Shown one piece after another: positions 1-64,000 of a DNA stretch of 64,000 nucleotides. A program made the position numbers and the translations under genes. Location: positions 310,001 to 374,000 of the forward strand of contig CANMWQ010000003.1 in assembly GCA_947501685.1 (NCBI GenBank), written 5' to 3'. The notes beneath the pieces were generated by a model. That model saw only the letters and a list, made by a program, of their open reading frames with translations, did not search any database and had not been told where the DNA came from. The DNA comes from an uncultured Litoreibacter sp. (GTDB lineage: Bacteria > Pseudomonadota > Alphaproteobacteria > Rhodobacterales > Rhodobacteraceae). Numbering within the stretch: position 1 is the first letter of the stretch; every line of letters begins with the position of its first letter.

Positions 1-691
1 TCACCGTGCGGTCGTTCAGCCCGCCAAACAGGATGTCACACATCTCGACGGAATCCTGCGCCCGCTCAGGCTCGGTCACTGAGCCCATGAAAGGTTTGTC
101 CGACAGCGCCATATGCGCGTAAAGCATGTCTAGATGGCGTTTGTTGACCGGAATATCCGTGGGCTCGCACACGGTCCCGCCCGAATGGTGCAGCCATTTA
201 GACATGTAGCCCAGCTTCACGAATTTCTGGAAATCATCAATCGTCGCATAACGCCGCCCACCATCCCGGTCGCGCACGAAGGGGGGCCCGTAGACAGGCG
301 CAATGACCAGAGACTTGCCGCCGATCTCAACACTGCGCTCAGGATTGCGCGCGTGTTGGGTGATCGTGGAAGGCGCGGTCTTGCACAGCTCACGCGCGAG
401 CCCGCGCGGGATGCGGACGCGTTCGCCGTCCACCTCGGCCCCTGCTTCGCGCCAGCGGTCCAAAGCAGCAGGGTTATCGACAAAATTCACGCCGATTTCG
501 GCCAGCACGGTTTCTGCATTGGCCTCGATGATGTCCAAGGCCTCCTCACTCAGAACCTCAAAATTGGGCACGTTCCGTTCGATATATTTGGCGGTCTCGA
601 TGCTGACGGCGGTGCGCTCTGCACGGCGGGCCGCACCTCCACCACCACGGGCACGACGTCTTGGGGCTGCGGTCTCGGTCATCTCGGCCAT
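1..691 (-). CDS. Trimethylamine methyltransferase (MttB) family protein, N-terminal part
   Basis: The reading frame opens with ATG at 689-691 (MAEMTETAAPRRRARGGGG) and runs without a stop to the left edge, so only about 230 residues are present. After a short basic Gly/Arg-rich start it continues with YIERNVPNFEVLSEEALDII and GVNFVDNPAALDRW, which is the N-terminal pattern of COG5598 corrinoid-dependent methyltransferases. Roseobacters carry several such proteins without pyrrolysine that act on methylated amines or betaines. The central region where a pyrrolysine would lie is outside the window, so the substrate cannot be assigned. A second ATG three codons in (680-682) is an alternative start. 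The gene is divergent from guaA. Confidence 0.8.
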   Translation of the reverse strand, partial: MAEMTETAAPRRRARGGGGAARRAERTAVSIETAKYIERNVPNFEVLSEEALDIIEANAETVLAEIGVNFVDNPAALDRWREAGAEVDGERVRIPRGLARELCKTAPSTITQHARNPERSVEIGGKSLVIAPVYGPPFVRDRDGGRRYATIDDFQKFVKLGYMSKWLHHSGGTVCEPTDIPVNKRHLDMLYAHMALSDKPFMGSVTEPERAQDSVEMCDILFGGLNDRTV

Positions 692-840
692 CCTAAAGCA
701 TATGGTTTGGTTAGTGATACTGCGCGCTCCCGCCGCGTCTTGGGCGTAAACCGTCCCCTTGGGCGGGAATGCGACATTTCTTGGCGCAATTATCGGACCC
801 TTCGGTTGCACATGACGCGCCTTCGCCCTAGAGCAACGCT

Positions 841-2403
841 ATGTCTGATCAAAGCCACGAACGCCTGCTCATCATCGACTTCGGCTCTCAGGTCACGCAA
901 CTGATTGCGCGCCGCCTGCGGGAGCTGAACGTCTATTGCGAAATCCACCCGTTCAACCTGGTGGATGACGCGTTTCTCAGAGAATTCGCGCCCAGAGCGG
1001 TGATCTTTTCAGGCGGGCCCTGCTCTGTCATTGACGAGGGCAGCCCGCGTCCACCCAAAGGTGTCTACGCGCTTGGCGTCCCGATCCTAGGCATTTGTTA
1101 CGGTCAGCAGGTGATGATGCAGATGCTGGGCGGCCAGGTCGAACGCGGCCACGGCACGGCTGAATTTGGCCGGGCTTATGTGACGCCGGAGGCGGCCAAG
1201 ACGGAATTGCTCAAGGGCTGGTTCCTTGAGGACCGCGAGCAGGTCTGGATGAGCCACGGCGACCACGTGGCCTCTATCGCGCCGGGGTTTGAGGTCTATG
1301 GCACATCGCCCAACGCGCCTTTCGCGATCATCGCCGATACGGATCGGAATTTCTACGCCGTTCAGTTCCACCCCGAGGTGCATCACACGCCGAACGGGAG
1401 CAAACTTTACGAAAACTTCGTCAAGCTGGCGGGATTTACCGGCGACTGGACGATGGGAGCCTACCGGGAGCAGGCCATCGCCGCAATCCGCGAGCAGGTT
1501 GGCAACAGCAAAGTAATCTGCGCCTTGTCTGGTGGTGTCGATAGCTCCGTGGCCGCCGTGTTGATCCATGAGGCCATCGGCGAGCAGCTGACTTGCGTCT
1601 ATGTCGATCACGGGTTGATGCGCAAAAACGAGAGCGCCGAGGTCGTGGGCATGTTCCGCGAGCACTATAACCTGCCGCTGATCCATGCCGATGAAAGCGA
1701 TCTGTTTTTGGGTGAGCTGGAAGGCGTCTCCGACCCTGAGACCAAGCGCAAGATCATCGGCAAATTGTTTATTGATGTGTTCGACAAACACGCCAAGGAA
1801 ATCGGCGGGGCGGAGTTTCTTGCCCAAGGCACGCTCTACCCGGATGTGATTGAAAGCGTTAGCTTTTCGGGCGGGCCATCTGTCACGATCAAGAGCCACC
1901 ACAATGTCGGCGGGCTGCCCGAGAAGATGGGCATGAAACTGGTGGAACCGCTGCGCGAGCTCTTCAAAGACGAGGTCCGAGCGCTCGGCCGCGAGTTGGG
2001 TCTTCCTGACAGCTTCATTGGCCGTCACCCCTTCCCCGGTCCCGGCCTCGCGATCCGCTGCCCGGGCGAGATCACGCGCCAGAAGCTGGACATCCTGCGG
2101 GAGGCCGACGCGGTCTATATCGACCAAATCCGCAAACACGGGCTTTACGACGAGATCTGGCAGGCCTTTGTCGCCATTCTGCCGGTCAAGACCGTCGGCG
2201 TGATGGGCGACGGGCGCACCTATGATTTCGCCTGCGCGCTTCGCGCGGTCACCTCCGTGGATGGCATGACCGCCGATTACTACCCGTTCAGCCACGAATT
2301 TCTGGGCGAGACAGCGACCCGTATCATCAACGAGGTGCCGGGGATCAACCGGGTGACGTATGACATAACGTCAAAGCCGCCCGGAACCATCGAGTGGGAA
2401 TGA
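841..2403 (+). CDS. guaA: GMP synthase (glutamine-hydrolysing)
   Basis: This 520-residue cytoplasmic enzyme aminates XMP to GMP using glutamine and ATP, the last step of guanine nucleotide synthesis. The N-terminal class-I glutamine amidotransferase domain shows the nucleophile motif GICYGQQ and the His/Glu segment VQFHPEVHH. The central ATP-pyrophosphatase domain has the P-loop SGGVDSS, and the C-terminal dimerisation domain ends with the conserved KPPGTIEWE. Full family length. It is transcribed alone, divergent from the MttB-family gene, with a 149-bp spacer in which I see no clear regulatory motif. Confidence 0.98.
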
Positions 2404-2407
2404 CGCG

Positions 2408-3052
2408 CTAGCGCCGCGCTTTGAGCAGCAGGTCGGAGGAAAACTCTCCCGGCGCGCATGCGGCCAGCCCTTCGGTCCGTCCGATCTCGAACCACTCGGC
2501 CCGTGCGGCCAGCCCGATGGAGACCCTCGGCCCCACCGATAACGGGTCGCGGCCCCAATGGCTTCCGGTCAGCGGCTCGTCATCATACAGGTCAAGCAAG
2601 GATATTTGGTCGAGCCTCGTTTGGGACAGGATAAACCCGGCAATGCATTCCACCTGCCGCGTGACCCAGCCGCGCAGCATCTCTTCGTCCTCCGGGCGCG
2701 TTCTGATCTGCCGCAAGGCCACGTCGGCAACCCCGTGGCGCACCTGCACCGCATGGCCATAAAGATGCGCTAAATGATGCGCCCAGGCCGTAGGTTCGGG
2801 GAAGGCGTCGCGCAGATAGATCACGTTCTTCGTGGTGCAATAGGCCCCGATCTCACTGACGCGCATATCCGCGCCGCAGCGCGCGCGTGTGTCCTTGACC
2901 CGTTCAACCTTAGGCAGGTTCCGAAATAAGGCCTGTGCCTGCTGCTCGACCGGATCGGTCGGGCGTTCAAGCATGATCTCTGCGCTGGCAGATTGCACGC
3001 AGAAAGCAACGCATAAGAAGAGCCGCGCTATTGTCATTGCATTTCGGGTCAT
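2408..3052 (-). CDS. Secreted zinc-metallopeptidase-like protein with degenerate active site
   Basis: Starting at the ATG of MTRNAMTIARL, the protein has 214 residues and a cleavable signal peptide ending near SASA (about residue 24), so it is probably periplasmic. Residues 71-107 (YCTTKNVIYLRDAF followed by AHHLAHLYGHAVQVRHG) and 131-140 (TRQVECIAGF) line up with the putative neutral zinc metallopeptidase family (YpfJ type), which normally reads HExGHxxQ and QADCxAG. Here the catalytic Glu is Leu97 (H96-L-Y-G-H100) and the AD pair is VE. The two His residues remain, so metal binding is possible but peptidase activity is doubtful. An upstream start (3121) or the inner ATG (3040) are alternatives. 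Its 5' end faces a divergent DMT transporter gene. Confidence 0.6.
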   Translation of the reverse strand: MTRNAMTIARLFLCVAFCVQSASAEIMLERPTDPVEQQAQALFRNLPKVERVKDTRARCGADMRVSEIGAYCTTKNVIYLRDAFPEPTAWAHHLAHLYGHAVQVRHGVADVALRQIRTRPEDEEMLRGWVTRQVECIAGFILSQTRLDQISLLDLYDDEPLTGSHWGRDPLSVGPRVSIGLAARAEWFEIGRTEGLAACAPGEFSSDLLLKARR

Positions 3053-3099
3053 TTCTTCCCAAGGGTAGCGGGAAGTCCGGCCAGCAACCAGAGGCAAAC

Positions 3100-4002
3100 G
3101 TGGCGCCATCCGAGCAGACATCGCAACCGTTCAAAGCCGCCTTGTGGATGCTGGGGGCAATTGCCTCCTTTACCCTCATGGCCATCGCGGGCCGGGCCGT
3201 CTCCGTTGAGCTAGATACGTTCGAGTTGATGATGTACCGCTCGCTCATCGGCATCGCGATTGTGGTGTCCATCGGGGCGGCACTCGGCACCCTCAAGGAC
3301 GTCCAAACCGGCAATATGAAACTGCACATGTTTCGCAACCTGTCGCATTTTGCCGGGCAGAACCTCTGGTTTGCGGCCCTTATGATGATCCCCTTGGCGC
3401 AGGTGGTCGCGCTGGAATTCACCTCTCCCATCTGGATTGCGCTGCTGGCCCCGATCTTTCTGTCCGAAAAGCTGACCAAGCTACGCGTCTTGGTGGCGTT
3501 TTTTGGCTTCATTGGCGCGATGATCGTGGCGCAACCAGATTTTTCAAACATTGAGCCCGGCGTGTTGCTCGCCCTTGGGGCCGCCATCGGATTTGCGGGT
3601 TCGGCGATTTTCACCAAGCTGCTGACCCGCAAGGAACGCATCACCTCCATCTTGTTCTGGCTGACGGTGATGCAGGCCATCTTCGGTGTCGTATGCGCCT
3701 CCATTGACGGAGATGTCGCCGTCCCGTCTGTCTCCCTGATCCCTTGGGTCGGCCTTGTGGCTGTCACCGGGCTCGCCGCGCATTTCTGCCTGACCTCGGC
3801 CCTGATCCACGCGCCCGCAACGATCGTCATGCCGTTTGACTTCGCCCGCTTGCCGGTGATCGCGCTTGTCGGAGTTTTACTCTACGCTGAACCGCTTGAA
3901 TTCACCGTGATCTTGGGCGCCGTGATTATTTTTGGGGCGAATTACTTCAATATCGCTGCGGAGAACCGCCTTAATAAACGTGTAAAGGCTCAGGTGACGT
4001 AA
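3100..4002 (+). CDS. EamA/DMT-family transporter
   Basis: An integral inner-membrane protein of about 300 residues with roughly ten hydrophobic segments in two EamA repeats, as in drug/metabolite exporters of the RhaT/RarD group. The frame extends upstream to a TTG at 3031, but that would overlap the divergent peptidase-like gene. The GTG at 3100 (VAPSEQTSQPFKAALWML) gives the usual family length and puts a short cytoplasmic tail before the first membrane helix. Family membership is clear; the substrate cannot be inferred. The C-terminal tail is basic (NRLNKRVKAQVT). Confidence 0.85.
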   Translation: MAPSEQTSQPFKAALWMLGAIASFTLMAIAGRAVSVELDTFELMMYRSLIGIAIVVSIGAALGTLKDVQTGNMKLHMFRNLSHFAGQNLWFAALMMIPLAQVVALEFTSPIWIALLAPIFLSEKLTKLRVLVAFFGFIGAMIVAQPDFSNIEPGVLLALGAAIGFAGSAIFTKLLTRKERITSILFWLTVMQAIFGVVCASIDGDVAVPSVSLIPWVGLVAVTGLAAHFCLTSALIHAPATIVMPFDFARLPVIALVGVLLYAEPLEFTVILGAVIIFGANYFNIAAENRLNKRVKAQVT

Positions 4003-4065
4003 AGGTAACTGTGCGATTTTGGCCACGGTTTGCGTGCTGCCCTTTCGAAAATAGGAACAATTCGC

Positions 4066-4082
4066 TGTGACGTACCGTCACA
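4066..4082. promoter_or_regulatory. Inverted repeat upstream of the FadL-like gene (putative operator)
   Basis: TGTGACGTACCGTCACA is a perfect 7-bp inverted repeat with a 3-bp spacer. It lies 70 bp before the start codon of the FadL-like gene in a 149-bp intergenic region. The symmetry and position suit a dimeric repressor or activator site. Which regulator binds is unknown. Confidence 0.5.
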
Positions 4083-4151
4083 AATTGACGGAATTTAAAC
4101 CTGCGCGCTATCAAAGTTCCAATTTACAGGCGCGTCTCGGGGAGGGACATA

Positions 4152-5231
4152 ATGAAACATCTTGCTCTAACAGCAACAGCCATCGCTTTGACGACCACCA
4201 CCGCATTCGCCGGCGCGATTGACCGGTCCGGCCAATTCCTTGGCACGCTCTTTCAAGACGGCGGTGAAACAGGTCAGTATGTTGAATTCAGTTTTGGGCA
4301 GGTTGACCCGACTGCTGGGTCCTCAGCCATCCCGGCTGACCCGCTGCAAAGCTTCAGCTCCGTGGGCGTGGCCTATAAAACTGATATCAACGAGCGTCTC
4401 AGCTTCGCCCTGATTATCGACGAGCCTTTTGGCGCGGATATATCGCTGCCATTGCCGCCCCCCATTCCAGCAGGCCTGAATGGTCTGGCCGATGTGAGCA
4501 GCATCGCGGTAACGGGCGTTGGGCGCTACAAATTCAATGAGAACTGGTCCGTACATGGCGGTCTGCGGCTGCAACGCATAAGCGGCACGGTCCAGACGCT
4601 TGTCGGCGGCGGCCTGCCCCTTGCAAACCTGAACCTTGCATCGGATTTTGAACCCGGCCTCGTGGCCGGTATTGCCTATGAGCGGCCAGACATCGCCCTG
4701 CGCGTCGCGCTGACCTATAACAGCGAAATCGACAACAGGTTGGATGGCACGGAAACGGTGATTATCCCGGCCCTCGGCCCCTCACCGTCTGCCACAACCG
4801 TGACAACACCGGACAGCATCAACCTTGAATTCCAGTCGGGTATTGCTGCGGATACGCTTGTCTTTGGCTCTGTCCGTCACGTGTTTTGGGAAGGCGTCAG
4901 CCTGGCGACAGACCTTGGCGACTATGTCAGCTTCAACGAAAACACGACCACCTACCGCATCGGCGTTGGCCGCCGCTTTAACGAGAACTGGTCCGGTGCC
5001 GTAACCCTGACCCACGAGCGTGGCGACGGGCTGACCACAACACTTCTGTCGCCGACAGACGGCATCACAGCCATCGGTCTTGGTACAACCTATACCGGCG
5101 ACACAGGCATTCAGGTCACAGGCGGCGTCACCTACGGCACGTTGCAAGACACGACTTTCATCGGGAACGGTGCGACGTTCGACGATAACGACGTCTTTGG
5201 TGTCGGCCTTCGCGTAGGCTTCAACTTCTAG
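4152..5231 (+). CDS. OmpP1/FadL-family outer membrane transporter
   Basis: This 359-residue outer-membrane beta-barrel protein begins with a signal peptide (MKHLALTATAIALTTTTAFA) and ends in the outer-membrane signature GLRVGFNF with a terminal Phe. Alternating hydrophobic strands and segments such as GVGRYKFNENWSVHGGLRLQ fit FadL/TodX-type channels that admit hydrophobic compounds such as long-chain fatty acids or aromatic hydrocarbons. A strong ribosome site (ggggaggga) lies just before the ATG. The gene stands alone between a palindromic operator candidate and an intrinsic terminator. Confidence 0.9.
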   Translation: MKHLALTATAIALTTTTAFAGAIDRSGQFLGTLFQDGGETGQYVEFSFGQVDPTAGSSAIPADPLQSFSSVGVAYKTDINERLSFALIIDEPFGADISLPLPPPIPAGLNGLADVSSIAVTGVGRYKFNENWSVHGGLRLQRISGTVQTLVGGGLPLANLNLASDFEPGLVAGIAYERPDIALRVALTYNSEIDNRLDGTETVIIPALGPSPSATTVTTPDSINLEFQSGIAADTLVFGSVRHVFWEGVSLATDLGDYVSFNENTTTYRIGVGRRFNENWSGAVTLTHERGDGLTTTLLSPTDGITAIGLGTTYTGDTGIQVTGGVTYGTLQDTTFIGNGATFDDNDVFGVGLRVGFNF

Positions 5232-5254
5232 TCCAAACCCAGACTCTCGATCAG

Positions 5255-5287
5255 AGCCCTCGATCCAGCTGGGTCGGGGGCTTTTTT
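5255..5287 (+). terminator. Rho-independent terminator of the FadL-like gene
   Basis: A 12-bp stem (AGCCCTCGATCC pairing with GGGTCGGGGGCT, two G-T pairs) with an AGCT loop is followed by a run of T, 24 bp after the stop codon. Confidence 0.85.
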
Positions 5288-5347
5288 ATGCCCAATAGAG
5301 CAACTTACGGGTCGCCGGAGGCCACGCATATCCGCTAGCAACAGGGT

Positions 5348-6259
5348 ATGACACCGCAAAAATCCCTCTCGCCGCGTGCATGGGCTGAGCTGCTACTGCT
5401 CTCCTTCATATGGGGCGCTTCTTTCCTGTCGATCCGTGTTGCTCTGGACGAAGTGCCCGTGATGACCGCCGTGGCGCACCGCGTTTTCTGGGCGGCGCTG
5501 ATCCTGTGGGGCTATGTCAGGCTCAAAGGCATCGCAATCCCACGAAGCCCCCGCATTTGGGGTGCCTTTTTCGCAATGGGGCTGCTCAATAACGCGATCC
5601 CCTTCTCGTTGATGGCTTGGGGCCAGCTGCATATCGAGACCGGGTTGACCTCTATTTTCAACGCCACAACGGCGATTTTTGGCGTGGTCGTGGCGGCTAT
5701 GGTCTTTACCGACGAGCGCCTCTCCTGGAACCGCGGCTTAGGCGTTGTCATCGGGTTCGCCGGGGTCGTGGTGGCGATCGGGCCCGCAAACCTGATGCAG
5801 TTTGACATCCGGTCCATGGCGCAGGTGGCCGTCCTGCTTGGCACATTGTCTTATGCCTTTGCAGGCGCATGGGCACGCAGCACGCTGTCGCATCTTCCTC
5901 CACAGATCGCGGCAGCAGGCATGTTGACGGGCTCCAGCATGATCATGGTCCCGCTGGCCTTCTACATGGACGGACCGCCGCAATTAGCCTTGCAAACTGA
6001 CACATGGCTGGCGATTGCCTATTTCGCCATCATCGCGACGGCGGGCGCGTACCTGCTATATTACCGCGTCTTGACCATGGCGGGGTCGGGCAACCTGATG
6101 CTCTGCACGCTGTTGATCGTGCCCGTGGCCATCACTCTTGGCGCGTTGATCTTGGGGGAAGCCTTGGCCCCGCGCGCCTTTGCCGGGTTTGCCCTACTGG
6201 CCTTGGGGTTGTTGATACTCGATGGTCGCATGTTGCGGGTTTTGCGCAAATCGCACTAG
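5348..6259 (+). CDS. EamA/DMT-family transporter
   Basis: A 303-residue inner-membrane protein with about ten transmembrane helices and two EamA domains. The opening WAELLLLSFIWGASFLSIRVAL and the central HIETGLTSIFNATTAIFGVVVAA are characteristic of YdcZ/RhaT-like exporters. It is preceded by a terminator and followed closely by a P-loop protein gene, so it may share transcription with that gene. It is not a close duplicate of the DMT gene at 3.1-4.0 kb. The substrate is unknown. Confidence 0.88.
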   Translation: MTPQKSLSPRAWAELLLLSFIWGASFLSIRVALDEVPVMTAVAHRVFWAALILWGYVRLKGIAIPRSPRIWGAFFAMGLLNNAIPFSLMAWGQLHIETGLTSIFNATTAIFGVVVAAMVFTDERLSWNRGLGVVIGFAGVVVAIGPANLMQFDIRSMAQVAVLLGTLSYAFAGAWARSTLSHLPPQIAAAGMLTGSSMIMVPLAFYMDGPPQLALQTDTWLAIAYFAIIATAGAYLLYYRVLTMAGSGNLMLCTLLIVPVAITLGALILGEALAPRAFAGFALLALGLLILDGRMLRVLRKSH

Positions 6260-6310
6260 GCAGGGGCGTCGCCGCCCGCTACCACATGTGCGCGGTCAAG
6301 GAGCGTGGAA

Positions 6311-7171
6311 ATGATCTACACATCGGCAAATGACTGGCTGAACGCCTCATCCAAACGCGTGCTGTTTTTCGGCATGTCCGGATTAGGAAAAACCCATATT
6401 TCCAATATGTTGCGCGCCTCAGGTGCGTGGTTTCACTACTCCGCCGATTACCGGATCGGCACGCGCTATATGGGCGAATACATCACCGACAATTTCAAAC
6501 GCCGTGCCATGCAGGACCCGTTTCTGGCGGAGCTTTTGCGCTCCGACAGCATTTATATCGCGTCCAATCTGACCTTTGACGACCTGTCGCCGCTGTCCAC
6601 TTATCTTGGCAAACCGGGAGACCCGTCGAAAGGTGGCCTCAGTTTTGACGAGTACCAACTCAGACAGGCGCAGCATCACCGCGCGGAAATATCGGCGCTC
6701 TATGACACCGCGCATTTCATCGACCGCGCGCGTGATCTCTATGGCTATGAGAATTTCGTCTGTGATAGCGGCGGTTCCACCTGCGAGGTGGTTGACCCGT
6801 TCTCTGCTGATGACCCACTGCTAAACAAGCTGGCCGAAAACCACCTGCTTATCCGCATCGAAGGCTCGCCCGAACATGAGGCGGAGCTGGTCCGCCGCTT
6901 CAAGCGCGCTCCGAAACCGATGTGCTACCGGCCTGAATTCCTGTCGGAGATCTGGCAGGAATATCTCGATAAGAACAAGCTCAAGGAGGACGAGGTCGAC
7001 CCCAACGCCTTCATGACCTTCACCTATGCCCGCGCCATTGCGGCCCGTGAGCCGCGCTACCGCGCGATGGCGGAGAATTTTGGCGTCACCGTGTCCTATC
7101 TCGATTTGGCGAAATGCGTCACACCGAGCCATCTCGATGAGTTGATTGCGGCCACACTTGGCAAGGCCTAG
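6311..7171 (+). CDS. P-loop ATPase of unknown function
   Basis: A 286-residue cytoplasmic protein with a Walker A motif GMSGLGKT at about residues 21-28, right after a beta strand (KRVLFFG). I see no transmembrane segment. The stretch FVCDSGGSTCEVVDP could form part of the nucleotide or substrate pocket. The ATG at 6311 has AAGGAG eight bases upstream and is preferred to the in-frame GTG at 6305. The protein resembles small nucleoside-kinase-like ATPases, but I do not recognise a characterised family. Confidence 0.7.
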   Translation: MIYTSANDWLNASSKRVLFFGMSGLGKTHISNMLRASGAWFHYSADYRIGTRYMGEYITDNFKRRAMQDPFLAELLRSDSIYIASNLTFDDLSPLSTYLGKPGDPSKGGLSFDEYQLRQAQHHRAEISALYDTAHFIDRARDLYGYENFVCDSGGSTCEVVDPFSADDPLLNKLAENHLLIRIEGSPEHEAELVRRFKRAPKPMCYRPEFLSEIWQEYLDKNKLKEDEVDPNAFMTFTYARAIAAREPRYRAMAENFGVTVSYLDLAKCVTPSHLDELIAATLGKA

Positions 7172-7215
7172 CGCGCGCCCTACCTAACCCTTTCCAAGAC
7201 ACAGGACACTGAACA

Positions 7216-8136
7216 ATGCCCATCCGCCTGCCCTCCACCCTGCCCGCCTTCGAGGTGTTGAAGGATGAAGGCGTCATGGTCATGGGCTTGGCCGAAGCAG
7301 ACCGTCAGGACATTCGCCCATTGAAGATTGCGCTGCTCAATCTGATGCCCAAGAAAATCCAGACCGAGAACCAGTTTGCCCGCCTGATCGGTGCCACGCC
7401 CTTGCAGATCGACCTGACGCTGATCCGCATGAGCGAGCATCAAACCAAGAACACCACCGCCGACCATATGGAGGAGTTTTACCGCCCCTTCCAAGACCTC
7501 AAGAACGAGCGCTTTGACGGCTTGCTGATCACCGGCGCGCCCATTGAGCACCTGCCCTTTGAAGACGTCACCTATTGGAATGAACTGCGCGAAATCATGG
7601 CCTGGACCCAGACCCATGTGCATTCAACTTTCGCGATTTGCTGGGGCGCCATGGCGATGCTCAAGGAGTTTCACGGCGTCGATAAACATATGCTCAAAGA
7701 CAAGGCTTTTGGCTGCTTTCCGCAGCAAAACATGGAGCCTGCCTCCCCTTATCTGCGCGGCTTTTCCGATGAATGTTTGATCCCGGTCTCGCGCTGGACG
7801 GAAGTGCGACAGGCGGAGGTTGAGGCGGCTGGAAACGGGTTGAAAACCCTGCTGGGCAGCCCCCATACAGGGCCCTGCCTGATCGAGGACCCGAAGCATC
7901 GCGCGCTCTATATTTTCAACCATTTTGAATATGACAGCGGCACGCTGAAACAGGAATATGACCGTGACATTGAGGCGGGTGCGCCGATCAATGTGCCGAT
8001 CAATTATTACCCCGATGATGACCCCCAAAAGACGCCGATGAACCGTTGGCGCAGCCATGCGCATCTGCTTTATGGCAATTGGATCAACGTGATTTACCAA
8101 AACACCCCGTTTGACCCGGAGAATATCGGTGCTTAA
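7216..8136 (+). CDS. metA: Homoserine O-acetyltransferase, MetA type
   Basis: The 306-residue enzyme acylates L-homoserine in the first committed step of methionine synthesis. It has the MetA fold with nucleophile Cys142 (AICWGAMA) and the conserved [13 protein letters not shown] near the N-terminus. Position 111 is Glu ([15 protein letters not shown]). In characterised MetA enzymes Glu111 goes with acetyl-CoA use and Gly111 with succinyl-CoA, so acetyltransferase activity is predicted despite the common name homoserine O-succinyltransferase. The 3' end overlaps the next gene by 8 nt. Confidence 0.93.
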
Positions 8137-9100
8137 GGGCATGCGCGCCGCGGCGTTGCTGCTCCTTGTGTTGGTCGCGGCCTGCGTTGGCGGCGTAAAA
8201 GGTGTGAATATGCAGTCAGATAACGCCGTCCAAACGCAACCCGGCCCCTCGGGGCAGTTTTTGACCATTGATGGCACCAGGCTGCACTACCAGATCGAAG
8301 GCTCCGGCCCGGATCTGGTGTTGATCCACGGCGCGGGCGGCAGCTTGCGTGACTTTACCTTCAGCATGGTGGACGAGCTCTCCGACGCGTTCCGGGTGAT
8401 CCTATTTGACCGCCCCGGCCATGGCTTCACAGACCGCATTGCAACCCGCGCAGAGCTTGGCGAAAGCCCGGCGGAACAGGCCGCTCTTTTGTCCAAGGCA
8501 GCCCAGCAGCTTGATGTGAAAGACGCGGTGATCGCGGGCCACTCTTACGGTGGGGCCGTGGCGCTCGCTTGGACGCTGAACCACCCCGAACAGGTCCGCG
8601 CGCTTGTTACTTTGGCAGCCGTGTCAAACGAATGGCAGGGCGATCTGGGCGCGTGGTACAGCGTCACCAACAGCTGGTTGGGGCGTAATCTGCTGATCCC
8701 TGTGATCTCGGCGGCGGCGTCGCGCGCGCGGCTGGAAAGCACCACCAAAGGCATCTTTGAACCCGATCCAGTGCCGCAAGGCTATCTGGATCACATGGGC
8801 ACGGAGCTGTCAAAAAGCGCGACCGTCCTGCGCTCCACCACGCAGCAGGTCAACGGATTGAAATCCCATATCATCGCCATGGAGGCGCGCTATCCCAGCA
8901 TCAAAATCCCCGTTGAAATCGTGCATGGCGACCGCGACACCAGCGTTCCATTTGCCATCCACGGACAGGTGTTGGCGGGCCAAATCAGCGGCGCAAACCT
9001 CACCGCAATGCCCGGTGTCGGCCATATGCCGCATCACGCGGATGAGCCAGCGGCGCTGCAAGCCATTCGCCGGGCTGCACAGAGGGCTGGTTTGCGCTAG
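8129..9100 (+). CDS. Alpha/beta hydrolase, lipoprotein
   Basis: A roughly 323-residue alpha/beta-fold hydrolase with an N-terminal lipoprotein signal ([15 protein letters not shown], lipobox LVAAC), so it is probably membrane-anchored. It shows the oxyanion segment [11 protein letters not shown], the nucleophile elbow GHSYGG, the acid-loop strand [13 protein letters not shown] and the catalytic His in GVGHMPHH. The GTG start has GGAG seven bases upstream; the ATG at 8141 is an alternative. It overlaps the end of metA, suggesting translational coupling. The substrate is unknown. Confidence 0.85.
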
Positions 9101-9144
9101 GCTTTGCCGCCATACTCAGCCGACGCATCTGACCGGAGACCCAA

Positions 9145-10014
9145 ATGGACAAGCCCTTTGACGGCGAGATCAGCCGCTTTTTCGCCGAAGACCTTCCCGT
9201 GGAGCTGCGTGCCTCGCTGAAAGATGCGGGCAAGGGCGATGTGGTCGATGCCTCCTTCCCATATGACAGCCGCATGCCCCGCAAAGAGTATGAGGCCATG
9301 ATGGCCGCACTCCAGATCGAATTGGTCAAATTGCAACGCCACCTGACCGATAGCGGAACGCGGCTCTGCGTGATTTTCGAGGGCCGCGACGCAGCAGGCA
9401 AAGGCGGCACCATCCGGCGCATCATGGAGAACCTCTCTACCCGGGGGGCCAAATCTGTTGCCCTGTCCAAACCCACCGATACCGAAAAGGGCGAATGGTA
9501 TTTTCAGCGCTACATCAAGCACCTCCCCACGGCGGGCCATCTGACCATTTTTGACCGCAGCTGGTACAATCGCGGCGTGGTCGAGAAGGTGTTTGGCTTT
9601 TGCGATGATGACCAGCGCGAGGCTTTTTTCAAACAGGCGCCGCAGGTCGAGAAACTACTGGTCGAGGACGGCATCGTTTTTCGCAAATTCTGGCTCAATG
9701 TCGGGCGCGGCGAGCAGATGCGACGCTTCCTGTCGCGCGAAAGCGATCCGCTGAAACAGTGGAAACTCAGCTGGATCGACGTTGAAGGCCTCAAGCACTG
9801 GGACGCCTATTCTTCCGCGATCACCGAGACGCTGGAGCGCACCCATACCGATCATGCGCCTTGGACCGTCGTGCGCTCAGACGACAAGCGCCGCGCGCGG
9901 ATTGCGGCCATTCAATCCATACTGTGCTCAATTGACTATGCCGGGCGCAACGCAGATGTGGTGTGCTCCCCCGACCCTAAAATTTGCGGCGGCCCCGATA
10001 TCTGGCATGCCTAA
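9145..10014 (+). CDS. ppk2: Polyphosphate kinase 2
   Basis: A 289-residue single-domain PPK2 enzyme that transfers phosphate between polyphosphate and nucleotides. Walker A is FEGRDAAGKGGTI (about residues 78-90), the Walker B region is LTIFDRSWYNRGVVE, and the lid contains RFLSRESDPLKQWKLSWID. Together these identify PPK2. The subclass (NDP- or NMP-phosphorylating) cannot be fixed by eye. The end overlaps the start of the TetR gene by 8 nt, so the two are probably one operon. Confidence 0.95.
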   Translation: MDKPFDGEISRFFAEDLPVELRASLKDAGKGDVVDASFPYDSRMPRKEYEAMMAALQIELVKLQRHLTDSGTRLCVIFEGRDAAGKGGTIRRIMENLSTRGAKSVALSKPTDTEKGEWYFQRYIKHLPTAGHLTIFDRSWYNRGVVEKVFGFCDDDQREAFFKQAPQVEKLLVEDGIVFRKFWLNVGRGEQMRRFLSRESDPLKQWKLSWIDVEGLKHWDAYSSAITETLERTHTDHAPWTVVRSDDKRRARIAAIQSILCSIDYAGRNADVVCSPDPKICGGPDIWHA

Positions 10015-10624
10015 ACGCGGCTATCACCACGGCAATCTCAAGCAGGCGCTGGTCGATGCGGCGTTGCAGCTGATCGAGCAGAAAGGCCCCTCCGGCTTCA
10101 CCGTGGCAGAGGCCGCCAAAAGTGCGGGCGTCACCCCAGCCGCCGTCTATCGCCATTTCGAGGGGCGCGAGGCGCTGATTGCGGAATGCGCTTTGCAAGG
10201 CCACCGAATTTTCGGCGATCTGATGGAGCATGCCTATGCAGGCGGCCACCCTTCGGCACTCGCCGCGTTCGAGGCGACGGGCCGGGCCTATCTGGCCTTC
10301 GCCCGCAAGTTTCCTGGCCATTACGTCGCGATGTTTGAAAGCGGGCTGTCGCTACAGGCCAACCCGGATCTGGCGCTGGCCGCCCAGCGCTCCCGCGAGG
10401 TGTTAGAGACCGCAGCGGCGAAACTGTCGGAGCATATCCCCGAAGATAAGCGCCCTCCGGCTTCCATGTTTTCGGCCCATATCTGGGCCATGAGCCACGG
10501 TGTGGTCGAGCTGTTTGCGCGTGGGACGCCGGGCGCGAAGGCCCCGTTTCCACCAGAGGATTTGCTAGAAACCGGTATCGGCATCTATCTGCGCGGGCTT
10601 GGGCTGATCAAGCCCGATAGCTAG
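10007..10624 (+). CDS. TetR-family transcriptional regulator (WHG domain)
   Basis: This 205-residue regulator starts at an ATG inside the end of ppk2 (MPKRGYHHGNLKQALVDAAL). The N-terminal helix-turn-helix is TVAEAAKSAGVTPAAVYRHFEGREAL at about residues 29-54. The remainder matches the WHG-type ligand domain found in TetR proteins that open with YHHGNL. It is coupled to ppk2 and converges on the ABC transporter operon, overlapping its last gene by 4 nt. Its targets are unknown. Confidence 0.9.
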   Translation: MPKRGYHHGNLKQALVDAALQLIEQKGPSGFTVAEAAKSAGVTPAAVYRHFEGREALIAECALQGHRIFGDLMEHAYAGGHPSALAAFEATGRAYLAFARKFPGHYVAMFESGLSLQANPDLALAAQRSREVLETAAAKLSEHIPEDKRPPASMFSAHIWAMSHGVVELFARGTPGAKAPFPPEDLLETGIGIYLRGLGLIKPDS

Positions 10625-11709
10625 GTCGCGAAGACCACCAGTGACCCTTCATCCCACGTCACCCGCGCCCGCGCGCCGCGTTCCAGCACGGGCCGCGTCG
10701 CAAGGTTTTTCATCGAGATTGTGACCGGCTGCGTTGTGCCATCAAGCTGCACCTCGTAGTAAGTCATGTCACCGTAATAGCTCAGATCAACAACCTCGCC
10801 CTCTACGACCCTTTGTCCGGGTTCGGGTTTGGCGTCGTAAATTACGCTCAACGCCTCAGGCCGTAACCCCACCACAGGGGCAAAGGCGCGCGCGCCGAAG
10901 GGCAGCTGATCATGCGAGATGCTGGCCTCGCCCAGCCCCTCCAAGTCGAACCGTACCTTATCGCCGCCGTCATCCAAATGGCGCGCGTCGAGGAAATTCA
11001 TCACCCCAATGAACTCCCCCACGCGGCGCGTCACGGGGCGGCGGTAGAGCTCTTGCGGCGGGGCGACCTGCGCGATCTCCCCCTCAAACATCACGGCAAT
11101 CCGGTCCGACATGATCAACGCCTCCTCTTGGTCATGGGTGACCAGAATGAAGGTGATGCCCACCTGCCGCTGCAAACGCCGCAGCTCAGACTGCATCTGC
11201 TCGCGCATCTTCTTGTCCAGCGCGGAGAGTGGCTCGTCCAGCAGCAGCACTTTGGGTTTCAGGATCAGCGCCCGCGCCAAAGCCACCCGCTGCCGCTGGC
11301 CGCCGGACAGGGCATGCGCGGCACGCGCCCCAAATCCGCTCAGCCCGACCATGTCGAGCGCCTCTGCAACCCTCGCCTCAAGCTCAGCCGGTGGCAGCTT
11401 GGCGCGGCGCAGCCCGTAGCCCACATTTTGGGCGACGCTCAGATGCGGGAAAATGGCGTAGCTTTGGAACACCATATTAGTTGGACGCTTATTGGCAGGC
11501 ACGCCCGCCATGTTCTGCCCGCCCAGCAGAACCACGCCATCCGAGACATCCTCGAACCCGGCGATGACGCGCAGCAACGTGGTCTTGCCACACCCCGACG
11601 GGCCCAGCAGCGAGAAGAACTCGCCCTCCGCGATCTCGCAATCAATGCCTTTGAGGGCATGATACTCGCCGTAAAATTTCTCGATGCCCTGAAGGGATAT
11701 GATGCTCAC
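10621..11709 (-). CDS. Spermidine/putrescine-type ABC transporter ATP-binding protein
   Basis: A 362-residue ATPase of the PotA group: Walker A GPSGCGKTT (about residues 35-43), signature LSGGQRQR, Walker B LLLDEP and the switch His in VTHDQEEAL. A C-terminal TOBE domain follows from about residue 270 (VVGLRPEAL onward). It is the last gene of a three-gene operon with two permeases, overlapping the preceding permease by 4 nt. Polyamine-like cations are the usual substrates, but no binding protein is encoded here to narrow this. Confidence 0.9.
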   Translation of the reverse strand: MSIISLQGIEKFYGEYHALKGIDCEIAEGEFFSLLGPSGCGKTTLLRVIAGFEDVSDGVVLLGGQNMAGVPANKRPTNMVFQSYAIFPHLSVAQNVGYGLRRAKLPPAELEARVAEALDMVGLSGFGARAAHALSGGQRQRVALARALILKPKVLLLDEPLSALDKKMREQMQSELRRLQRQVGITFILVTHDQEEALIMSDRIAVMFEGEIAQVAPPQELYRRPVTRRVGEFIGVMNFLDARHLDDGGDKVRFDLEGLGEASISHDQLPFGARAFAPVVGLRPEALSVIYDAKPEPGQRVVEGEVVDLSYYGDMTYYEVQLDGTTQPVTISMKNLATRPVLERGARARVTWDEGSLVVFAT

Positions 11710-12515
11710 AGGAAGCCCCCGCTGTCATTGCCACCAACCCGCGCCACGCCGCGCCGTCGGTAAAATTCTGCTACGCTCAGGATGATCAAGGAGGCCAGCA
11801 GCATCAACGTCCCCAAGGCCATGACGGCGGGAATTTTCGTCGGAAACCGGAGCTGGCCCCAGATATAAACGGGCAAGGTCGGCTCCGCGCCGGTCAAGAA
11901 AAACGCGATGATGAATTCGTCCAGCGAGATGGTGAAACAGATCAAAAAGGACGCAATGATGCCGGGGGCGACCAGCGGCAGGATGATGTTGCGAAACGCG
12001 CCCCAGCGGGTCTCGCCAAGGTCGATCGCGGCCTCTTCAAAGGATTGGTCCAGCCCCTGAAAGGCCGAGCTGAGAATGGCAATCGCAAAGGGCGTGCAAA
12101 TCAGCGTATGGCCCGCGATGACGGTCCATGCGGAGAGCGGTAAATCCAGCACCTGCACGACCACCACCAGCAAGGAGACCGCGACGATGATTTCCGGCAA
12201 GACCAGCGGCACCATGATCGCCCCCATGATCGGCGCCTTGAACGGGAAGCGAAACCGGGTGGACGCGCGTGCCGCGCAAATGCCCAGCAGCACCGACAGC
12301 GTCGCCGTGATCGTGGCGATAAAGACCGAATTCAGAAGCGCGCCATGCAGCGCCTCGATCCCGGCCAGTTGGACGAACCACTGCGTCGTGAAGCCTTTCA
12401 GCGGGAAGGCCATAACCGTGCCGTCATTGAAGGCAAACATCGGCAAAAGGATCACCGGGAGATACAGGAACACCAGATAGGTGATCGCGTAGATACGCAG
12501 CCAGCCACCCCTCAT
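11706..12515 (-). CDS. ABC transporter permease, PotC-like
   Basis: A 269-residue inner-membrane permease with about six helices. The coupling-helix (EAA) motif EEAAIDLGETRWGAFRNIILPLVAPGI marks a binding-protein-dependent ABC permease. N-terminal features (YAITYLVFLYLPVILLPMFAFND) match the PotC side of PotB/PotC pairs. It overlaps the neighbouring genes by 4 nt on each side, indicating tight coupling in the operon. Confidence 0.9.
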   Translation of the reverse strand: MRGGWLRIYAITYLVFLYLPVILLPMFAFNDGTVMAFPLKGFTTQWFVQLAGIEALHGALLNSVFIATITATLSVLLGICAARASTRFRFPFKAPIMGAIMVPLVLPEIIVAVSLLVVVVQVLDLPLSAWTVIAGHTLICTPFAIAILSSAFQGLDQSFEEAAIDLGETRWGAFRNIILPLVAPGIIASFLICFTISLDEFIIAFFLTGAEPTLPVYIWGQLRFPTKIPAVMALGTLMLLASLIILSVAEFYRRRGVARVGGNDSGGFL

Positions 12516-13336
12516 CGCAGATACCTACGGTTGAAAAACACAAAGATAAGCGAGATCGCCGTCACCGCGCACATGGCCAGCACGGCCAGCGTGGCCCCCA
12601 TCGGCGCGTTGTTGAGTTTGAGAAACTGCGTTTGGATCATGTTGGCAATCATCAGCCCGTTCGGCCCGCCCACCAGCCGCGGGGTGACGTAGTCGCCGAT
12701 GGTCGGGATAAAGACGATCAACGTGGCCGCCACCACGCCCGGCATGGCAAGCGGCAGGGTCACTCGGAAGAAGGTGGTCATGCGGCTTTCGCCGAGATCA
12801 CGGGATGCCTCAAGAAGCGAGCGGTCGATCTTTTCCAGCGCCACGTAGATGGGCAAGATGGTAAACGGCGCGAACGCATGGGCCAGCGTGATCACCACCG
12901 CGTTCGCGTTATACAGAATGAAGGTGATCGGCTCGTCGATCAGGCCAAGCGATAAAAGCCCCGAATTGATCACCCCGTTAAAGCCCAGGATCACCTTCCA
13001 CAGGAACACTCGCAACAGATAGCTGGTCCAAAACGGAATGGTGATCAGGAAGATCCAAAGCGCCTTGCGTGAGGGCTCCACATAGAAGGACACGAAATAG
13101 GCAATCGGGAAGGCCAGCACCACGGTGACCAATGTCACCACGCCCGAGATCAACAAAGACCGGCCCATGAGCGTGCGATAAATAGGATCGCTGAACGCCT
13201 CGCGGTAATTGTTCAGCGTCAGGGTGCGGTCGATGGTCAGGAAATCCTGCGTCCAGAAGCTAAACGCGAACACCGCTGCCAAAGGTGCGGCCAGCAGCAG
13301 CAGCACGTAAACCGCCGTGGGCGAGACCAGCAGCAA
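12512..13336 (-). CDS. ABC transporter permease, PotB-like (start uncertain)
   Basis: An inner-membrane permease of at least 274 residues with the EAA loop EASRDLGESRMTTFFRVTLPLAMPGV, the PotB partner of the next gene. The only standard start near the 5' end is a TTG at 13336, which begins inside the first membrane helix (LLLVSPTAVYVLLLLAAP). The frame continues upstream without a stop to a TGA near 13436 and reads like a normal cytoplasmic tail (IASPLDTEAKRG), but contains no ATG or GTG. An ATC at 13370-13372 stands nine bases after GGGGA and could be a rare start. A 5' truncation or a lost start codon is the alternative. Confidence 0.8.
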   Translation of the reverse strand: MLLVSPTAVYVLLLLAAPLAAVFAFSFWTQDFLTIDRTLTLNNYREAFSDPIYRTLMGRSLLISGVVTLVTVVLAFPIAYFVSFYVEPSRKALWIFLITIPFWTSYLLRVFLWKVILGFNGVINSGLLSLGLIDEPITFILYNANAVVITLAHAFAPFTILPIYVALEKIDRSLLEASRDLGESRMTTFFRVTLPLAMPGVVAATLIVFIPTIGDYVTPRLVGGPNGLMIANMIQTQFLKLNNAPMGATLAVLAMCAVTAISLIFVFFNRRYLR

Positions 13337-13376
13337 GCCACGTTTGGCCTCGGTATCAAGCGGTGAAGCGATGGCG

Positions 13377-13405
13377 AAAAATCCCCGGTCTTGTCGTCCG
13401 GGGAT
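13377..13405 (-). terminator. Rho-independent terminator of ssb
   Basis: A perfect 8-bp stem (ATCCCCGG and CCGGGGAT on either strand) with a 9-nt loop is followed, on the minus strand, by a run of T. It lies between the ssb stop and the PotB-like gene, so it should block read-through into the ABC operon. Confidence 0.88.
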
Positions 13406-13448
13406 AGTCTGAAACGATTGGCCCTTTAGGGCAAGTCCTCAAGCGGGG

Positions 13449-13970
13449 CTAGAACGGGATCTCGTCATCAAGATCGCTGGAGCTGCCTTGCCCCCCGCCC
13501 TGATTGCCGCCGCCATAGCCGCCTGAACCACCTTGGCCACCGCCCATATCGCCGTCACCGTAGCCGCCACCTTGACCGCCACCATAGCCACCGCCGCCGC
13601 CTTGGCCGCCACCTTCGCCGCGCCCATCAAGCATGGTCAGCGTGGACGTGTAGGGGCGCAAAACGACTTCTGTGGAATACCGATCCTGACCAGATTGATC
13701 CTGCCATTTGCGGGTTTCAAGCTGGCCTTCGATGTAAACTTTCGAGCCCTTCTTGAGATATTGCTCGGCCACGCGGGCCAAGGGCTCGGAGAAAATTGCA
13801 ACAGAGTGCCACTCCGTCCGTTCGCGACGCTCGCCAGAGCTTTTGTCTTTCCAGGTTTCAGACGTCGCGATGCGCAGGTTGCACACTTTGCCACCGTTCT
13901 GAAATGTGCGGACCTCAGGGTCGCGGCCCAGATTGCCGATGATAATGACTTTGTTGACCGAACCAGCCAT
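13449..13970 (-). CDS. ssb: Single-stranded DNA-binding protein
   Basis: A 173-residue SSB that protects single-stranded DNA in replication and repair. The OB fold occupies about residues 1-110 ([20 protein letters not shown] through [17 protein letters not shown]). A Gly-rich linker of roughly 50 residues leads to the acidic tip DLDDEIPF that recruits partner proteins. The start was chosen at the ATG with GGGAG upstream. The gene is divergent from the lytic transglycosylase gene with a 155-bp spacer. Confidence 0.97.
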
Positions 13971-14125
13971 ATGGCGTCTCCCTGATTCTAGAACTTGGCC
14001 AGCCACCCTGACCCGTTGATGGTTAATAACTGGCAAATCCGCGGGCCACAAACAACAAGCATTGGTTCATCTGCAAAATCCGGCTATACAAACTTCCAGT
14101 GTTACGATCTGTGGGATGGGGGAAT

Positions 14126-14725
14126 ATGCGAATAGTATTGAGTGCCGCGCTGGCCTTCGGGCTTGTTATGCCTGTGTCGGGCTGGGCGCAAAATGTCACC
14201 GGCTCCGGTTCCTCCTCGTCGCGTGAGGGTATTTTTCAAAGCCAGGCCCGGCTTTTGGACGGGCGCCTTTCATCGCAATATCGCAACTCCACCCGCTACC
14301 AGCCCGGCAAACCGAAAGCCGCGCTGATCGAGGCGAGCGTGCCGCGTTACCGGGGGTCTTACCGTGGCGTTTACCTCAATACCGCCAAGGCCGCGGCGCG
14401 CAAACATGGCATCCCGGAGGATTTATTTCTACGGCTCGTGCAGCAGGAAAGCGGGTTCAATCCGAACGCGCGGTCGCATAAAGGGGCCATCGGGCTCGCA
14501 CAGCTCATGCCGCAAACCGCGCGGGAGCTGCGGGTCAATCCAAATGACCCAAGCCAGAACCTTGAAGGCGGTGCGCGTTATCTGAAAGCAATGTACCGTA
14601 AATTTGGCAGCTGGCGTCTGGCGCTTGCCGCTTACAATGCGGGCCCCGGCGCGGTCGAGAAACACAATGGTGTGCCGCCCTACAAAGAAACGCGGAACTA
14701 CGTGCGCAAAATCCTCGGCAGCTAA
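14126..14725 (+). CDS. Lytic transglycosylase (SLT domain)
   Basis: A 199-residue periplasmic murein hydrolase with a signal peptide ([21 protein letters not shown]). The SLT domain covers about residues 88-195, with catalytic Glu in [14 protein letters not shown], then [13 protein letters not shown] and [21 protein letters not shown]. It cleaves the MurNAc-GlcNAc bond to give 1,6-anhydro products. Its stop codon overlaps that of the convergent enoyl-CoA hydratase gene. The anhMurNAc kinase gene anmK lies elsewhere in the window. Confidence 0.92.
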
Positions 14726-15507
14726 GGCTGCCAATCAGGGGGCCGTTTCTCCAGGAAGGCGGCGATGCCTTCCTCCGTGTCGCGGTCCCGCATATTTTCG
14801 ACCATCACCTCGCCGGTGAAGCGGTACGCCTCTGACAGGCCCATCTCGAGCTGCTCGTAAAACGCCCGTTTGCCGATCTTGACCGCCGAGCCCAGCTTGC
14901 TGGCCACCAGTTTGGACAGCTCTGACGTCGCCGCCTCAAGATCATCTGACACGCGGTTGATCAGCCCCAGCTCACGCGCGCGGCCCGCGTCAATGAACTC
15001 CCCGGTGACAAGCATCTCGAAGGCCTGTTTGGTGTGAATGTTGCGCGACAAGGCCACCATCGGGGTCGAGCAAAACAGCCCGATATTCACCCCGTTGACC
15101 CCAAAGCGCGTGCCGGTCTCCGCCACGGCCAGATCGCAGGAGGCCACCAATTGGCACCCCGCCGCCGTGGCAATCCCGTGTACGGAGGCAATCACGGGTT
15201 GCGGCAGTTTCTGAACCGTCATCATCATGGCGGCACAGCGCTCGAACAGGTTCCCGAAAGCCGCAGCGCCCCCATCCTCGGATTGGCGTGCTTGGGTCAT
15301 TTGCCGCAAATCATGGCCCGCGCAAAAAGCTTTGCCAGCCCCGCGCAGAACAACGGCTTTGATGCTGTCATCTTTTGCCAGCGTGTCAAAACTGCTTTGC
15401 AACGCCGCCAGCATCTCGTCGGACAGAGCGTTCAGCTTGGCCGGGTTGTTCATGGTCAGCCACGCCACCCCATCACGGTCCTCGCGCAACAACAGGTCAT
15501 CACTCAT
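14722..15507 (-). CDS. Enoyl-CoA hydratase/isomerase family protein
   Basis: A 261-residue crotonase-fold enzyme. The CoA/oxyanion segments [12 protein letters not shown] and [19 protein letters not shown] are present. The usual second catalytic Glu region reads [15 protein letters not shown], with Cys and Ser where classical hydratases have Gly and Glu. It resembles the ECHDC3-like group, and its reaction is uncertain. The ATG start at 15507 leaves 58 bp to the divergent thioesterase gene. It converges with the transglycosylase gene. Confidence 0.88.
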
Positions 15508-15565
15508 CTTGCAGGTCCCTCCGCTTCTGCGACACAGTAGCCCCAAGATATCACCGGAGGAAAGC

Positions 15566-15985
15566 ATGGCGCTAAAAATGACAGCACAGGATCTGCGGGC
15601 TTTCCTTGAGCGCGATTTCACGCAGGTGGCCGATGATTTTGATTTCGTCGAAGTGGCTGAGACGCATGTGACCATGGCACTCTCCGCCACCGACAAGCAC
15701 CTACGTCCGGGCGGCACGGTCTCCGGGCCGTCGATGTTCGCGTTGGCCGATGTCTGTGCCTATTTTTGCATACTGTCACAGCTGGGCCCAGTGGCTTTGG
15801 CGGTCACAACCAACTGCTCGATAGATTTCATGCGCAAGCCCGCACCGGGGCGATTGATCTGCCGCATGGAGCTTTTGAAGCTCGGGCGCAGCCTCGCAGT
15901 GACGGAGGGCAGGCTGTTTTCCGAAGCCGCCCCGGACAAACCCGTGGCGCGCGCCTCGCTGACATACTCAATACCGCCGCGATAG
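15566..15985 (+). CDS. PaaI-family thioesterase
   Basis: A 139-residue hotdog-fold protein with the pattern HLRPGGTVSGPSMFALADVCAY, then TTNCSIDFMRKPAPG. This is the PaaI/YbgC-like acyl-CoA thioesterase arrangement, with the putative catalytic Asp in the ADV segment. The start is fixed by GGAGG six bases upstream. It is divergent from the enoyl-CoA hydratase gene and may share acyl-CoA substrates with it, which is inference from position only. Confidence 0.88.
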   Translation: MALKMTAQDLRAFLERDFTQVADDFDFVEVAETHVTMALSATDKHLRPGGTVSGPSMFALADVCAYFCILSQLGPVALAVTTNCSIDFMRKPAPGRLICRMELLKLGRSLAVTEGRLFSEAAPDKPVARASLTYSIPPR

Positions 15986-16000
15986 GGTCTAAATACATGG

Positions 16001-16022
16001 GGTATATTAATACCTTATTTTT
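16001..16022 (+). terminator. Weak terminator-like hairpin after the thioesterase gene
   Basis: GGTAT-ATTA-ATACC followed by TTATTTTT lies 16 bp past the stop codon. The stem is short and AT-rich, so this is a weak candidate. Confidence 0.3.
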
Positions 16023-16062
16023 AAATCATTGTTTTCCAAAGGAAAATGGCGTTAAACAGGCG

Positions 16063-16090
16063 TTGACTGCACCCATAAAACCCTTAGAAC
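16063..16090 (+). promoter_or_regulatory. Putative promoter and leader of rplM-rpsI
   Basis: TTGACT (16063-16068) and TAGAAC (16085-16090) with a 16-bp spacer resemble a housekeeping sigma-70 promoter about 54 bp before rplM. The leader contains a small perfect hairpin GAGCC-CGT-GGCTC at 16111-16123, which might serve ribosomal-protein autoregulation. Confidence 0.5.
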
Positions 16091-16143
16091 ACAGCAATCC
16101 CGCGTGGCATGAGCCCGTGGCTCAAAGATTCTGAGGAATACCC

Positions 16144-16605
16144 ATGAAAACCTTTACCGCTAAACCAAGCGATATCGAGAAGAAATGGATCCTGATCGAC
16201 GCCGAGGGCGTTGTTCTGGGTCGTCTTGCCTCGATCGTAGCGATGCGCCTGCGTGGCAAGCATAAGCCCTCCTTCACGCCGCATATGGATATGGGCGACA
16301 ACGTGATCATCGTGAATGCTGACAAAATCCAGCTGACCGGCAAGAAGCGTGACAAGCCGAATTACTGGCATACCGGCCATCCGGGCGGCATCAAGTCCCG
16401 CACCAACCAGGAAATTCTGGACGGGAAATTCCCCGAGCGCGTGCTGACCCAAGCGGTCAAGCGCATGTTGCCGGGCGGTGTGTTGTCGCGCCAGCAAATG
16501 ACCAATCTTCGCGTCTATGCGGGCACTGAGCACCCGCATGAAGCGCAATCTCCTGAAGTTCTGGATGTCAAAGCCATGAACTCCAAAAACACGCGGAGCG
16601 CATAA
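16144..16605 (+). CDS. rplM: 50S ribosomal protein L13
   Basis: The 153-residue L13 protein is an early assembly component of the large subunit. It opens with [20 protein letters not shown] and contains the conserved GRLAS, HTGHPGG and [11 protein letters not shown] segments. It precedes rpsI by two bases, the standard bacterial L13-S9 operon order. Confidence 0.98.
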
Positions 16606-16607
16606 AC

Positions 16608-17123
16608 ATGGCTGATGAAGTAAAATCCCTCGACGATCTCAAAGACGTCGTAGACACCACCGAGCTTGCAGAAGCGGCCCCGACAGCTGCGGAAGAGGTT
16701 TCGGCTGCGATCACACGCGAACCTGTGCGCGACGCGCTGGGCCGTGCCTATGCGACGGGCAAACGGAAAGACGCGATTGCACGTGTCTGGATCAAGCCCG
16801 GCTCCGGCAAGGTTGTGGTAAACGGCAAAGAGCAAAACACCTATTTTGCCCGCCCCGTTCTGCAAATGATCCTGCGTCAGCCTTTCACCGTGTCTGGCAC
16901 CGAAGATCAGTTCGACGTCATGGCCACGGTCAAAGGCGGCGGTCTGTCGGGTCAAGCTGGTGCGGTCAAACACGGCATCTCGAAGGCGTTGCAGCTCTAT
17001 GATCCATCCCTGCGCGGCGCGCTAAAAGCGGCAGGCTTCCTGACCCGTGACAGCCGCGTCGTTGAGCGGAAGAAATACGGTAAGGCCAAAGCGCGTAAGA
17101 GCTTCCAGTTCTCCAAGCGTTAA
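16608..17123 (+). CDS. rpsI: 30S ribosomal protein S9
   Basis: A 171-residue S9. The conserved core starts near residue 47 ([20 protein letters not shown]) and ends with the basic tail RKSFQFSKR, which reaches toward the P-site tRNA. An acidic N-terminal extension of about 45 residues (rich in Glu, Asp and Ala) precedes the core, as is usual in alphaproteobacteria. The gene is followed by a hairpin terminator into which an IS has been inserted. Confidence 0.98.
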
Positions 17124-17145
17124 GCTTACCGACATATCAAATGAA

Positions 17146-17171
17146 AAAGCCCGCTCCTTTGAGCGGGCTTT
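17146..17171 (+). terminator. rpsI terminator hairpin, left copy
   Basis: An 11-bp perfect stem (AAAGCCCGCTC / GAGCGGGCTTT) with a CTTT loop, 22 bp after rpsI. The IS begins immediately after it, so its original T tract is now beside the right copy. The same 26-bp sequence recurs at 19132-19157. Confidence 0.85.
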
Positions 17172-17186
17172 CAGACCACTGACAAA
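17172..17186 (+). repeat. Left terminal inverted repeat of the IS
   Basis: CAGACCACTGACAAA, perfectly complementary to the right end. Confidence 0.9.
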
Positions 17187-17229
17187 GCAGCTAAGGTACG
17201 CTGCCTAGATCTGCTCTATCGCAAGGGTT

Positions 17230-17535
17230 TCAGGACTTAAGTTGATCTGCGCGCATCGAAGCACGGAATTCAGTGATCGTGTATTCGGCCAATTGTCGTT
17301 GTTTGAACGGGTCGGTTTCCAGAACTTCTTCGAGATCGGTTCTCGTTTCCGCAGTTGCGATGATCACGCCCCCTGTCCGTGGCTCTTTTGGCCCTGATGC
17401 GATAAATCTGCCTGATGCATAATTCTGTTCAAGAAATTCGACGTGTGCATCTAGCGCGGGCTCTATGTCCTCAAAAGGCGCGATGTAATGGAGGTCTACG
17501 ACGAAGAAGTTCTGATCTGAAGGTATTGTAGGCAT
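17230..17535 (-). CDS. YciI-family protein carried inside the IS
   Basis: A 101-residue protein starting MPTIPSDQNFFVVDLHYIAP. The layout FVVDLHYIAPFEDIEPALDAHVEFL, FIASGPKEPRTGGVIIA and DPFKQRQLAEYTITEF matches the YCII domain (about 95 residues), a ferredoxin-like fold with a conserved His/Asp pair. The start was chosen at the ATG at 17535; the frame extends to 17586. It lies between the left inverted repeat and the transposase gene, transcribed away from the latter. It has no evident role in transposition, so it is best called a passenger. Some family members act as dehydrochlorinase- or lactone-processing-like enzymes, but no reaction can be assigned. Confidence 0.8.
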   Translation of the reverse strand: MPTIPSDQNFFVVDLHYIAPFEDIEPALDAHVEFLEQNYASGRFIASGPKEPRTGGVIIATAETRTDLEEVLETDPFKQRQLAEYTITEFRASMRADQLKS

Positions 17536-17669
17536 TTTGTCTTTCTCAATTGGGTGCTTGGCAGGAAGTCTGGGCACGTGTCGCACTATTCGGACCGATA
17601 AACAACGATGGCTTCGGAACCAGAAATTGTGCGCTTGATCCGCAGTGGGCTACCTGATTCAACGTTGTT

Positions 17670-19037
17670 ATGTTGAAACATCCTACTTCCCGCCAGACCG
17701 AGCTTGAGATGGTCACGCTTGAAAGTCTGGTTCCTGCCGATCATCTGCTGCGCAAAGTCGATGCCGCGATTGATTTTGGCTTCATCCGCGATCTTACCGA
17801 GGGACTGTACTGTCCTGACAATGGCCGCCCGCCTATTGCGCCAGAGGTTTTGTTCAAGGCCCTGTTCATCGGCTATCTGTTCGGCATTCGCTCGGAACGT
17901 CAGTTGATGCGCGAAATCGAGGTGAATGTGGCCTATCGATGGTTCCTCGGATTGCGCCTGACGGACAATGTGTTTGATGCCAGCACCTTCAGCCAAAACA
18001 GGCGGCGGCGTTTTGATGGAACTGATATTGCCCAGAACATCTTTGACCACATTGTCGAACAGGCCATTGCGCAGGGGCTTGTGGATGGCACTGTTCTTTA
18101 CACTGACAGCACCCATTTGAAAGCCTCAGCGAACAAAGGCCGTTTTGATGTGGAACTGGTCGCCAAAAGCCGTGCCGATTATTGGGATGCATTGGATGAT
18201 GCCGTAAGCACGGATCGTGCTGCCCATGGCAAGAAACCCCTGAAGCCCAAACCGCGCGAGCCTCAGATCAAGGAAACCAAGATCAGCCGTACTGATCCTG
18301 ACGCGGGGTACATGGTGCGAGATGGCAAGCCCAAAGGGTTCTTCTATCTTGATCACCGCACGGTAGACAGCAGGCACAACATCATCACCGACACCCACAC
18401 AACAGCAGGCAATGTGCACGACAGCATTCCCTACCTAGGCAGACTGGATCGTCAGAGAGAGCGGTTCGATCTGGATGTTAAGGCCGTTGGCCTTGATGCA
18501 GGCTATGCCAGCGCACCCATCGCCCAAGGGCTGGAAGAACGTGATGTATTGGGAGTGACAGGCTACCTACGCCCCTCGGATCGCAAGGGCATGATGCGCA
18601 AGCGCGAGTTCACATATGATCGTGACGCGAATGTTTACCGCTGCCCCGAAGGGCAGGCTCTACCTTATGCCACCACGGACCGTGAGGGCTACCGCCACTA
18701 CAAAAGCGACCCAGCCAAGTGCGGAGATTGCCCTTTGCTGGCGTCTTGCACAACCAACCCAAAGGGGCAAAAGACCCTCAGCCGTCATGTCTGGGCTGAT
18801 GCACGGGAACGCACTGATGCGCACCGCCTGACAGACTGGGGCAAACGTATTTACGCGCGACGAAAGGAAACAGTCGAACGCTCATTTGCAGATGCCAAGC
18901 AACTCTTCGGACATCGATACGCCCGTTATCGAGGGCTCATTGGTGCCAAATGGCAATGCCTGCTCGCCGCAACCGCCCAGAACATCAAGAAAATCGCAAC
19001 AGTTATGCATGCAAGACGCAAAAACAGCCCCGCATAA
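17670..19037 (+). CDS. IS1182-family transposase
   Basis: An intact 455-residue DDE transposase. The N-terminal DUF772 region (LVPADHLLRKVDAAIDF, FKALFIGYLFGIRSERQLMREI) precedes the catalytic triad: Asp146 (LYTDSTHLKAS), Asp276 (VGLDAGYAS) and Glu403 (ETVERSFADAKQLFG). A Cys cluster (CGDCPLLASC) sits between the second Asp and the Glu, as in IS1182 members. There is no frameshift, so it is probably active. Confidence 0.95.
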   Translation: MLKHPTSRQTELEMVTLESLVPADHLLRKVDAAIDFGFIRDLTEGLYCPDNGRPPIAPEVLFKALFIGYLFGIRSERQLMREIEVNVAYRWFLGLRLTDNVFDASTFSQNRRRRFDGTDIAQNIFDHIVEQAIAQGLVDGTVLYTDSTHLKASANKGRFDVELVAKSRADYWDALDDAVSTDRAAHGKKPLKPKPREPQIKETKISRTDPDAGYMVRDGKPKGFFYLDHRTVDSRHNIITDTHTTAGNVHDSIPYLGRLDRQRERFDLDVKAVGLDAGYASAPIAQGLEERDVLGVTGYLRPSDRKGMMRKREFTYDRDANVYRCPEGQALPYATTDREGYRHYKSDPAKCGDCPLLASCTTNPKGQKTLSRHVWADARERTDAHRLTDWGKRIYARRKETVERSFADAKQLFGHRYARYRGLIGAKWQCLLAATAQNIKKIATVMHARRKNSPA

Positions 19038-19091
19038 CGGGCTGAGGCGCGCTCGTGCACAAAACCCATCGCCAAATCACCGACCCAAAGT

Positions 19092-19119
19092 AAAGCCCCG
19101 CCAAAATATGACGGGGTTT
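19092..19119 (+). terminator. Terminator-like hairpin at the right end of the IS
   Basis: AAAGCCCCG pairs with CGGGGTTT around an AT-rich loop, overlapping the start of the right inverted repeat. It probably ends transposase transcription. Confidence 0.6.
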
Positions 19120-19131
19120 GTCAGTGGTCTG
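19117..19131 (-). repeat. Right terminal inverted repeat of the IS
   Basis: TTTGTCAGTGGTCTG, the complement of the left end. Confidence 0.9.
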
Positions 19132-19160
19132 AAAGCCCGCTCCTTTGAGCGGGCTTTTTT
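19132..19160 (+). terminator. rpsI terminator, right copy with T tract
   Basis: The second copy of the 26-bp hairpin, now followed by the full T run at 19155-19160. Before insertion it would have been the single rpsI terminator, and it still separates the IS from the convergent sulfonate operon. Confidence 0.85.
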
Positions 19161-19181
19161 CTTGGAGTTTTGCAAAAGGGG

Positions 19182-20270
19182 CTATCGCAGCGTGGTCATG
19201 CCGGTTTGCGCCATGGCAATGCTCAGCTCGTCGCTAAATACGTCCCATAACTGGTTCAAACCCGCCTCGCCCCCAGCCGCGATGGCAAATTGCAGGACTC
19301 GTCCGAAAAAGGCGAAATCTGCACCCTGCTCCAGGGCCTTCAACACATCCTCTCCGGAACGCAGCCCGCTGTCGAAAAACAGCGGGAAGTCCTCCCCAAC
19401 CGCGGCCCGGATTTCGGGCAGCATCGCAAAAGGAGACGGCGCGCTTTCCAATTGGCGCGCACCATGGCTGGAGACCTGAATGGCGTCCACGCCCTGCTCT
19501 TTCAACGCGCGGGCGTCGTCTGGGTCCAACACGCCTTTCACCACCAGCTTGCCGGGCCATGCGTCGCGCATCTGCTTGAGCGTGTCCCAATCGGCGCGCG
19601 CTCGGCTTTCGGTGCGGTCAAATTCGTATCCCTGCATCTCGAAATTCGCCATCTGGGGCTTCCCGGCAAAGAGCGAGGTCAGCGACCAGCGCGGATGCAG
19701 CGCGAAGTCCACAAATTGCTTGGGGCCAATGCGAAACGGCATCTTGAACCCATGGCGCAGCTCGCGCGGGCGGCGGCCCACTTCGGGCACATCAACGGTG
19801 AGCACGAGCGCCTCATAGCCCGCCTGACGGGCGCGTTCGACCAGCTTAAAGGTCCCTGCCCCGTCGCCGCTGAAATAGATCTGGAACCATGCATGCCCCT
19901 GCGCCACTTCGATGATCTTCTCAAGCGGCGTCGAGGCCACGGTCGAGACCCCATGCGGCACCTTATGACGCGCGGCTAGCCTGGCCAGCATGAGATCCGC
20001 TCCGGGGCCGGACAGGTTGCACATGCCCATCGGAGCGATACCGAAGGGGCGCTCGGCCTGCGTGCCGAAGATGGATTTGCTCAAAGAGCGCTGGCTGACA
20101 TCGCGCAAGATACGTGCCCGCAATGTCATCGCGTCAAGGGCCGCACGATTGCGCGCGGCCCCTGTTTCGGCCCCGGCGGAGCCATCAATATAGTCGAACA
20201 CCATCCATGGCAGCCGACGCTTGGCCAGACGGCGGGCGTCGGCGGCGGAGTGGATCGCGCTTGCCGACAT
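19182..20270 (-). CDS. FMN-dependent alpha-hydroxy acid dehydrogenase (candidate sulfolactate dehydrogenase)
   Basis: A 362-residue protein of the lactate dehydrogenase/glycolate oxidase family. It shows FDYIDGSAGAE near the start, IAPMGMCNLSGPGAD, FQIYF, LTVDVPEVGRRPRE, VVKGVLDPDDA, the catalytic His/Arg stretch VSSHGARQLES and the FMN phosphate segment FDSGLRSGEDVLKALEQGADFAFFGR. Its start is adjacent to the comE stop, as last gene of the sulfonate operon. Oxidation of 3-sulfolactate to sulfopyruvate, the step feeding ComDE, is therefore the likely job, comparable to SlcD of roseobacters. That assignment is inference from position. Confidence 0.85.
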   Translation of the reverse strand: MSASAIHSAADARRLAKRRLPWMVFDYIDGSAGAETGAARNRAALDAMTLRARILRDVSQRSLSKSIFGTQAERPFGIAPMGMCNLSGPGADLMLARLAARHKVPHGVSTVASTPLEKIIEVAQGHAWFQIYFSGDGAGTFKLVERARQAGYEALVLTVDVPEVGRRPRELRHGFKMPFRIGPKQFVDFALHPRWSLTSLFAGKPQMANFEMQGYEFDRTESRARADWDTLKQMRDAWPGKLVVKGVLDPDDARALKEQGVDAIQVSSHGARQLESAPSPFAMLPEIRAAVGEDFPLFFDSGLRSGEDVLKALEQGADFAFFGRVLQFAIAAGGEAGLNQLWDVFSDELSIAMAQTGMTTLR

Positions 20271-20825
20271 CTACGCCTTCACGGCTTCCATGAAGCGATG
20301 ACGGATAACGACCGGGTCCAGCGTGATAACAGGCAGCTTGATGTTGCCGCTGTCGCATTTGCACACGATGATGGTCATCTCGTCGCTGTCAATCGCGCCT
20401 TGCAAGACGGGGCCGAGGTCCTTGTCCTGCACTTCGATCACATTGTCGCAGCCACAGGCCCGCGCCACATCTGTCAGGTTGGTTTTCATCCCGGCATAGG
20501 TCGGCTGATCCCCGGTGGAGCCATAGGACCCGTTGTCGATGATCAACAGCGTGTAATTGCCCGTCGCGTTATTGGCGATAGTGGGCAAGGTGCCAAGGTT
20601 GGTCAGAACAGAGCCGTCCCCGTCGATGGAGATCACAGGTTTGTCTTGCGCAAGCGCCAGCCCGAACCCAATGGAGGAGGACAGACCCATCGTGCCGAGC
20701 ATATAGAAGTTACGCTCATTGTCGTCGATCATATGCAGCTCTTGGCTGGGCAGACCGATATTGCAGACCACCAGATGGGGGTTCAGGATCGGGGCGATTT
20801 CTTTGAGAATTTCTGAACGGATCAT
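20271..20825 (-). CDS. comE: Sulfopyruvate decarboxylase, beta subunit
   Basis: This 184-residue subunit supplies the thiamine-diphosphate-binding half of sulfopyruvate decarboxylase. The TPP motif is GDGSVLTNLGTL through LLIIDNGSYGSTG (GDG to N-G spacing). With ComD it converts 3-sulfopyruvate to sulfoacetaldehyde and CO2. It overlaps comD by 4 nt, and its stop abuts the start of the hydroxyacid dehydrogenase gene. A phosphonopyruvate decarboxylase role is the alternative, but the hpsN-O-P context favours sulfonates. Confidence 0.9.
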   Translation of the reverse strand: MIRSEILKEIAPILNPHLVVCNIGLPSQELHMIDDNERNFYMLGTMGLSSSIGFGLALAQDKPVISIDGDGSVLTNLGTLPTIANNATGNYTLLIIDNGSYGSTGDQPTYAGMKTNLTDVARACGCDNVIEVQDKDLGPVLQGAIDSDEMTIIVCKCDSGNIKLPVITLDPVVIRHRFMEAVKA

Positions 20826-21328
20826 TGGTCGCCGTAGCCTCCCCAGAAGTTGGCATCCGTAAGGATCGCCACAGGTTTGTTAGACATGAAGGTGTATTTC
20901 AGGATGTTGTCGAATTCCTCGACATCCTTCTGCCAGTGGAAGTGGTAGGTCGGGATGTTCAGCTGCGCCAGAAGCGCTTTGGTGTGAACGGCCATCTCCA
21001 CCTGACAGGCCACCGGCTCGCGCAGCTCGCCGCGGTAGCTGATGATCATTGGCAAGGGCATGCGGTAAAATTGCGTCAGCGTCGCGAGCGTGTTGATCGT
21101 GACCCCGATAGCGGTGTTTTGCATGATGATCGCAGGGCGTTTGCCGCCCATGAACGCACCGGCGCACAGCCCCATCCCCTCATCTTCCTTGTTGGATGGA
21201 ATGTGGAAAATATCGTCGCGCTTCTCGACCTCTTCGATCACGCCGGCCAGCTGCTTGCAGGGCACGGTGGTAATGAAAGAGACGTCATTGGCGACAAGAT
21301 CATCTGCGATCTTCTTGTCGATGTTCAT
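20822..21328 (-). CDS. comD: Sulfopyruvate decarboxylase, alpha subunit
   Basis: A 168-residue pyrimidine-binding partner of ComE, with FITTVPCKQLAGVIEEVE, the conserved Glu region IPSNKEDEGMGLCAGAFMGGKRPAIIMQNTAIG and ISYRGELREPVACQ. The start was placed at the ATG of MNIDKKIADDL. A 128-bp gap separates it from the upstream dehydrogenase gene, the only sizeable gap in the operon. Split comD and comE subunits are typical of roseobacters and methanogens. Confidence 0.9.
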   Translation of the reverse strand: MNIDKKIADDLVANDVSFITTVPCKQLAGVIEEVEKRDDIFHIPSNKEDEGMGLCAGAFMGGKRPAIIMQNTAIGVTINTLATLTQFYRMPLPMIISYRGELREPVACQVEMAVHTKALLAQLNIPTYHFHWQKDVEEFDNILKYTFMSNKPVAILTDANFWGGYGDQ

Positions 21329-21456
21329 CTTTGATTTGCCTTTCGGGTTGATGCGCCAGCCCGGCGCATTTTCGGGTTGAGGGGCACGGCGCAAAAGCGC
21401 CGCGATGATGTGAAATCAGGTTTTGTTTTGGCGGGATCAAAAGCGCTGCACATGGT

Positions 21457-22437
21457 CTAGCCCCACGGGTCCAGAACGATTTTTGGCGCGGCGACTTTGC
21501 CCTGTCTGAGGTCTTGGAATGCCGCAAACCCATCTTTGAGGGCACGCGCCTCCGTCCAGTCCAGCGCGCCGAGACGCCCGTCAAAAATCGCCTGCGCGGT
21601 GTCGCGAAAATCCTGCATCGTATAGGTGTAGGTTCCGATGAAGGTGATCTCTTGCAAGGTCATGCGGCGGATATCGAGCCCGCCCAGATCCTCGCCAAGG
21701 CCCACATGCGCAATTACACCGCCGGGCATCGCCATTTCAGAAGCCGCCGCACGTGTCGCCGTATAGCCAACGGCGTCGATGACGACTGGGAAGAGCCCAT
21801 CAGCCGAGGTCAGCGCTGTGACGCCGCATCTGTCGTTCAGGAACTGGCGGCGAATGTCATTGGGCTCTGAGATCACCACGTCCGAGACGCCCATCGCCTT
21901 CAACGCCAAAGCCGCCGCCAAGCCAATCGCGCCGCCGCCAATCACCAGAGCCCGGCGCTCCATCGCCGGGTGCAGCGCCTCAAGTGCAAGACGTGCCGCG
22001 TGCCAGCTGACAGCCAGCGGTTCGGCCAAAGCGGCCTTGCCCATGGGAACGCCTTCGGGCACCTCCACAAGGTTGACCTCCGGCATGGAGATGAACTGCG
22101 CAAAAGCCCCCTCGCGCGGTGGCATGGAAATGATCTGGCGCGCGCCGCACAGGTTCTCCCGCCCCGACGTGCAGGCCGCACAGATGCCACAGGTCACAAG
22201 AGGGTTGACCGTCACGCGTTTGCCGTCCAGCGGCCCGCCAACAATCACACCTGCGGCTTCATGGCCTAGGATCAATGGTGCCGGTCTGCGCGCATCATGG
22301 CCCAGATAGGCATGCATGTCGGAGCCGCAGATGCCCACAGCCTCCACCTTGATCAGGTGTTCGCCGTCCTGCGCCACAGAATCAGGGACGTCGCGATATC
22401 CAAGGGTTTCGACCCCGTCATAAACAAGTGCTTTCAT
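21457..22437 (-). CDS. hpsP: Zinc-dependent alcohol dehydrogenase (DHPS 2-dehydrogenase HpsP-like)
   Basis: A 326-residue medium-chain dehydrogenase. Catalytic zinc ligands lie in GICGSDMHAYLGH and GHEAAGV; the structural-zinc Cys cluster is CGICAACTSGRENLCG; the nucleotide fold is VIGGGAIGLAAALALKAMG. In DHPS-degrading bacteria HpsO and HpsP interconvert the enantiomers of 2,3-dihydroxypropane-1-sulfonate through the 2-keto form, and the neighbours hpsO and hpsN support that here. Other polyol substrates cannot be excluded from sequence alone. It overlaps hpsO by 4 nt. Confidence 0.75.
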   Translation of the reverse strand: MKALVYDGVETLGYRDVPDSVAQDGEHLIKVEAVGICGSDMHAYLGHDARRPAPLILGHEAAGVIVGGPLDGKRVTVNPLVTCGICAACTSGRENLCGARQIISMPPREGAFAQFISMPEVNLVEVPEGVPMGKAALAEPLAVSWHAARLALEALHPAMERRALVIGGGAIGLAAALALKAMGVSDVVISEPNDIRRQFLNDRCGVTALTSADGLFPVVIDAVGYTATRAAASEMAMPGGVIAHVGLGEDLGGLDIRRMTLQEITFIGTYTYTMQDFRDTAQAIFDGRLGALDWTEARALKDGFAAFQDLRQGKVAAPKIVLDPWG

Positions 22438-23195
22438 TTCGCGGTGAACCCCCCGTCAACCATCAGAATTTGGCCCGTCACATAGGCCGACGCGTCCGAG
22501 CACAGAAAAAGCAATGGGCCATCCATGTCGCGCATCGTGCCGTTGCGCCCGATGCAGGTCTGGGCGGCATTGCGCGCGGCGCGCTCGGGGTCGTCAAACA
22601 CGGCGGCGGTCAGCTCCGTCGGGAAGAAACCCGGACCTATAGCATTGGCCGTGATGCCGTCTTTCGACCACGCCTCGGCCATCGCGCGGGTCAACTGCCC
22701 AACCCCCGCCTTGCTGGAGCCGTAGGCAATCCCGCCCGGAAAGGCGCGTGTGGTTTGCAGGGACGCGAAGTTCACAATACGCCCCCAGCCCTTTTTCTTC
22801 ATCGCAGGCACAAGGGCCTGCGACAAAAAGAAAGGCGCACTCAGGTTGATTGCCAATGTCTGGTCCCACCCCTCCGGGGTGACGTCATCCGCGGCCTGCC
22901 TTGTGTTGAGGCCTGCGGCATGCACAACAATGTCGGGCGCGCCAAAGGGGCTCGAGATGTTGTCCACGACCTGCGCCAAACTAGAGCGATCTGCGATGTC
23001 AGCAGCAACGCTGGCCGCCGCCTCGCCTATTTCATTACAAAGGCTCTCCAAAGCCTCCGCCCGACGCGCCACGCCCACGACCCGCGCGCCCGCCGCCGCC
23101 AAGGCGACCGCCGCGCTGCGGCCAAGCCCGGAACTTGCGCCAGTGACGCAAGCGACCTTGCCGCTGAGATCAAACAGGGCGCGCGGGTCGGTCAT
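22434..23195 (-). CDS. hpsO: Short-chain dehydrogenase (DHPS 2-dehydrogenase HpsO-like)
   Basis: A 253-residue SDR with cofactor motif TGASSGLG, NFASLQTTRAFPGGIAYGSSKAG containing the Tyr-x3-Lys pair (YGSSK) and the catalytic Ser region, and the closing VDGGFT. It overlaps the stop of hpsN by one base and the start of hpsP by 4 nt, so it is translated within the operon. The predicted role is NAD-linked oxidation of one DHPS enantiomer at C2, by analogy with HpsO. The general SDR assignment is certain; the substrate is inferred. Confidence 0.78.
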   Translation of the reverse strand: MTDPRALFDLSGKVACVTGASSGLGRSAAVALAAAGARVVGVARRAEALESLCNEIGEAAASVAADIADRSSLAQVVDNISSPFGAPDIVVHAAGLNTRQAADDVTPEGWDQTLAINLSAPFFLSQALVPAMKKKGWGRIVNFASLQTTRAFPGGIAYGSSKAGVGQLTRAMAEAWSKDGITANAIGPGFFPTELTAAVFDDPERAARNAAQTCIGRNGTMRDMDGPLLFLCSDASAYVTGQILMVDGGFTAK

Positions 23196-24502
23196 TAGCC
23201 TTCAGCCGACAGATCGAAATTCTCGCCGGGGAAGTATTTGGCAAGACGCACATCGGCAGCTCGCGCATGGCCTTCCATCCCTTCGAGCCGCGAGATCCGC
23301 GCAGTGGCTTCTGCCACCCGCTTGGAGGCGGCTTGCGTGGTGCGCTGCCACGTGACGATCTTCATATATTTGTGGACGCTCAGCCCGCCTGTGTAGCTGG
23401 CCGCACCAGAGGTCGGCAGAACATGGTTCGTGCCGGTCGCCTTGTCGCCATATGACACTGTGGTCTCTTCGCCAAGGAAGAGCGAGCCGTAGCAGGTCAG
23501 ACGCTCCAGCCACCAATCCAGATCAGCCGCCTGCACCGTCAGGTGCTCTGGCGCGTAGTCATCCGAGCACGCGGCCATTTCTTCGCGGTCAGCGCACAGG
23601 ATCACCTCGGCATAGTCGCGCCATGCGGCAAAGGCGTTGTCGCGGTTCAGCTCGGGCAGGTCTTCGATCAGGCCAGGGACCAGCTCCATGACTTTTTCGG
23701 CCAGGGCGCGGTCATCCGTGACCAGCCAAACCGGAGAGTTGTAGCCATGCTCCGCCTGCGACACCAGATCAGTTGCCACGATATGCGCGTCGGCGTCTTT
23801 GTCGGCCAGAATCAAGCTATCCGTGGGGCCCGCAATCATGTCAATACCGACGCGACCAAACAGGATGCGCTTGGCTTCGGCCACAAACTGGTTGCCGGGG
23901 CCGACAAGAATGTTGGCTTTCGGAAGGCCAAACAGACCAAAGGTCATGGCCGCGACGCCTTGAACGCCGCCCATCGCAAGGATTTTGTCCGCACCGCAGA
24001 TATGGGCCGCATAAACAATCGCCGGGGCCACGCCGACGTCCTGGCGTGGTGGCGAGCAGGCTGTGATGTGGCGGCACCCGGCCACTTTAGCGGTGGTCAC
24101 GGTCATAATGGCGCTGGCGATATGGCTGTAACGCCCGCCCGGCACGTAGCAGCCCGCCGCGTCTACCGGGATCGCTTTTTGTCCGGCAATAAAGCCCGGC
24201 TCGATCTCCATCTCTACTTCGGTGAGCGTCGATTTCTGCGTTTCCGCAAAGCGCTTCACATTGTCATGGGCGAAGCGAATGTCAGCTTTCAGCTTCTCCG
24301 GCACCAATGCAATGGCCGCCTCGATCTCTTCCGGGGTCAACATGACGTTGCCCTCATAACGGTCAAACTTCGCCGCATATTCCATCGCCTTGGCGTCGCC
24401 CCCCGCCTCAATGTCATTGAGGATCGTCTTGACGGTCTCATGCACCTCGGAGGCGTCTGACTTCGCGGTCAACGTGGCTTTCTTCAGGTATTCAAGCGTC
24501 AT
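23195..24502 (-). CDS. hpsN: Sulfopropanediol 3-dehydrogenase (HisD family)
   Basis: A 435-residue homologue of histidinol dehydrogenase: YVPGGRYSHIASAIMTVTTAKVAG, the loop VGPGNQFVAEAKRILFGRVGIDMIAGPTDSLILAD, SQAEHGYNSPVWLVT and APEHLTVQ. It is first in an operon with comDE rather than with his genes, and roseobacter HisD proper is usually next to other his genes. This favours HpsN, which oxidises (R)-2,3-dihydroxypropane-1-sulfonate to sulfolactate in two NAD-dependent steps. A divergent LacI regulator and operator lie 5'. Confidence 0.9.
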   Translation of the reverse strand: MTLEYLKKATLTAKSDASEVHETVKTILNDIEAGGDAKAMEYAAKFDRYEGNVMLTPEEIEAAIALVPEKLKADIRFAHDNVKRFAETQKSTLTEVEMEIEPGFIAGQKAIPVDAAGCYVPGGRYSHIASAIMTVTTAKVAGCRHITACSPPRQDVGVAPAIVYAAHICGADKILAMGGVQGVAAMTFGLFGLPKANILVGPGNQFVAEAKRILFGRVGIDMIAGPTDSLILADKDADAHIVATDLVSQAEHGYNSPVWLVTDDRALAEKVMELVPGLIEDLPELNRDNAFAAWRDYAEVILCADREEMAACSDDYAPEHLTVQAADLDWWLERLTCYGSLFLGEETTVSYGDKATGTNHVLPTSGAASYTGGLSVHKYMKIVTWQRTTQAASKRVAEATARISRLEGMEGHARAADVRLAKYFPGENFDLSAEG

Positions 24503-24602
24503 GTGTTAAGGTCCTATCGGTAAGTCTCTGACAAAGATGGTGGCAGTCCAGGCAGCGCAGCGAAGGCTCCCCCCTTGCCGCCAGTTATGTGTTAATGGCA
24601 TT

Positions 24603-24616
24603 TGTAAGCGTTTACA
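24603..24616. promoter_or_regulatory. LacI-type operator between hpsN and the regulator gene
   Basis: TGTAAGCGTTTACA is a near-perfect palindrome with a central CG, the classic LacI/GalR operator shape. It lies inside a longer imperfect palindrome framed by GCATTTG and CAAATGC. It is about 100 bp before hpsN and 74 bp before the LacI-family gene, so it can control both. Confidence 0.7.
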
Positions 24617-24689
24617 TTTCAAATGCAAGCCCATACATTACGCTCCACGGTCAAATCTTTTGAGGCCCTTTCACGCAGAGAGATCACAC

Positions 24690-25721
24690 ATGCCCGCAAG
24701 TGACGCAGCACCTACACTCGACGATGTTGCCCGTCTGGCCGACGTGTCGACGGCGACCGTGTCGCGCTGCCTGAATGACCCCGGAAAGCTGACGCAGACC
24801 ACGCGAGAGAAGGTTCAGGCGGCGATTGCGGAGCTGGGATACACCCCAAATTTTGCCGCGCGCTCCATGGCGGCAAAGCGCACATTTACCATCGGCGCGA
24901 TTATCCCGACGATGGAGAACGCGATCTTCGCACGTGGCCTTCAGGCCTTCCAAGAAGAGCTCGACCGACGCGGCTATACTCTGCTGGTCTCCAGCACGGC
25001 CTACAGGGCAGATGCGGAAGAGAAGCAGATCAGAAACCTCGTGGCCCGTGGCGCTGATGGCTTGCTGGTCATCGGCCATGACCGCGATCCGGCGATCTAC
25101 GACTATCTCAGGCAACAACGCGTTCCGGTGCTGGTCACATGGTCCTATGACGAAACGGCCCCTGCCCCGTCCATCGGCTTTGACAACCGCGCGGCCATGC
25201 GCCAATTCGCGCAGAATGTGCTGGCCTCCGGCCATCGGCGCATCTCCATGATCTCCTCCATGAGCGAGCAGAATGACCGCGCCCGGATGCGCATCGAAGG
25301 TGTGCGGGACGCGATGTCGGCCCACGGGCTCGACCCCTCCACGCTGGCGCTGATCGAGGTGCCTTATACGTTTGATGACGGCGCCGGCGCGTTTCTAAAG
25401 CTGATGCAGCAGGACCCGAAACCCAGCATCGTGCTTTGTGGCAGCGACGTGCTGGCGGTCGGTGCGATCCGGGGTGCGCGCCAATTAGGCATGCGCGTGC
25501 CGCAAGACATTTCCATCACCGGCTTTGACGATATTGAGCTGGCGCAGGTCACGCATCCCGAACTGACCACCGTGCACGTGCCCCATCACGAGATGGGGCG
25601 GCTGGCGGCCCAAGAGCTGGTCGCCATGATCGAGGATAAGCGGGAGGGGATTTCCCAGCGGCTGGACACCACCATTATCGAGCGCGCCTCCGTCGCCCCT
25701 TGCCGAAGTCCAACCGCCTAG
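24690..25721 (+). CDS. LacI-family transcriptional regulator
   Basis: A 343-residue repressor with an N-terminal helix-turn-helix (TLDDVARLADVSTATVSRCLNDP, about residues 9-31) and hinge YTPNFAARSMA. A periplasmic-binding-protein-like effector domain runs from about residue 65 (FTIGAIIPTMENAIFARGL). It is divergent from hpsN with a LacI-type palindrome in between, so it is most likely the local regulator of sulfonate catabolism and itself. The effector is unknown, with DHPS or sulfolactate the obvious candidates. The frame is open further upstream, but the ATG at 24690 puts the helix-turn-helix at the usual position. Confidence 0.92.
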   Translation: MPASDAAPTLDDVARLADVSTATVSRCLNDPGKLTQTTREKVQAAIAELGYTPNFAARSMAAKRTFTIGAIIPTMENAIFARGLQAFQEELDRRGYTLLVSSTAYRADAEEKQIRNLVARGADGLLVIGHDRDPAIYDYLRQQRVPVLVTWSYDETAPAPSIGFDNRAAMRQFAQNVLASGHRRISMISSMSEQNDRARMRIEGVRDAMSAHGLDPSTLALIEVPYTFDDGAGAFLKLMQQDPKPSIVLCGSDVLAVGAIRGARQLGMRVPQDISITGFDDIELAQVTHPELTTVHVPHHEMGRLAAQELVAMIEDKREGISQRLDTTIIERASVAPCRSPTA

Positions 25722-26818
25722 GCGCTGTCGCGCAATACGTCCCGCACCACGTCGAGGTCCACATCAGAGGTCACGAAGGCCTCGCCAATGCCACGCGCCA
25801 TGATAAAATTCAGCTGGCCTTTCACGACCTTCTTGTCCTGCCCCATCAGCGCAATCAGCTGCTCTGCATTCGGCAGCGACCCTTCAATGTCGCGTAGGTC
25901 TCGCTTCAGCCCCATCTGCGCCAGATGCGCGCGGACCCGGCTTGGATCCTCCTGGCTGCATAGCCCCATCCGGGCAGACACCTCAAAGGCCAAAGCACAT
26001 CCAATCGCCACGCCCTCGCCATGCAGCAGCCTATCTGAATAGCCCGTCGCGGCCTCCAGAGCGTGGCAAAATGTATGACCAAGGTTCAACAGCGCGCGCT
26101 CGCCCTGTTCTGTTTCATCACGCGCGACGATGGCCGCTTTCATCTCGCAAGAGCGTTTGACCGCATAGATCCGCTTGACCACATCGCCCGCAGCCATCGC
26201 GCCTGCGTTTTGCTCAAGCCAGTCAAAAAAGTGCGCATCGCCCAGCATGCCGTATTTGACCACCTCGCCGTAGCCCGCTAGAAAGTCGCGCTCCGTCAGG
26301 GTGCCCAGAACGGAGATATCCGCTAGGACCAGCGCAGGCTGGTGAAACGCCCCGATCAGGTTCTTGCCATGCTCGGAATTGATCGCTGTCTTGCCCCCGA
26401 CAGAGCTGTCGACCTGCGCCAATAGGGAGGTCGGCACCTGAACATAGCGCACGCCACGCCGCAAAACTGCCGCCGCGAAGCCGACGAGATCGCCGATCAC
26501 GCCGCCACCAAGCGCCACAACCACGTCGCCGCGCTCCACCTTTTGGGCCAGCAGCCAATCCACCGTGCGCGAGAAATGCGGCCAGCTTTTGGTGGCCTCG
26601 CCAACTGGCAGTTTCAGCGACACCATGTCAATCCCGGCGCTGGCCAGCCCTTGGCGAAAGCTCTCAAGATGAAGGCCCGCCACGGTCTCGTCGCTCACCA
26701 CGGCAACCTTGCCCGTGACCCCGAGCTTCGACAGATAGTCGCCTGATTGCGCCAGAAGCCCCTCTCCGATGACAATATCATAAGAGCGTTCGCCCAGATC
26801 GACCCTCAGCACTTCCAT
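25718..26818 (-). CDS. aroB: 3-dehydroquinate synthase
   Basis: A 366-residue NAD- and zinc-dependent enzyme that converts DAHP to 3-dehydroquinate in the shikimate pathway. Conserved segments are GDVVVALGGGVIGDLVGFAA, the substrate loop VPTSLLAQVDSSVGGKTAIN and the zinc-binding stretch NLGHTFCHALE with GEGVAIG. It directly follows aroK, with start and stop sharing one base, the classic aroKB pair. Confidence 0.97.
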   Translation of the reverse strand: MEVLRVDLGERSYDIVIGEGLLAQSGDYLSKLGVTGKVAVVSDETVAGLHLESFRQGLASAGIDMVSLKLPVGEATKSWPHFSRTVDWLLAQKVERGDVVVALGGGVIGDLVGFAAAVLRRGVRYVQVPTSLLAQVDSSVGGKTAINSEHGKNLIGAFHQPALVLADISVLGTLTERDFLAGYGEVVKYGMLGDAHFFDWLEQNAGAMAAGDVVKRIYAVKRSCEMKAAIVARDETEQGERALLNLGHTFCHALEAATGYSDRLLHGEGVAIGCALAFEVSARMGLCSQEDPSRVRAHLAQMGLKRDLRDIEGSLPNAEQLIALMGQDKKVVKGQLNFIMARGIGEAFVTSDVDLDVVRDVLRDSA

Positions 26819-27369
26819 CAGCTTTCCTTCACAATCTCTGCGCGGATCAGCGCCTGCAACACGGCCTCCGCCATTTGGGCGATTGAGTAGTTTTCATTCG
26901 CCTCCACCTCCATATCCGCCAAGGCGTAGATCGGGTCGCGTATGGCAAAAATTTCGGCCAAGGTTGCGCGCGGGTCGTCGGTGCGCAGCAGAGGGCGCGT
27001 GGTCTTGTGGCGCACCCGCGACCAGAGCAGCTCCAGATCCGCCCTTAACCAAACCGACACGCCCTTGCTTGAGATCAGCTTGCGATTCTGCTCAGCCAAG
27101 AACGCGCCGCCGCCGGTGGACAAGACCCCGGGCTCTTCCATTAGCAGCCGGTCGATCACTTCCGTTTCCCGCGCCCTAAAAAATGCCTCGCCATCCCTGT
27201 CGAAAACTTCGGCGATGCTCATATTCGCGGCCTGCGTCAGCGCCTCATCCGAATCCAGAAACGCCACGCCCAGCCGCTCCGCCAAAGCGCGGCCAACAGC
27301 GCTTTTTCCAGCGCCCATCATCCCGACAAGAGCGACGGGTTTGGTCAAAATCAGCGTGGGTGACGGCAT
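26818..27369 (-). CDS. aroK: Shikimate kinase
   Basis: A roughly 183-residue P-loop kinase that phosphorylates shikimate at O3. It contains Walker A GMMGAGKSAVG, the substrate-binding SDEALTQAANMSIAEVFDRDGEAFFRARE, and VLSTGGGAFL. An in-frame TTG at 27381 is an alternative start; the ATG at 27369 is preferred. It is first in the aroK-aroB pair. Divergent from it, 135 bp away, is a small membrane-protein gene. Confidence 0.95.
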   Translation of the reverse strand: MPSPTLILTKPVALVGMMGAGKSAVGRALAERLGVAFLDSDEALTQAANMSIAEVFDRDGEAFFRARETEVIDRLLMEEPGVLSTGGGAFLAEQNRKLISSKGVSVWLRADLELLWSRVRHKTTRPLLRTDDPRATLAEIFAIRDPIYALADMEVEANENYSIAQMAEAVLQALIRAEIVKES

Positions 27370-27504
27370 TCTCTTGCTCAAAATCTTTTTCTTTCCTCTG
27401 AATGGCGTGATCTCGCCTCAAATGCCATATATAAATGGTGGAAACATCTGGAAGAGCGCCTATCCTGCGCCAAATCCAGAGCAAAGGACCGGGACAATAC
27501 CAAC

Positions 27505-27639
27505 ATGAGGCGGCTTCTCAAACTATTGGTCTTTTTGATCGTGATGGGCATCGTGGCCATCGTGGGCTACGCCTATTTCGGCGAATTGTCACCCAACCGG
27601 GTCGAAGTGAACCAACCGGTGGAGCTGGATGCGAACTAG
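27505..27639 (+). CDS. Small single-pass membrane protein
   Basis: A 44-residue peptide, MRRLLKLLVFLIVMGIVAIV followed by GYAYFGELSPNRVEVNQPVELDAN. It has one transmembrane helix after a basic N-terminus, predicting an inside-N topology with a short periplasmic tail. Its last codons overlap the start of the next gene by 11 nt, so the two are probably co-translated. Function unknown. Confidence 0.65.
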   Translation: MRRLLKLLVFLIVMGIVAIVGYAYFGELSPNRVEVNQPVELDAN

Positions 27640-29191
27640 CATCCCGACCACTTTCGCCTGCGCCGTGCTCTTGGCCAGCACAGGCTTGGGCACGTCACCT
27701 TTGCACGCCCAAACCAACGAAGACCCGCTTTCGGCGATTGATTGGCTGTCGGATGTTGTGCGCGAGGCCCCCTCCGCCCAACCCAAAGCAATCGCGCCCG
27801 ACAGTGATGTGGCGACGTCCGCCACGGCCACACAAGTGACGACCATGACGCTGGGCCAGTTGAAGCTGGATGCGGTGGGTCTGTTGCCCCGCGCCTCGAC
27901 GGGCTTGCCTGCCGACTTCTGGGCGCGTTCCTCTGTCAAAGACTTGGTGCCAGCCTTGCGCAACCTGCGCGGCGACCTGCCGCCGCCCTTGTCGCAGTTC
28001 CTCACGACGCTTTTGCTGGCCGAACTTCCGGCCCCTGTCGACAGCACGGACGGGGCCGAGATGTTTCTGGCCCGCGTCGACAAGTTTCTGGAGCTGGGCG
28101 CATTGGATCAGGCGCAGGCTCTTCTGGCCCGCGCAGGCCCCACGCGGCCGATTTTGTTCGGGCGCTGGTTCGATGTCAGCTTGCTGACGGGCCAAGAGGA
28201 TCAGGCCTGCACCTCCATGTTGCAAACCCCCGCCATTGCGCCGACCTACCCTGCCCGCATCTTGTGCCTCGCGCGTACCGGGGACTGGGACGCGGCGGCG
28301 CTGACACTGAACACCGGCAAGGCGCTGGACGTCATCTCGGACAAGGAAGACGCGTTGCTGGCGCGATTTCTGGACCCGGAGCTGTTTGAAGGCGAGCCAT
28401 TCCTGCCCGTCCCAGACCGCATCACCCCGCTCAATTTCCGCATGCATGAAGCCATCGGCGAGCCCCTCAGCCTCGGCGGCCTGCCCCACGCCTTCGCCTA
28501 TCGTGGCCTGTCTGAGACCAATGGCTGGAAGGCCCGGCTGTCAGCCGCCGAAAGGCTTGTGCGCACTGGTGCGGTTGCCCCCGACACGCTCTTTTCCCTT
28601 TATGCGGAGCGCAGCCCGGCGGCTTCCGGCGGCGTGTGGGACCGCGCCCGTGCGGTGCAGGATTTCGATGCGGCACTTAGCTCCGGCGACGCGGAGCGTA
28701 TCGCAAAGAAGCTTACACCCGTGATGCGCGCGATGCGCAGCGCCGGGCTGGAACACGCGTTTTCGCAAAGCTACGGCCCGAAACTGCTCAACATTCAGCT
28801 GACGGGCCGCCCGGCACAAAACGCCGCCCGCGCGGGATTCATGTCGAAAGATTACGAGATTGCGGCCAATAGCGGCGCGGCCAAAGTGGCTCCAGCCCTT
28901 TGGTCCGCCGTCGCAAAGGGACAAACATTGGGAGTGACCAGCGACGACGCGCTGGAAGCCGCGATCCTCGCAGGCTTGAGCGCTATGGCGCCACCGCCCG
29001 CGTTTGCGTCTCTGTTGGAAGAGCGCCGCTTGGGCGAAGTCGCGTTGCTGGCCATCACGCTGATGGCTGACGGGGCGCGCAGCGATCCAGCGGATGTTGA
29101 ACGGGGGCTGGCGGCTCTGTCGCAGATGGGGCTTGACGATGTGGCGCGGCAAACCGCGCTGCATATGCTGCTCACCCGGCCGCACGCATGA
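27629..29191 (+). CDS. Conserved exported protein of unknown function
   Basis: A 520-residue protein with a signal peptide (MRTSIPTTFACAVLLASTGLGTSPLHA). The mature part is Ala/Leu-rich and helical, with repeated helix pairs such as AEMFLARVDKFLELGALDQAQALLARAG, suggestive of a TPR-like or alpha-solenoid scaffold. There is no enzyme motif. It starts inside the 44-residue membrane-protein gene and overlaps xerD by 4 nt, so it sits in an operon with these two. I do not recognise the family. Confidence 0.75.
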   Translation: MRTSIPTTFACAVLLASTGLGTSPLHAQTNEDPLSAIDWLSDVVREAPSAQPKAIAPDSDVATSATATQVTTMTLGQLKLDAVGLLPRASTGLPADFWARSSVKDLVPALRNLRGDLPPPLSQFLTTLLLAELPAPVDSTDGAEMFLARVDKFLELGALDQAQALLARAGPTRPILFGRWFDVSLLTGQEDQACTSMLQTPAIAPTYPARILCLARTGDWDAAALTLNTGKALDVISDKEDALLARFLDPELFEGEPFLPVPDRITPLNFRMHEAIGEPLSLGGLPHAFAYRGLSETNGWKARLSAAERLVRTGAVAPDTLFSLYAERSPAASGGVWDRARAVQDFDAALSSGDAERIAKKLTPVMRAMRSAGLEHAFSQSYGPKLLNIQLTGRPAQNAARAGFMSKDYEIAANSGAAKVAPALWSAVAKGQTLGVTSDDALEAAILAGLSAMAPPPAFASLLEERRLGEVALLAITLMADGARSDPADVERGLAALSQMGLDDVARQTALHMLLTRPHA

Positions 29192-30132
29192 GCACGATCA
29201 CCGCAGAGGCGTCGCGCTGGATCGAGAGCTTCTTGGAGGCTCAGGCCGCAGAGCTGGACGCCTCCGAAAACACCCGCCTCGCCTATGGCCGCGACCTGAT
29301 TGACGCCGCCGACTGGCTTAAGCGCAAAGCCCAAAGCTTTCAAACCGCAACCCGCGACCATATCGAGGCCTATCTGATTGCCTGCGACGCCGCAGGCCTT
29401 GCGCGCTCTACGCGGGCCAGACGGCTGTCTTCGCTGAAACAGCTCTACCGCTTTGCCTATGAAGAAGGGTGGCGAACGGATAACCCCGCCATCCAGATCA
29501 AAGGCCCCGGCAAACAAAAATCGCTGCCAAAAACCTTGTCGGTGGATGAGGTGGACCGGCTACTGGGGGCCGCGCAAACCTCGGCGCGCAGTCAGGACGA
29601 CCGGGTCCGCAACACATGCCTAATGGAGCTGCTCTACGCCACGGGCATGCGTGTCAGCGAGTTGGTCACCCTGCCCGTCTCCGCCACAAGGGGCGATCCG
29701 CGCATGATCCTTGTCCGCGGCAAGGGCGACAAGGAGCGGATGGTGCCGCTGTCGCCCGGTGCGCGCGACGCACTTGCGCTCTGGATTGAGATACGCGACC
29801 AGCAGGAAGAGGTGGCCCGCAAGAAAGGTGCCGCGCCCTCCAAGTTTCTGTTCCCCTCACGGGGCAAGGCAGGGCATCTGACCCGGCATCGCTTCTATAT
29901 GCTGATCAAGGAGCTCGCCGTCGCGGGCGGCGTCGACCCAGAAAAGGTCACGCCCCACACCCTGCGCCACGCGTTTGCGACCCATCTTCTGGCGGGCGGC
30001 GCGGATCTGCGGGCCATTCAGACCCTGCTGGGTCATGCCGATATCTCCACCACCGAGATCTACACCCATGTCATTGACGAGCGCCTGAAAGAGCTGGTGC
30101 TGCAAAAACACCCCTTGGCGGATACCGACTAA
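29188..30132 (+). CDS. xerD: Tyrosine recombinase XerD
   Basis: A 314-residue site-specific recombinase that resolves chromosome dimers at dif with XerC. The N-terminal SAM-like domain covers about residues 8-95. The catalytic domain has Arg in GMRVSELVTL, Lys in GKGDKERMVPL, HTLRHAFATHLL, LGHADISTTEIYTHV with the nucleophile Tyr. Length and position favour housekeeping XerD, not a phage integrase. No dif-like site was recognised nearby. Confidence 0.9.
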   Translation: MSTITAEASRWIESFLEAQAAELDASENTRLAYGRDLIDAADWLKRKAQSFQTATRDHIEAYLIACDAAGLARSTRARRLSSLKQLYRFAYEEGWRTDNPAIQIKGPGKQKSLPKTLSVDEVDRLLGAAQTSARSQDDRVRNTCLMELLYATGMRVSELVTLPVSATRGDPRMILVRGKGDKERMVPLSPGARDALALWIEIRDQQEEVARKKGAAPSKFLFPSRGKAGHLTRHRFYMLIKELAVAGGVDPEKVTPHTLRHAFATHLLAGGADLRAIQTLLGHADISTTEIYTHVIDERLKELVLQKHPLADTD

Positions 30133-30941
30133 GCCACATCCCTCGGCCGCCTCAGCCCTTCCGGCAAAATATCCTCCGACGGCCAGTAGCCGCTTTCAAG
30201 CGACAGCTCATACCCTTGCGTCAGCCCCGCCTCCCGCATCGCCTGCGCGGCCGCTTGATGGTCATACCTCAATTCATGAAACGTGACGTAGCCTGCGTCC
30301 ATCACCGCGTAGCGTGTCTGGGGCCGCCCATCATGTGGCGGCATGCCGATGACGCCCGCGTTGATCCAGACCCGCGCACCAATCTGGCGCTCAAACGGGA
30401 GGCCGCTATGACCGCAGACCACCCCATCAACCTTGCCAACTTCGCGCTCCAACAAGCTGATTTCATGCTGGAATACAGAATCTCTGTCCGTAGACCAAAT
30501 AAACTGGGAGACATCCGACGCGCCGCCATGAATGACCGCAAAACGGCGGCCTGTGTGGGTAAACACCGCGATCTCGGGCAGGTCTTCAAACTGCTCTACG
30601 TCCCCGCGCATCTGCTCTGAGGCAAAGGGGAACCAGCTTTTCGACGCCAGATCGCAAGCCGTCCCCTCGTCAAACCCGCAGCCGCAGTCGTCTTCGCCGC
30701 TGGCCAGCTGCAACTCGCAATTGCCTGCAACAATCGTCCCGGTTTCATTGCGCACAAGCGCAGCAGTCTCAACAGGATTTGCGCAATAGGCGACCACGTC
30801 GCCGGTGCAGATCCGGTTGGCGATGGGGATATAGCGCATCTGTACAAACAGCGCCTCGGCGGCCTGCACATTTGAATACGGCCCGCCAAACAGCAGCACC
30901 GGGCCGCTCAGCTCTCCTAAATCCACAAATCTTTGGGTCAT
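30129..30941 (-). CDS. Metallophosphoesterase family protein
   Basis: A 270-residue calcineurin-like phosphoesterase. The ICTGDVVAYCANP, VAGNCE, VIHGGASDVSQFIWS and VCGHSGLPFER segments supply the metal ligands of the YfcE/MJ0936 group. The first metal motif, normally DxH, is replaced by FGGPYSN, so one metal site is altered. The ATG start at 30941 was chosen because upstream codons look non-coding. It converges with xerD, overlapping its stop by 4 nt. Confidence 0.85.
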   Translation of the reverse strand: MTQRFVDLGELSGPVLLFGGPYSNVQAAEALFVQMRYIPIANRICTGDVVAYCANPVETAALVRNETGTIVAGNCELQLASGEDDCGCGFDEGTACDLASKSWFPFASEQMRGDVEQFEDLPEIAVFTHTGRRFAVIHGGASDVSQFIWSTDRDSVFQHEISLLEREVGKVDGVVCGHSGLPFERQIGARVWINAGVIGMPPHDGRPQTRYAVMDAGYVTFHELRYDHQAAAQAMREAGLTQGYELSLESGYWPSEDILPEGLRRPRDVA

Positions 30942-31026
30942 CGCGCCTTTGGCCTCCCCTTGAACCGGACCCACCTTGGCCCCATAACAGAGGCAAGCTC
31001 AACAGATATCGGAACATAGACCCCAA

Positions 31027-32334
31027 ATGGACGACCCCACACCGCTGATCGACACGGCCACTTGGATCACCGCCGGCTCGATCATCTTTCTTCTGGTCCT
31101 GTCGGGTTTCTTTTCCGGGTCCGAAACAGCGCTGACCGCCGCCTCTCGCGGCAAGCTGCGGTCCCAAGCTGACAAGGGCTCCCCCGGCGCTGAACGCGCG
31201 TTGAAGATCACGGAGGATAGCGAGCGCCTAATCGGCTCCGTCCTGCTGGGCAATAACCTTGTGAACATCCTTGCGGCCTCGCTTGCGACGGCGCTGTTTA
31301 CCAAGCTTTTTGGCGAAAGCGGCGTGGCCTTGGCCACGTTGGTCATGACACTGCTGGTTTTGATCTTCGCAGAGGTGCTGCCCAAAACTTACGCCATCAC
31401 AAACTCCGAATCCGCCGCCGCGCGGGTCTCCGGCCCTATATCCATCGTGGTGCTGGTCTTCGCCCCCGTGGTCAATGTCGTGCGGGCGCTTGTGCGCGCC
31501 ATGTTGCGGGTGTTCGGCGTGCAAACCGACCCGGACAGCCATATTCTGTCCGTTCATGAGGAAATCGCCGGCGCGCTGGAGCTTGGCCGTCAAGAAGGCG
31601 TCGTCGAGAAAGAGCAACGCGACCGCCTGTTGGGCGCGCTCGATCTGGCACAGCGCGACGTCGAAGAGATCATGCTGCACCGCTCCGAGATCGAGATGAT
31701 CAACGGCGATGACAGCCCCGAAGAGATTATCGAGCAATCCTTGAAATCGGCCCATACACGCCTGCCGATCTACCGCGAGGACCCCGAAAACATCATCGGC
31801 GTTCTTCATGCCAAGGACCTGCTGCGGGCCGTAGACAAAACGCTGCGCTCGCCTGATGGGATCACCGGCACTTTGAAGGGGTTCGACGTGTCTCAGGTCA
31901 TGCGCAAACCCTATTTCGTGCCTGAAACCACGACGTTGGAAGAGCAAATGCGCCAGTTTCTGGCGCAAAGCACGCATTTCGCCTTGGTGGTCGATGAATA
32001 TGGCGGGCTGCAAGGGCTGATCACGCTTGAGGACATCCTTGAGGAGATCGTCGGTGAGATCACGGATGAGTTCGACCTCGACGACGAGCAGGCCCCCACG
32101 CCCGGCTCTGACGGCGCCTATCAAATCGACGGCGCCATGACCATTCGCGACCTGAACCGCCAGCTGGATTGGAACCTGCCCGACGAGGAAGCCAACACCG
32201 TCGCGGGCCTTGTTATCCATGAGGCGCAGTCCATCCCCGTCGAGGGTCAGGTGTTTAGCTTCCACGGCTACCGATTTGAAGTCACAGAGAAATCTGAAAA
32301 CCGGATCACCAATTTGAAAGTACGGCCCCTGTGA
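31027..32334 (+). CDS. CNNM/CorC-like protein with DUF21 and CBS domains
   Basis: A 435-residue membrane protein. The N-terminal DUF21 domain has about four hydrophobic segments (ITAGSIIFLLVLSGFFSGSETALTAASR through EVLPKTYAI). Two CBS motifs follow (about residues 215-340, including HFALVVDEYGGLQGLITLEDILEEIVGEI), then a C-terminal CorC_HlyC/transporter-associated domain. The family is linked to Mg2+/Co2+ efflux; the older label haemolysin is misleading. Its stop overlaps the nucleoside hydrolase start by 4 nt. Confidence 0.93.
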   Translation: MDDPTPLIDTATWITAGSIIFLLVLSGFFSGSETALTAASRGKLRSQADKGSPGAERALKITEDSERLIGSVLLGNNLVNILAASLATALFTKLFGESGVALATLVMTLLVLIFAEVLPKTYAITNSESAAARVSGPISIVVLVFAPVVNVVRALVRAMLRVFGVQTDPDSHILSVHEEIAGALELGRQEGVVEKEQRDRLLGALDLAQRDVEEIMLHRSEIEMINGDDSPEEIIEQSLKSAHTRLPIYREDPENIIGVLHAKDLLRAVDKTLRSPDGITGTLKGFDVSQVMRKPYFVPETTTLEEQMRQFLAQSTHFALVVDEYGGLQGLITLEDILEEIVGEITDEFDLDDEQAPTPGSDGAYQIDGAMTIRDLNRQLDWNLPDEEANTVAGLVIHEAQSIPVEGQVFSFHGYRFEVTEKSENRITNLKVRPL

Positions 32335-33269
32335 GCGCCCGCAAGATCATCATCGACACTGACCCCGGCCAGGACGACGCGGTGGCGATCCTTTTGGCGC
32401 TGGCCTCACCGGAGCTGGACGTGCTCGGCATCACCGCCGTGGCGGGCAATGTGCCTTTGCCTCTAACCACCAAGAACGCCCTGATCGTGTGCGAATTGGC
32501 CGGGCGCGAGGATGTCAAAGTCTTCGCGGGCTGCGACGCGCCGCTGTCGCGCGTCTTGGTCACGGCAGAGCATGTGCATGGCAAGACCGGCCTTGATGGC
32601 CCGCAGCTGCCCACGCCCAAGATGGCCCTACAAGAGGCCCATGCCGTCGATTTCATCATCGAGACCTTGCGCCGGGAGCCCTCCGGCACCGTGACGCTCT
32701 GCCCGCTGGGCCCGCTGACCAATATCGCGACGGCGTTTCAGCGCGCGCCTGATATTGTCGAGCGTGTGCAGGAAATCGTCTTGATGGGCGGCGCATATTT
32801 TCAGGTGGGCAACATCACCCCGACGGCGGAGTTCAACATTTACGTCGACCCGGAAGCCGCTGATATCGTGGTTAAATCCGGCGTTCCGATTGTGGTCATG
32901 CCGCTTGACGTCACGCATAAGGCGCTCACTACCAGACCACGGGTGGAGGCCTTTCGCGACATGGGCACGGAGCCGGGCCGGATGGTGGCCGAATGGACCG
33001 ATTTCTTTGAGCGGTTCGACAAGGAGAAATACGGCTCTGAGGGCGCGCCGCTGCATGATCCTTGTGTAATCGCCTACCTGTTGGAACCGGACCTGTTCCA
33101 AGGCCGCGAGGTGAATGTCATGGTGGAGACCGGCTCCGAATTGACCATGGGCATGACCGTTGCGGATTGGTGGCGGGTCACCGACCGCGCGCCTAACGCG
33201 ATGTTCATGGGCGAGGTGGACGCTGACGGGTTCTTCGCGCTGCTCACCGACCGGATTGCCCGGTTGTGA
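32331..33269 (+). CDS. Nucleoside hydrolase (IunH family)
   Basis: A 312-residue N-ribohydrolase that splits nucleosides into base and ribose. The calcium-binding signature is [19 protein letters not shown]. Further conserved parts are ITAVAGN, the [31 protein letters not shown] stretch and [10 protein letters not shown]. It has a GTG start overlapping the previous stop, and its own stop overlaps selO, giving a three-gene run with the CorC-like protein. Base preference (inosine/uridine or purine) is not decidable here. Confidence 0.93.
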
Positions 33270-34693
33270 GCACGCCCGACGCTCCAAAATTCACCAACAG
33301 CTACGCCACGCTCCCAGAGCGCTTCTACACCAAAATGCAGGCCACCCCGGTGGCCTCGCCCGGTTTGCTCCGCCTCAATCGCTCCCTCGCCACAGAAATG
33401 GGATTGGACGCAGATTGGCTGGCCTCGGAAGACGGGCTCGCCATGTTGGCAGGCAACGCGATGCCGCCGGGCGCGGACCCTCTGGCGCAGGTCTATGCGG
33501 GCCACCAGTTTGGCGGCTGGTCGCCACGTCTGGGCGATGGGCGTGCGCTGCTTTTGGGCGAGGTGGACGCGCCGGGAGGCGCGCATTGGGACATTCAGCT
33601 GAAAGGCTCCGGCCCCACCCCCTATTCGCGCATGGGCGATGGGCGCGCTTGGCTGGGCCCGGTGATCCGCGAATATGTGGTCAGCGAGGCCATGCACGCG
33701 CTTGGCGTGCCCACGACCAGAGCGCTGGCCGCTGTCAGCACTGGCGAGGTCGTGCTGCGCGAGGACCGTATGCCCGGCGCCATCCTGACCCGCACGGCGT
33801 CCAGCCATCTGCGGGTCGGCACGTTTCAGTATTTCGCCGCGCAACAGGATGAGGACGGGCTGCGCGCCCTGCTCGCTTTTGCTATCGCGCGGCACTCCCC
33901 TGAGCTCGCTCCTGACGACGCTATTGGCTTCCTGAAAGCCGTGGTCGCAGCCCAGGCAGAGCTTGTCGCCAAATGGATGGGGCTGGGCTTCATCCACGGC
34001 GTGATGAACACGGATAATTGCCATATCGGCGGGCTGACCATTGATTACGGGCCCTGCGCCTTCATGGATGCCTATGACCCGCGCAAAGTGTTTTCCTCCA
34101 TCGACCAGCACGGGCGCTATGCCTACGGGGCGCAGCCCGAAATTCTTGTATGGAACCTCGCGCAATTGGCGACCTCACTTTTGCCGTTGATAAACAGCGA
34201 TGTAGACGCCGCAGTTGAAGCGGCCCAAGAGGCGCTGCACCGCTTCGGCCCGTTCTATACGGAGGCTTGGAAGACCGTGTTTTTCGCCAAGCTCGGGCTG
34301 ACCGAAGGCGGCGAGGCTGAGATCGCTCTGGTCCAGGACCTGCTGCGCGCCATGTCGGAAAACCAAGCCGATTTCACCCTGACCTTCCGAGGCCTCGCCG
34401 ACGGCTCCGCCCGCGAGCATTTCGTGGACCCGACCGCATTTGACGCATGGGCCAAGGGGTGGAGCAAGCATAGCGCCGACACCGCGCTGATCCGCGCGTC
34501 CAACCCCGCCTTCATCCCGCGCAACCACAAGATTGAGCGCGCGATCACGCAGGCGGTCTCCGGTGATTTGTCGCTGTTTCACCGCCTTTGCGACGTGCTG
34601 GCCCGCCCTTTTGACGACCAACCCGGCCACGAAGACCTGCAACAGGCCCCCGTAGAACAGGAGCTGGTGCGCCAGACCTTCTGCGGCACCTGA
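33266..34693 (+). CDS. selO: Protein adenylyltransferase SelO
   Basis: A 475-residue pseudokinase-fold enzyme (UPF0061/YdiU) that transfers AMP from ATP to protein hydroxyls, linked to redox stress. It shows the family signature [43 protein letters not shown], the nucleotide-binding loop [23 protein letters not shown] with metal-binding Asn and Asp, and the C-terminal TFCGT. That C-terminal Cys replaces the selenocysteine of animal SelO. GTG start overlapping the nucleoside hydrolase gene. Confidence 0.95.
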
Positions 34694-34791
34694 CGGCAGG
34701 CTGCCGCTGACGCGGGGGCATCGCGCAGGAAACCTGCTGTTCGAAGTTCGAAGATGGCTCTAGACTAAGACCGGAACATAAGGAGAAGATT

Positions 34792-35502
34792 ATGTCACTT
34801 GGAAGAATGCTGACGAAAGTCGTGCTTGGGGTCGCGGTGGCCAAAGGCATGCAGGCGGTCACCAAATCAGGTGGGCTGGGCAAATTGACCGGCCAACGCC
34901 CCGAGGGGGCCGGCACCGGAACCCGCATTGAGACGCAAGCCGGTGGCAGCGCGACGGGAGGTCTCGGTGGAGGCCTGAGCGATATCATGGGCAGCCTTGG
35001 TGCTGGTGGTGGCGCTGGGGCAGGCACTCTGGGAGGGCTCGGTGGGTTGCTCGGTGGCCTCGCCGCCGGACGCTCTGGCCAGCCCGAGAAGGCGCAATCG
35101 CTAGAGGATCTTCTGAGCCGCGACGCGCCCGCCGAAGAGCCCCCCGCAGAGGAGAATGCCGGGCTGATGATCCGCGCCATGGTAATGGCCGCGCGTTGTG
35201 ACGGTGAGATCGACGCCAATGAGCGCCAGACCCTCATGGCCACCATCGGCGAGGAGGCAACGCCTGATGATATGGAATTTGTCCGCGCCGCAATGGATGC
35301 GCCGGTCAATGCCCGTCAACTGGCCGAGGACACGCCGAAAGGCATGGAGACACAGGTCTATTCAATGTCCCTGATGGCCATCGAGCCGGACCATCCTGAA
35401 GAGGCGAAATACCTGCACACGCTGGCCTCCTCGCTGGGCATTGGTCAGGCGACCGTCAACGAAATCCATGACAGCTTTGGCGTGCAGCGGCTCTACAGCT
35501 AG
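34792..35502 (+). CDS. DUF533/TerB-like protein
   Basis: A 236-residue protein of the YebE type. An N-terminal Gly/Ala-rich, low-complexity part (about residues 50-95) precedes a TerB-like helical domain from about residue 120 (AGLMIRAMVMAARCDGEIDANERQ) to the end (YLHTLASSLGIGQATVNEIHDSFG). AAGGAG lies seven bases before the ATG. The 98-bp upstream gap contains a tandem TTCGAAG repeat. It is monocistronic, ending at a terminator. The function of DUF533 proteins is unknown. Confidence 0.88.
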   Translation: MSLGRMLTKVVLGVAVAKGMQAVTKSGGLGKLTGQRPEGAGTGTRIETQAGGSATGGLGGGLSDIMGSLGAGGGAGAGTLGGLGGLLGGLAAGRSGQPEKAQSLEDLLSRDAPAEEPPAEENAGLMIRAMVMAARCDGEIDANERQTLMATIGEEATPDDMEFVRAAMDAPVNARQLAEDTPKGMETQVYSMSLMAIEPDHPEEAKYLHTLASSLGIGQATVNEIHDSFGVQRLYS

Positions 35503-35525
35503 CGCATTCTAAAGGCCTTACGAAG

Positions 35526-35558
35526 AAGGGCGGCCCCTGCGGGTCGCCCTTTCTTTTT
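35526..35558 (+). terminator. Rho-independent terminator of the DUF533 gene
   Basis: A stem of AGGGCGGCCC with GGGTCGCCCT, loop CTGC, then a T-rich tract. It converges with the 3' end of the helicase gene. Confidence 0.85.
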
Positions 35559-35577
35559 CGTTATTTCGGTGGCAAGC

Positions 35578-36912
35578 CTAAGCCGCCATCTTTGGCCCCT
35601 GCCCGCGCCGACGCCGATTGCGTTTGCGCTTAGGCGGCCCGCTTGGCGCCTCGCCTTTCGGCTTGCTGCTTTGCTGCCCACGACGTCCGCCACCTTTCGG
35701 GCCACCGCGACCACGGCCACCACCGCCGCCGCCGCCACGCTTGGGCTTGTCCTCTTCCTCAGCCGGAGACCATCTGCGCCCACCGGCCACAGGTATCTGA
35801 ATTTTCAACAGCTTTTCGATGTCCTTCATCTCCGCCATCTCGTCGGGTGCGCAGAAGGCAATCGCCTCGCCTTCCTTGCCCGCCCGTGCGGTCCGACCAA
35901 TGCGGTGGACGTAGTTTTCCGGCACATTCGGCAGGTCGAAATTATAGACAAAGGCCACATCGGGAATGTCGATCCCGCGCGCGGCCACGTCAGTGGCCAC
36001 AAGGATCCGCACCTCGCCGTCCTTGAAGGCTTTCAATGCCCGGTCCCGCTGGTTTTGCGACTTGTTGCCATGAATGGACGCCGCCGCGAAGCCCTTCTTT
36101 TCCAACAGCTTTTTCAGCTTCTCCGCGCCATGTTTGGTGCGGGAAAACACCAAAGCCAGCTCGTCACGATGCTTGTCCAGAAGCTCTTCGAGCAGGTCGT
36201 TCTTGGCGGCCTTGGCGACGAAATGCACCGATTGGGTGATCTTGTCTGCGGTCTTGCCCGGCGGGGACACCTGCACTTTGCGCGGATGGTCCAGATAGGT
36301 CGCGGCCAGCTCTTCCATCAGCTTGGGCATGGTGGCCGAAAACAGCAATGTCTGGCGCTTTTCTGGAAGCAGTTTTGCGATCTGGCGCAGCGCGTGGATG
36401 AAGCCCATATCAAGCATCTGATCCGCCTCGTCGAGCACCAGATATTCGGCGTCTTTCAGCGTCACAGCCTTTTGCTCAAGCAGGTCAATCAGACGGCCCG
36501 GCGTGGCGACCAGAATATCCGTGCCGCGCTCCAGCGCCTTGCGTTGCGTGTTCATCGACAGGCCACCGACGACCATGTTGATCTTCAGATGCCCGCCGCC
36601 TTGAAACATTTTCAGGTTGTCCTGAATTTGCTTTGCCAGCTCGCGGGTCGGGGCCAAAATCAGCGCGCGGACCGTTTTGGGGTCTGGCTTGGTGCCGATC
36701 TTGATCAGGTTGTGGATGATCGGCAGCCCGAAGGCCAAGGTTTTGCCCGTGCCGGTCTGCGCCAGGCCCATGACGTCGCGCCCGGTCAGAATGATCGGGA
36801 TCGCTTCTTCCTGAATTGGGGTCGGTGTGTCGATCTTGTTTTCGGTGAGCTTCGAGGCGAGCTTTGGGCTGACGCCCAGTGCTTCAAATTTGTTCAAGTC
36901 ATGTCCTTTCAA
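35578..36912 (-). CDS. DEAD-box ATP-dependent RNA helicase (RhlE-like)
   Basis: A 444-residue helicase with Q motif TPTPIQEEAIP, motif I AQTGTGKT, Ia PTRELA, II DEADQ, III SAT, and motif VI HRIGRTARAG. The last 70 residues form a basic Gly/Arg/Lys-rich tail (GGGGGGRGRGGPKGGGRRGQ onward) that probably binds RNA. Such proteins act in ribosome assembly and mRNA decay, often in the cold. A roughly 270-bp upstream region with strong RNA hairpins separates it from the divergent Fur-family gene. Confidence 0.94.
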   Translation of the reverse strand: MKGHDLNKFEALGVSPKLASKLTENKIDTPTPIQEEAIPIILTGRDVMGLAQTGTGKTLAFGLPIIHNLIKIGTKPDPKTVRALILAPTRELAKQIQDNLKMFQGGGHLKINMVVGGLSMNTQRKALERGTDILVATPGRLIDLLEQKAVTLKDAEYLVLDEADQMLDMGFIHALRQIAKLLPEKRQTLLFSATMPKLMEELAATYLDHPRKVQVSPPGKTADKITQSVHFVAKAAKNDLLEELLDKHRDELALVFSRTKHGAEKLKKLLEKKGFAAASIHGNKSQNQRDRALKAFKDGEVRILVATDVAARGIDIPDVAFVYNFDLPNVPENYVHRIGRTARAGKEGEAIAFCAPDEMAEMKDIEKLLKIQIPVAGGRRWSPAEEEDKPKRGGGGGGGRGRGGPKGGGRRGQQSSKPKGEAPSGPPKRKRNRRRRGQGPKMAA

Positions 36913-36940
36913 GACATGTGGAGCGGCCCCTATTTTAAAG

Positions 36941-36990
36941 GGGTCCGGTCGCGTTTCTAAGGTCGCGGAGCCGAGTGCTCCGCCGGACCC
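36941..36990 (-). promoter_or_regulatory. Structured leader upstream of the RNA helicase gene
   Basis: An outer 8-bp stem (36941-36948 with 36983-36990, GGGTCCGG/CCGGACCC) encloses a 6-bp hairpin (36966-36971 with 36977-36982) and a weaker arm, a three-way-junction shape 28 bp before the start codon. A second hairpin sits at about 37029-37051. Nothing else in this 270-bp gap is a gene. An autoregulatory role is inference. Confidence 0.5.
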
Positions 36991-37183
36991 TTTCGCGTGA
37001 AATTGGGAACGTGGTGCGACGCTGTGCTTGAGGTCTGGAAAAGACCCTCACGCGGCACGTATGGCGTCGTCTTGAGGTGCAAATGGCCCTTTGCGGACGA
37101 TAAGTCAATGGCTTAGACCAATTTTCGGGTAGAGTGCCCATGCAGATTTGTCTTAAATGCAACCTATTATGCAGGGAGGCCTT

Positions 37184-37606
37184 ATGGCGGATACATTGAT
37201 CGAGCGGGCCGCCGAAAAAGGGCTTCGAATGACCGGGCAACGGGTGGTGATCGCCGAAATTCTTGAGGAGGCGCAGGACCACCCAGACGTGGATCAGCTG
37301 CATGCCAGAGCGGTGGCGCGAGATGCGAGCATCTCGATTGCGACGGTGTACCGGACCGTGAAACTCTTTGAGGAATCAGGGCTTCTGGAGAGGTTGGAAT
37401 TTGGCGACGGACGGGCGCGGTATGAGGATGCCGAGCGGGACCATCACGACCACCTGATCGACATGCAAACCGGTGAAATCATTGAATTTGTTGACCCCGA
37501 GATCGAGGCGCTTCAGGACCGTATTGCACAGCGGCTGGGCTATAAATTGAAAGGCCACCGCTTGGAGCTTTACGGCGTGAAAGCTGCGAAGAATGCTGGC
37601 AACTGA
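37184..37606 (+). CDS. Fur-family transcriptional regulator
   Basis: A 140-residue metalloregulator. A winged helix (RMTGQRVVIAEILEEA, ISIATVYRTVKLFEESGLLERLEF) is followed by the metal-binding dimer domain with RDHHDHLIDMQTGEIIEFVDPEIE and the final HRLELYGV. The strong site GGGAGG fixes the ATG at 37184. Close relatives in Rhodobacteraceae act as iron (Fur) or manganese (Mur) sensors, which sequence alone does not separate. It lacks the CxxC pairs typical of zinc-type Zur. Confidence 0.9.
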   Translation: MADTLIERAAEKGLRMTGQRVVIAEILEEAQDHPDVDQLHARAVARDASISIATVYRTVKLFEESGLLERLEFGDGRARYEDAERDHHDHLIDMQTGEIIEFVDPEIEALQDRIAQRLGYKLKGHRLELYGVKAAKNAGN

Positions 37607-37613
37607 CGCAAGC

Positions 37614-37642
37614 AAAAACGCCCCGCCATAGGGCTGAGGCGT
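37614..37642 (-). terminator. Terminator-like hairpin between convergent genes
   Basis: ACGCC and GGCGT arms with an inner GCC/GGC pairing. On the minus strand it is followed by a T run, so it probably ends the Gly-rich secreted-protein gene. Confidence 0.6.
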
Positions 37643-37695
37643 CTTTGATTTGAAGAGCTGACGGCACGTGGGAGGTCGTGCCGTCAGCGAAGGCA

Positions 37696-38049
37696 TTAGA
37701 AGCGTGGGGCTTCGATGCCGAGGTCGATGCCACCGAGGTCCACGCCGCCGCGGCCGCCTAGGTCAATTCCGCCAAGTCCAGGCCCTGCTTCAAAAATTCC
37801 GCCTCCGCCACCACCTGTGCCACCGGGAGATGTGGGGGATGTGGAGCGGGAGAGAGAGCTGGTGCGCTCGTCGGCGTGGCCGCCGTTCAGGATGCGCTGG
37901 GCTTGGGCTTGATGGTCGGGGACGGCGATGATGCAGTCGAAAACGTTGCCGTCTTGGGAGATGCATTTGCCCATGCGCTCGGCGCTGAACGAAGCGGTTG
38001 CAGTCACGCTAAGTGCTGCTGCGATAACGATTTTTGTGAAAGTGTTCAT
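37696..38049 (-). CDS. Small secreted Gly-rich protein
   Basis: A 117-residue protein with a signal peptide (MNTFTKIVIAAALSVTATASFSA). A short central part has two Cys residues (CISQDGNVFDC), probably a disulfide. The C-terminal half is a low-complexity tail rich in Gly, Ser and Asp with GGIDLGG/GGVDLGG repeats. Unknown function and no family recognised. It converges with the Fur-family gene. Confidence 0.65.
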   Translation of the reverse strand: MNTFTKIVIAAALSVTATASFSAERMGKCISQDGNVFDCIIAVPDHQAQAQRILNGGHADERTSSLSRSTSPTSPGGTGGGGGGIFEAGPGLGGIDLGGRGGVDLGGIDLGIEAPRF

Positions 38050-38222
38050 GACAGAGGTCCTTGTTTACTTGGTTTCGATACAAGTAGGTCGGACGGGGTT
38101 CGGGAATGGTTCAAAGGAATTTGAATTATTTTTGGAGGCGCGCGGATGTGACCTCCCTGCCCCTTTTAAAACAGGGGCTTCGTTAAGATCCTGTTCACCA
38201 TGATTTTCCGAAAATTTAGGCG

Positions 38223-38277
38223 TTTTGTACAAAATGGGGCAAAACTTTTCGGGCCAAAACCCAAAATGGGACAAAAT
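38223..38277. repeat. AT-rich repeats in a 288-bp gene-free region
   Basis: A perfect palindrome TTTTGTACAAAA (38223-38234) overlaps the first of two direct repeats, CAAAATGGGGCAAAA (38230) and CAAAATGGGACAAAA (38262), spaced 32 bp or about three helical turns. They lie between the Gly-rich secreted-protein gene and the GNAT gene. They could be operator sites; nothing else is visible in the 38050-38337 gap. Confidence 0.45.
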
Positions 38278-38337
38278 ATTTGGTTAATTTTTGGGTGGGT
38301 TTGCCGGGTGGGAGGTCGAAGCTGAGTTTTGAGCACC

Positions 38338-38895
38338 TCAACCCGAGAGCTGAATTCTGAACGCCAGCGTCTCATGTCCCCCGATGGCCTTTGGCGCAGT
38401 GTAGCTTCTCAGCAAGACACCGCCTGCTTTTTCGATGACTCTGATTGACGCAGGGTTGTCGGGGCTGGTTGTGATTTCAACATATCTCAAATTCACCGCC
38501 TTGGCCTCTGGCAAAACGGCCACAAGTGCGGCGGAGGCCAGCCCTTCCCCTTGTCTCCATGGCACGACGCCATATCCGATATGGCCGGAACAGTTCGCAG
38601 GCAGCTCCTCCGTTCCCGGCGCCCAGCGAAAACCGATATGGCCGCAAAACTCTCCATCCCAGATCCACCGCCGAATACTTGGCAAGCGTTTTGCTTTCGA
38701 CCCGTCTGGCAGCGTAACCGGGCCAGCCTGTGCTTTCGGGTCATCAAGTCGCGACACAAATGACGCCGCATCTCTTTCGATGCTGTTGATCTGCTCTTGT
38801 GCCGCCTCCGGTCTCAAATTGTCTGGCGACCAACCACGCCTCAAAGCGGAGACATAATCTGCTATATGCGCGATGTCTGGTTTGAGCAGTTTCAT
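38338..38895 (-). CDS. GNAT-family N-acetyltransferase
   Basis: A 185-residue acetyltransferase of the RimJ/RimL-like (Acetyltransf_3) type. CoA-binding region GYGVVPWRQGEGLASAALVAVLPEA, then VEITTSPDNPASIRVIEKAGG. The N-terminal third is a helical extension (IADYVSALRRGWSPDNLRPE). The substrate is unknown. It is divergent from eno with a 231-bp spacer in which I see no clear element. Confidence 0.88.
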   Translation of the reverse strand: MKLLKPDIAHIADYVSALRRGWSPDNLRPEAAQEQINSIERDAASFVSRLDDPKAQAGPVTLPDGSKAKRLPSIRRWIWDGEFCGHIGFRWAPGTEELPANCSGHIGYGVVPWRQGEGLASAALVAVLPEAKAVNLRYVEITTSPDNPASIRVIEKAGGVLLRSYTAPKAIGGHETLAFRIQLSG

Positions 38896-38982
38896 TTATG
38901 CAGGCCCTGCATCTTTGGAAAACGTAATTGAAATTGGGCAGTCAAACGGAGCGCCTGAACGGCGAAGACTTACCAATCATAG

Positions 38983-41240
<2,258 letters not shown>

Positions 41241-41253
41241 AGGCGGGACTGGG

Positions 41254-41307
41254 CGACGAGGCGCTGGGCGAAGCGGCGGTCTATGCAGGCACGTCGATCC
41301 TGAAGGG
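41254..41307 (+). repeat. eno 3'-end repeat, copy 2
   Basis: A 54-bp near copy of the eno tail. In the eno frame two of three differences are silent and the third is Ser to Thr. It overlaps the 3' end of the topoisomerase gene on the other strand. The short frame from the GTG at 41237 through it is probably not a gene. Confidence 0.9.
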
Positions 41308-42270
41308 CTGGGCGTCGAGGAAGGTCAGCAGGCGGGCCTCCAGGGCGAAGAGGTCCGCGCGGCGGGCGGTGTCTTGGGGACGGGCGTCGCTGCCGGCCAG
41401 ATCAATGACTTTGGGGTGAATGTAGCTCGTCCGCGCGATGGTGGGGGTGTTGTGGAGCCGCTTTGCAGCGGCCTCCGACATGGATTTGATCGTGGCACCC
41501 CCCTGCTCTGCCACGCCGTAGGCGGCGACGGTGCCGGCCCATGTGCGGAAGGTTTTGGCGGTAGCGGTGTCGAGTCCGCTGGCCTCCGCGATATAGCGGT
41601 TCAGCGCCTCGGAGCTGAGCGGGCGCAGAGTGTCTGCGGCGTCTCGCCATGAAAAGAGCCGCGCGCCGGGCAAGTCATCGGCCTTGTGCAGCGCCTTGGA
41701 CAGCGTTCTGTCGGAGATGCGTTTGCGCACCCGCGCGCCGCCTTTGGCGGTGAAATCGAGCCTGATGTTGCGGTCGTCAAGACGCAGGTGACGGTTGCGC
41801 AGGGTGAGCGCGCCGTAGCTGCCATTCTCTGCGGTATAGTCAGGGTTGCCCACGCGCAGCGCGCCCCGGTCAATCAGGGTGACGGCGGCGGCGAGGGCAA
41901 ACTCCTGCGCGCCCAGATCCGCGTCCAGATCGCGTTTCACGCGGCGGCGGAGCCGGGGCAGCGCCTCCCCAAAAGGTGCGAGGCTGGCGAATTTCGTCTC
42001 CGCCTGAAGGCGGGACCAATCGGCGTGGTAGCGGTATTGTTTGCGGGACCGCGCGTCGCGACCCGTTGCTTGCAAATGGCCATTGGCCAGCGGCGACATC
42101 CAGACGTCTTCATAGGCGGGCGGCACGGCGAGGGCCTTGAGACGGTCGCGCTCTGGTTCGGCGTCGATGGAGGTGCCGTCGGGCGCAATATAGCGGTAGC
42201 CACGCCCGCATTTGCGGCGCGTGATGCCCGGCTGGTCATCGAGGTAATAGACAAGCGCGCCCGTGCTCAC
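41281..42270 (-). CDS. DNA topoisomerase IB (poxvirus-like)
   Basis: A 329-residue type IB enzyme that nicks and reseals one DNA strand. It shows ITRRKCGRGYRYIAPDG near the start, AVPPAYEDVWMSPLANGHLQATGRDARSRKQYRYH, the active-site Arg/Lys segments of the catalytic domain, and the nucleophile Tyr in NTPTIARTSYIHPKVID. The GTG start at 42270 overlaps the stop of the DUF2945 gene by 4 nt. Its last residues (FRIDVPA) are read antisense to copy 2 of the eno repeat, so the C-terminus may have been changed by that event. Confidence 0.92.
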   Translation of the reverse strand: MSTGALVYYLDDQPGITRRKCGRGYRYIAPDGTSIDAEPERDRLKALAVPPAYEDVWMSPLANGHLQATGRDARSRKQYRYHADWSRLQAETKFASLAPFGEALPRLRRRVKRDLDADLGAQEFALAAAVTLIDRGALRVGNPDYTAENGSYGALTLRNRHLRLDDRNIRLDFTAKGGARVRKRISDRTLSKALHKADDLPGARLFSWRDAADTLRPLSSEALNRYIAEASGLDTATAKTFRTWAGTVAAYGVAEQGGATIKSMSEAAAKRLHNTPTIARTSYIHPKVIDLAGSDARPQDTARRADLFALEARLLTFLDAQPFRIDVPA

Positions 42271-42482
42271 GCCGCGCGCACCTCGGAGGCCAGTTTGAGC
42301 ACGCCGTCGCCGTCTTGCTGCTCGATATAGAGCGCGGGGTCGTCGTCGGAGCCGTTGCGCGTGACCTCGCTGCCTTGCAGCTTGCGGGTGATTTTGCGGG
42401 TGTAGGTTTTCTCCACCGTGCCGGTGGCGGTGCCATTGCCCCAGTCCCATTCGACACGGTCGCCTTGCGTGTAGTCAGCCAT
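42267..42482 (-). CDS. DUF2945 (hypervirulence-associated, Tudor-like) protein
   Basis: A 71-residue protein, MADYTQGDRVEWDWGNGTATGTVEK with Lys/Arg-rich continuation, matching the small HVA1/DUF2945 Tudor-like domain. CAGGAG lies upstream of the ATG. It overlaps the topoisomerase start, so the two are probably coupled. A nucleic-acid- or chromatin-related role is only suggested by this pairing. Confidence 0.85.
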   Translation of the reverse strand: MADYTQGDRVEWDWGNGTATGTVEKTYTRKITRKLQGSEVTRNGSDDDPALYIEQQDGDGVLKLASEVRAA

Positions 42483-42540
42483 GGTGATCTCCTGATTTTT
42501 ATCAGGGTCAAAGCCGCTGGGGGCCGCGCGGTTCCGCGCC

Positions 42541-43653
42541 TCAGGCGCTTGGTCTGCTGAGCCGCCCGCCCCCCACGCTGGCCGCAACCCCGGTGGTTGC
42601 CGGAGCGCTGGTGGGCAGACCGCGCGCGACGCGGATGGCGAGAAAGGCGAAGGCTTGGGCCTCCAGCATGTCGCCGTCGAGGCCGGTCTCGTCGATATCT
42701 ATGACCTGCGCCGAGGTCCCGTCTTGCAGCGCGGCCATGAGGGTGGCGTTTTTGCGCCCGCCCCCGGTGACATAGAGGGTTTTGGGCGTGGTTGGCACAT
42801 GCTCCAGACCACGGGCCACGGCGGCAGCGGCGCAGGCGGTGAGCGTGGCGGCGGCGTCCTCGTCGGAGAGGTCTTGGATCAGGTCCGGCAGCTGGGCGAA
42901 GCTGTCGCGATCCAGCGATTTGGGTGGCATTTTATGGAAATAAGGGTCGGTTAGGAATTTCTGCACTAGTTCCATGTCAACCTTTCCCTGCGCCGCGCAT
43001 GCACCGTTTTCATCAAAGGGGAGGTTTCGCCGTTTCATCATCAGATCATTGACCGGGGCATTGGCTGGCCCGGTATCGAAGGCGAGGAGGGCTCCGCCGG
43101 TTTCGGGGGTGGGTTTGGCTGGGTCGACATATGTTAAATTGCCGACGCCGCCCATATTGAGGAAGGCCACGGGAGCTGTGGCCTGGATATATTTGGCGCA
43201 GGCGAAATGGAAGAAGGGCGCCAGCGGCGCGCCCTGCCCGCCCATTTCAATGTCGGCGCTGCGGAAATCCCAGACCACGGGTGTTTGCAGCAGCTCGGCC
43301 ATGAGAGCGCCGTCGCCAGCCTGATGCGTGCGCGGTGCGCCTTGCAGACCGTAAGGGTCATGGGCGAGCGTTTGGCCGTGGAAGCCGATGAGCTGCGCGT
43401 CTTTGAAACGGGCGAGGAGCGCGGCATGCGCGGTCTCCACCACTTCGGAGGCGGCTGCGACGTCTGGGCCGTCCGACCATTGGCCGAGGGCTGCGCGCAA
43501 GGTGGATTGCTCCGCTGCGCTATAGGGGCGGAAGGCGGTGGGGCCAAACTCGGTGATGGTATGGCCGTCGCTGAGCAGCATGGCCGCGTCGATCCCGTCA
43601 AGCGAGGTCCCGGACATCGCCCCAAGGGCCCAGATGGGTTTCGTGATTTTCAA
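42541..43653 (-). CDS. anmK: Anhydro-N-acetylmuramic acid kinase
   Basis: A roughly 370-residue kinase that opens and phosphorylates 1,6-anhydroMurNAc during cell-wall recycling. The phosphate loop is [18 protein letters not shown]. Further conserved parts are [41 protein letters not shown] and [17 protein letters not shown] at 43653 preceded by AAGGGGAA is the likely start; an ATG at 43692 extends the frame by 13 residues into the short spacer to divergent tyrS. Confidence 0.94.
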
Positions 43654-43712
43654 CGCTTCCCCTTGGCCAAGCCAAACCCTATACCGTTGCAAAAATACTG
43701 GACGGAAACCCC

Positions 43713-44963
43713 ATGGCTTACCACCCCAAATCCGAGTTTTTGAACGTCATGGTCGCGCGCGGCTTTATGGCGGATTGCACCGATCTTCAGGGCCTCGACG
43801 AGGCCTTGGTCGCGGGTGTGGTGCCGGCCTATATCGGGTTTGACGCGACGGCGACCTCGCTGCATGTGGGCTCGCTCATTCAGATCATGATGCTGCGCTG
43901 GCTGCAAAAGACCGGGCATAAACCGATCGTGCTGATGGGCGGCGGGACCACGAAAGTGGGCGATCCGTCGTTTCGGGCGGATGAGCGGCCTTTGCTGACG
44001 GAGGCGCAGATCAACGGCAATATTGACGGCATCAAACAGGTGTTTTCGCATTACGTCTCCTTTGGTGACGCCGCGGGTGACGCGATCATGGTCAACAATG
44101 CCGAATGGCTGGACGGGCTGAATTACCTTGAGTTCTTGCGCGATGTGGGGCGACATTTCTCCGTCAACCGGATGCTGGCCTTTGAGAGCGTGAAGTCGCG
44201 GCTGGACCGCGAACAATCGCTGTCTTTCCTCGAGTTCAACTATATGATTTTGCAGGCCTACGACTTCATGGAGCTGCACCGCCGCTATGGCTGTCTGATG
44301 CAGATGGGCGGGTCGGATCAATGGGGCAATATTGTCAACGGGATCGACCTGACACGGCGTATTCTGGACGATCAAGTGTTCGGGCTGACCTCGCCGCTGC
44401 TGACCACATCTGACGGCAAGAAGATGGGCAAATCGCAGGACGGTGCGGTGTGGCTGAACGCGGATCTGGTCTCGCCCTACCAGTTTTGGCAGTTCTGGCG
44501 GAACACGACGGATGCGGATGTGGGGCGGTTCCTGAAGCTCTATACCGAGCTTCCCGTCGATGAATGCGAGCGTTTGGGCGCATTGGAAGGCTCGGAGATC
44601 AACGACGCCAAGGCGATTTTGGCGGGCGAAGTGACCGCGCTTTTGCATGGCCGCGACGCGGCAGAGGCGGCGGCGGCCACGGCGCGCGAAGTGTTCGAGA
44701 AAGGTGGCACGGGCGACGAGTTGCCGACGCTGGAGCTGGACGCGGCCGAGCTGGGCGACGGGATTTCCGTGGTGCAGTTGATCGTGCGTTCGGGGCTGGC
44801 CAAGTCTGGCAAGGACGCCAAGCGGCTGATTGCCGAGGGGGGAGCCAGGATGAATGACGCCGATCTGAGCGATGCAGGGTTGTTCCTGACGCCGGGCGAT
44901 CTGGCGGAGCCGATCAAGCTGTCAGCGGGCAAGAAGCGTCATGCGCTGGTGAAGCTGGGTTAA
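43713..44963 (+). CDS. tyrS: Tyrosyl-tRNA synthetase
   Basis: A 416-residue class-I aminoacyl-tRNA synthetase. The HIGH-like signature is in [35 protein letters not shown] and the KMSKS equivalent [13 protein letters not shown] follow. A C-terminal S4 RNA-binding domain begins near residue 350 ([30 protein letters not shown]). Divergent from anmK. Confidence 0.98.
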
Positions 44964-44980
44964 CCCCGTTTTAACTATGC

Positions 44981-45841
44981 ATGGCGGAGGCTGCGCGGAT
45001 GCTGCGGCCTTTGCAACAACATTCCCATTTTGCCGATTGCCTGCGGGCGGCGGGACGCGACCTTGTGGAGCGCTCTGACGGGGTTTTGGTGCGGCGGCGG
45101 GTGTTGGGGATGCAAGTGTCGATGGCCTCGCGGGCCGGGGCGGGTTTGCTGGATGCAGAGCTGCAAGGCGCGGTGATTTTCAATGCGGAACATGCGATGG
45201 AAGACGCGCTGCGGGCCCGTGGGTTCTTGCGCACACATGGCCCGATGCGCGTGGCGGAGTGGGATATATCCCGGACCGATTTGCGCGCAGGTTTGCGCAA
45301 GACATGGCGGCATGCGCTGGAGCGAAGCGACGGGGTGAAACTGGCGCTGACCCATATGCCCAGCACGCCGGATCATTGGGTATTGATGGCGGAGCAGGCA
45401 CAGGCGCGGGCGCGCCGGTATCGCGCTTTGCCGCTTTGGATCACGCGGGCCTGGGCCACGTTACATCCGAAAGACACGCTGCTGGTCGAGGCGCGGCAGC
45501 GCGGTGTTTTGATCGCGGGCATGGTATTTTTGCGCCATGGCGATGTGGCGACGTATCACGTGTCGCATACCACGCCGGATGGCCGGGCCGCAGAGGCGCA
45601 TCGCGCGATGCTGTTTCGGGCCGCAACGCATTTGGCACAGCGCGGCGTGGTGCGGATGGATTTGGGGTTGATTGACCCGGAGGCCGCGCCGGGCCTCGCG
45701 CGCTTCAAGCGCGGCACCGGGGCCGTGACACGGGATTTGGGCGGGACTTGGGTGTCGCTGCCGTGGGTGTCGGCGCTCAAACGCAAGGCGTGGAGCGGAT
45801 ATGCAAAACCCCGGACCAAGATGGGCCGGGGCTCTGTTTAG
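44981..45841 (+). CDS. GNAT/FemAB-like acyltransferase
   Basis: A 286-residue protein whose C-terminal half (about residues 150-270) resembles the FemAB/BioF2-like GNAT fold: VEARQRGVLIAGMVFLRHGDVATYHVSHTTPDGRAAEAHRAML and RMDLGLIDPEAAPGLARFKRGTGA. Related proteins transfer aminoacyl or acyl groups to peptidoglycan or lipids. It begins 17 bp after tyrS, probably in one transcript. The substrate is unknown. Confidence 0.75.
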   Translation: MAEAARMLRPLQQHSHFADCLRAAGRDLVERSDGVLVRRRVLGMQVSMASRAGAGLLDAELQGAVIFNAEHAMEDALRARGFLRTHGPMRVAEWDISRTDLRAGLRKTWRHALERSDGVKLALTHMPSTPDHWVLMAEQAQARARRYRALPLWITRAWATLHPKDTLLVEARQRGVLIAGMVFLRHGDVATYHVSHTTPDGRAAEAHRAMLFRAATHLAQRGVVRMDLGLIDPEAAPGLARFKRGTGAVTRDLGGTWVSLPWVSALKRKAWSGYAKPRTKMGRGSV

Positions 45842-45871
45842 CTTTCCGAAAACGCCTTAGCTTGTGACGAC

Positions 45872-46414
45872 TTAGTCCGTAACGGTGACGTTTTCCATGA
45901 CATCTTGCTGCGCGCTGACGAAGGCTCCGTTTGCGCCGTCGCCGCGTGTGATGGCGTCGACCACGTCCATGCCTTCGGTGACACGGCCCACGACGGTGTA
46001 TTGACCGTTCAGAAAGCTGCCCTCGTCAAACATGATGAAGAATTGCGAGTTGGCGGAGTTCGGGCTTTGCGCCCGCGCCATGCCGACCACACCGCGATCA
46101 TAGTTGATGTCGGAAAATTCAGCCGGCAGATCGTCAAATTGCGAGCCGCCTGTGCCTGCGCGGCGTAAATCGCCCCCGGCCTTGCCGAATTCCACATCGC
46201 CCGTTTGCGCCATGAAGCCGTCGATCACGCGGTGAAAGACAACGCCATTATAGCCGCCGCCTGCCGCGATATCGGTGATTTGTTTGACGTGCTTGGGGGC
46301 CACATCTTCCAGCAGGTCGATGGTGACGGTGCCCTTGCCCGCCACGTCGATGGTGAGCCCGGTCGCAAACGCGGACCCGGTCATCATCAGGAATGCCGCT
46401 GTTGCCTTAAGCAT
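45872..46414 (-). CDS. Peptidylprolyl isomerase, exported cyclophilin
   Basis: A 180-residue cyclophilin with a signal peptide (MLKATAAFLMMTGSAFA), so periplasmic. Core motifs are GVVFHRVIDGFMAQTGD, GGSQFDDLPAEFSDINYDRGVVGMARAQSPNSANSQFFIM and LNGQYTVVGRVTEGMDVVDAI. It follows the cytoplasmic cyclophilin gene with an 8-nt overlap and is probably a duplicate of it relocated by the added signal. Confidence 0.93.
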   Translation of the reverse strand: MLKATAAFLMMTGSAFATGLTIDVAGKGTVTIDLLEDVAPKHVKQITDIAAGGGYNGVVFHRVIDGFMAQTGDVEFGKAGGDLRRAGTGGSQFDDLPAEFSDINYDRGVVGMARAQSPNSANSQFFIMFDEGSFLNGQYTVVGRVTEGMDVVDAITRGDGANGAFVSAQQDVMENVTVTD

Positions 46415-46913
46415 CGGCTGCGACTTTCACGGAGATCATGCGGTCGGGGTTCATCGGCGGCTCGCCGCGGGCGATGGCGTCAACATGCTCCATGCCTTCA
46501 ATGACGCGGCCATAGACGGTGTATTGACCGTTCAGGAAGGCATTGTCGGAGAAGTTGATGAAAAACTGCGAATTGGCGCTGTCGGGATTGGCCGAACGGG
46601 CCGCCCCGATGGTGCCGCGATCATGGGGCAGCGAGGAGAATTCGGCTGGGACGTCAGGATGCTCGGAGCCGCCTGTGCCGGCCATGCGGATGTTGAAGTC
46701 TTTTTCCATATTGCCGTTGGCCACGTCGCCGGTTTGCGCCATGAAGCCGTCAATCACCCGGTGGAAGGCCACGTTGTCATAGGCGCCTGCGCGGGCCAGT
46801 GTCTTCATCCGCTCGCAATGTTTGGGGGCCACATCGGCCATCAGCTCGATGGTGACGGTGCCGTCTTTGAGCTCGATCAGGATGGTGTTTTCGGGATCTT
46901 TGATATCGGCCAT
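46407..46913 (-). CDS. Peptidylprolyl isomerase, cytoplasmic cyclophilin
   Basis: A 168-residue cyclophilin without a signal peptide. NVAFHRVIDGFMAQTGD, AARSANPDSANSQFFINFSDN and LNGQYTVYGRVIEGMEHVDAIARGE identify the fold and active site. It catalyses proline cis-trans isomerisation in folding. First gene of the cyclophilin pair; a 69-bp spacer separates it from coaD. Confidence 0.94.
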   Translation of the reverse strand: MADIKDPENTILIELKDGTVTIELMADVAPKHCERMKTLARAGAYDNVAFHRVIDGFMAQTGDVANGNMEKDFNIRMAGTGGSEHPDVPAEFSSLPHDRGTIGAARSANPDSANSQFFINFSDNAFLNGQYTVYGRVIEGMEHVDAIARGEPPMNPDRMISVKVAADA

Positions 46914-46982
46914 GCTGGGCCTCCTTTTGCAAATTGTGCTTGCGGGCGTATTTAGAGCGGCGCGCGCCGGAGGGAAAGCGGT

Positions 46983-47474
46983 TTAGCCGAACTTCTCCGC
47001 GAGCTGCGCTTTGACCGCCGGAGTTACAAAGCCCGAGATGTCGCCGCCCAGCCGCGCGATCTCCTTGACCAGTTTGGAGGCGATGGCCTGATGCTGCGCC
47101 TCGGCCATTAGAAACACGGTCTCGATGCTGTCATCCATTGCGCGGTTCATGCCGACCATCTGGTATTCATACTCAAAGTCAGCCACGGCGCGCAGCCCGC
47201 GCAGGATGACGCTGGCGCCCACGTCCCGCGCACAGTGAATGAGCAGGTTTTCGAACGGATGGACCACGATCTCGCAGCCGGTTTGTTTGGAGAGGGCGGC
47301 GCATTCGGCCTCGATCATGGCGACGCGTTCCTCGAGGGAAAAGAGCGGGCCCTTGTCGCGGTTGATGGCCACCCCGATGACCAGCTTGTCCACGAGGCTG
47401 CACGCCCGCCGGATGATATCTGCATGCCCCAAAGTGATCGGGTCAAACGTGCCGGGGTACAATCCTGTGCGCAT
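46983..47474 (-). CDS. coaD: Pantetheine-phosphate adenylyltransferase
   Basis: A 163-residue enzyme that makes dephospho-CoA from 4'-phosphopantetheine and ATP. It has the nucleotidyltransferase motif YPGTFDPITLGHADIIRRA, VILRGLRAVADFEYEYQM and the C-terminal loop EIARLGGDISGFVTPAV with the usual ISS region changed to GDIS. Full length. Likely transcribed with the cyclophilins downstream. Confidence 0.97.
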   Translation of the reverse strand: MRTGLYPGTFDPITLGHADIIRRACSLVDKLVIGVAINRDKGPLFSLEERVAMIEAECAALSKQTGCEIVVHPFENLLIHCARDVGASVILRGLRAVADFEYEYQMVGMNRAMDDSIETVFLMAEAQHQAIASKLVKEIARLGGDISGFVTPAVKAQLAEKFG

Positions 47475-47544
47475 GGGGGCAGCCTTTCTTTTCGCCCCGA
47501 CACGGGAACATTATTGCGGCCGCAAGATCAAGCAGCTTTGCGCC

Positions 47545-47979
47545 CTAGTGGCCCATGATCATGCCTTCGAGCGCGTCTTTCTCCATGGCCAGCTCGGTGA
47601 GGCGCGATTTGACGACGTCGCCGATGGTGATCAGGCCGATCATCGCGCCGTCCTCGACCACGGGCATGTGGCGGAAGCGGCCATCGGTCATTTTGGTCAG
47701 AACCGTGTCGGCGCTGTCGGTGCTGGCGCAGGTGACAGGATCGCGGGTCATCATGTCGGAAACCAGATCATTGAGGCACCCTGCCCCGCGTTTGCCAAGC
47801 TCACGCACGATGTCGCGCTCTGACAAGATACCTTCGGCGTGGGAGCCATCCGAAGTCACAACGACCGACCCGATGCGTTTCTGGGAGAGCAAATTGGCCG
47901 CATCCGCGACGGACGCTTGCGGCGGGATCGTGACGACGCCGCCCGTTGGTTTGGCTTTGAGAATTTGGCTGACACGCAT
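47545..47979 (-). CDS. CBS-domain protein
   Basis: A 144-residue protein made of two CBS motifs (QILKAKPTGGVVTIPPQASVADAANLLSQKRIGSVVV and DMMTRDPVTCASTDSADTVLTKMTDGRFRHMPVVE). These normally form an adenosine-nucleotide-binding Bateman pair. GGGAGG upstream fixes the ATG at 47979. Probably a small nucleotide-sensing regulator; its partner is unknown. The 188-bp gap to mmsA contains no feature I recognise. Confidence 0.9.
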   Translation of the reverse strand: MRVSQILKAKPTGGVVTIPPQASVADAANLLSQKRIGSVVVTSDGSHAEGILSERDIVRELGKRGAGCLNDLVSDMMTRDPVTCASTDSADTVLTKMTDGRFRHMPVVEDGAMIGLITIGDVVKSRLTELAMEKDALEGMIMGH

Positions 47980-48167
47980 CGCGGCCTCCCTCTTTTTGTT
48001 GAAATTCATGGTCTCGAAGACGGTATCTATAGGCTGATCGTGGCCGATTGACGCGGATGTGGTCAAGTCTGGCGTCTCCGGGCTGCGCTCTTGCAGGCGT
48101 GAAATCGCGCTGTTCGGGGGCCAAACCAGCGGCTAAGTTGCCCGCAACGCATATCAAGGAGGATTCC

Positions 48168-49667
48168 ATGCAAGAGCTGACCCACTACATCAACGGCGCG
48201 CATGTCAAAGGCACGTCGGGCCGGTTTGCCGATGTTTTCAACCCGGCGACAGGCGAGGTTCAGGCGAAATGCCCGCTGGCCTCCGTGTCCGAGATGGAGA
48301 GTGCCGTGGCCGCCGCTGAGGCCGCGCAACCGGCATGGGCGGCCGTGAACCCACAGCGCCGCGCACGGGTGATGATGAAATTTGTGGACCTGCTGCACCG
48401 CGACATGGACAAGCTGGCCGAGGCGCTGAGCCGCGAGCATGGCAAGACGCTGCCTGACGCCAAGGGCGACGTGATCCGCGGCCTGGAAGTCGTGGAATAT
48501 TGCATTGGTGCGCCGCAGATGCTGAAGGGTGATTTCACCGACAGCGCGGGCCCCGGCATCGACATGTATTCGATGCGTCAGGCTTTGGGTGTGACGGCGG
48601 GCATCACGCCCTTCAATTTCCCGGCGATGATCCCGATGTGGATGTTCGCGCCCGCGATTGTCTGCGGCAACGCGTTTATCCTCAAGCCGTCGGAGCGTGA
48701 CCCCTCCGTGCCGCTGATGCTGGCGGAACTGATGGAAGAGGCAGGCGCGCCGAAGGGCATTTTGCAGGTCGTCAATGGCGACAAGGAGGCCGTGGACGCC
48801 ATTTTGCAAAACGAGGTGATCCAGTCGGTGGGCTTTGTGGGCTCGACGCCGATTGCTGCCTATATCTACGCCGAGGGCTGCGCGCAGGGCAAACGCGTGC
48901 AGTGTTTTGGCGGGGCCAAGAACCATATGATCATCATGCCCGACGCCGATATGAACCAAGCGGCTGACGCGTTGGTGGGTGCGGGTTACGGGGCGGCGGG
49001 GGAGCGCTGCATGGCCATTTCCGTGGCGGTGGCCGTGGGCGAAGGCACGGCGGACCGGTTGCTCGAAAAGCTGGTGCCAAAGGTGGAGACTCTGAAAGTC
49101 GGGCCCTATACCTCCGGCGATGACGTGGATTACGGGCCGGTGGTGACTGAGGCGGCGAAGGCCAATATCGAGCGGCTGGTGCAGACCGGCATAGACCAAG
49201 GCGCGACGTTGGCCGTGGATGGGCGCGATTTCAAGCTGCAGGGCTATGAGGACGGGTTCTTTGTGGGGCCGCATCTGTTCGACAACGTCACCCCAGATAT
49301 GGACATCTACAAGCATGAGATTTTCGGCCCCGTGCTGTCGACCGTGCGGGTGGACAATTATGAGGACGGTCTGAAGCTGGCGATGGACCATGAGTACGGC
49401 AATGGCACCGCGATTTTCACCCGCGACGGCGACACGGCGCGTGACTTTGCCAACCGGGTCAATGTCGGCATGGTGGGGGTCAATGTGCCGATCCCGGTGC
49501 CTTTGGCCTATCACACGTTTGGCGGCTGGAAGAAGTCGGTCTTTGGCGATCTGAACCAGCACGGGCCGGATGCGTTCAAGTTCTACACGCGGACCAAGAC
49601 CGTGACCTCGCGCTGGCCGTCGGGGCTGAAAGAGGGCGGCGAGTTTTCCATCCCCGTGATGGAATAG
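48168..49667 (+). CDS. mmsA: Methylmalonate-semialdehyde dehydrogenase (CoA-acylating)
   Basis: A 499-residue aldehyde dehydrogenase that converts (S)-methylmalonate semialdehyde to propionyl-CoA, the end of valine catabolism; it can also act in inositol breakdown. It has NAD-binding GVTAGITPFNFPAMIPMWMF, VGFVGSTPIAAYIY, the catalytic Cys in GAAGERCMAISVAV and the typical closing GGWKKSVFGDLNQHGPDAFKFYTRTKTVTSRW. The start is at the ATG with AAGGAGG upstream. Terminator follows. Confidence 0.96.
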   Translation: MQELTHYINGAHVKGTSGRFADVFNPATGEVQAKCPLASVSEMESAVAAAEAAQPAWAAVNPQRRARVMMKFVDLLHRDMDKLAEALSREHGKTLPDAKGDVIRGLEVVEYCIGAPQMLKGDFTDSAGPGIDMYSMRQALGVTAGITPFNFPAMIPMWMFAPAIVCGNAFILKPSERDPSVPLMLAELMEEAGAPKGILQVVNGDKEAVDAILQNEVIQSVGFVGSTPIAAYIYAEGCAQGKRVQCFGGAKNHMIIMPDADMNQAADALVGAGYGAAGERCMAISVAVAVGEGTADRLLEKLVPKVETLKVGPYTSGDDVDYGPVVTEAAKANIERLVQTGIDQGATLAVDGRDFKLQGYEDGFFVGPHLFDNVTPDMDIYKHEIFGPVLSTVRVDNYEDGLKLAMDHEYGNGTAIFTRDGDTARDFANRVNVGMVGVNVPIPVPLAYHTFGGWKKSVFGDLNQHGPDAFKFYTRTKTVTSRWPSGLKEGGEFSIPVME

Positions 49668-49710
49668 CACCACGCTTCGGCCCGATTTGGCCGAAACACA
49701 AAGCTGTGAG

Positions 49711-49741
49711 AGGGGGCAATTGCGCAGATTGCCCCCTTATC
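49711..49741 (+). terminator. Rho-independent terminator of mmsA
   Basis: GGGGGCAAT and ATTGCCCCC form a perfect 9-bp stem with a 7-nt loop, followed by TTAT. It separates mmsA from the L,D-transpeptidase gene. Confidence 0.75.
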
Positions 49742-49800
49742 GTAAACGGCGCTGAGCGCTATATTGCACCTAGACATTCGTCCTTTTCAGGAGTGACCGC

Positions 49801-50385
49801 ATGACCAAAACCACCAGACGCAGCCTGATCCTGACCGGCGGGGCCGCGCTTTTCGCGCCCACCGTTTTGCGCGCGCAGGATTTCGAGGCAGACGCCCAGA
49901 TACCTGCCACAGGCGGCGGCGTACGCCGCAACGCGTCGAGCTTCCGCAGCCAAAACTGGCGCGATCATTTCTCGACTTTGGGCGTGGCCACCATCGTGGC
50001 CGACACCAAATCGCGTGCATTGCATTTCTGGGACGCGAGCGGCACAGATTACCGCGTGTTCGCGACCTCTGTTCCCAAAACCGACGAGCTGACCCGCCGC
50101 GGCTACACCAAGATCGTGCGCAAGCGCGAGGGGCCGACCTGGACGCCCACCGCCAATATGCGCGCGCGCGACCCCTCCCTGCCCGCCTTCATGGAGGCCG
50201 GACCGGACAACCCGCTGGGCACGCATGCGATGTATCTCGACTGGCCCGCGTATTTGATCCACGGCACACATGACACGCGCAAGATTGGGCGGCGGTCCTC
50301 CTCGGGCTGTATTGGCTTGTATAACGAGCAGATCGCAGAGCTGTTTTCCATTACGCCAGTTGGGACGCAGGTGCGGCTGGTCTAG
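49801..50385 (+). CDS. L,D-transpeptidase (YkuD domain)
   Basis: A 194-residue exported enzyme with a twin-arginine-like signal (MTKTTRRSLILTGGAALFAPTVLRA). The YkuD domain carries the active-site signature HGTHDTRKIGRRSSSGCIGL with catalytic Cys near residue 173. It forms 3-3 peptidoglycan cross-links or attaches proteins to the wall. It sits between mmsA and the acyl-CoA dehydrogenase gene but is isolated by a terminator on each side, so it is not part of the valine operon. Confidence 0.93.
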   Translation: MTKTTRRSLILTGGAALFAPTVLRAQDFEADAQIPATGGGVRRNASSFRSQNWRDHFSTLGVATIVADTKSRALHFWDASGTDYRVFATSVPKTDELTRRGYTKIVRKREGPTWTPTANMRARDPSLPAFMEAGPDNPLGTHAMYLDWPAYLIHGTHDTRKIGRRSSSGCIGLYNEQIAELFSITPVGTQVRLV

Positions 50386-50412
50386 GCTTTGGGCTGTTGT
50401 GAATTTCGAATG

Positions 50413-50438
50413 GGCAGGTCTTCGGGCCTGCCTTTTTT
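50413..50438 (+). terminator. Rho-independent terminator of the L,D-transpeptidase gene
   Basis: An 8-bp stem (GGCAGGTC/GGCCTGCC) closed by a TTCG tetraloop, then six T. Confidence 0.9.
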
Positions 50439-50500
50439 GTTTGCATCAGCGCTTTTTTGACACCACAATTAAACAAGTGTTCAATTCCTAGGAGACCCCG

Positions 50501-51643
50501 ATGGATTTCGCCCTGTCTGACGAGCAATCCGCAATCTTCGACATGGCCCATGCGTTTGGGCAAAGCCACATCGCGCCGCATGCCTTACAATGGGAAAAGG
50601 ACGAAACCATCCCGAAGGCGCTGTGGCAGGATCTGGCGGAGCTGGGGTTTGGCGCTTTGTATGTGTCGGAGGAGAGTGGTGGTTCTGGCCTGACGCGGCT
50701 CGACGCCACGCTGGTCTTTGAGGCGCTGTCGCATGCCTGCCCCTCGGTTGCCGCGTTCCTGTCGATCCACAATATGTGCGCCGCGATGATCGACACGTTC
50801 GGCTCGGACGATTTGAAAGCCCGCGTGCTGCCCCGCGCCGTGGAGATGAAAATCATCCTGTCCTACTGCCTGACGGAGCCCGGCTCCGGTTCGGACGCCG
50901 CCGCCTTGAAGACCCGCGCCGCGCGCACCAATGAAGGCTTCGCGCTGACCGGCACCAAGGCGTTCATCTCAGGCGGCGGCTATTCGGACGCCTATATCGT
51001 GATGGCGCGGACGGGGGAGGACGGACCCAAAGGCGTCTCGGCTCTGTTTGTGGAAGACGGCACAGAGGGGCTCAGTTTCGGCGGGTTGGAAGACAAAATG
51101 GGCTGGCGTGCCCAGCCGACGCGGCAAGTTCAGTTAGACAATTGCAACATTCCTGCGGGTAATCTAGTCGGAGAAGAGGGTCAGGGGTTCACATATGCGA
51201 TGAAAGGCCTGAATGGCGGGCGGCTGAACATTGCGGCCTGTTCGCTGGGGGCCGCGACTGCCGCTCTGTCAAAAACGCTCGATTACATGGCGGAGCGCCG
51301 CGCTTTCGGCAAACCCATCGACCAGTTCCAAGCGCTGCAATTCCGCCTCGCCGATATGGAGGTCGAGTTGCAAGCCGCCCGCGTGTTACTGCGTCAGGCC
51401 GCGTGGAAGCTGGACCAAGGCGCACCGGATGCCGCGCGCCACTGCGCCATGGCCAAAAAATTCGTGACCGAGACCGGGTCGAAAGTGGTGAATGGTTGCC
51501 TGCAGCTGCATGGCGGCTACGGCTATCTGGCCGATTACGGGATCGAAAAACTGGTCCGCGACCTGCGCGTTCACGAGATACTTGAAGGCACCAACGAGAT
51601 CATGCGCCTCATCATTGCGCGTGACATGCTGGCGGCGCGATGA
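50501..51643 (+). CDS. Acyl-CoA dehydrogenase (isobutyryl-CoA dehydrogenase-like)
   Basis: A 380-residue flavoenzyme. FAD/CoA motifs are YCLTEPGSGSDAAALKTRA, FISGGGYSDAYIVMAR and the C-terminal QLHGGYGYLADYGIEKLVRDLRVHEILEGTNEIMRLIIARDML, with the catalytic Glu in the EGTNE segment. Fused start-stop overlaps with the next two valine-pathway genes support isobutyryl-CoA as substrate, giving methacrylyl-CoA. Methacrylyl-CoA hydratase is not in the cluster. Confidence 0.92.
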   Translation: MDFALSDEQSAIFDMAHAFGQSHIAPHALQWEKDETIPKALWQDLAELGFGALYVSEESGGSGLTRLDATLVFEALSHACPSVAAFLSIHNMCAAMIDTFGSDDLKARVLPRAVEMKIILSYCLTEPGSGSDAAALKTRAARTNEGFALTGTKAFISGGGYSDAYIVMARTGEDGPKGVSALFVEDGTEGLSFGGLEDKMGWRAQPTRQVQLDNCNIPAGNLVGEEGQGFTYAMKGLNGGRLNIAACSLGAATAALSKTLDYMAERRAFGKPIDQFQALQFRLADMEVELQAARVLLRQAAWKLDQGAPDAARHCAMAKKFVTETGSKVVNGCLQLHGGYGYLADYGIEKLVRDLRVHEILEGTNEIMRLIIARDMLAAR

Positions 51644-52674
51644 GCGATATTGATATCCGCAAGGACGGCCGCGCGGGCCGCATCACCCTCACCCGCCCCG
51701 GCGCGCTGAACGCATTGACCTATGAGATGGTGCTGCAGATCGAGCGCGCGCTGGACGACTGGCGCGACACGGATGTGGCGCTGGTGTTGCTCGACGCGGA
51801 GGGCGACAAAGCCTTCTGCGCAGGCGGCGATATTGCGGAGATGTATGCCTCGGGCATGCGCGGCGATTACGCCTATGGCCGCCAGTTCTGGCGCGACGAA
51901 TACCGTCTGAACGCCAAGATTTTCGAATACCCCAAACCGGTGGTCAGCCTGTTGCAGGGCTTCACCATGGGCGGCGGCGTCGGCGTGGGGTGTCATGGAT
52001 CGCACCGGATTGTGGGCGAGTCGAGCCAGATCGCCATGCCCGAATGCGGCATCGGGCTGGTGCCGGATGTGGGCGGCTCGCTGATGCTGGCCCGCGCGCC
52101 GGGGGTGACGGGCGCCTATCTGGGCCTCACCGCGTTTCGCATGGGCGCAGCGGATGCGATCTATGCGGGGTTCGCCGATCACTTCATCGCGCAGGACGAC
52201 TGGCCCGCGCTGACCGACGCTCTGGTGCAAGGCGATCTGGGCGCGGTGACCCGCCTGCGCGCCACGCCTGCGCCCGGTACATTGCCCGGCTTGCAACCGC
52301 TGATCACGCAGCATTTTGCAAAGGCAAGCTTGGCAGAGATCGCCGCCGGGCTCGAGGCCAAGACCGATTTTGCCCGCGACACGCTCAAAGCCATGACCCG
52401 GAACGCGCCCATGGCCATGGCATGCTGTTTGGGTATCCTCAAGGCGCTGGAAGGCGACACCACGATCCGCGACGCGCTCGAGATGGAATACCGCTATACC
52501 CACCGCGCGATGGCGCAGGGTGATTTCATCGAAGGCATCCGCGCGGCCATCATAGACCGCGACCGGCAGCCAAAATGGACCCATGCAAGCCTCTCGGAGG
52601 TGACAGACGCGCAAGTTCGCGACATGCTGGCCCCGCTGGGCAAAGACGCATTGAGTTGGGAGGGGATGCCATGA
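51640..52674 (+). CDS. 3-hydroxyisobutyryl-CoA hydrolase
   Basis: A 344-residue crotonase-fold hydrolase. FCAGGDIAEMYASG, VSLLQGFTMGGGVGVGCHGSHRI, MPECGIGLVPDVGGS and AYLGLTAFRMGAADAIYAGFADHFI match the HIBCH group, which is longer than ordinary enoyl-CoA hydratases. It releases 3-hydroxyisobutyrate from its CoA ester. It overlaps the acyl-CoA dehydrogenase and mmsB genes by 4 nt each. Confidence 0.92.
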   Translation: MSDIDIRKDGRAGRITLTRPGALNALTYEMVLQIERALDDWRDTDVALVLLDAEGDKAFCAGGDIAEMYASGMRGDYAYGRQFWRDEYRLNAKIFEYPKPVVSLLQGFTMGGGVGVGCHGSHRIVGESSQIAMPECGIGLVPDVGGSLMLARAPGVTGAYLGLTAFRMGAADAIYAGFADHFIAQDDWPALTDALVQGDLGAVTRLRATPAPGTLPGLQPLITQHFAKASLAEIAAGLEAKTDFARDTLKAMTRNAPMAMACCLGILKALEGDTTIRDALEMEYRYTHRAMAQGDFIEGIRAAIIDRDRQPKWTHASLSEVTDAQVRDMLAPLGKDALSWEGMP

Positions 52675-53543
52675 AGATCGGGTTTATAGGTTTGGGAAAT
52701 ATGGGCGCGCCGATGGCCGCCAATCTGGTGGCTGCGGGCCATGAGGTCTGGGGGTTCGATATGGCTGCCCCCTGCCCTGAGGGCGTGCAGGCGGCCTCAG
52801 GCGCGCCACAGGCCGCAGAGGGCGCCGACGTGGTGATCACCATGCTGCCCAATGGCGCCATCCTGCGCGCCGTCGCAGGTGAGATCATTGCGCATATGTC
52901 CCCCGGCGCGGTCTTGCTGGATTGCTCGACGGTGGATGTGCAAAGCGCCCGCGACGTGGCCGAGATCGCCGCAAAATCCGGGTTGATGGCGATGGACGCG
53001 CCGGTCTCCGGCGGTGTTGGGGGGGCGGCGGCGGGCACGCTCACCTTCATGGCGGGCGGCCCTGAAGACGGCTTTGCCAAGGTCGCGCCGCTTTTCGAGA
53101 TCATGGGCCAGAAGGCGGTGCATTGCGGGCCCTCCGGCAACGGCCAAGCAGCCAAGATTTGCAACAACATGATCCTTGGCGTCACGATGATCGGCACCTG
53201 CGAAGCCTTTGCGCTGGCCGATAAGCTGGGGCTTGACCGCCAAAAAATGTTCGACGTGGTGTCGACCTCTTCGGGCTATTCCTGGAGCATGAACGCCTAT
53301 TGCCCCGCGCCCGGCGTGGGCCCGCAAAGCCCTGCTGATAATGACTACACGCCCGGCTTTGCCGCCGACCTGATGCTCAAGGACCTGCGCCTCAGCCAGC
53401 AGGCCGCTCAGGCCGTCGATGCCGACACGCCGATGGGGCAAGCCGCCACAGCGCTTTATCAGAGCTTTGTCGAGGAGGAAGACGGCGCAGGCAAAGACTT
53501 CTCCGCCATGCTGCCCAGATTTACCTCCCGCAGACGCATGTAA
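52671..53543 (+). CDS. mmsB: 3-hydroxyisobutyrate dehydrogenase
   Basis: A 290-residue NAD-dependent dehydrogenase producing methylmalonate semialdehyde, the MmsA substrate. N-terminal cofactor fold MKIGFIGLGNMGAPMAANLV, substrate-binding DAPVSGGVGGAAAGTLTFMAGG, and catalytic Lys in GNGQAAKICNNMILG. ATGA overlap with the preceding stop fixes the start. Last gene of the valine operon. Confidence 0.95.
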   Translation: MKIGFIGLGNMGAPMAANLVAAGHEVWGFDMAAPCPEGVQAASGAPQAAEGADVVITMLPNGAILRAVAGEIIAHMSPGAVLLDCSTVDVQSARDVAEIAAKSGLMAMDAPVSGGVGGAAAGTLTFMAGGPEDGFAKVAPLFEIMGQKAVHCGPSGNGQAAKICNNMILGVTMIGTCEAFALADKLGLDRQKMFDVVSTSSGYSWSMNAYCPAPGVGPQSPADNDYTPGFAADLMLKDLRLSQQAAQAVDADTPMGQAATALYQSFVEEEDGAGKDFSAMLPRFTSRRRM

Positions 53544-53590
53544 AGCTTTCCATGTTCGAAAATATCCTCGGAGGAGTTTGCCCGCGCGGC

Positions 53591-53609
53591 TGAGGACAGA
53601 ATGTCCTCA
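53591..53609. repeat. Inverted repeat after mmsB
   Basis: TGAGGACA-GAA-TGTCCTCA, a perfect 8-bp inverted repeat without a T tract, 48 bp past the mmsB stop. It may be an RNA hairpin or a protein-binding site. Confidence 0.4.
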
Positions 53610-53672
53610 AAGAGCGCAAAACAAACCAGTGCCGCAGGCCCATTTGGATCAGCACCGACACCCCGCAAACGA

Positions 53673-53699
53673 AAAAAGCCCCGCAGAGCGGAGCTTTTT
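53673..53699. terminator. Bidirectional terminator between mmsB and tRNA-Asp
   Basis: AAAAAGC(C)CCGC pairs with GCGG(A)GCTTTTT. A/T tracts on both sides allow it to act on either strand. Confidence 0.7.
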
Positions 53700-53709
53700 C
53701 AGGCAATGG

Positions 53710-53786
53710 TGGCGCGGTTGACGGGGCTCGAACCCGCGACCCCCGGCGTGACAGGCCGGTACTCTAACCAACTGAGCTACAACCGC
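53710..53786 (-). tRNA. tRNA-Asp (GTC)
   Basis: A 77-nt cloverleaf including encoded CCA (53710-53712). Acceptor GCGGTTG/CAACCGC, anticodon loop CTGTCAC with GTC, T arm containing GGTTCGAGCC. Confidence 0.96.
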
Positions 53787-53996
53787 CCATTGCGCATCCG
53801 CTTGCGCGAATGTCTGGCTGTATTATGGCCCGCGCCCGCCCCCGTCAAGCGCGTTTGGGCCTGCATAGGCGAAAATATTTCGCGGGCTCTTCGCCGCGTC
53901 TCCCACACTCCTGCGCGGCGGTCACGGCCCTGGCTCGGGCTGCGGCGGGGTTGGCCAAAAGCAGCGGCGCGGCGGCCTGCACGGATCGGAAGGGAA

Positions 53997-54072
<76 letters not shown>

Positions 54073-54114
54073 GGTGGACGTGTCTTACTGCACCAAAGGG
54101 CGGAAGGGCAAGCC

Positions 54115-54678
54115 CTAGCTGAGCAAGTTTTGCACGCGGCCCTCAATGCGGTAGACGACCCCCTGCCCGCCGCCGATTTGCGTGTAATGCTCATGCGGCA
54201 GGCCCGTCGCCAGACAGCGCAGGACGCGTGAGGTGATGCCGTGGGTGATGATCACTGTGGGGGCGGTTTGCCCCGCCTGCTCGGCCAGAAAGGCTGCGAC
54301 ACGCTGGGTGAGAGCCGCGAGGGTTTCGCCCTCGGGGATGGCCTCGTAGCGCGCAAAGCCTTCGAGATCCGGGCGCTCTGCGGCAATCTGGGCGCTGCTC
54401 AGGCCGGTCCATCTGCCCATGTCGATTTCGCGTAACCGCGCGTCTTGGGCCAAGTGATCCGGCGCGCCTGCGATCCGGGCCGTGTGCAGGGCGCGGCCCA
54501 GAGGGCTGGCGACCCAGCGCGCCTCTCCGCTCAAGACCTCGCGCAAGATATCCCCCTGCCGAGCGGCATGGGCGCGGCCAGTCTCGGTCAGGGGCGAATC
54601 CTGCCAGCCTTGCAGGCGACCTGCGCGGTTCCACTCGGTCTCCCCGTGGCGCAGCACATAGAGCGGGGGCAGCGTCAC
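54115..54678 (-). CDS. Histidine phosphatase family protein
   Basis: A 187-residue phosphoglycerate-mutase-like phosphatase. The phospho-His motif is YVLRHGETEWNRAGRLQGWQDSPLT. A second catalytic His lies in IITHGITSRVLRC. The GTG start overlaps the stop of the upstream dehydrogenase gene by 4 nt, so the two are co-translated. The family covers sugar-phosphate and nucleotide phosphatases; the substrate is not assignable. Confidence 0.88.
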   Translation of the reverse strand: MTLPPLYVLRHGETEWNRAGRLQGWQDSPLTETGRAHAARQGDILREVLSGEARWVASPLGRALHTARIAGAPDHLAQDARLREIDMGRWTGLSSAQIAAERPDLEGFARYEAIPEGETLAALTQRVAAFLAEQAGQTAPTVIITHGITSRVLRCLATGLPHEHYTQIGGGQGVVYRIEGRVQNLLS

Positions 54679-55676
54679 GCGAGGATTTCTGCCAATCGCA
54701 CGGGCTGTCCGGTTTGCATGGAGCGCGTGGCGGCCTCCGCCATGGCCAGCGAGGCGACGCCGTCCTCCAGCGTCGCGGGCATGGGAGTTTTGGCCTTCAA
54801 AGCGGTGACAAAACTGTCCCATTCGGCGACATAAGCAGCGGCGTAGCGTTCGAGGAAGAAATAGGTTGGCTTGGCGGCAATGACGCCCGCGCCGGTGGAT
54901 TTTACGACCATGTTTTCAGCCACGTTCTGCGTCTGCAACAGCCCCTCGGAGCCCAGCACCTCCACCCGCTGGTCATAGCCATAGGCGGCGCGGCGGGAGT
55001 TCTTGATCACGGCAATGCGCCCGTCTTCGTAGCTCAAGGTGGCGGCGGCAGTGTCGACGTCTCCGGCCTCGCCGATGGCCGCATCCACCAGCGAGGAGCC
55101 CACCGCATGCACGGTCTCGGGCAGCGCGCCCAGCATGAAATTGGCCATGTCGAAATCATGGATCATCATGTCGCGAAACAGCCCGCCGGAGACTTTTACA
55201 TAGGCCACGGGCGGCGGCGCGGGATCGAAAGAGGTGATGCTGAGCAGCTCCGCCGCGCCGATCTGGCCCGCGTCCAGCGCGGCCTTCATGGCGGCAAAAT
55301 TGGGATCGAAACGCCGGTTGAAAGCGACCATGACGGGCTGGCCATTTTGCGCCGCGACCGTGGCGCAAGCGCTCGCGCGCTCCAGCGACAGGTCCACCGG
55401 CTTTTCGCAAAGCACGGCCTTGCCAGCGGCGGTTGCGGCCTCGATCAGGTCGGCATGGGTGTCGGTGGAGGTGGCGATGAGCACCGCATCAATGGCTGGA
55501 TCGGCGATGATCTCTTGCGTGCTGCGCGCCTCTGCCCCGAATTTCGCGGCCAGCGTGGCGGCGGCTTCAGGCACGAAATCCGACACGGCGACAAGCGTGC
55601 TGCCCGCGTGACCCGCAATGTTTGGCGCGTGTACTTGCCCGATGCGGCCTGCGCCCAAAAGTCCTACAGTGATCAT
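54675..55676 (-). CDS. iolG: Inositol 2-dehydrogenase-like Gfo/Idh/MocA oxidoreductase
   Basis: A 333-residue NAD-dependent enzyme with Rossmann motif VGLLGAGRIGQVHAPNIAGH, catalytic Lys in LCEKPVDLSLERA, and the substrate-binding GGLFRDMMIHDFDMANFMLG with the Asp/His pair. Close to myo-inositol 2-dehydrogenases (IolG) of rhizobia and roseobacters, which make 2-keto-myo-inositol. No other iol genes are in the window. It is first of a two-gene unit with the phosphatase. Confidence 0.85.
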   Translation of the reverse strand: MITVGLLGAGRIGQVHAPNIAGHAGSTLVAVSDFVPEAAATLAAKFGAEARSTQEIIADPAIDAVLIATSTDTHADLIEAATAAGKAVLCEKPVDLSLERASACATVAAQNGQPVMVAFNRRFDPNFAAMKAALDAGQIGAAELLSITSFDPAPPPVAYVKVSGGLFRDMMIHDFDMANFMLGALPETVHAVGSSLVDAAIGEAGDVDTAAATLSYEDGRIAVIKNSRRAAYGYDQRVEVLGSEGLLQTQNVAENMVVKSTGAGVIAAKPTYFFLERYAAAYVAEWDSFVTALKAKTPMPATLEDGVASLAMAEAATRSMQTGQPVRLAEILA

Positions 55677-55774
55677 ATGTTTTGTCCTTGCTGAGGTCTT
55701 TCTGTAACGCCTTGTCTAAAGGAAAACCCCTCAGCGTCAATTTGCTGCCGCAAATGCACGGTGGAAAGAGGGAA

Positions 55775-57535
55775 ATGGGTTTGGTATGCGTTCAGATTTT
55801 GGGCCATAAAAAAACGCGATACGCTGCGCGCACGAAAGGGGCTAACTTGTTTAACATCGCCAAATCCGGATTGCTGGTTCTTTGTATCTACGCCACGGGC
55901 CTGATCTTATACGCTGGGCTGTTCGAATTTATCCCGATCGTACCTGCTTGGGTTCAGGTCGGAAAGATGGCTGTCGCCAGCATCTACTTCCTCATTCTAT
56001 TGATCCCGTTGTTCATGGCACAGTCCCGCTGGTTGGCAGTGAGGGTTTTGGGCTACGCTGTGCTCATTGCAAGTTTTCTCTACGTATTCTTTCTGACGTC
56101 CTATTACGCGTATTTTGGCTTTGTGCCTGAGATCTACGCGCTCGGCGCGGCCAACGCGCCAGACATGGTGGGTGTTCTGGGGCATTACTTTCGTCAGGTC
56201 TTTGGCCTGCCAGAAGTGTTGTTGCTTATCGCCGCTGCCTTGTTCTTTTACCTGCTCCCACGACAAAAGCTGCATCTGGGTGCAAATGTGCTTTTGATGC
56301 TTCCCGTGGCGCTTTTTGCGGTGAGCTTTATGACTTACGGCTCCCCGCAGGACACCAAACGATTGGGCAACGGGACGGTGATCAAACGCTTCGGCCTGCC
56401 GACATTCTACTATCTGTCAGCGCGCGATTGGCTCAGCTATTCTTCGGGATACATCGCCGCAGAAACAGCCTTTCCCGGCAAACTGACACAGGTTGCCTAT
56501 GCCACCCCGCCCGAGGCCAGCCCGTCGCCCTTTGCATTGCGCGCACCGGTGGACAGGGTTGTGATGGTCCAGATCGAGTCGTTTGATCGTGAAGCCATCG
56601 ACGCCGAATTGAATGGCGTGACGGTGATGCCCTTCACCTCTGCGCTCAAAGCTGACACATGTCTTGAGTATACCAACTATTACACGGTTAAGAGCGTTGG
56701 CGGATCAGCCGATTCCGAATATTCGGTTGCCACGGGTCGTCTGCCTTCTTCCAAATTACAAGCCATCCGCAGCACCGATTTCAGCACTATTGAGACGATC
56801 TATGATGTGCTCGCGGCCAACGGAATTACATCGACTTTTGCCCATAACAACACGATTGGGTTTTACGGGCGCAACTATGCCTATGCGCAGCTCGAGAATG
56901 TCGACGCACAATTTGTCGAGCCGAACACAGAAAACAATGAACGCCAGTTCGCGCTGGAGACACTCAGCGACGCGATGGCGGGCTCTGAGCGGAGCTTTTA
57001 TTACTTCTTCAATGTGCAATCGCATGGGCCTTTCCGAGGCTACAGCGCCGAGACGGGTGACACGTTCGGCCTCGAAACAGGCTCACAGATCAAAGAAGAC
57101 TACATGGCCACGATGCATGAGGTCGATCAGACCATTGCAGAGATGTTCGCATTACAGCAGGCCGAATTTGACGCTGGCAACAGTCTTTTCATTCTGACCG
57201 CCGATCACCCAAGCTACCTGCACACGGGCGACGATCCGTTGGAAGCAGCGCATATTCCAATGCTGCTATGCCATGCTGATTTCAGCGGCCAAAAGATCGA
57301 CAAGCTGGCCTCGACCGTGGATGTGTTCCCGACGGTGCTGGACGCGTTTGGTGTGCCGGTACCTGAGACCACGATTTCAAGCAGCCTGCTGGCGGACGGG
57401 CCTTCTGTCGTGCTGTTTCCAAGTGGCCAGGTTCTTTACCGCGACAGCACAGACGCTGTTGTCAGCAGGGAATGCGATGCCGGGTGCGCGCCGTTTTTCG
57501 ACTATACTAACCAAGCGATCAGCGTGTCGAATTAG
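55775..57535 (+). CDS. LtaS-like membrane sulfatase/phosphoglycerol transferase
   Basis: A roughly 586-residue protein with about five N-terminal transmembrane helices (residues 25-190) and a periplasmic alkaline-phosphatase-like domain. Metal and catalytic parts visible are MVQIESFDRE, VGGSADSEYSVATG (Ser where LtaS has the catalytic Thr), and FILTADHPSY. It may transfer or remove phosphoglycerol or similar groups on surface glycans. The start is uncertain: the ATG at 55775, or a TTG at 55847 preceded by AAGGGG. Base composition is lower in GC than the neighbours. Confidence 0.78.
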   Translation: MGLVCVQILGHKKTRYAARTKGANLFNIAKSGLLVLCIYATGLILYAGLFEFIPIVPAWVQVGKMAVASIYFLILLIPLFMAQSRWLAVRVLGYAVLIASFLYVFFLTSYYAYFGFVPEIYALGAANAPDMVGVLGHYFRQVFGLPEVLLLIAAALFFYLLPRQKLHLGANVLLMLPVALFAVSFMTYGSPQDTKRLGNGTVIKRFGLPTFYYLSARDWLSYSSGYIAAETAFPGKLTQVAYATPPEASPSPFALRAPVDRVVMVQIESFDREAIDAELNGVTVMPFTSALKADTCLEYTNYYTVKSVGGSADSEYSVATGRLPSSKLQAIRSTDFSTIETIYDVLAANGITSTFAHNNTIGFYGRNYAYAQLENVDAQFVEPNTENNERQFALETLSDAMAGSERSFYYFFNVQSHGPFRGYSAETGDTFGLETGSQIKEDYMATMHEVDQTIAEMFALQQAEFDAGNSLFILTADHPSYLHTGDDPLEAAHIPMLLCHADFSGQKIDKLASTVDVFPTVLDAFGVPVPETTISSSLLADGPSVVLFPSGQVLYRDSTDAVVSRECDAGCAPFFDYTNQAISVSN

Positions 57536-57564
57536 CAGTCCTGACGTGCTTACCAAGAGGAAAT

Positions 57565-57640
<76 letters not shown>

Positions 57641-57653
57641 GCTGAGCGATGAT

Positions 57654-58178
57654 TTAGCCCGGTTCAGCGCCTTTCGCAACCGCTTCATTGGCAGCCCTGT
57701 TGGCGGCCTGATTTGCCGCCATTTTCTTGGGGTCCTTGAGTTTGACGCGCAGGACGGCCAGCTCTCCGTTGGGGGTTTCTTTCTTGCGCACCAGCTTGAT
57801 CTTGCCCAAGGGCGATGCGGCGATGTCGTGGCCGTCGGCAATGGCGTCGCGCAGGCCTGACAGCACCGCGTCGAGCACCGTGCGGGCGTCACCTTTCTTC
57901 ATGCCGCTTTCCGTGACAATACGGTCGAGAAGCTGGCGTTTGCTGAGCTCTGCGTTTTTGGTCAGGGGTTTGGGCTTGGGGGCGGGCGGCTTGGCCGGTT
58001 TCAGCGCTTTGGGCTTAGCGGCGGCGACGGGCTTTTTGATCGCGGCTTTCGTGGTGGAGCGTTTGGGCGGTTTGGCGGCGGCGGCACGCGGTTTCGCGCT
58101 CGCCGTTTTACCAGTCGTCGTTTTGCCAGTCGCTATTTTACCGGAGCCTGTTGTGGGTGTTCGAGCCATGCCTGTCAT
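57654..58178 (-). CDS. HU-family DNA-binding protein with histone-H1-like tail
   Basis: A 174-residue protein. The first 75 residues are a Lys/Ala/Pro/Thr-rich tail (for example AKPKALKPAKPPAPKPKPLTK) like eukaryotic H1 C-termini. An HU/IHF fold follows from about residue 78 (ELSKRQLLDRIVTESGMKKGDARTVLDAVLSGLRDAI) but with a shortened, altered beta-arm region. Probably a nucleoid protein that compacts DNA through the tail. The gene follows tRNA-Val on the same strand side, 13 bp away. Confidence 0.85.
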   Translation of the reverse strand: MTGMARTPTTGSGKIATGKTTTGKTASAKPRAAAAKPPKRSTTKAAIKKPVAAAKPKALKPAKPPAPKPKPLTKNAELSKRQLLDRIVTESGMKKGDARTVLDAVLSGLRDAIADGHDIAASPLGKIKLVRKKETPNGELAVLRVKLKDPKKMAANQAANRAANEAVAKGAEPG

Positions 58179-58262
58179 CCTTGTGGATTTGTTCTGTCAC
58201 CGAAACTAGCCGTCATGCGGCACTATAGCCAGCATCTTTGGGGCGAGCCGCAAAATCCGGTG

Positions 58263-59054
58263 TCAAAGCGCCTCCGACAGCGGATGCGCCTCAAGCCCAG
58301 CGCGTTGCTCGGGGGTGAGGTCTGCCATGCGCACCTGCCGCGTGTGGATGGAGAAGACGACCGCGCCTGATTTGGGCAGGCGCAGGATGCATTGCCGCTC
58401 GGAACGCAGGTAGTGGCCGCGCGTCTCAGGGCCGCGCCGCTGGGCCATGGTGCGGGGCTGGTAGAGCGTGGGGTCAGCATAGGAGAGCGCGTTGGCCCGC
58501 CAGAGCGGGCGGCCGGGTTTCACCGCATCGAACAGGCGCTGCACCCTGCGGGCCATGTCGTCGCTGTAGCTGTCCACGGGGGCGTGGATCGTGGTCAGGG
58601 GGCGCCCGAATTTCTCGGCCAGCGACCAGCTGGCGGGAAAGCAGAGGAGTGCTGCGGTGAGCACATGTTCGGCCTCAGGCTTCTCCAAAATGCAGAGGTC
58701 TTCGGCGATGAGGTGGCAGAGCGTTTCAAGCGGGGTGTCGCGGTCCAAGGGGATCTGCGCGCCATCGGGGCGGATGCAGTGACCATCGGAAAAGCTATAG
58801 CCCGGTGCGTCCGCCAGATGGCTGAGCACCAGATCATAGAGCTCTTGCGCGGCAGGGCGCGCGCGGTCTTGATAGGCCAGCACGCATCCGGGGCGGGTTT
58901 TCAGCAGCCGGGCGCGCTCCGCCATTTGGGGCGCATAGGCGTCATCGACCACCAGCCAGCCCGACATATCCAGCGGCTGCACCCCCGGCAATTTGCGCGT
59001 GGCGGCGGTCAGCCACGGCGCGTCGGGCAGCGATTTTTGGCAGATTTCGTCCAT
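58263..59054 (-). CDS. DUF3445 haem-dependent oxidative N-demethylase family protein
   Basis: A 263-residue protein of the DUF3445 family. It opens with MDEICQKSLPDAPWLTAATR and contains LCFPASWSLAEKFGRPLTTIHAPV, LWRANALSY and the segment GHYLRSERQCILRLPKSGAVVFSIHT, all typical of that family. Characterised members are PAS-like haem proteins that demethylate small amines (HODM, DmmA). The reductase and other subunits of a complete system are absent here. Divergent from dddP across 90 bp. Confidence 0.88.
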   Translation of the reverse strand: MDEICQKSLPDAPWLTAATRKLPGVQPLDMSGWLVVDDAYAPQMAERARLLKTRPGCVLAYQDRARPAAQELYDLVLSHLADAPGYSFSDGHCIRPDGAQIPLDRDTPLETLCHLIAEDLCILEKPEAEHVLTAALLCFPASWSLAEKFGRPLTTIHAPVDSYSDDMARRVQRLFDAVKPGRPLWRANALSYADPTLYQPRTMAQRRGPETRGHYLRSERQCILRLPKSGAVVFSIHTRQVRMADLTPEQRAGLEAHPLSEAL

Positions 59055-59144
59055 TTTGCCCCCTTTGCGACGTGTTTTGTGCCGTTTTCCAGCTAGCACG
59101 GGAACAGACCCGCTTCCATCCTGATCAGTATCGGGAGGCCAGAT

Positions 59145-60485
59145 ATGAACCAGCATTATCGCGACACGCGCAAGATTGATCCCTCCAAAGGCAGCCATCT
59201 GGGCGACGGGCTGGCCAATGACAATGACCGTATGGAGATCGGCCCGACCCTGCTGGCTTACGGCGAATGGGAGGCGGCGGGGCTGTCCCTGCCCAATCTT
59301 GAGCGGATGCGGGAATATCGCTTGCAGCGGCTGGTGGATCAGGTGGTCAAACAGGATATGGGCGGATTGCTCATGTTCGACCCGCTCAACATTCGCTACG
59401 CCACGGACAGCACCAATATGCAGCTGTGGAACACCCATAACCCGTTCCGCGCCGCGCTGGTCTGCGCGGATGGCTATATGGTGATTTGGGACTACAAGAA
59501 CGCGCCGTTTCTGAGCGAGTTCAACCCGCTGGTGCGCGAGCGCCGCTCGGGCGCGTCGATGTTCTATTTTGCCACCGGAGACAAGACGCAGGCGGCGGCT
59601 TCCGGCTTTGCGGCGCAGGTGGATGATCTGTTGCAAGAGCATGGCGGCGGCAATAGGCGGCTGGCGGTGGACAAGATCATGATCTCGGGGCTGCGGGCGC
59701 TGGAAGCCGCGGGTTTTGAGGTGCATGAGGGCGAGGACCTGACGGAGCATGCTCGCGCCATCAAAGGCCCGGACGAGATATTGGCCATGCGCGCCTCGTG
59801 TCATTCCTGCGAAATGGCGATGTACGCCATGGAGGACTATGCGCGCAGCCAAATCCCCGGCGGCGGCGTCTCGGAAGATGACGTCTGGGCGGTGCTGCAT
59901 GCCGAGAATATCAAACGCGGCGGCGAGTGGATCGAGACGCGGCTTTTGGCGTCTGGCCAGCGCACCAACCCGTGGTTTCAGGAATGCGGGCCTCGGATTT
60001 GCCAAGAGAACGAAATTTTGGCCTTTGACACGGATCTGATCGGCGCTTACGGCATTTGCTGCGATATATCGCGGACATGGTGGATTGGCGACGCCGCGCC
60101 TCGGCCTGACATGATCGAGGCGATGAAACACAGCGTCGAGCATATTCAGACCAATATGGAGATGCTGAAACCCGGTGTGGCCATCCGCGATCTGACGATG
60201 AACACCCATGTGCTGCATGACAAATATCAGGCCCAGAAATACGGCTGCCTGATGCATGGTGTGGGGCTGTGTGACGAATGGCCCCTGGTGGCCTACCCGG
60301 ACAAATTCGTCGAGGGCGCGTTCGAGCATGTGTTGCAGCCGGGCATGGCGATCTGTGTGGAGGTGCTGGTGGGCGAAGTGGGCGGCGATTTCTCGATCAA
60401 GCTGGAAGATCAGGTGATCATCACCGAGGACGGCTACGAGAACCTGACCAAATACCCGTTTGACGAAAAGCTGATGGGACATTGA
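59145..60485 (+). CDS. dddP: Dimethylsulfoniopropionate lyase DddP
   Basis: A 446-residue member of the M24 peptidase fold that cleaves DMSP to DMS and acrylate. The metal-binding residues of characterised roseobacter DddP are all present at the same numbers: Asp295, Asp297 (AFDTDLIGAYG), Asp307 (CCDISRTWW), His371 (MHGVGLCDEWP), Glu406 (CVEVLVGEVGG) and Glu421 (KLEDQVIITEDGYENLT). The N-terminus MNQHYRDTRKIDPSKG also matches that group. It is monocistronic or linked to the hydrolase-OsmC gene 114 bp on. No acrylate-utilisation or dmdA genes are in the window. Confidence 0.96.
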   Translation: MNQHYRDTRKIDPSKGSHLGDGLANDNDRMEIGPTLLAYGEWEAAGLSLPNLERMREYRLQRLVDQVVKQDMGGLLMFDPLNIRYATDSTNMQLWNTHNPFRAALVCADGYMVIWDYKNAPFLSEFNPLVRERRSGASMFYFATGDKTQAAASGFAAQVDDLLQEHGGGNRRLAVDKIMISGLRALEAAGFEVHEGEDLTEHARAIKGPDEILAMRASCHSCEMAMYAMEDYARSQIPGGGVSEDDVWAVLHAENIKRGGEWIETRLLASGQRTNPWFQECGPRICQENEILAFDTDLIGAYGICCDISRTWWIGDAAPRPDMIEAMKHSVEHIQTNMEMLKPGVAIRDLTMNTHVLHDKYQAQKYGCLMHGVGLCDEWPLVAYPDKFVEGAFEHVLQPGMAICVEVLVGEVGGDFSIKLEDQVIITEDGYENLTKYPFDEKLMGH

Positions 60486-60599
60486 GGGTCGGATCACGGG
60501 TTCTAAATCCTGCTCACCATCTCGTGAACTTGGCCTCGCTCGCGTTGCTATGACGCCGGGCAAGCCCCATCCTTGGCGCTAACAAAGGATAGAATACAC

Positions 60600-61811
60600 A
60601 TGGCCACAGAACGATTTACCTTCACCGGACATTCCGGCGACGAGCTTGCTGCGCGACTGGATATGCCGGAGGGGCCCGTTCTGGCCACGGCGCTTTTTGC
60701 ACATTGCTTTACCTGCTCCAAAGACATTCCCGCCGCCCGCCGTATCGCCTCGCGGCTGGCCAATATGGGCATCGCGGTGCTGCGGTTTGACTTTACCGGG
60801 CTGGGCCATTCCTCGGGCGAGTTTGCCAACACCACGTTCAGCTCCAATGTCGAGGACCTGTCGCTGGCCGCCGCCGAGCTGGCCAAGCGCGAGATGGGGC
60901 CGGAGCTGTTGATCGGGCATTCGCTGGGCGGGGCCGCGATCATTGCCGCCGCAGCACAGGTGCCGCAGGCCCGCGCCGTGGTGACCATTGGTGCGCCGTT
61001 TGACCCTGAACATGTGACGCATAATTTTGGCAGCGCGGTCGAAGAGATCAAAGCCAAAGGCGCCGCCGAAGTGCAGTTGGGCGGACGTCCGATCACAATC
61101 GGCGCGGGCTTTCTGGAAGACGTGGCGACCAGCCGCCTTGAAGAGGCGCTGCGCGGCTTGAACAAATCGCTTCTGGTGCTGCATGCTCCGCTGGATCAGA
61201 CCGTTGGCGTGGAGAATGCCACGCAGATTTTCACCCATGCCAAACATCCCAAAAGCTTCATCACCCTGTGCGACGCCGACCATCTGATCACGCGCGAGGC
61301 GGATGCCGAATATGCCGCCGACGTCATTGCCGCGTGGTCGTCGAAATATCTCGACCTGCGCCCGCCTGCCCCGCCGATTGGCGCGCCGGAGGGCGTGTTG
61401 CGCGTGCGCGAGGCGGACCCGGACGGGTTTTTGCAAGACATCAATCTGGGCCATAAGTATCACACCCAGGCCGACGAGCCGGTGGCCTATGGCGGCACCG
61501 CCAAGGGCATGACGCCTTACGGCTTTCTGTCCGCCGGGCTTGGGGCCTGCACGTCAATGACCATCCGCATGTATGCGCGGCGCAAGAACTGGCCGCTGGA
61601 GCATGTCTGGGTTGACGTCAAACATGACGCGATGCATGCGCAGGACGCCGATGGCGGGCATTCCAAGATCGACCAATTCGTGCGTGAAATTCATCTGGAG
61701 GGCGATCTGGACGAAGAGCAACGCGCCCGGCTTTTGGAAATCGCGGATCGGTGCCCGGTGCACAGAACTCTCGAAGGTGCGGCTCATATCGAGACCCGGC
61801 TGCTGGAGTAA
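60600..61811 (+). CDS. Bifunctional alpha/beta hydrolase-OsmC family protein
   Basis: A 403-residue fusion. Residues 1-250 form an alpha/beta hydrolase with nucleophile elbow GHSLGGAA and the acid/His segments LLVLHAPLDQTVG and CDADHLI. From about residue 275 an OsmC/Ohr-type domain follows, with the reactive Cys in LGACTSMTIRMYARRKNWPLE and RCPVHRTLE. The OsmC part suggests peroxide reduction. Such fusions are widespread in proteobacteria, and their joint substrate is unknown. Confidence 0.93.
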   Translation: MATERFTFTGHSGDELAARLDMPEGPVLATALFAHCFTCSKDIPAARRIASRLANMGIAVLRFDFTGLGHSSGEFANTTFSSNVEDLSLAAAELAKREMGPELLIGHSLGGAAIIAAAAQVPQARAVVTIGAPFDPEHVTHNFGSAVEEIKAKGAAEVQLGGRPITIGAGFLEDVATSRLEEALRGLNKSLLVLHAPLDQTVGVENATQIFTHAKHPKSFITLCDADHLITREADAEYAADVIAAWSSKYLDLRPPAPPIGAPEGVLRVREADPDGFLQDINLGHKYHTQADEPVAYGGTAKGMTPYGFLSAGLGACTSMTIRMYARRKNWPLEHVWVDVKHDAMHAQDADGGHSKIDQFVREIHLEGDLDEEQRARLLEIADRCPVHRTLEGAAHIETRLLE

Positions 61812-61868
61812 TCGCGCCGTCTTTGGGCGCAAAACGCCTCGACCCGTGCGCATGCGGTCAGGCCGTGC

Positions 61869-61874
61869 TATAAT
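61869..61874 (+). promoter_or_regulatory. Putative -10 box of the small secreted-protein gene
   Basis: A consensus TATAAT 88 bp before the start codon; the -35 region is weak. Confidence 0.35.
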
Positions 61875-61961
61875 AACTTTGCTCTATCCGATTTTGTGCG
61901 GGGGTCTGCCCCTGCCCTCAGACCCGGCTCCCAAAGTTTTTACGAGTGTAAGGAGACTGCC

Positions 61962-62387
61962 ATGCCCAGCCCGAAACCCCTTCTGTCCGCTGTCGCCATC
62001 GCCGTGGCCCTTGCCGGGGCCTCGATGACGCCTGCACTGGCCCAAAGCGCCAAGCCAGAGATCAAGCAAAAGGCCGCAGCGAAAGCCAAAACCACCAAGC
62101 CGCGCCGTGCGAGCACGAAAATCACGCGGGTTTGTGCGCCCGGTGAAGTGCGCAAAGCAGGCCGCTGTGCCAGCCGCGACAGTGTCACCGACGGCTCCCT
62201 GCGTCATCCGATCATTCTGATGCCCGGCCAGCGCTTTGAAAGCGCCATCCCCGCCATGGCCAACCCGGCAGGCCAGGGCCTGCCCCTGCTGGAAAACGCC
62301 ACCTATTACCAGATCGGCGAGCGGGTGATTTCAGTCGATAATGAAAGCCGGATGATCCTCGCGGTGATCGAGCCTGAGGACAAGTAG
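61962..62387 (+). CDS. Small exported protein of unknown function
   Basis: A 141-residue protein with a signal peptide (MPSPKPLLSAVAIAVALAGASMTPALA). A Lys/Ala-rich linker follows, then VCAPGEVRKAGRCASRDSV with two Cys residues. The C-terminal part (YYQIGERVISVDNESRMILAVIE) resembles the end of RcnB-like periplasmic proteins, but the match is weak. AAGGAG before the ATG fixes the start. It converges with uvrA, three bases from its stop. Confidence 0.75.
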   Translation: MPSPKPLLSAVAIAVALAGASMTPALAQSAKPEIKQKAAAKAKTTKPRRASTKITRVCAPGEVRKAGRCASRDSVTDGSLRHPIILMPGQRFESAIPAMANPAGQGLPLLENATYYQIGERVISVDNESRMILAVIEPEDK

Positions 62388-62390
62388 ACC

Positions 62391-64000
<1,610 letters not shown>

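Follow-up and report, generated by a model that had tools for sequence, protein, structure and literature searches.

This study examined a locus in an uncultured Litoreibacter sp. where a small gene for a YCII-domain protein lies between the ends of an IS1182-family insertion sequence (IS), raising the question of whether the gene moves with the element or belongs to the chromosomal site. The window, that is, the whole stretch of DNA analysed, is 64,000 nucleotides long, and all positions below refer to it.

Structure of the element

The features of the locus are as follows.

16608-17123: rpsI, ribosomal protein S9 (204 bits; cut-off 112)
17146-17171: left target-duplication copy, the 26-bp palindrome AAAGCCCGCTC-CTTT-GAGCGGGCTTT, the rpsI terminator hairpin
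17172-19131: whole IS1182-family element, 1960 bp, a single unit with 15-bp inverted repeats
17172-17186, forward strand: left terminal inverted repeat (IRL), 15 bp, CAGACCACTGACAAA
17187-17632: cargo segment, 446 bp, 49.8% G+C
17230-17535, reverse strand: passenger gene for a YCII-domain (YciI-like) protein, 101 aa (open reading frame and Pfam)
17633-17669, forward strand: transposase leader, the start of the stretch common to this element and its relative L036
17670-19037, forward strand: intact IS1182-family transposase, 455 aa (open reading frame, Pfam, and NCBIfam)
19038-19116, forward strand: right subterminal region, whose internal hairpin immediately precedes the right repeat
19117-19131, reverse strand: right terminal inverted repeat (IRR), 15 bp, TTTGTCAGTGGTCTG
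19132-19157: right target-duplication copy, 26 bp, followed by the native T run
19182-20270: FMN-dependent dehydrogenase gene, convergent with rpsI (PF01070, 1.7e-117)

An earlier, sequence-only reading had described perfect 15-bp inverted repeats enclosing an intact IS1182-type transposase and a divergent YCII-domain gene, and each part of this description was confirmed. TTTGTCAGTGGTCTG is the exact reverse complement of CAGACCACTGACAAA, and the match ends after 15 bp. Both frames are open, and Pfam recognised the transposase (DDE_Tnp_1_6, 3.6e-27; DUF772, 5.1e-25) as well as the passenger (YCII, PF03795, 1.4e-12). The transposase scored 484 bits against the NCBIfam IS1182 equivalog NF033551, for which the cut-off is 270. 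The passenger frame read from a GTG start covers 17586-17230 on the reverse strand and encodes 118 aa, and the ATG at 17535 gives 101 aa; the shorter form is matched by a relative in locus L004, whose ATG-start frame also encodes 101 aa. No Rfam family reached its gathering score within 16900-19400.

A search of the 3.3-Mb genome with a degenerate inverted-repeat pattern, TTYGTCAGYRRTCTG, returned only the two ends of the element, and the reversed-pattern control returned none. The genome holds one copy of the element DNA and not the two IS copies that would surround the cargo of a composite transposon. A transporter IS, in the ISfinder concept, is an IS with a passenger gene unneeded for transposition, and the YCII gene at 17230-17535 is such a non-transposition gene between both repeats. 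The unit at 17172-19131 is a cargo-carrying IS1182-family insertion sequence with a real passenger.

Probable insertion into the rpsI terminator

Identical hairpins stand outside both ends of the element, a feature overlooked in the first reading. Each is 26 bp long with a perfect 11-bp stem, the copies abut both element ends exactly, and the hairpin matched only these two positions in its own genome at E 0.001. The loops of the two copies read in the same direction, which indicates a direct duplication.

The rpsI locus was then compared among 20 other genomes of the genus, two of which were informative on the empty site. In G410 (L092) and G404 (L091), rpsI is followed by one homologous hairpin and the same dehydrogenase gene, for which the nearest NCBIfam model was L-lactate dehydrogenase, below its cut-off; neither genome has the IS or YciI there. 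The other 18 were uninformative on the empty site, since the dehydrogenase gene did not appear in the roughly 1.5 kb of flank retrieved. YciI was not seen at any of the 20 rpsI loci. The single hairpin in G410 and G404, with neither IS nor YciI, suggests that the IS and YciI most likely arrived in one insertion, which duplicated the terminator in full. Comparison also shows that both neighbours, rpsI and the dehydrogenase gene, keep a predicted terminator. The earlier proposal that the passenger lies inside the mobile unit is supported by the single 26-bp duplication that brackets the whole, by the two empty sites, and by the lack of YciI at the 20 other rpsI loci of the genus; the passenger thus appears to move with the element, as judged from one copy.

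Hairpin duplication among relatives

The flank survey comprised 70 entries, namely the window element and 69 loci with a transposase relative. A left repeat (at most 4 mismatches) was recognisable in 68; L043 and L183 lacked one and were dropped, and L032 had no right flank. The results revealed that a hairpin (stem score of at least 6) abuts the left end in 61 of the 68 loci, compared with 114 of the 4200 positions drawn at random from these loci, so that palindromic targets were found in the group as well as in the window, with its perfect 11-bp stem. The seven left flanks with stem scores below 6 were L031, L048, L060, L062, L064, L073, and L187.

Both flanks were readable in 33 elements, which are partly non-independent (one-genome sets L033/L034/L037, L040-L042, and L149/L151-L153). 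An exact duplication of 13-28 bp was present in 22 of the 33; 21 of these duplications contain a hairpin (stem length 7-11 bp), the other being a 13-bp duplication in L048 without a scored hairpin, and 20 abut both ends, with L113 and L181 off by one base. Stems scoring at least 6 occurred on both sides in 30 of the 33 elements. No matching duplication was found in 11 (L031, L035, L036, L038, L040-L042, L121, L149, L185, and L187).

Several alphaproteobacterial elements in the survey (L030, L033, L113-L118, and L179-L181) are simple IS1182 elements with 67-74% transposase identity to the window element, repeats like those of the window (CAGACTGCTGACAAA), and the same hairpin duplication. They differ in lacking cargo and in having IRL 53-54 bp upstream of the transposase, with a hairpin immediately internal to the repeat. 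Two of them, on Aminobacter plasmids (L117 and L118), struck the same kynU/ABC-transporter terminator, one strain carrying the insertion in the opposite orientation to the other and both showing a 20-bp hairpin duplication, which marks the terminator as a repeat target. Genes on both sides were annotated in 13 of 15 plasmid copies examined and were convergent in 10 of those 13. IS1182 copies are described as over-represented between convergent genes (PMC9208149), an excess that fits terminator targeting.

Two irregular arrangements were also observed. In Dechloromonas denitrificans (L040, L041, and L042), the flanking hairpins of three IS1182 copies are swapped in a ring, as recombination among copies or wrong assembly joins would produce. 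In one Sneathiella metagenome bin, six contigs (L058, L063, L065, and L067-L069) end about 80 bp into the transposase with differing hairpins, probably because a multi-copy IS1182 element broke the assembly.

Whole-hairpin duplication appears to be common among the relatives of the window element. It does not seem to be general for the IS1182 family, because ISPse1, an alphaproteobacterial IS1182 element trapped in Paracoccus, is tabled with the entries 16/16 and 4, which we read as an apparent 4-bp duplication (PMC3281130, tabulated entry).

An exchangeable cargo slot

The distance from IRL to the transposase ATG is 53-102 bp in 64 of the 68 loci. It is 498 bp in the window, 461 bp in L036, 1912 bp in L029, and 1161 bp in L187. 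Locus L187, which was counted among both the 33 and the 68, combines its 1161-bp leader with 4 mismatches and no duplication; its left end was probably misassigned, so it was not called a cargo element. The window element, L036, and L029 form one clade (support 94/98), within which the window and L036 group together (100/98).

The window element and L036, which comes from an Octadecabacter metagenome bin, share 92.8% DNA identity over 1499 bp, from element position 462 to the right end. This identity starts 37 bp before the ATG, and leftward of that point only the terminal repeat is alike. The window cargo segment (17187-17632) showed no similarity to the same slot of L036 or L029. The slot holds YciI antiparallel to the transposase in the window, a parallel 72-aa DUF6500 gene in L036 (PF20110, 3.3e-29), and a parallel gene for a 539-aa protein in L029 (Aliiroseovarius); the last had no family match in Pfam or NCBIfam, and a plasmid search at E 1e-5 gave no relative. 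G+C content is 49.3-50.2% in the three cargo segments, 54.5-56.4% in the three transposases, and 60.6% in the window. Transposase dN/dS values of 0.02/0.26 (window and L036) and 0.12/1.38 (window and L029) indicate constraint on the transposase.

An exact 18-bp hairpin duplication surrounds the element L029 with its own cargo, at the exact ends. Since the window element and L029 each have one matching duplication, two kinds of cargo are each enclosed in a unit of this sort. In L036, the left and right hairpins differ, and IRL is unlike IRR at 3 of 15 bases; this metagenome contig may be recombinant or chimeric and was excluded as evidence of movement.

The 37 bp before the transposase contain TTGATC (17635-17640) and TTCAAC (17658-17663), 17 bp apart and 6 bp before the ATG. 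The arrangement TTGATC-17 bp-TTCAAY, six bases before the ATG, is kept in the three intact clade members (window, L036, and L029), and the simple elements, as read by eye, have the hairpin just inside IRL in its place. Judged by its motif, this pair is a candidate transposase promoter and would imply a leaderless message. Between cargo and transposase, the best inner match to an old IRL was 9 of 15 bases, a value reached by 162 of 300 shuffles; with no IRL remnant detectable beside the transposase, the capture route left no direct trace.

G123 was considered as a fourth cargo member and rejected: its transposase is internally deleted, and no correctly oriented IRL (at most 3 mismatches) occurs in the 5.5 kb before it. 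The sequence at L188 5507-6053 in G123 is a relic of a close relative, with an intact right end and a differing promoter-like pair.

The comparison of the three intact members shows that the slot, which extends from IRL to the last approximately 37 bp upstream of the transposase, is occupied by a different, unrelated single gene in each. These findings suggest that the clade of the window element has an exchangeable cargo slot and that YciI is a real passenger but not the defining gene of the element. The earlier view of YciI as part of the element thus stands in that the gene lies inside the mobile unit, but not in that it belongs to the element as such, for the nearest relatives carry other genes there and YciI is one cargo among several.

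Search for further copies and origin of the cargo genes

The sequence-only reading had expected further copies of the 1.96-kb unit with YciI at the same position. None was found, the own genome having one copy and the 393 other family genomes none. Relatives of the element ending inside YciI, which that reading had named as contrary evidence, were not seen either, although the searches turned up no YciI-carrying relative of any kind.

A DNA search of 294 other family genomes gave matches in 21 at E 0.001, mostly short pieces or YciI alone, the G123 relic being the only close DNA relative. The transposase protein had no match at E 1e-120 in 393 other family genomes. It matched in 5 of the 20 other genus members (31-36% identity), in 4 of 18 others of the genus of G414 (28-48%), in 7 of 20 others of the genus of G413 (29-47%), and, in the genus of G123, in G123 alone. 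Among 388 other relatives, two matched at E 1e-100 (70-73%), namely G503, whose copies are simple elements, and a second with a partial match. These genome samples overlap. Viral contigs yielded 2 short fragments, and plasmids yielded 291 records at E 1e-100 (best 73.4%), 15 of which were examined. No further intact cargo element was found in the genomes, plasmids, and viral contigs searched. L029 and L036 came solely from a contig scan (49 loci) that needed an exact short peptide match, by which relatives may be missed.

Relatives of YciI (E 1e-20) occur in 14 of 394 family genomes, including its own. Identity to the window YciI is 59-70% for the five nearest others and 42-51% for the other eight. 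Around these 13 relatives, which belong to 13 other genera, the best candidate for an IS1182 end within the fetched 3.3 kb had 3 mismatches in 15. The window YciI retains His31 and Asp75-Pro76, invariant in 14 aligned homologues; a His and an Asp of this kind are what we take to be the proposed active site of the YciI family. Against five chromosomal relatives, dN was 0.22-0.37 and dS was saturated (1.7-3.2), a pattern suggesting that YciI was under selection for most of its history, a reading that applies to the time before its capture. The search for YciI relatives with a solved structure gave none at E 0.1. A YciI match on a Paracoccus plasmid was set aside because the record is unannotated at that position.

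No cargo matched defence genes in PADLOC or phage genes in PHROGs at E 0.1. DUF6500 relatives were present in 80 plasmid records; in the two of these 80 that were examined, no IS1182 gene was annotated beside DUF6500. On one small Acinetobacter plasmid (L162 2311-2544), DUF6500 lies beside a toxin-antitoxin pair.

Discussion

Taken together, the findings make it highly probable that the window holds a cargo-carrying IS1182 element in the rpsI terminator, that the hairpin was duplicated, and that the clade has a slot with exchangeable single genes. Three other explanations were weighed against this reading. YciI could be a host gene of the locus, with a simple IS inserted beside it and a coincidental left repeat. 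The gene is transcribed away from the transposase, and some relatives in other genera lie outside IS elements, as expected of a host gene. However, the 26-bp duplication lies outside YciI and not between YciI and the transposase, YciI is absent from both empty sites, the repeat pattern is confined to the element ends in this genome, and the cargo segment has 49.8% G+C in a window of 60.6%, so that this explanation is hardly credible. Somewhat less remote, yet still improbable, is that YciI became enclosed when the same terminator or its vicinity was hit by two separate IS1182 insertions, that the left IS was mostly lost, and that the unit is an immobile leftover. The differing hairpins of L036, the 3 of 15 bases by which its IRL departs from its IRR, and the flank exchange visible in Dechloromonas are compatible with such a history, but the hairpins of the window element and L029 are identical left and right and stand at the exact ends, which is unexpected from independent insertions, and the IRL and IRR of the window match perfectly.

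The remaining alternative makes YciI a stable, selected component of the IS lineage, for example one aiding transposition or the host, with the other cargos as side-line replacements. It can draw on the intact YciI frame, on the retained residues invariant in 14 homologues, and on a dN well below dS against five homologues, with dS saturated. Nevertheless, the two nearest known relatives (dS 0.26 for the closer) contain other genes, and no second YciI-carrying copy was found; we consider this alternative unlikely, albeit the least unlikely of the three.

The closest known parallels to a cargo-carrying element with an exchangeable slot are IS1272 and TnSha1 of staphylococci, which insert into hairpins, several of them terminators, and in the cases described in the consulted portion of PMC4923244 remove part or all of the target hairpin without duplicating it. 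TnSha1 has three IS1272 repeats (PMC5678879, in the part describing its structure). The window element shares with them an IS1182-family transposase, hairpin insertion, and a single extra gene on the left (metabolic in TnSha1), which is delimited by the outer left repeat IRL' in TnSha1 and likewise by the outer IRL in the window. In contrast to TnSha1 and IS1272, the window element has a complete hairpin on both sides, and unlike TnSha1 it has no detectable inner IRL and belongs to a clade with at least three unrelated cargos. In the model proposed for IS1272, the hairpin is recognised by its structure and not its sequence; both outcomes are drawn, but the cases of that study are hairpin loss (pathway a), with duplication (pathway b) given as a possibility only (PMC5678879, passages on the model). 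The window element and its duplicating relatives fit pathway b.

Some IS1182 members target palindromic sequences according to a 2015 review, as cited in the consulted portions of PMC4923244 and PMC5678879. For an IS1182-like transposase in Thermoanaerobacter, an alternative end was proposed, and the repeat was not found at the observed junction (PMC12056078, in the excerpt consulted). Among the literature titles and abstract openings listed, full texts aside, none concerned an IS1182 element that duplicates a whole hairpin or one that carries YciI. Relative to the transporter IS concept, the passenger of the window differs between very close relatives, in the same slot of the three members seen. 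IS1182 carriers with a single extra gene are already known (TnSha1), and the apparent differences here are hairpin duplication and exchangeable cargo.

A plausible mechanism would begin with a transposase that recognises the hairpin as a structure, either a cruciform or a single strand. If the element ends were joined at the 5' foot of each stem, single-strand repair would duplicate the stem-loop, whereas joining at the 3' feet would lose the hairpin. Cargo could be swapped if IRR and the transposase paired with a different, further-out IRL, supplied by the end left by another IS1182 copy or by a look-alike as in TnSha1, and recombination between copies would shuffle cargo combinations. The promoter-like pair in the retained 37 bp might keep the transposase expressed whatever the slot holds. 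The routes of hairpin recognition and joining and of cargo swap are both inferred from these comparisons.

Whole-terminator duplication together with a cargo difference between near-identical elements is noteworthy. The survey provides many natural examples of whole stem-loop duplication, which earlier work on a structure-targeting DDE transposase had only sketched as a possible outcome, and places them next to the hairpin-deleting relative IS1272, so that the choice between duplication and deletion becomes testable with two related enzymes. Elements roughly 2 to 3.4 kb long would carry single genes from place to place and exchange them, a gene-transfer route easily overlooked because the cargo resembles an ordinary chromosomal gene beside an IS. 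We propose tentatively, with somewhat less than even confidence, that this IS1182 lineage is a minimal gene shuttle consisting of a fixed module (its own promoter, the transposase, and the right end) and a one-gene left slot. Such a shuttle would land in terminators, rebuild the terminator on both sides, and carry single host genes while leaving operons intact and avoiding read-through.
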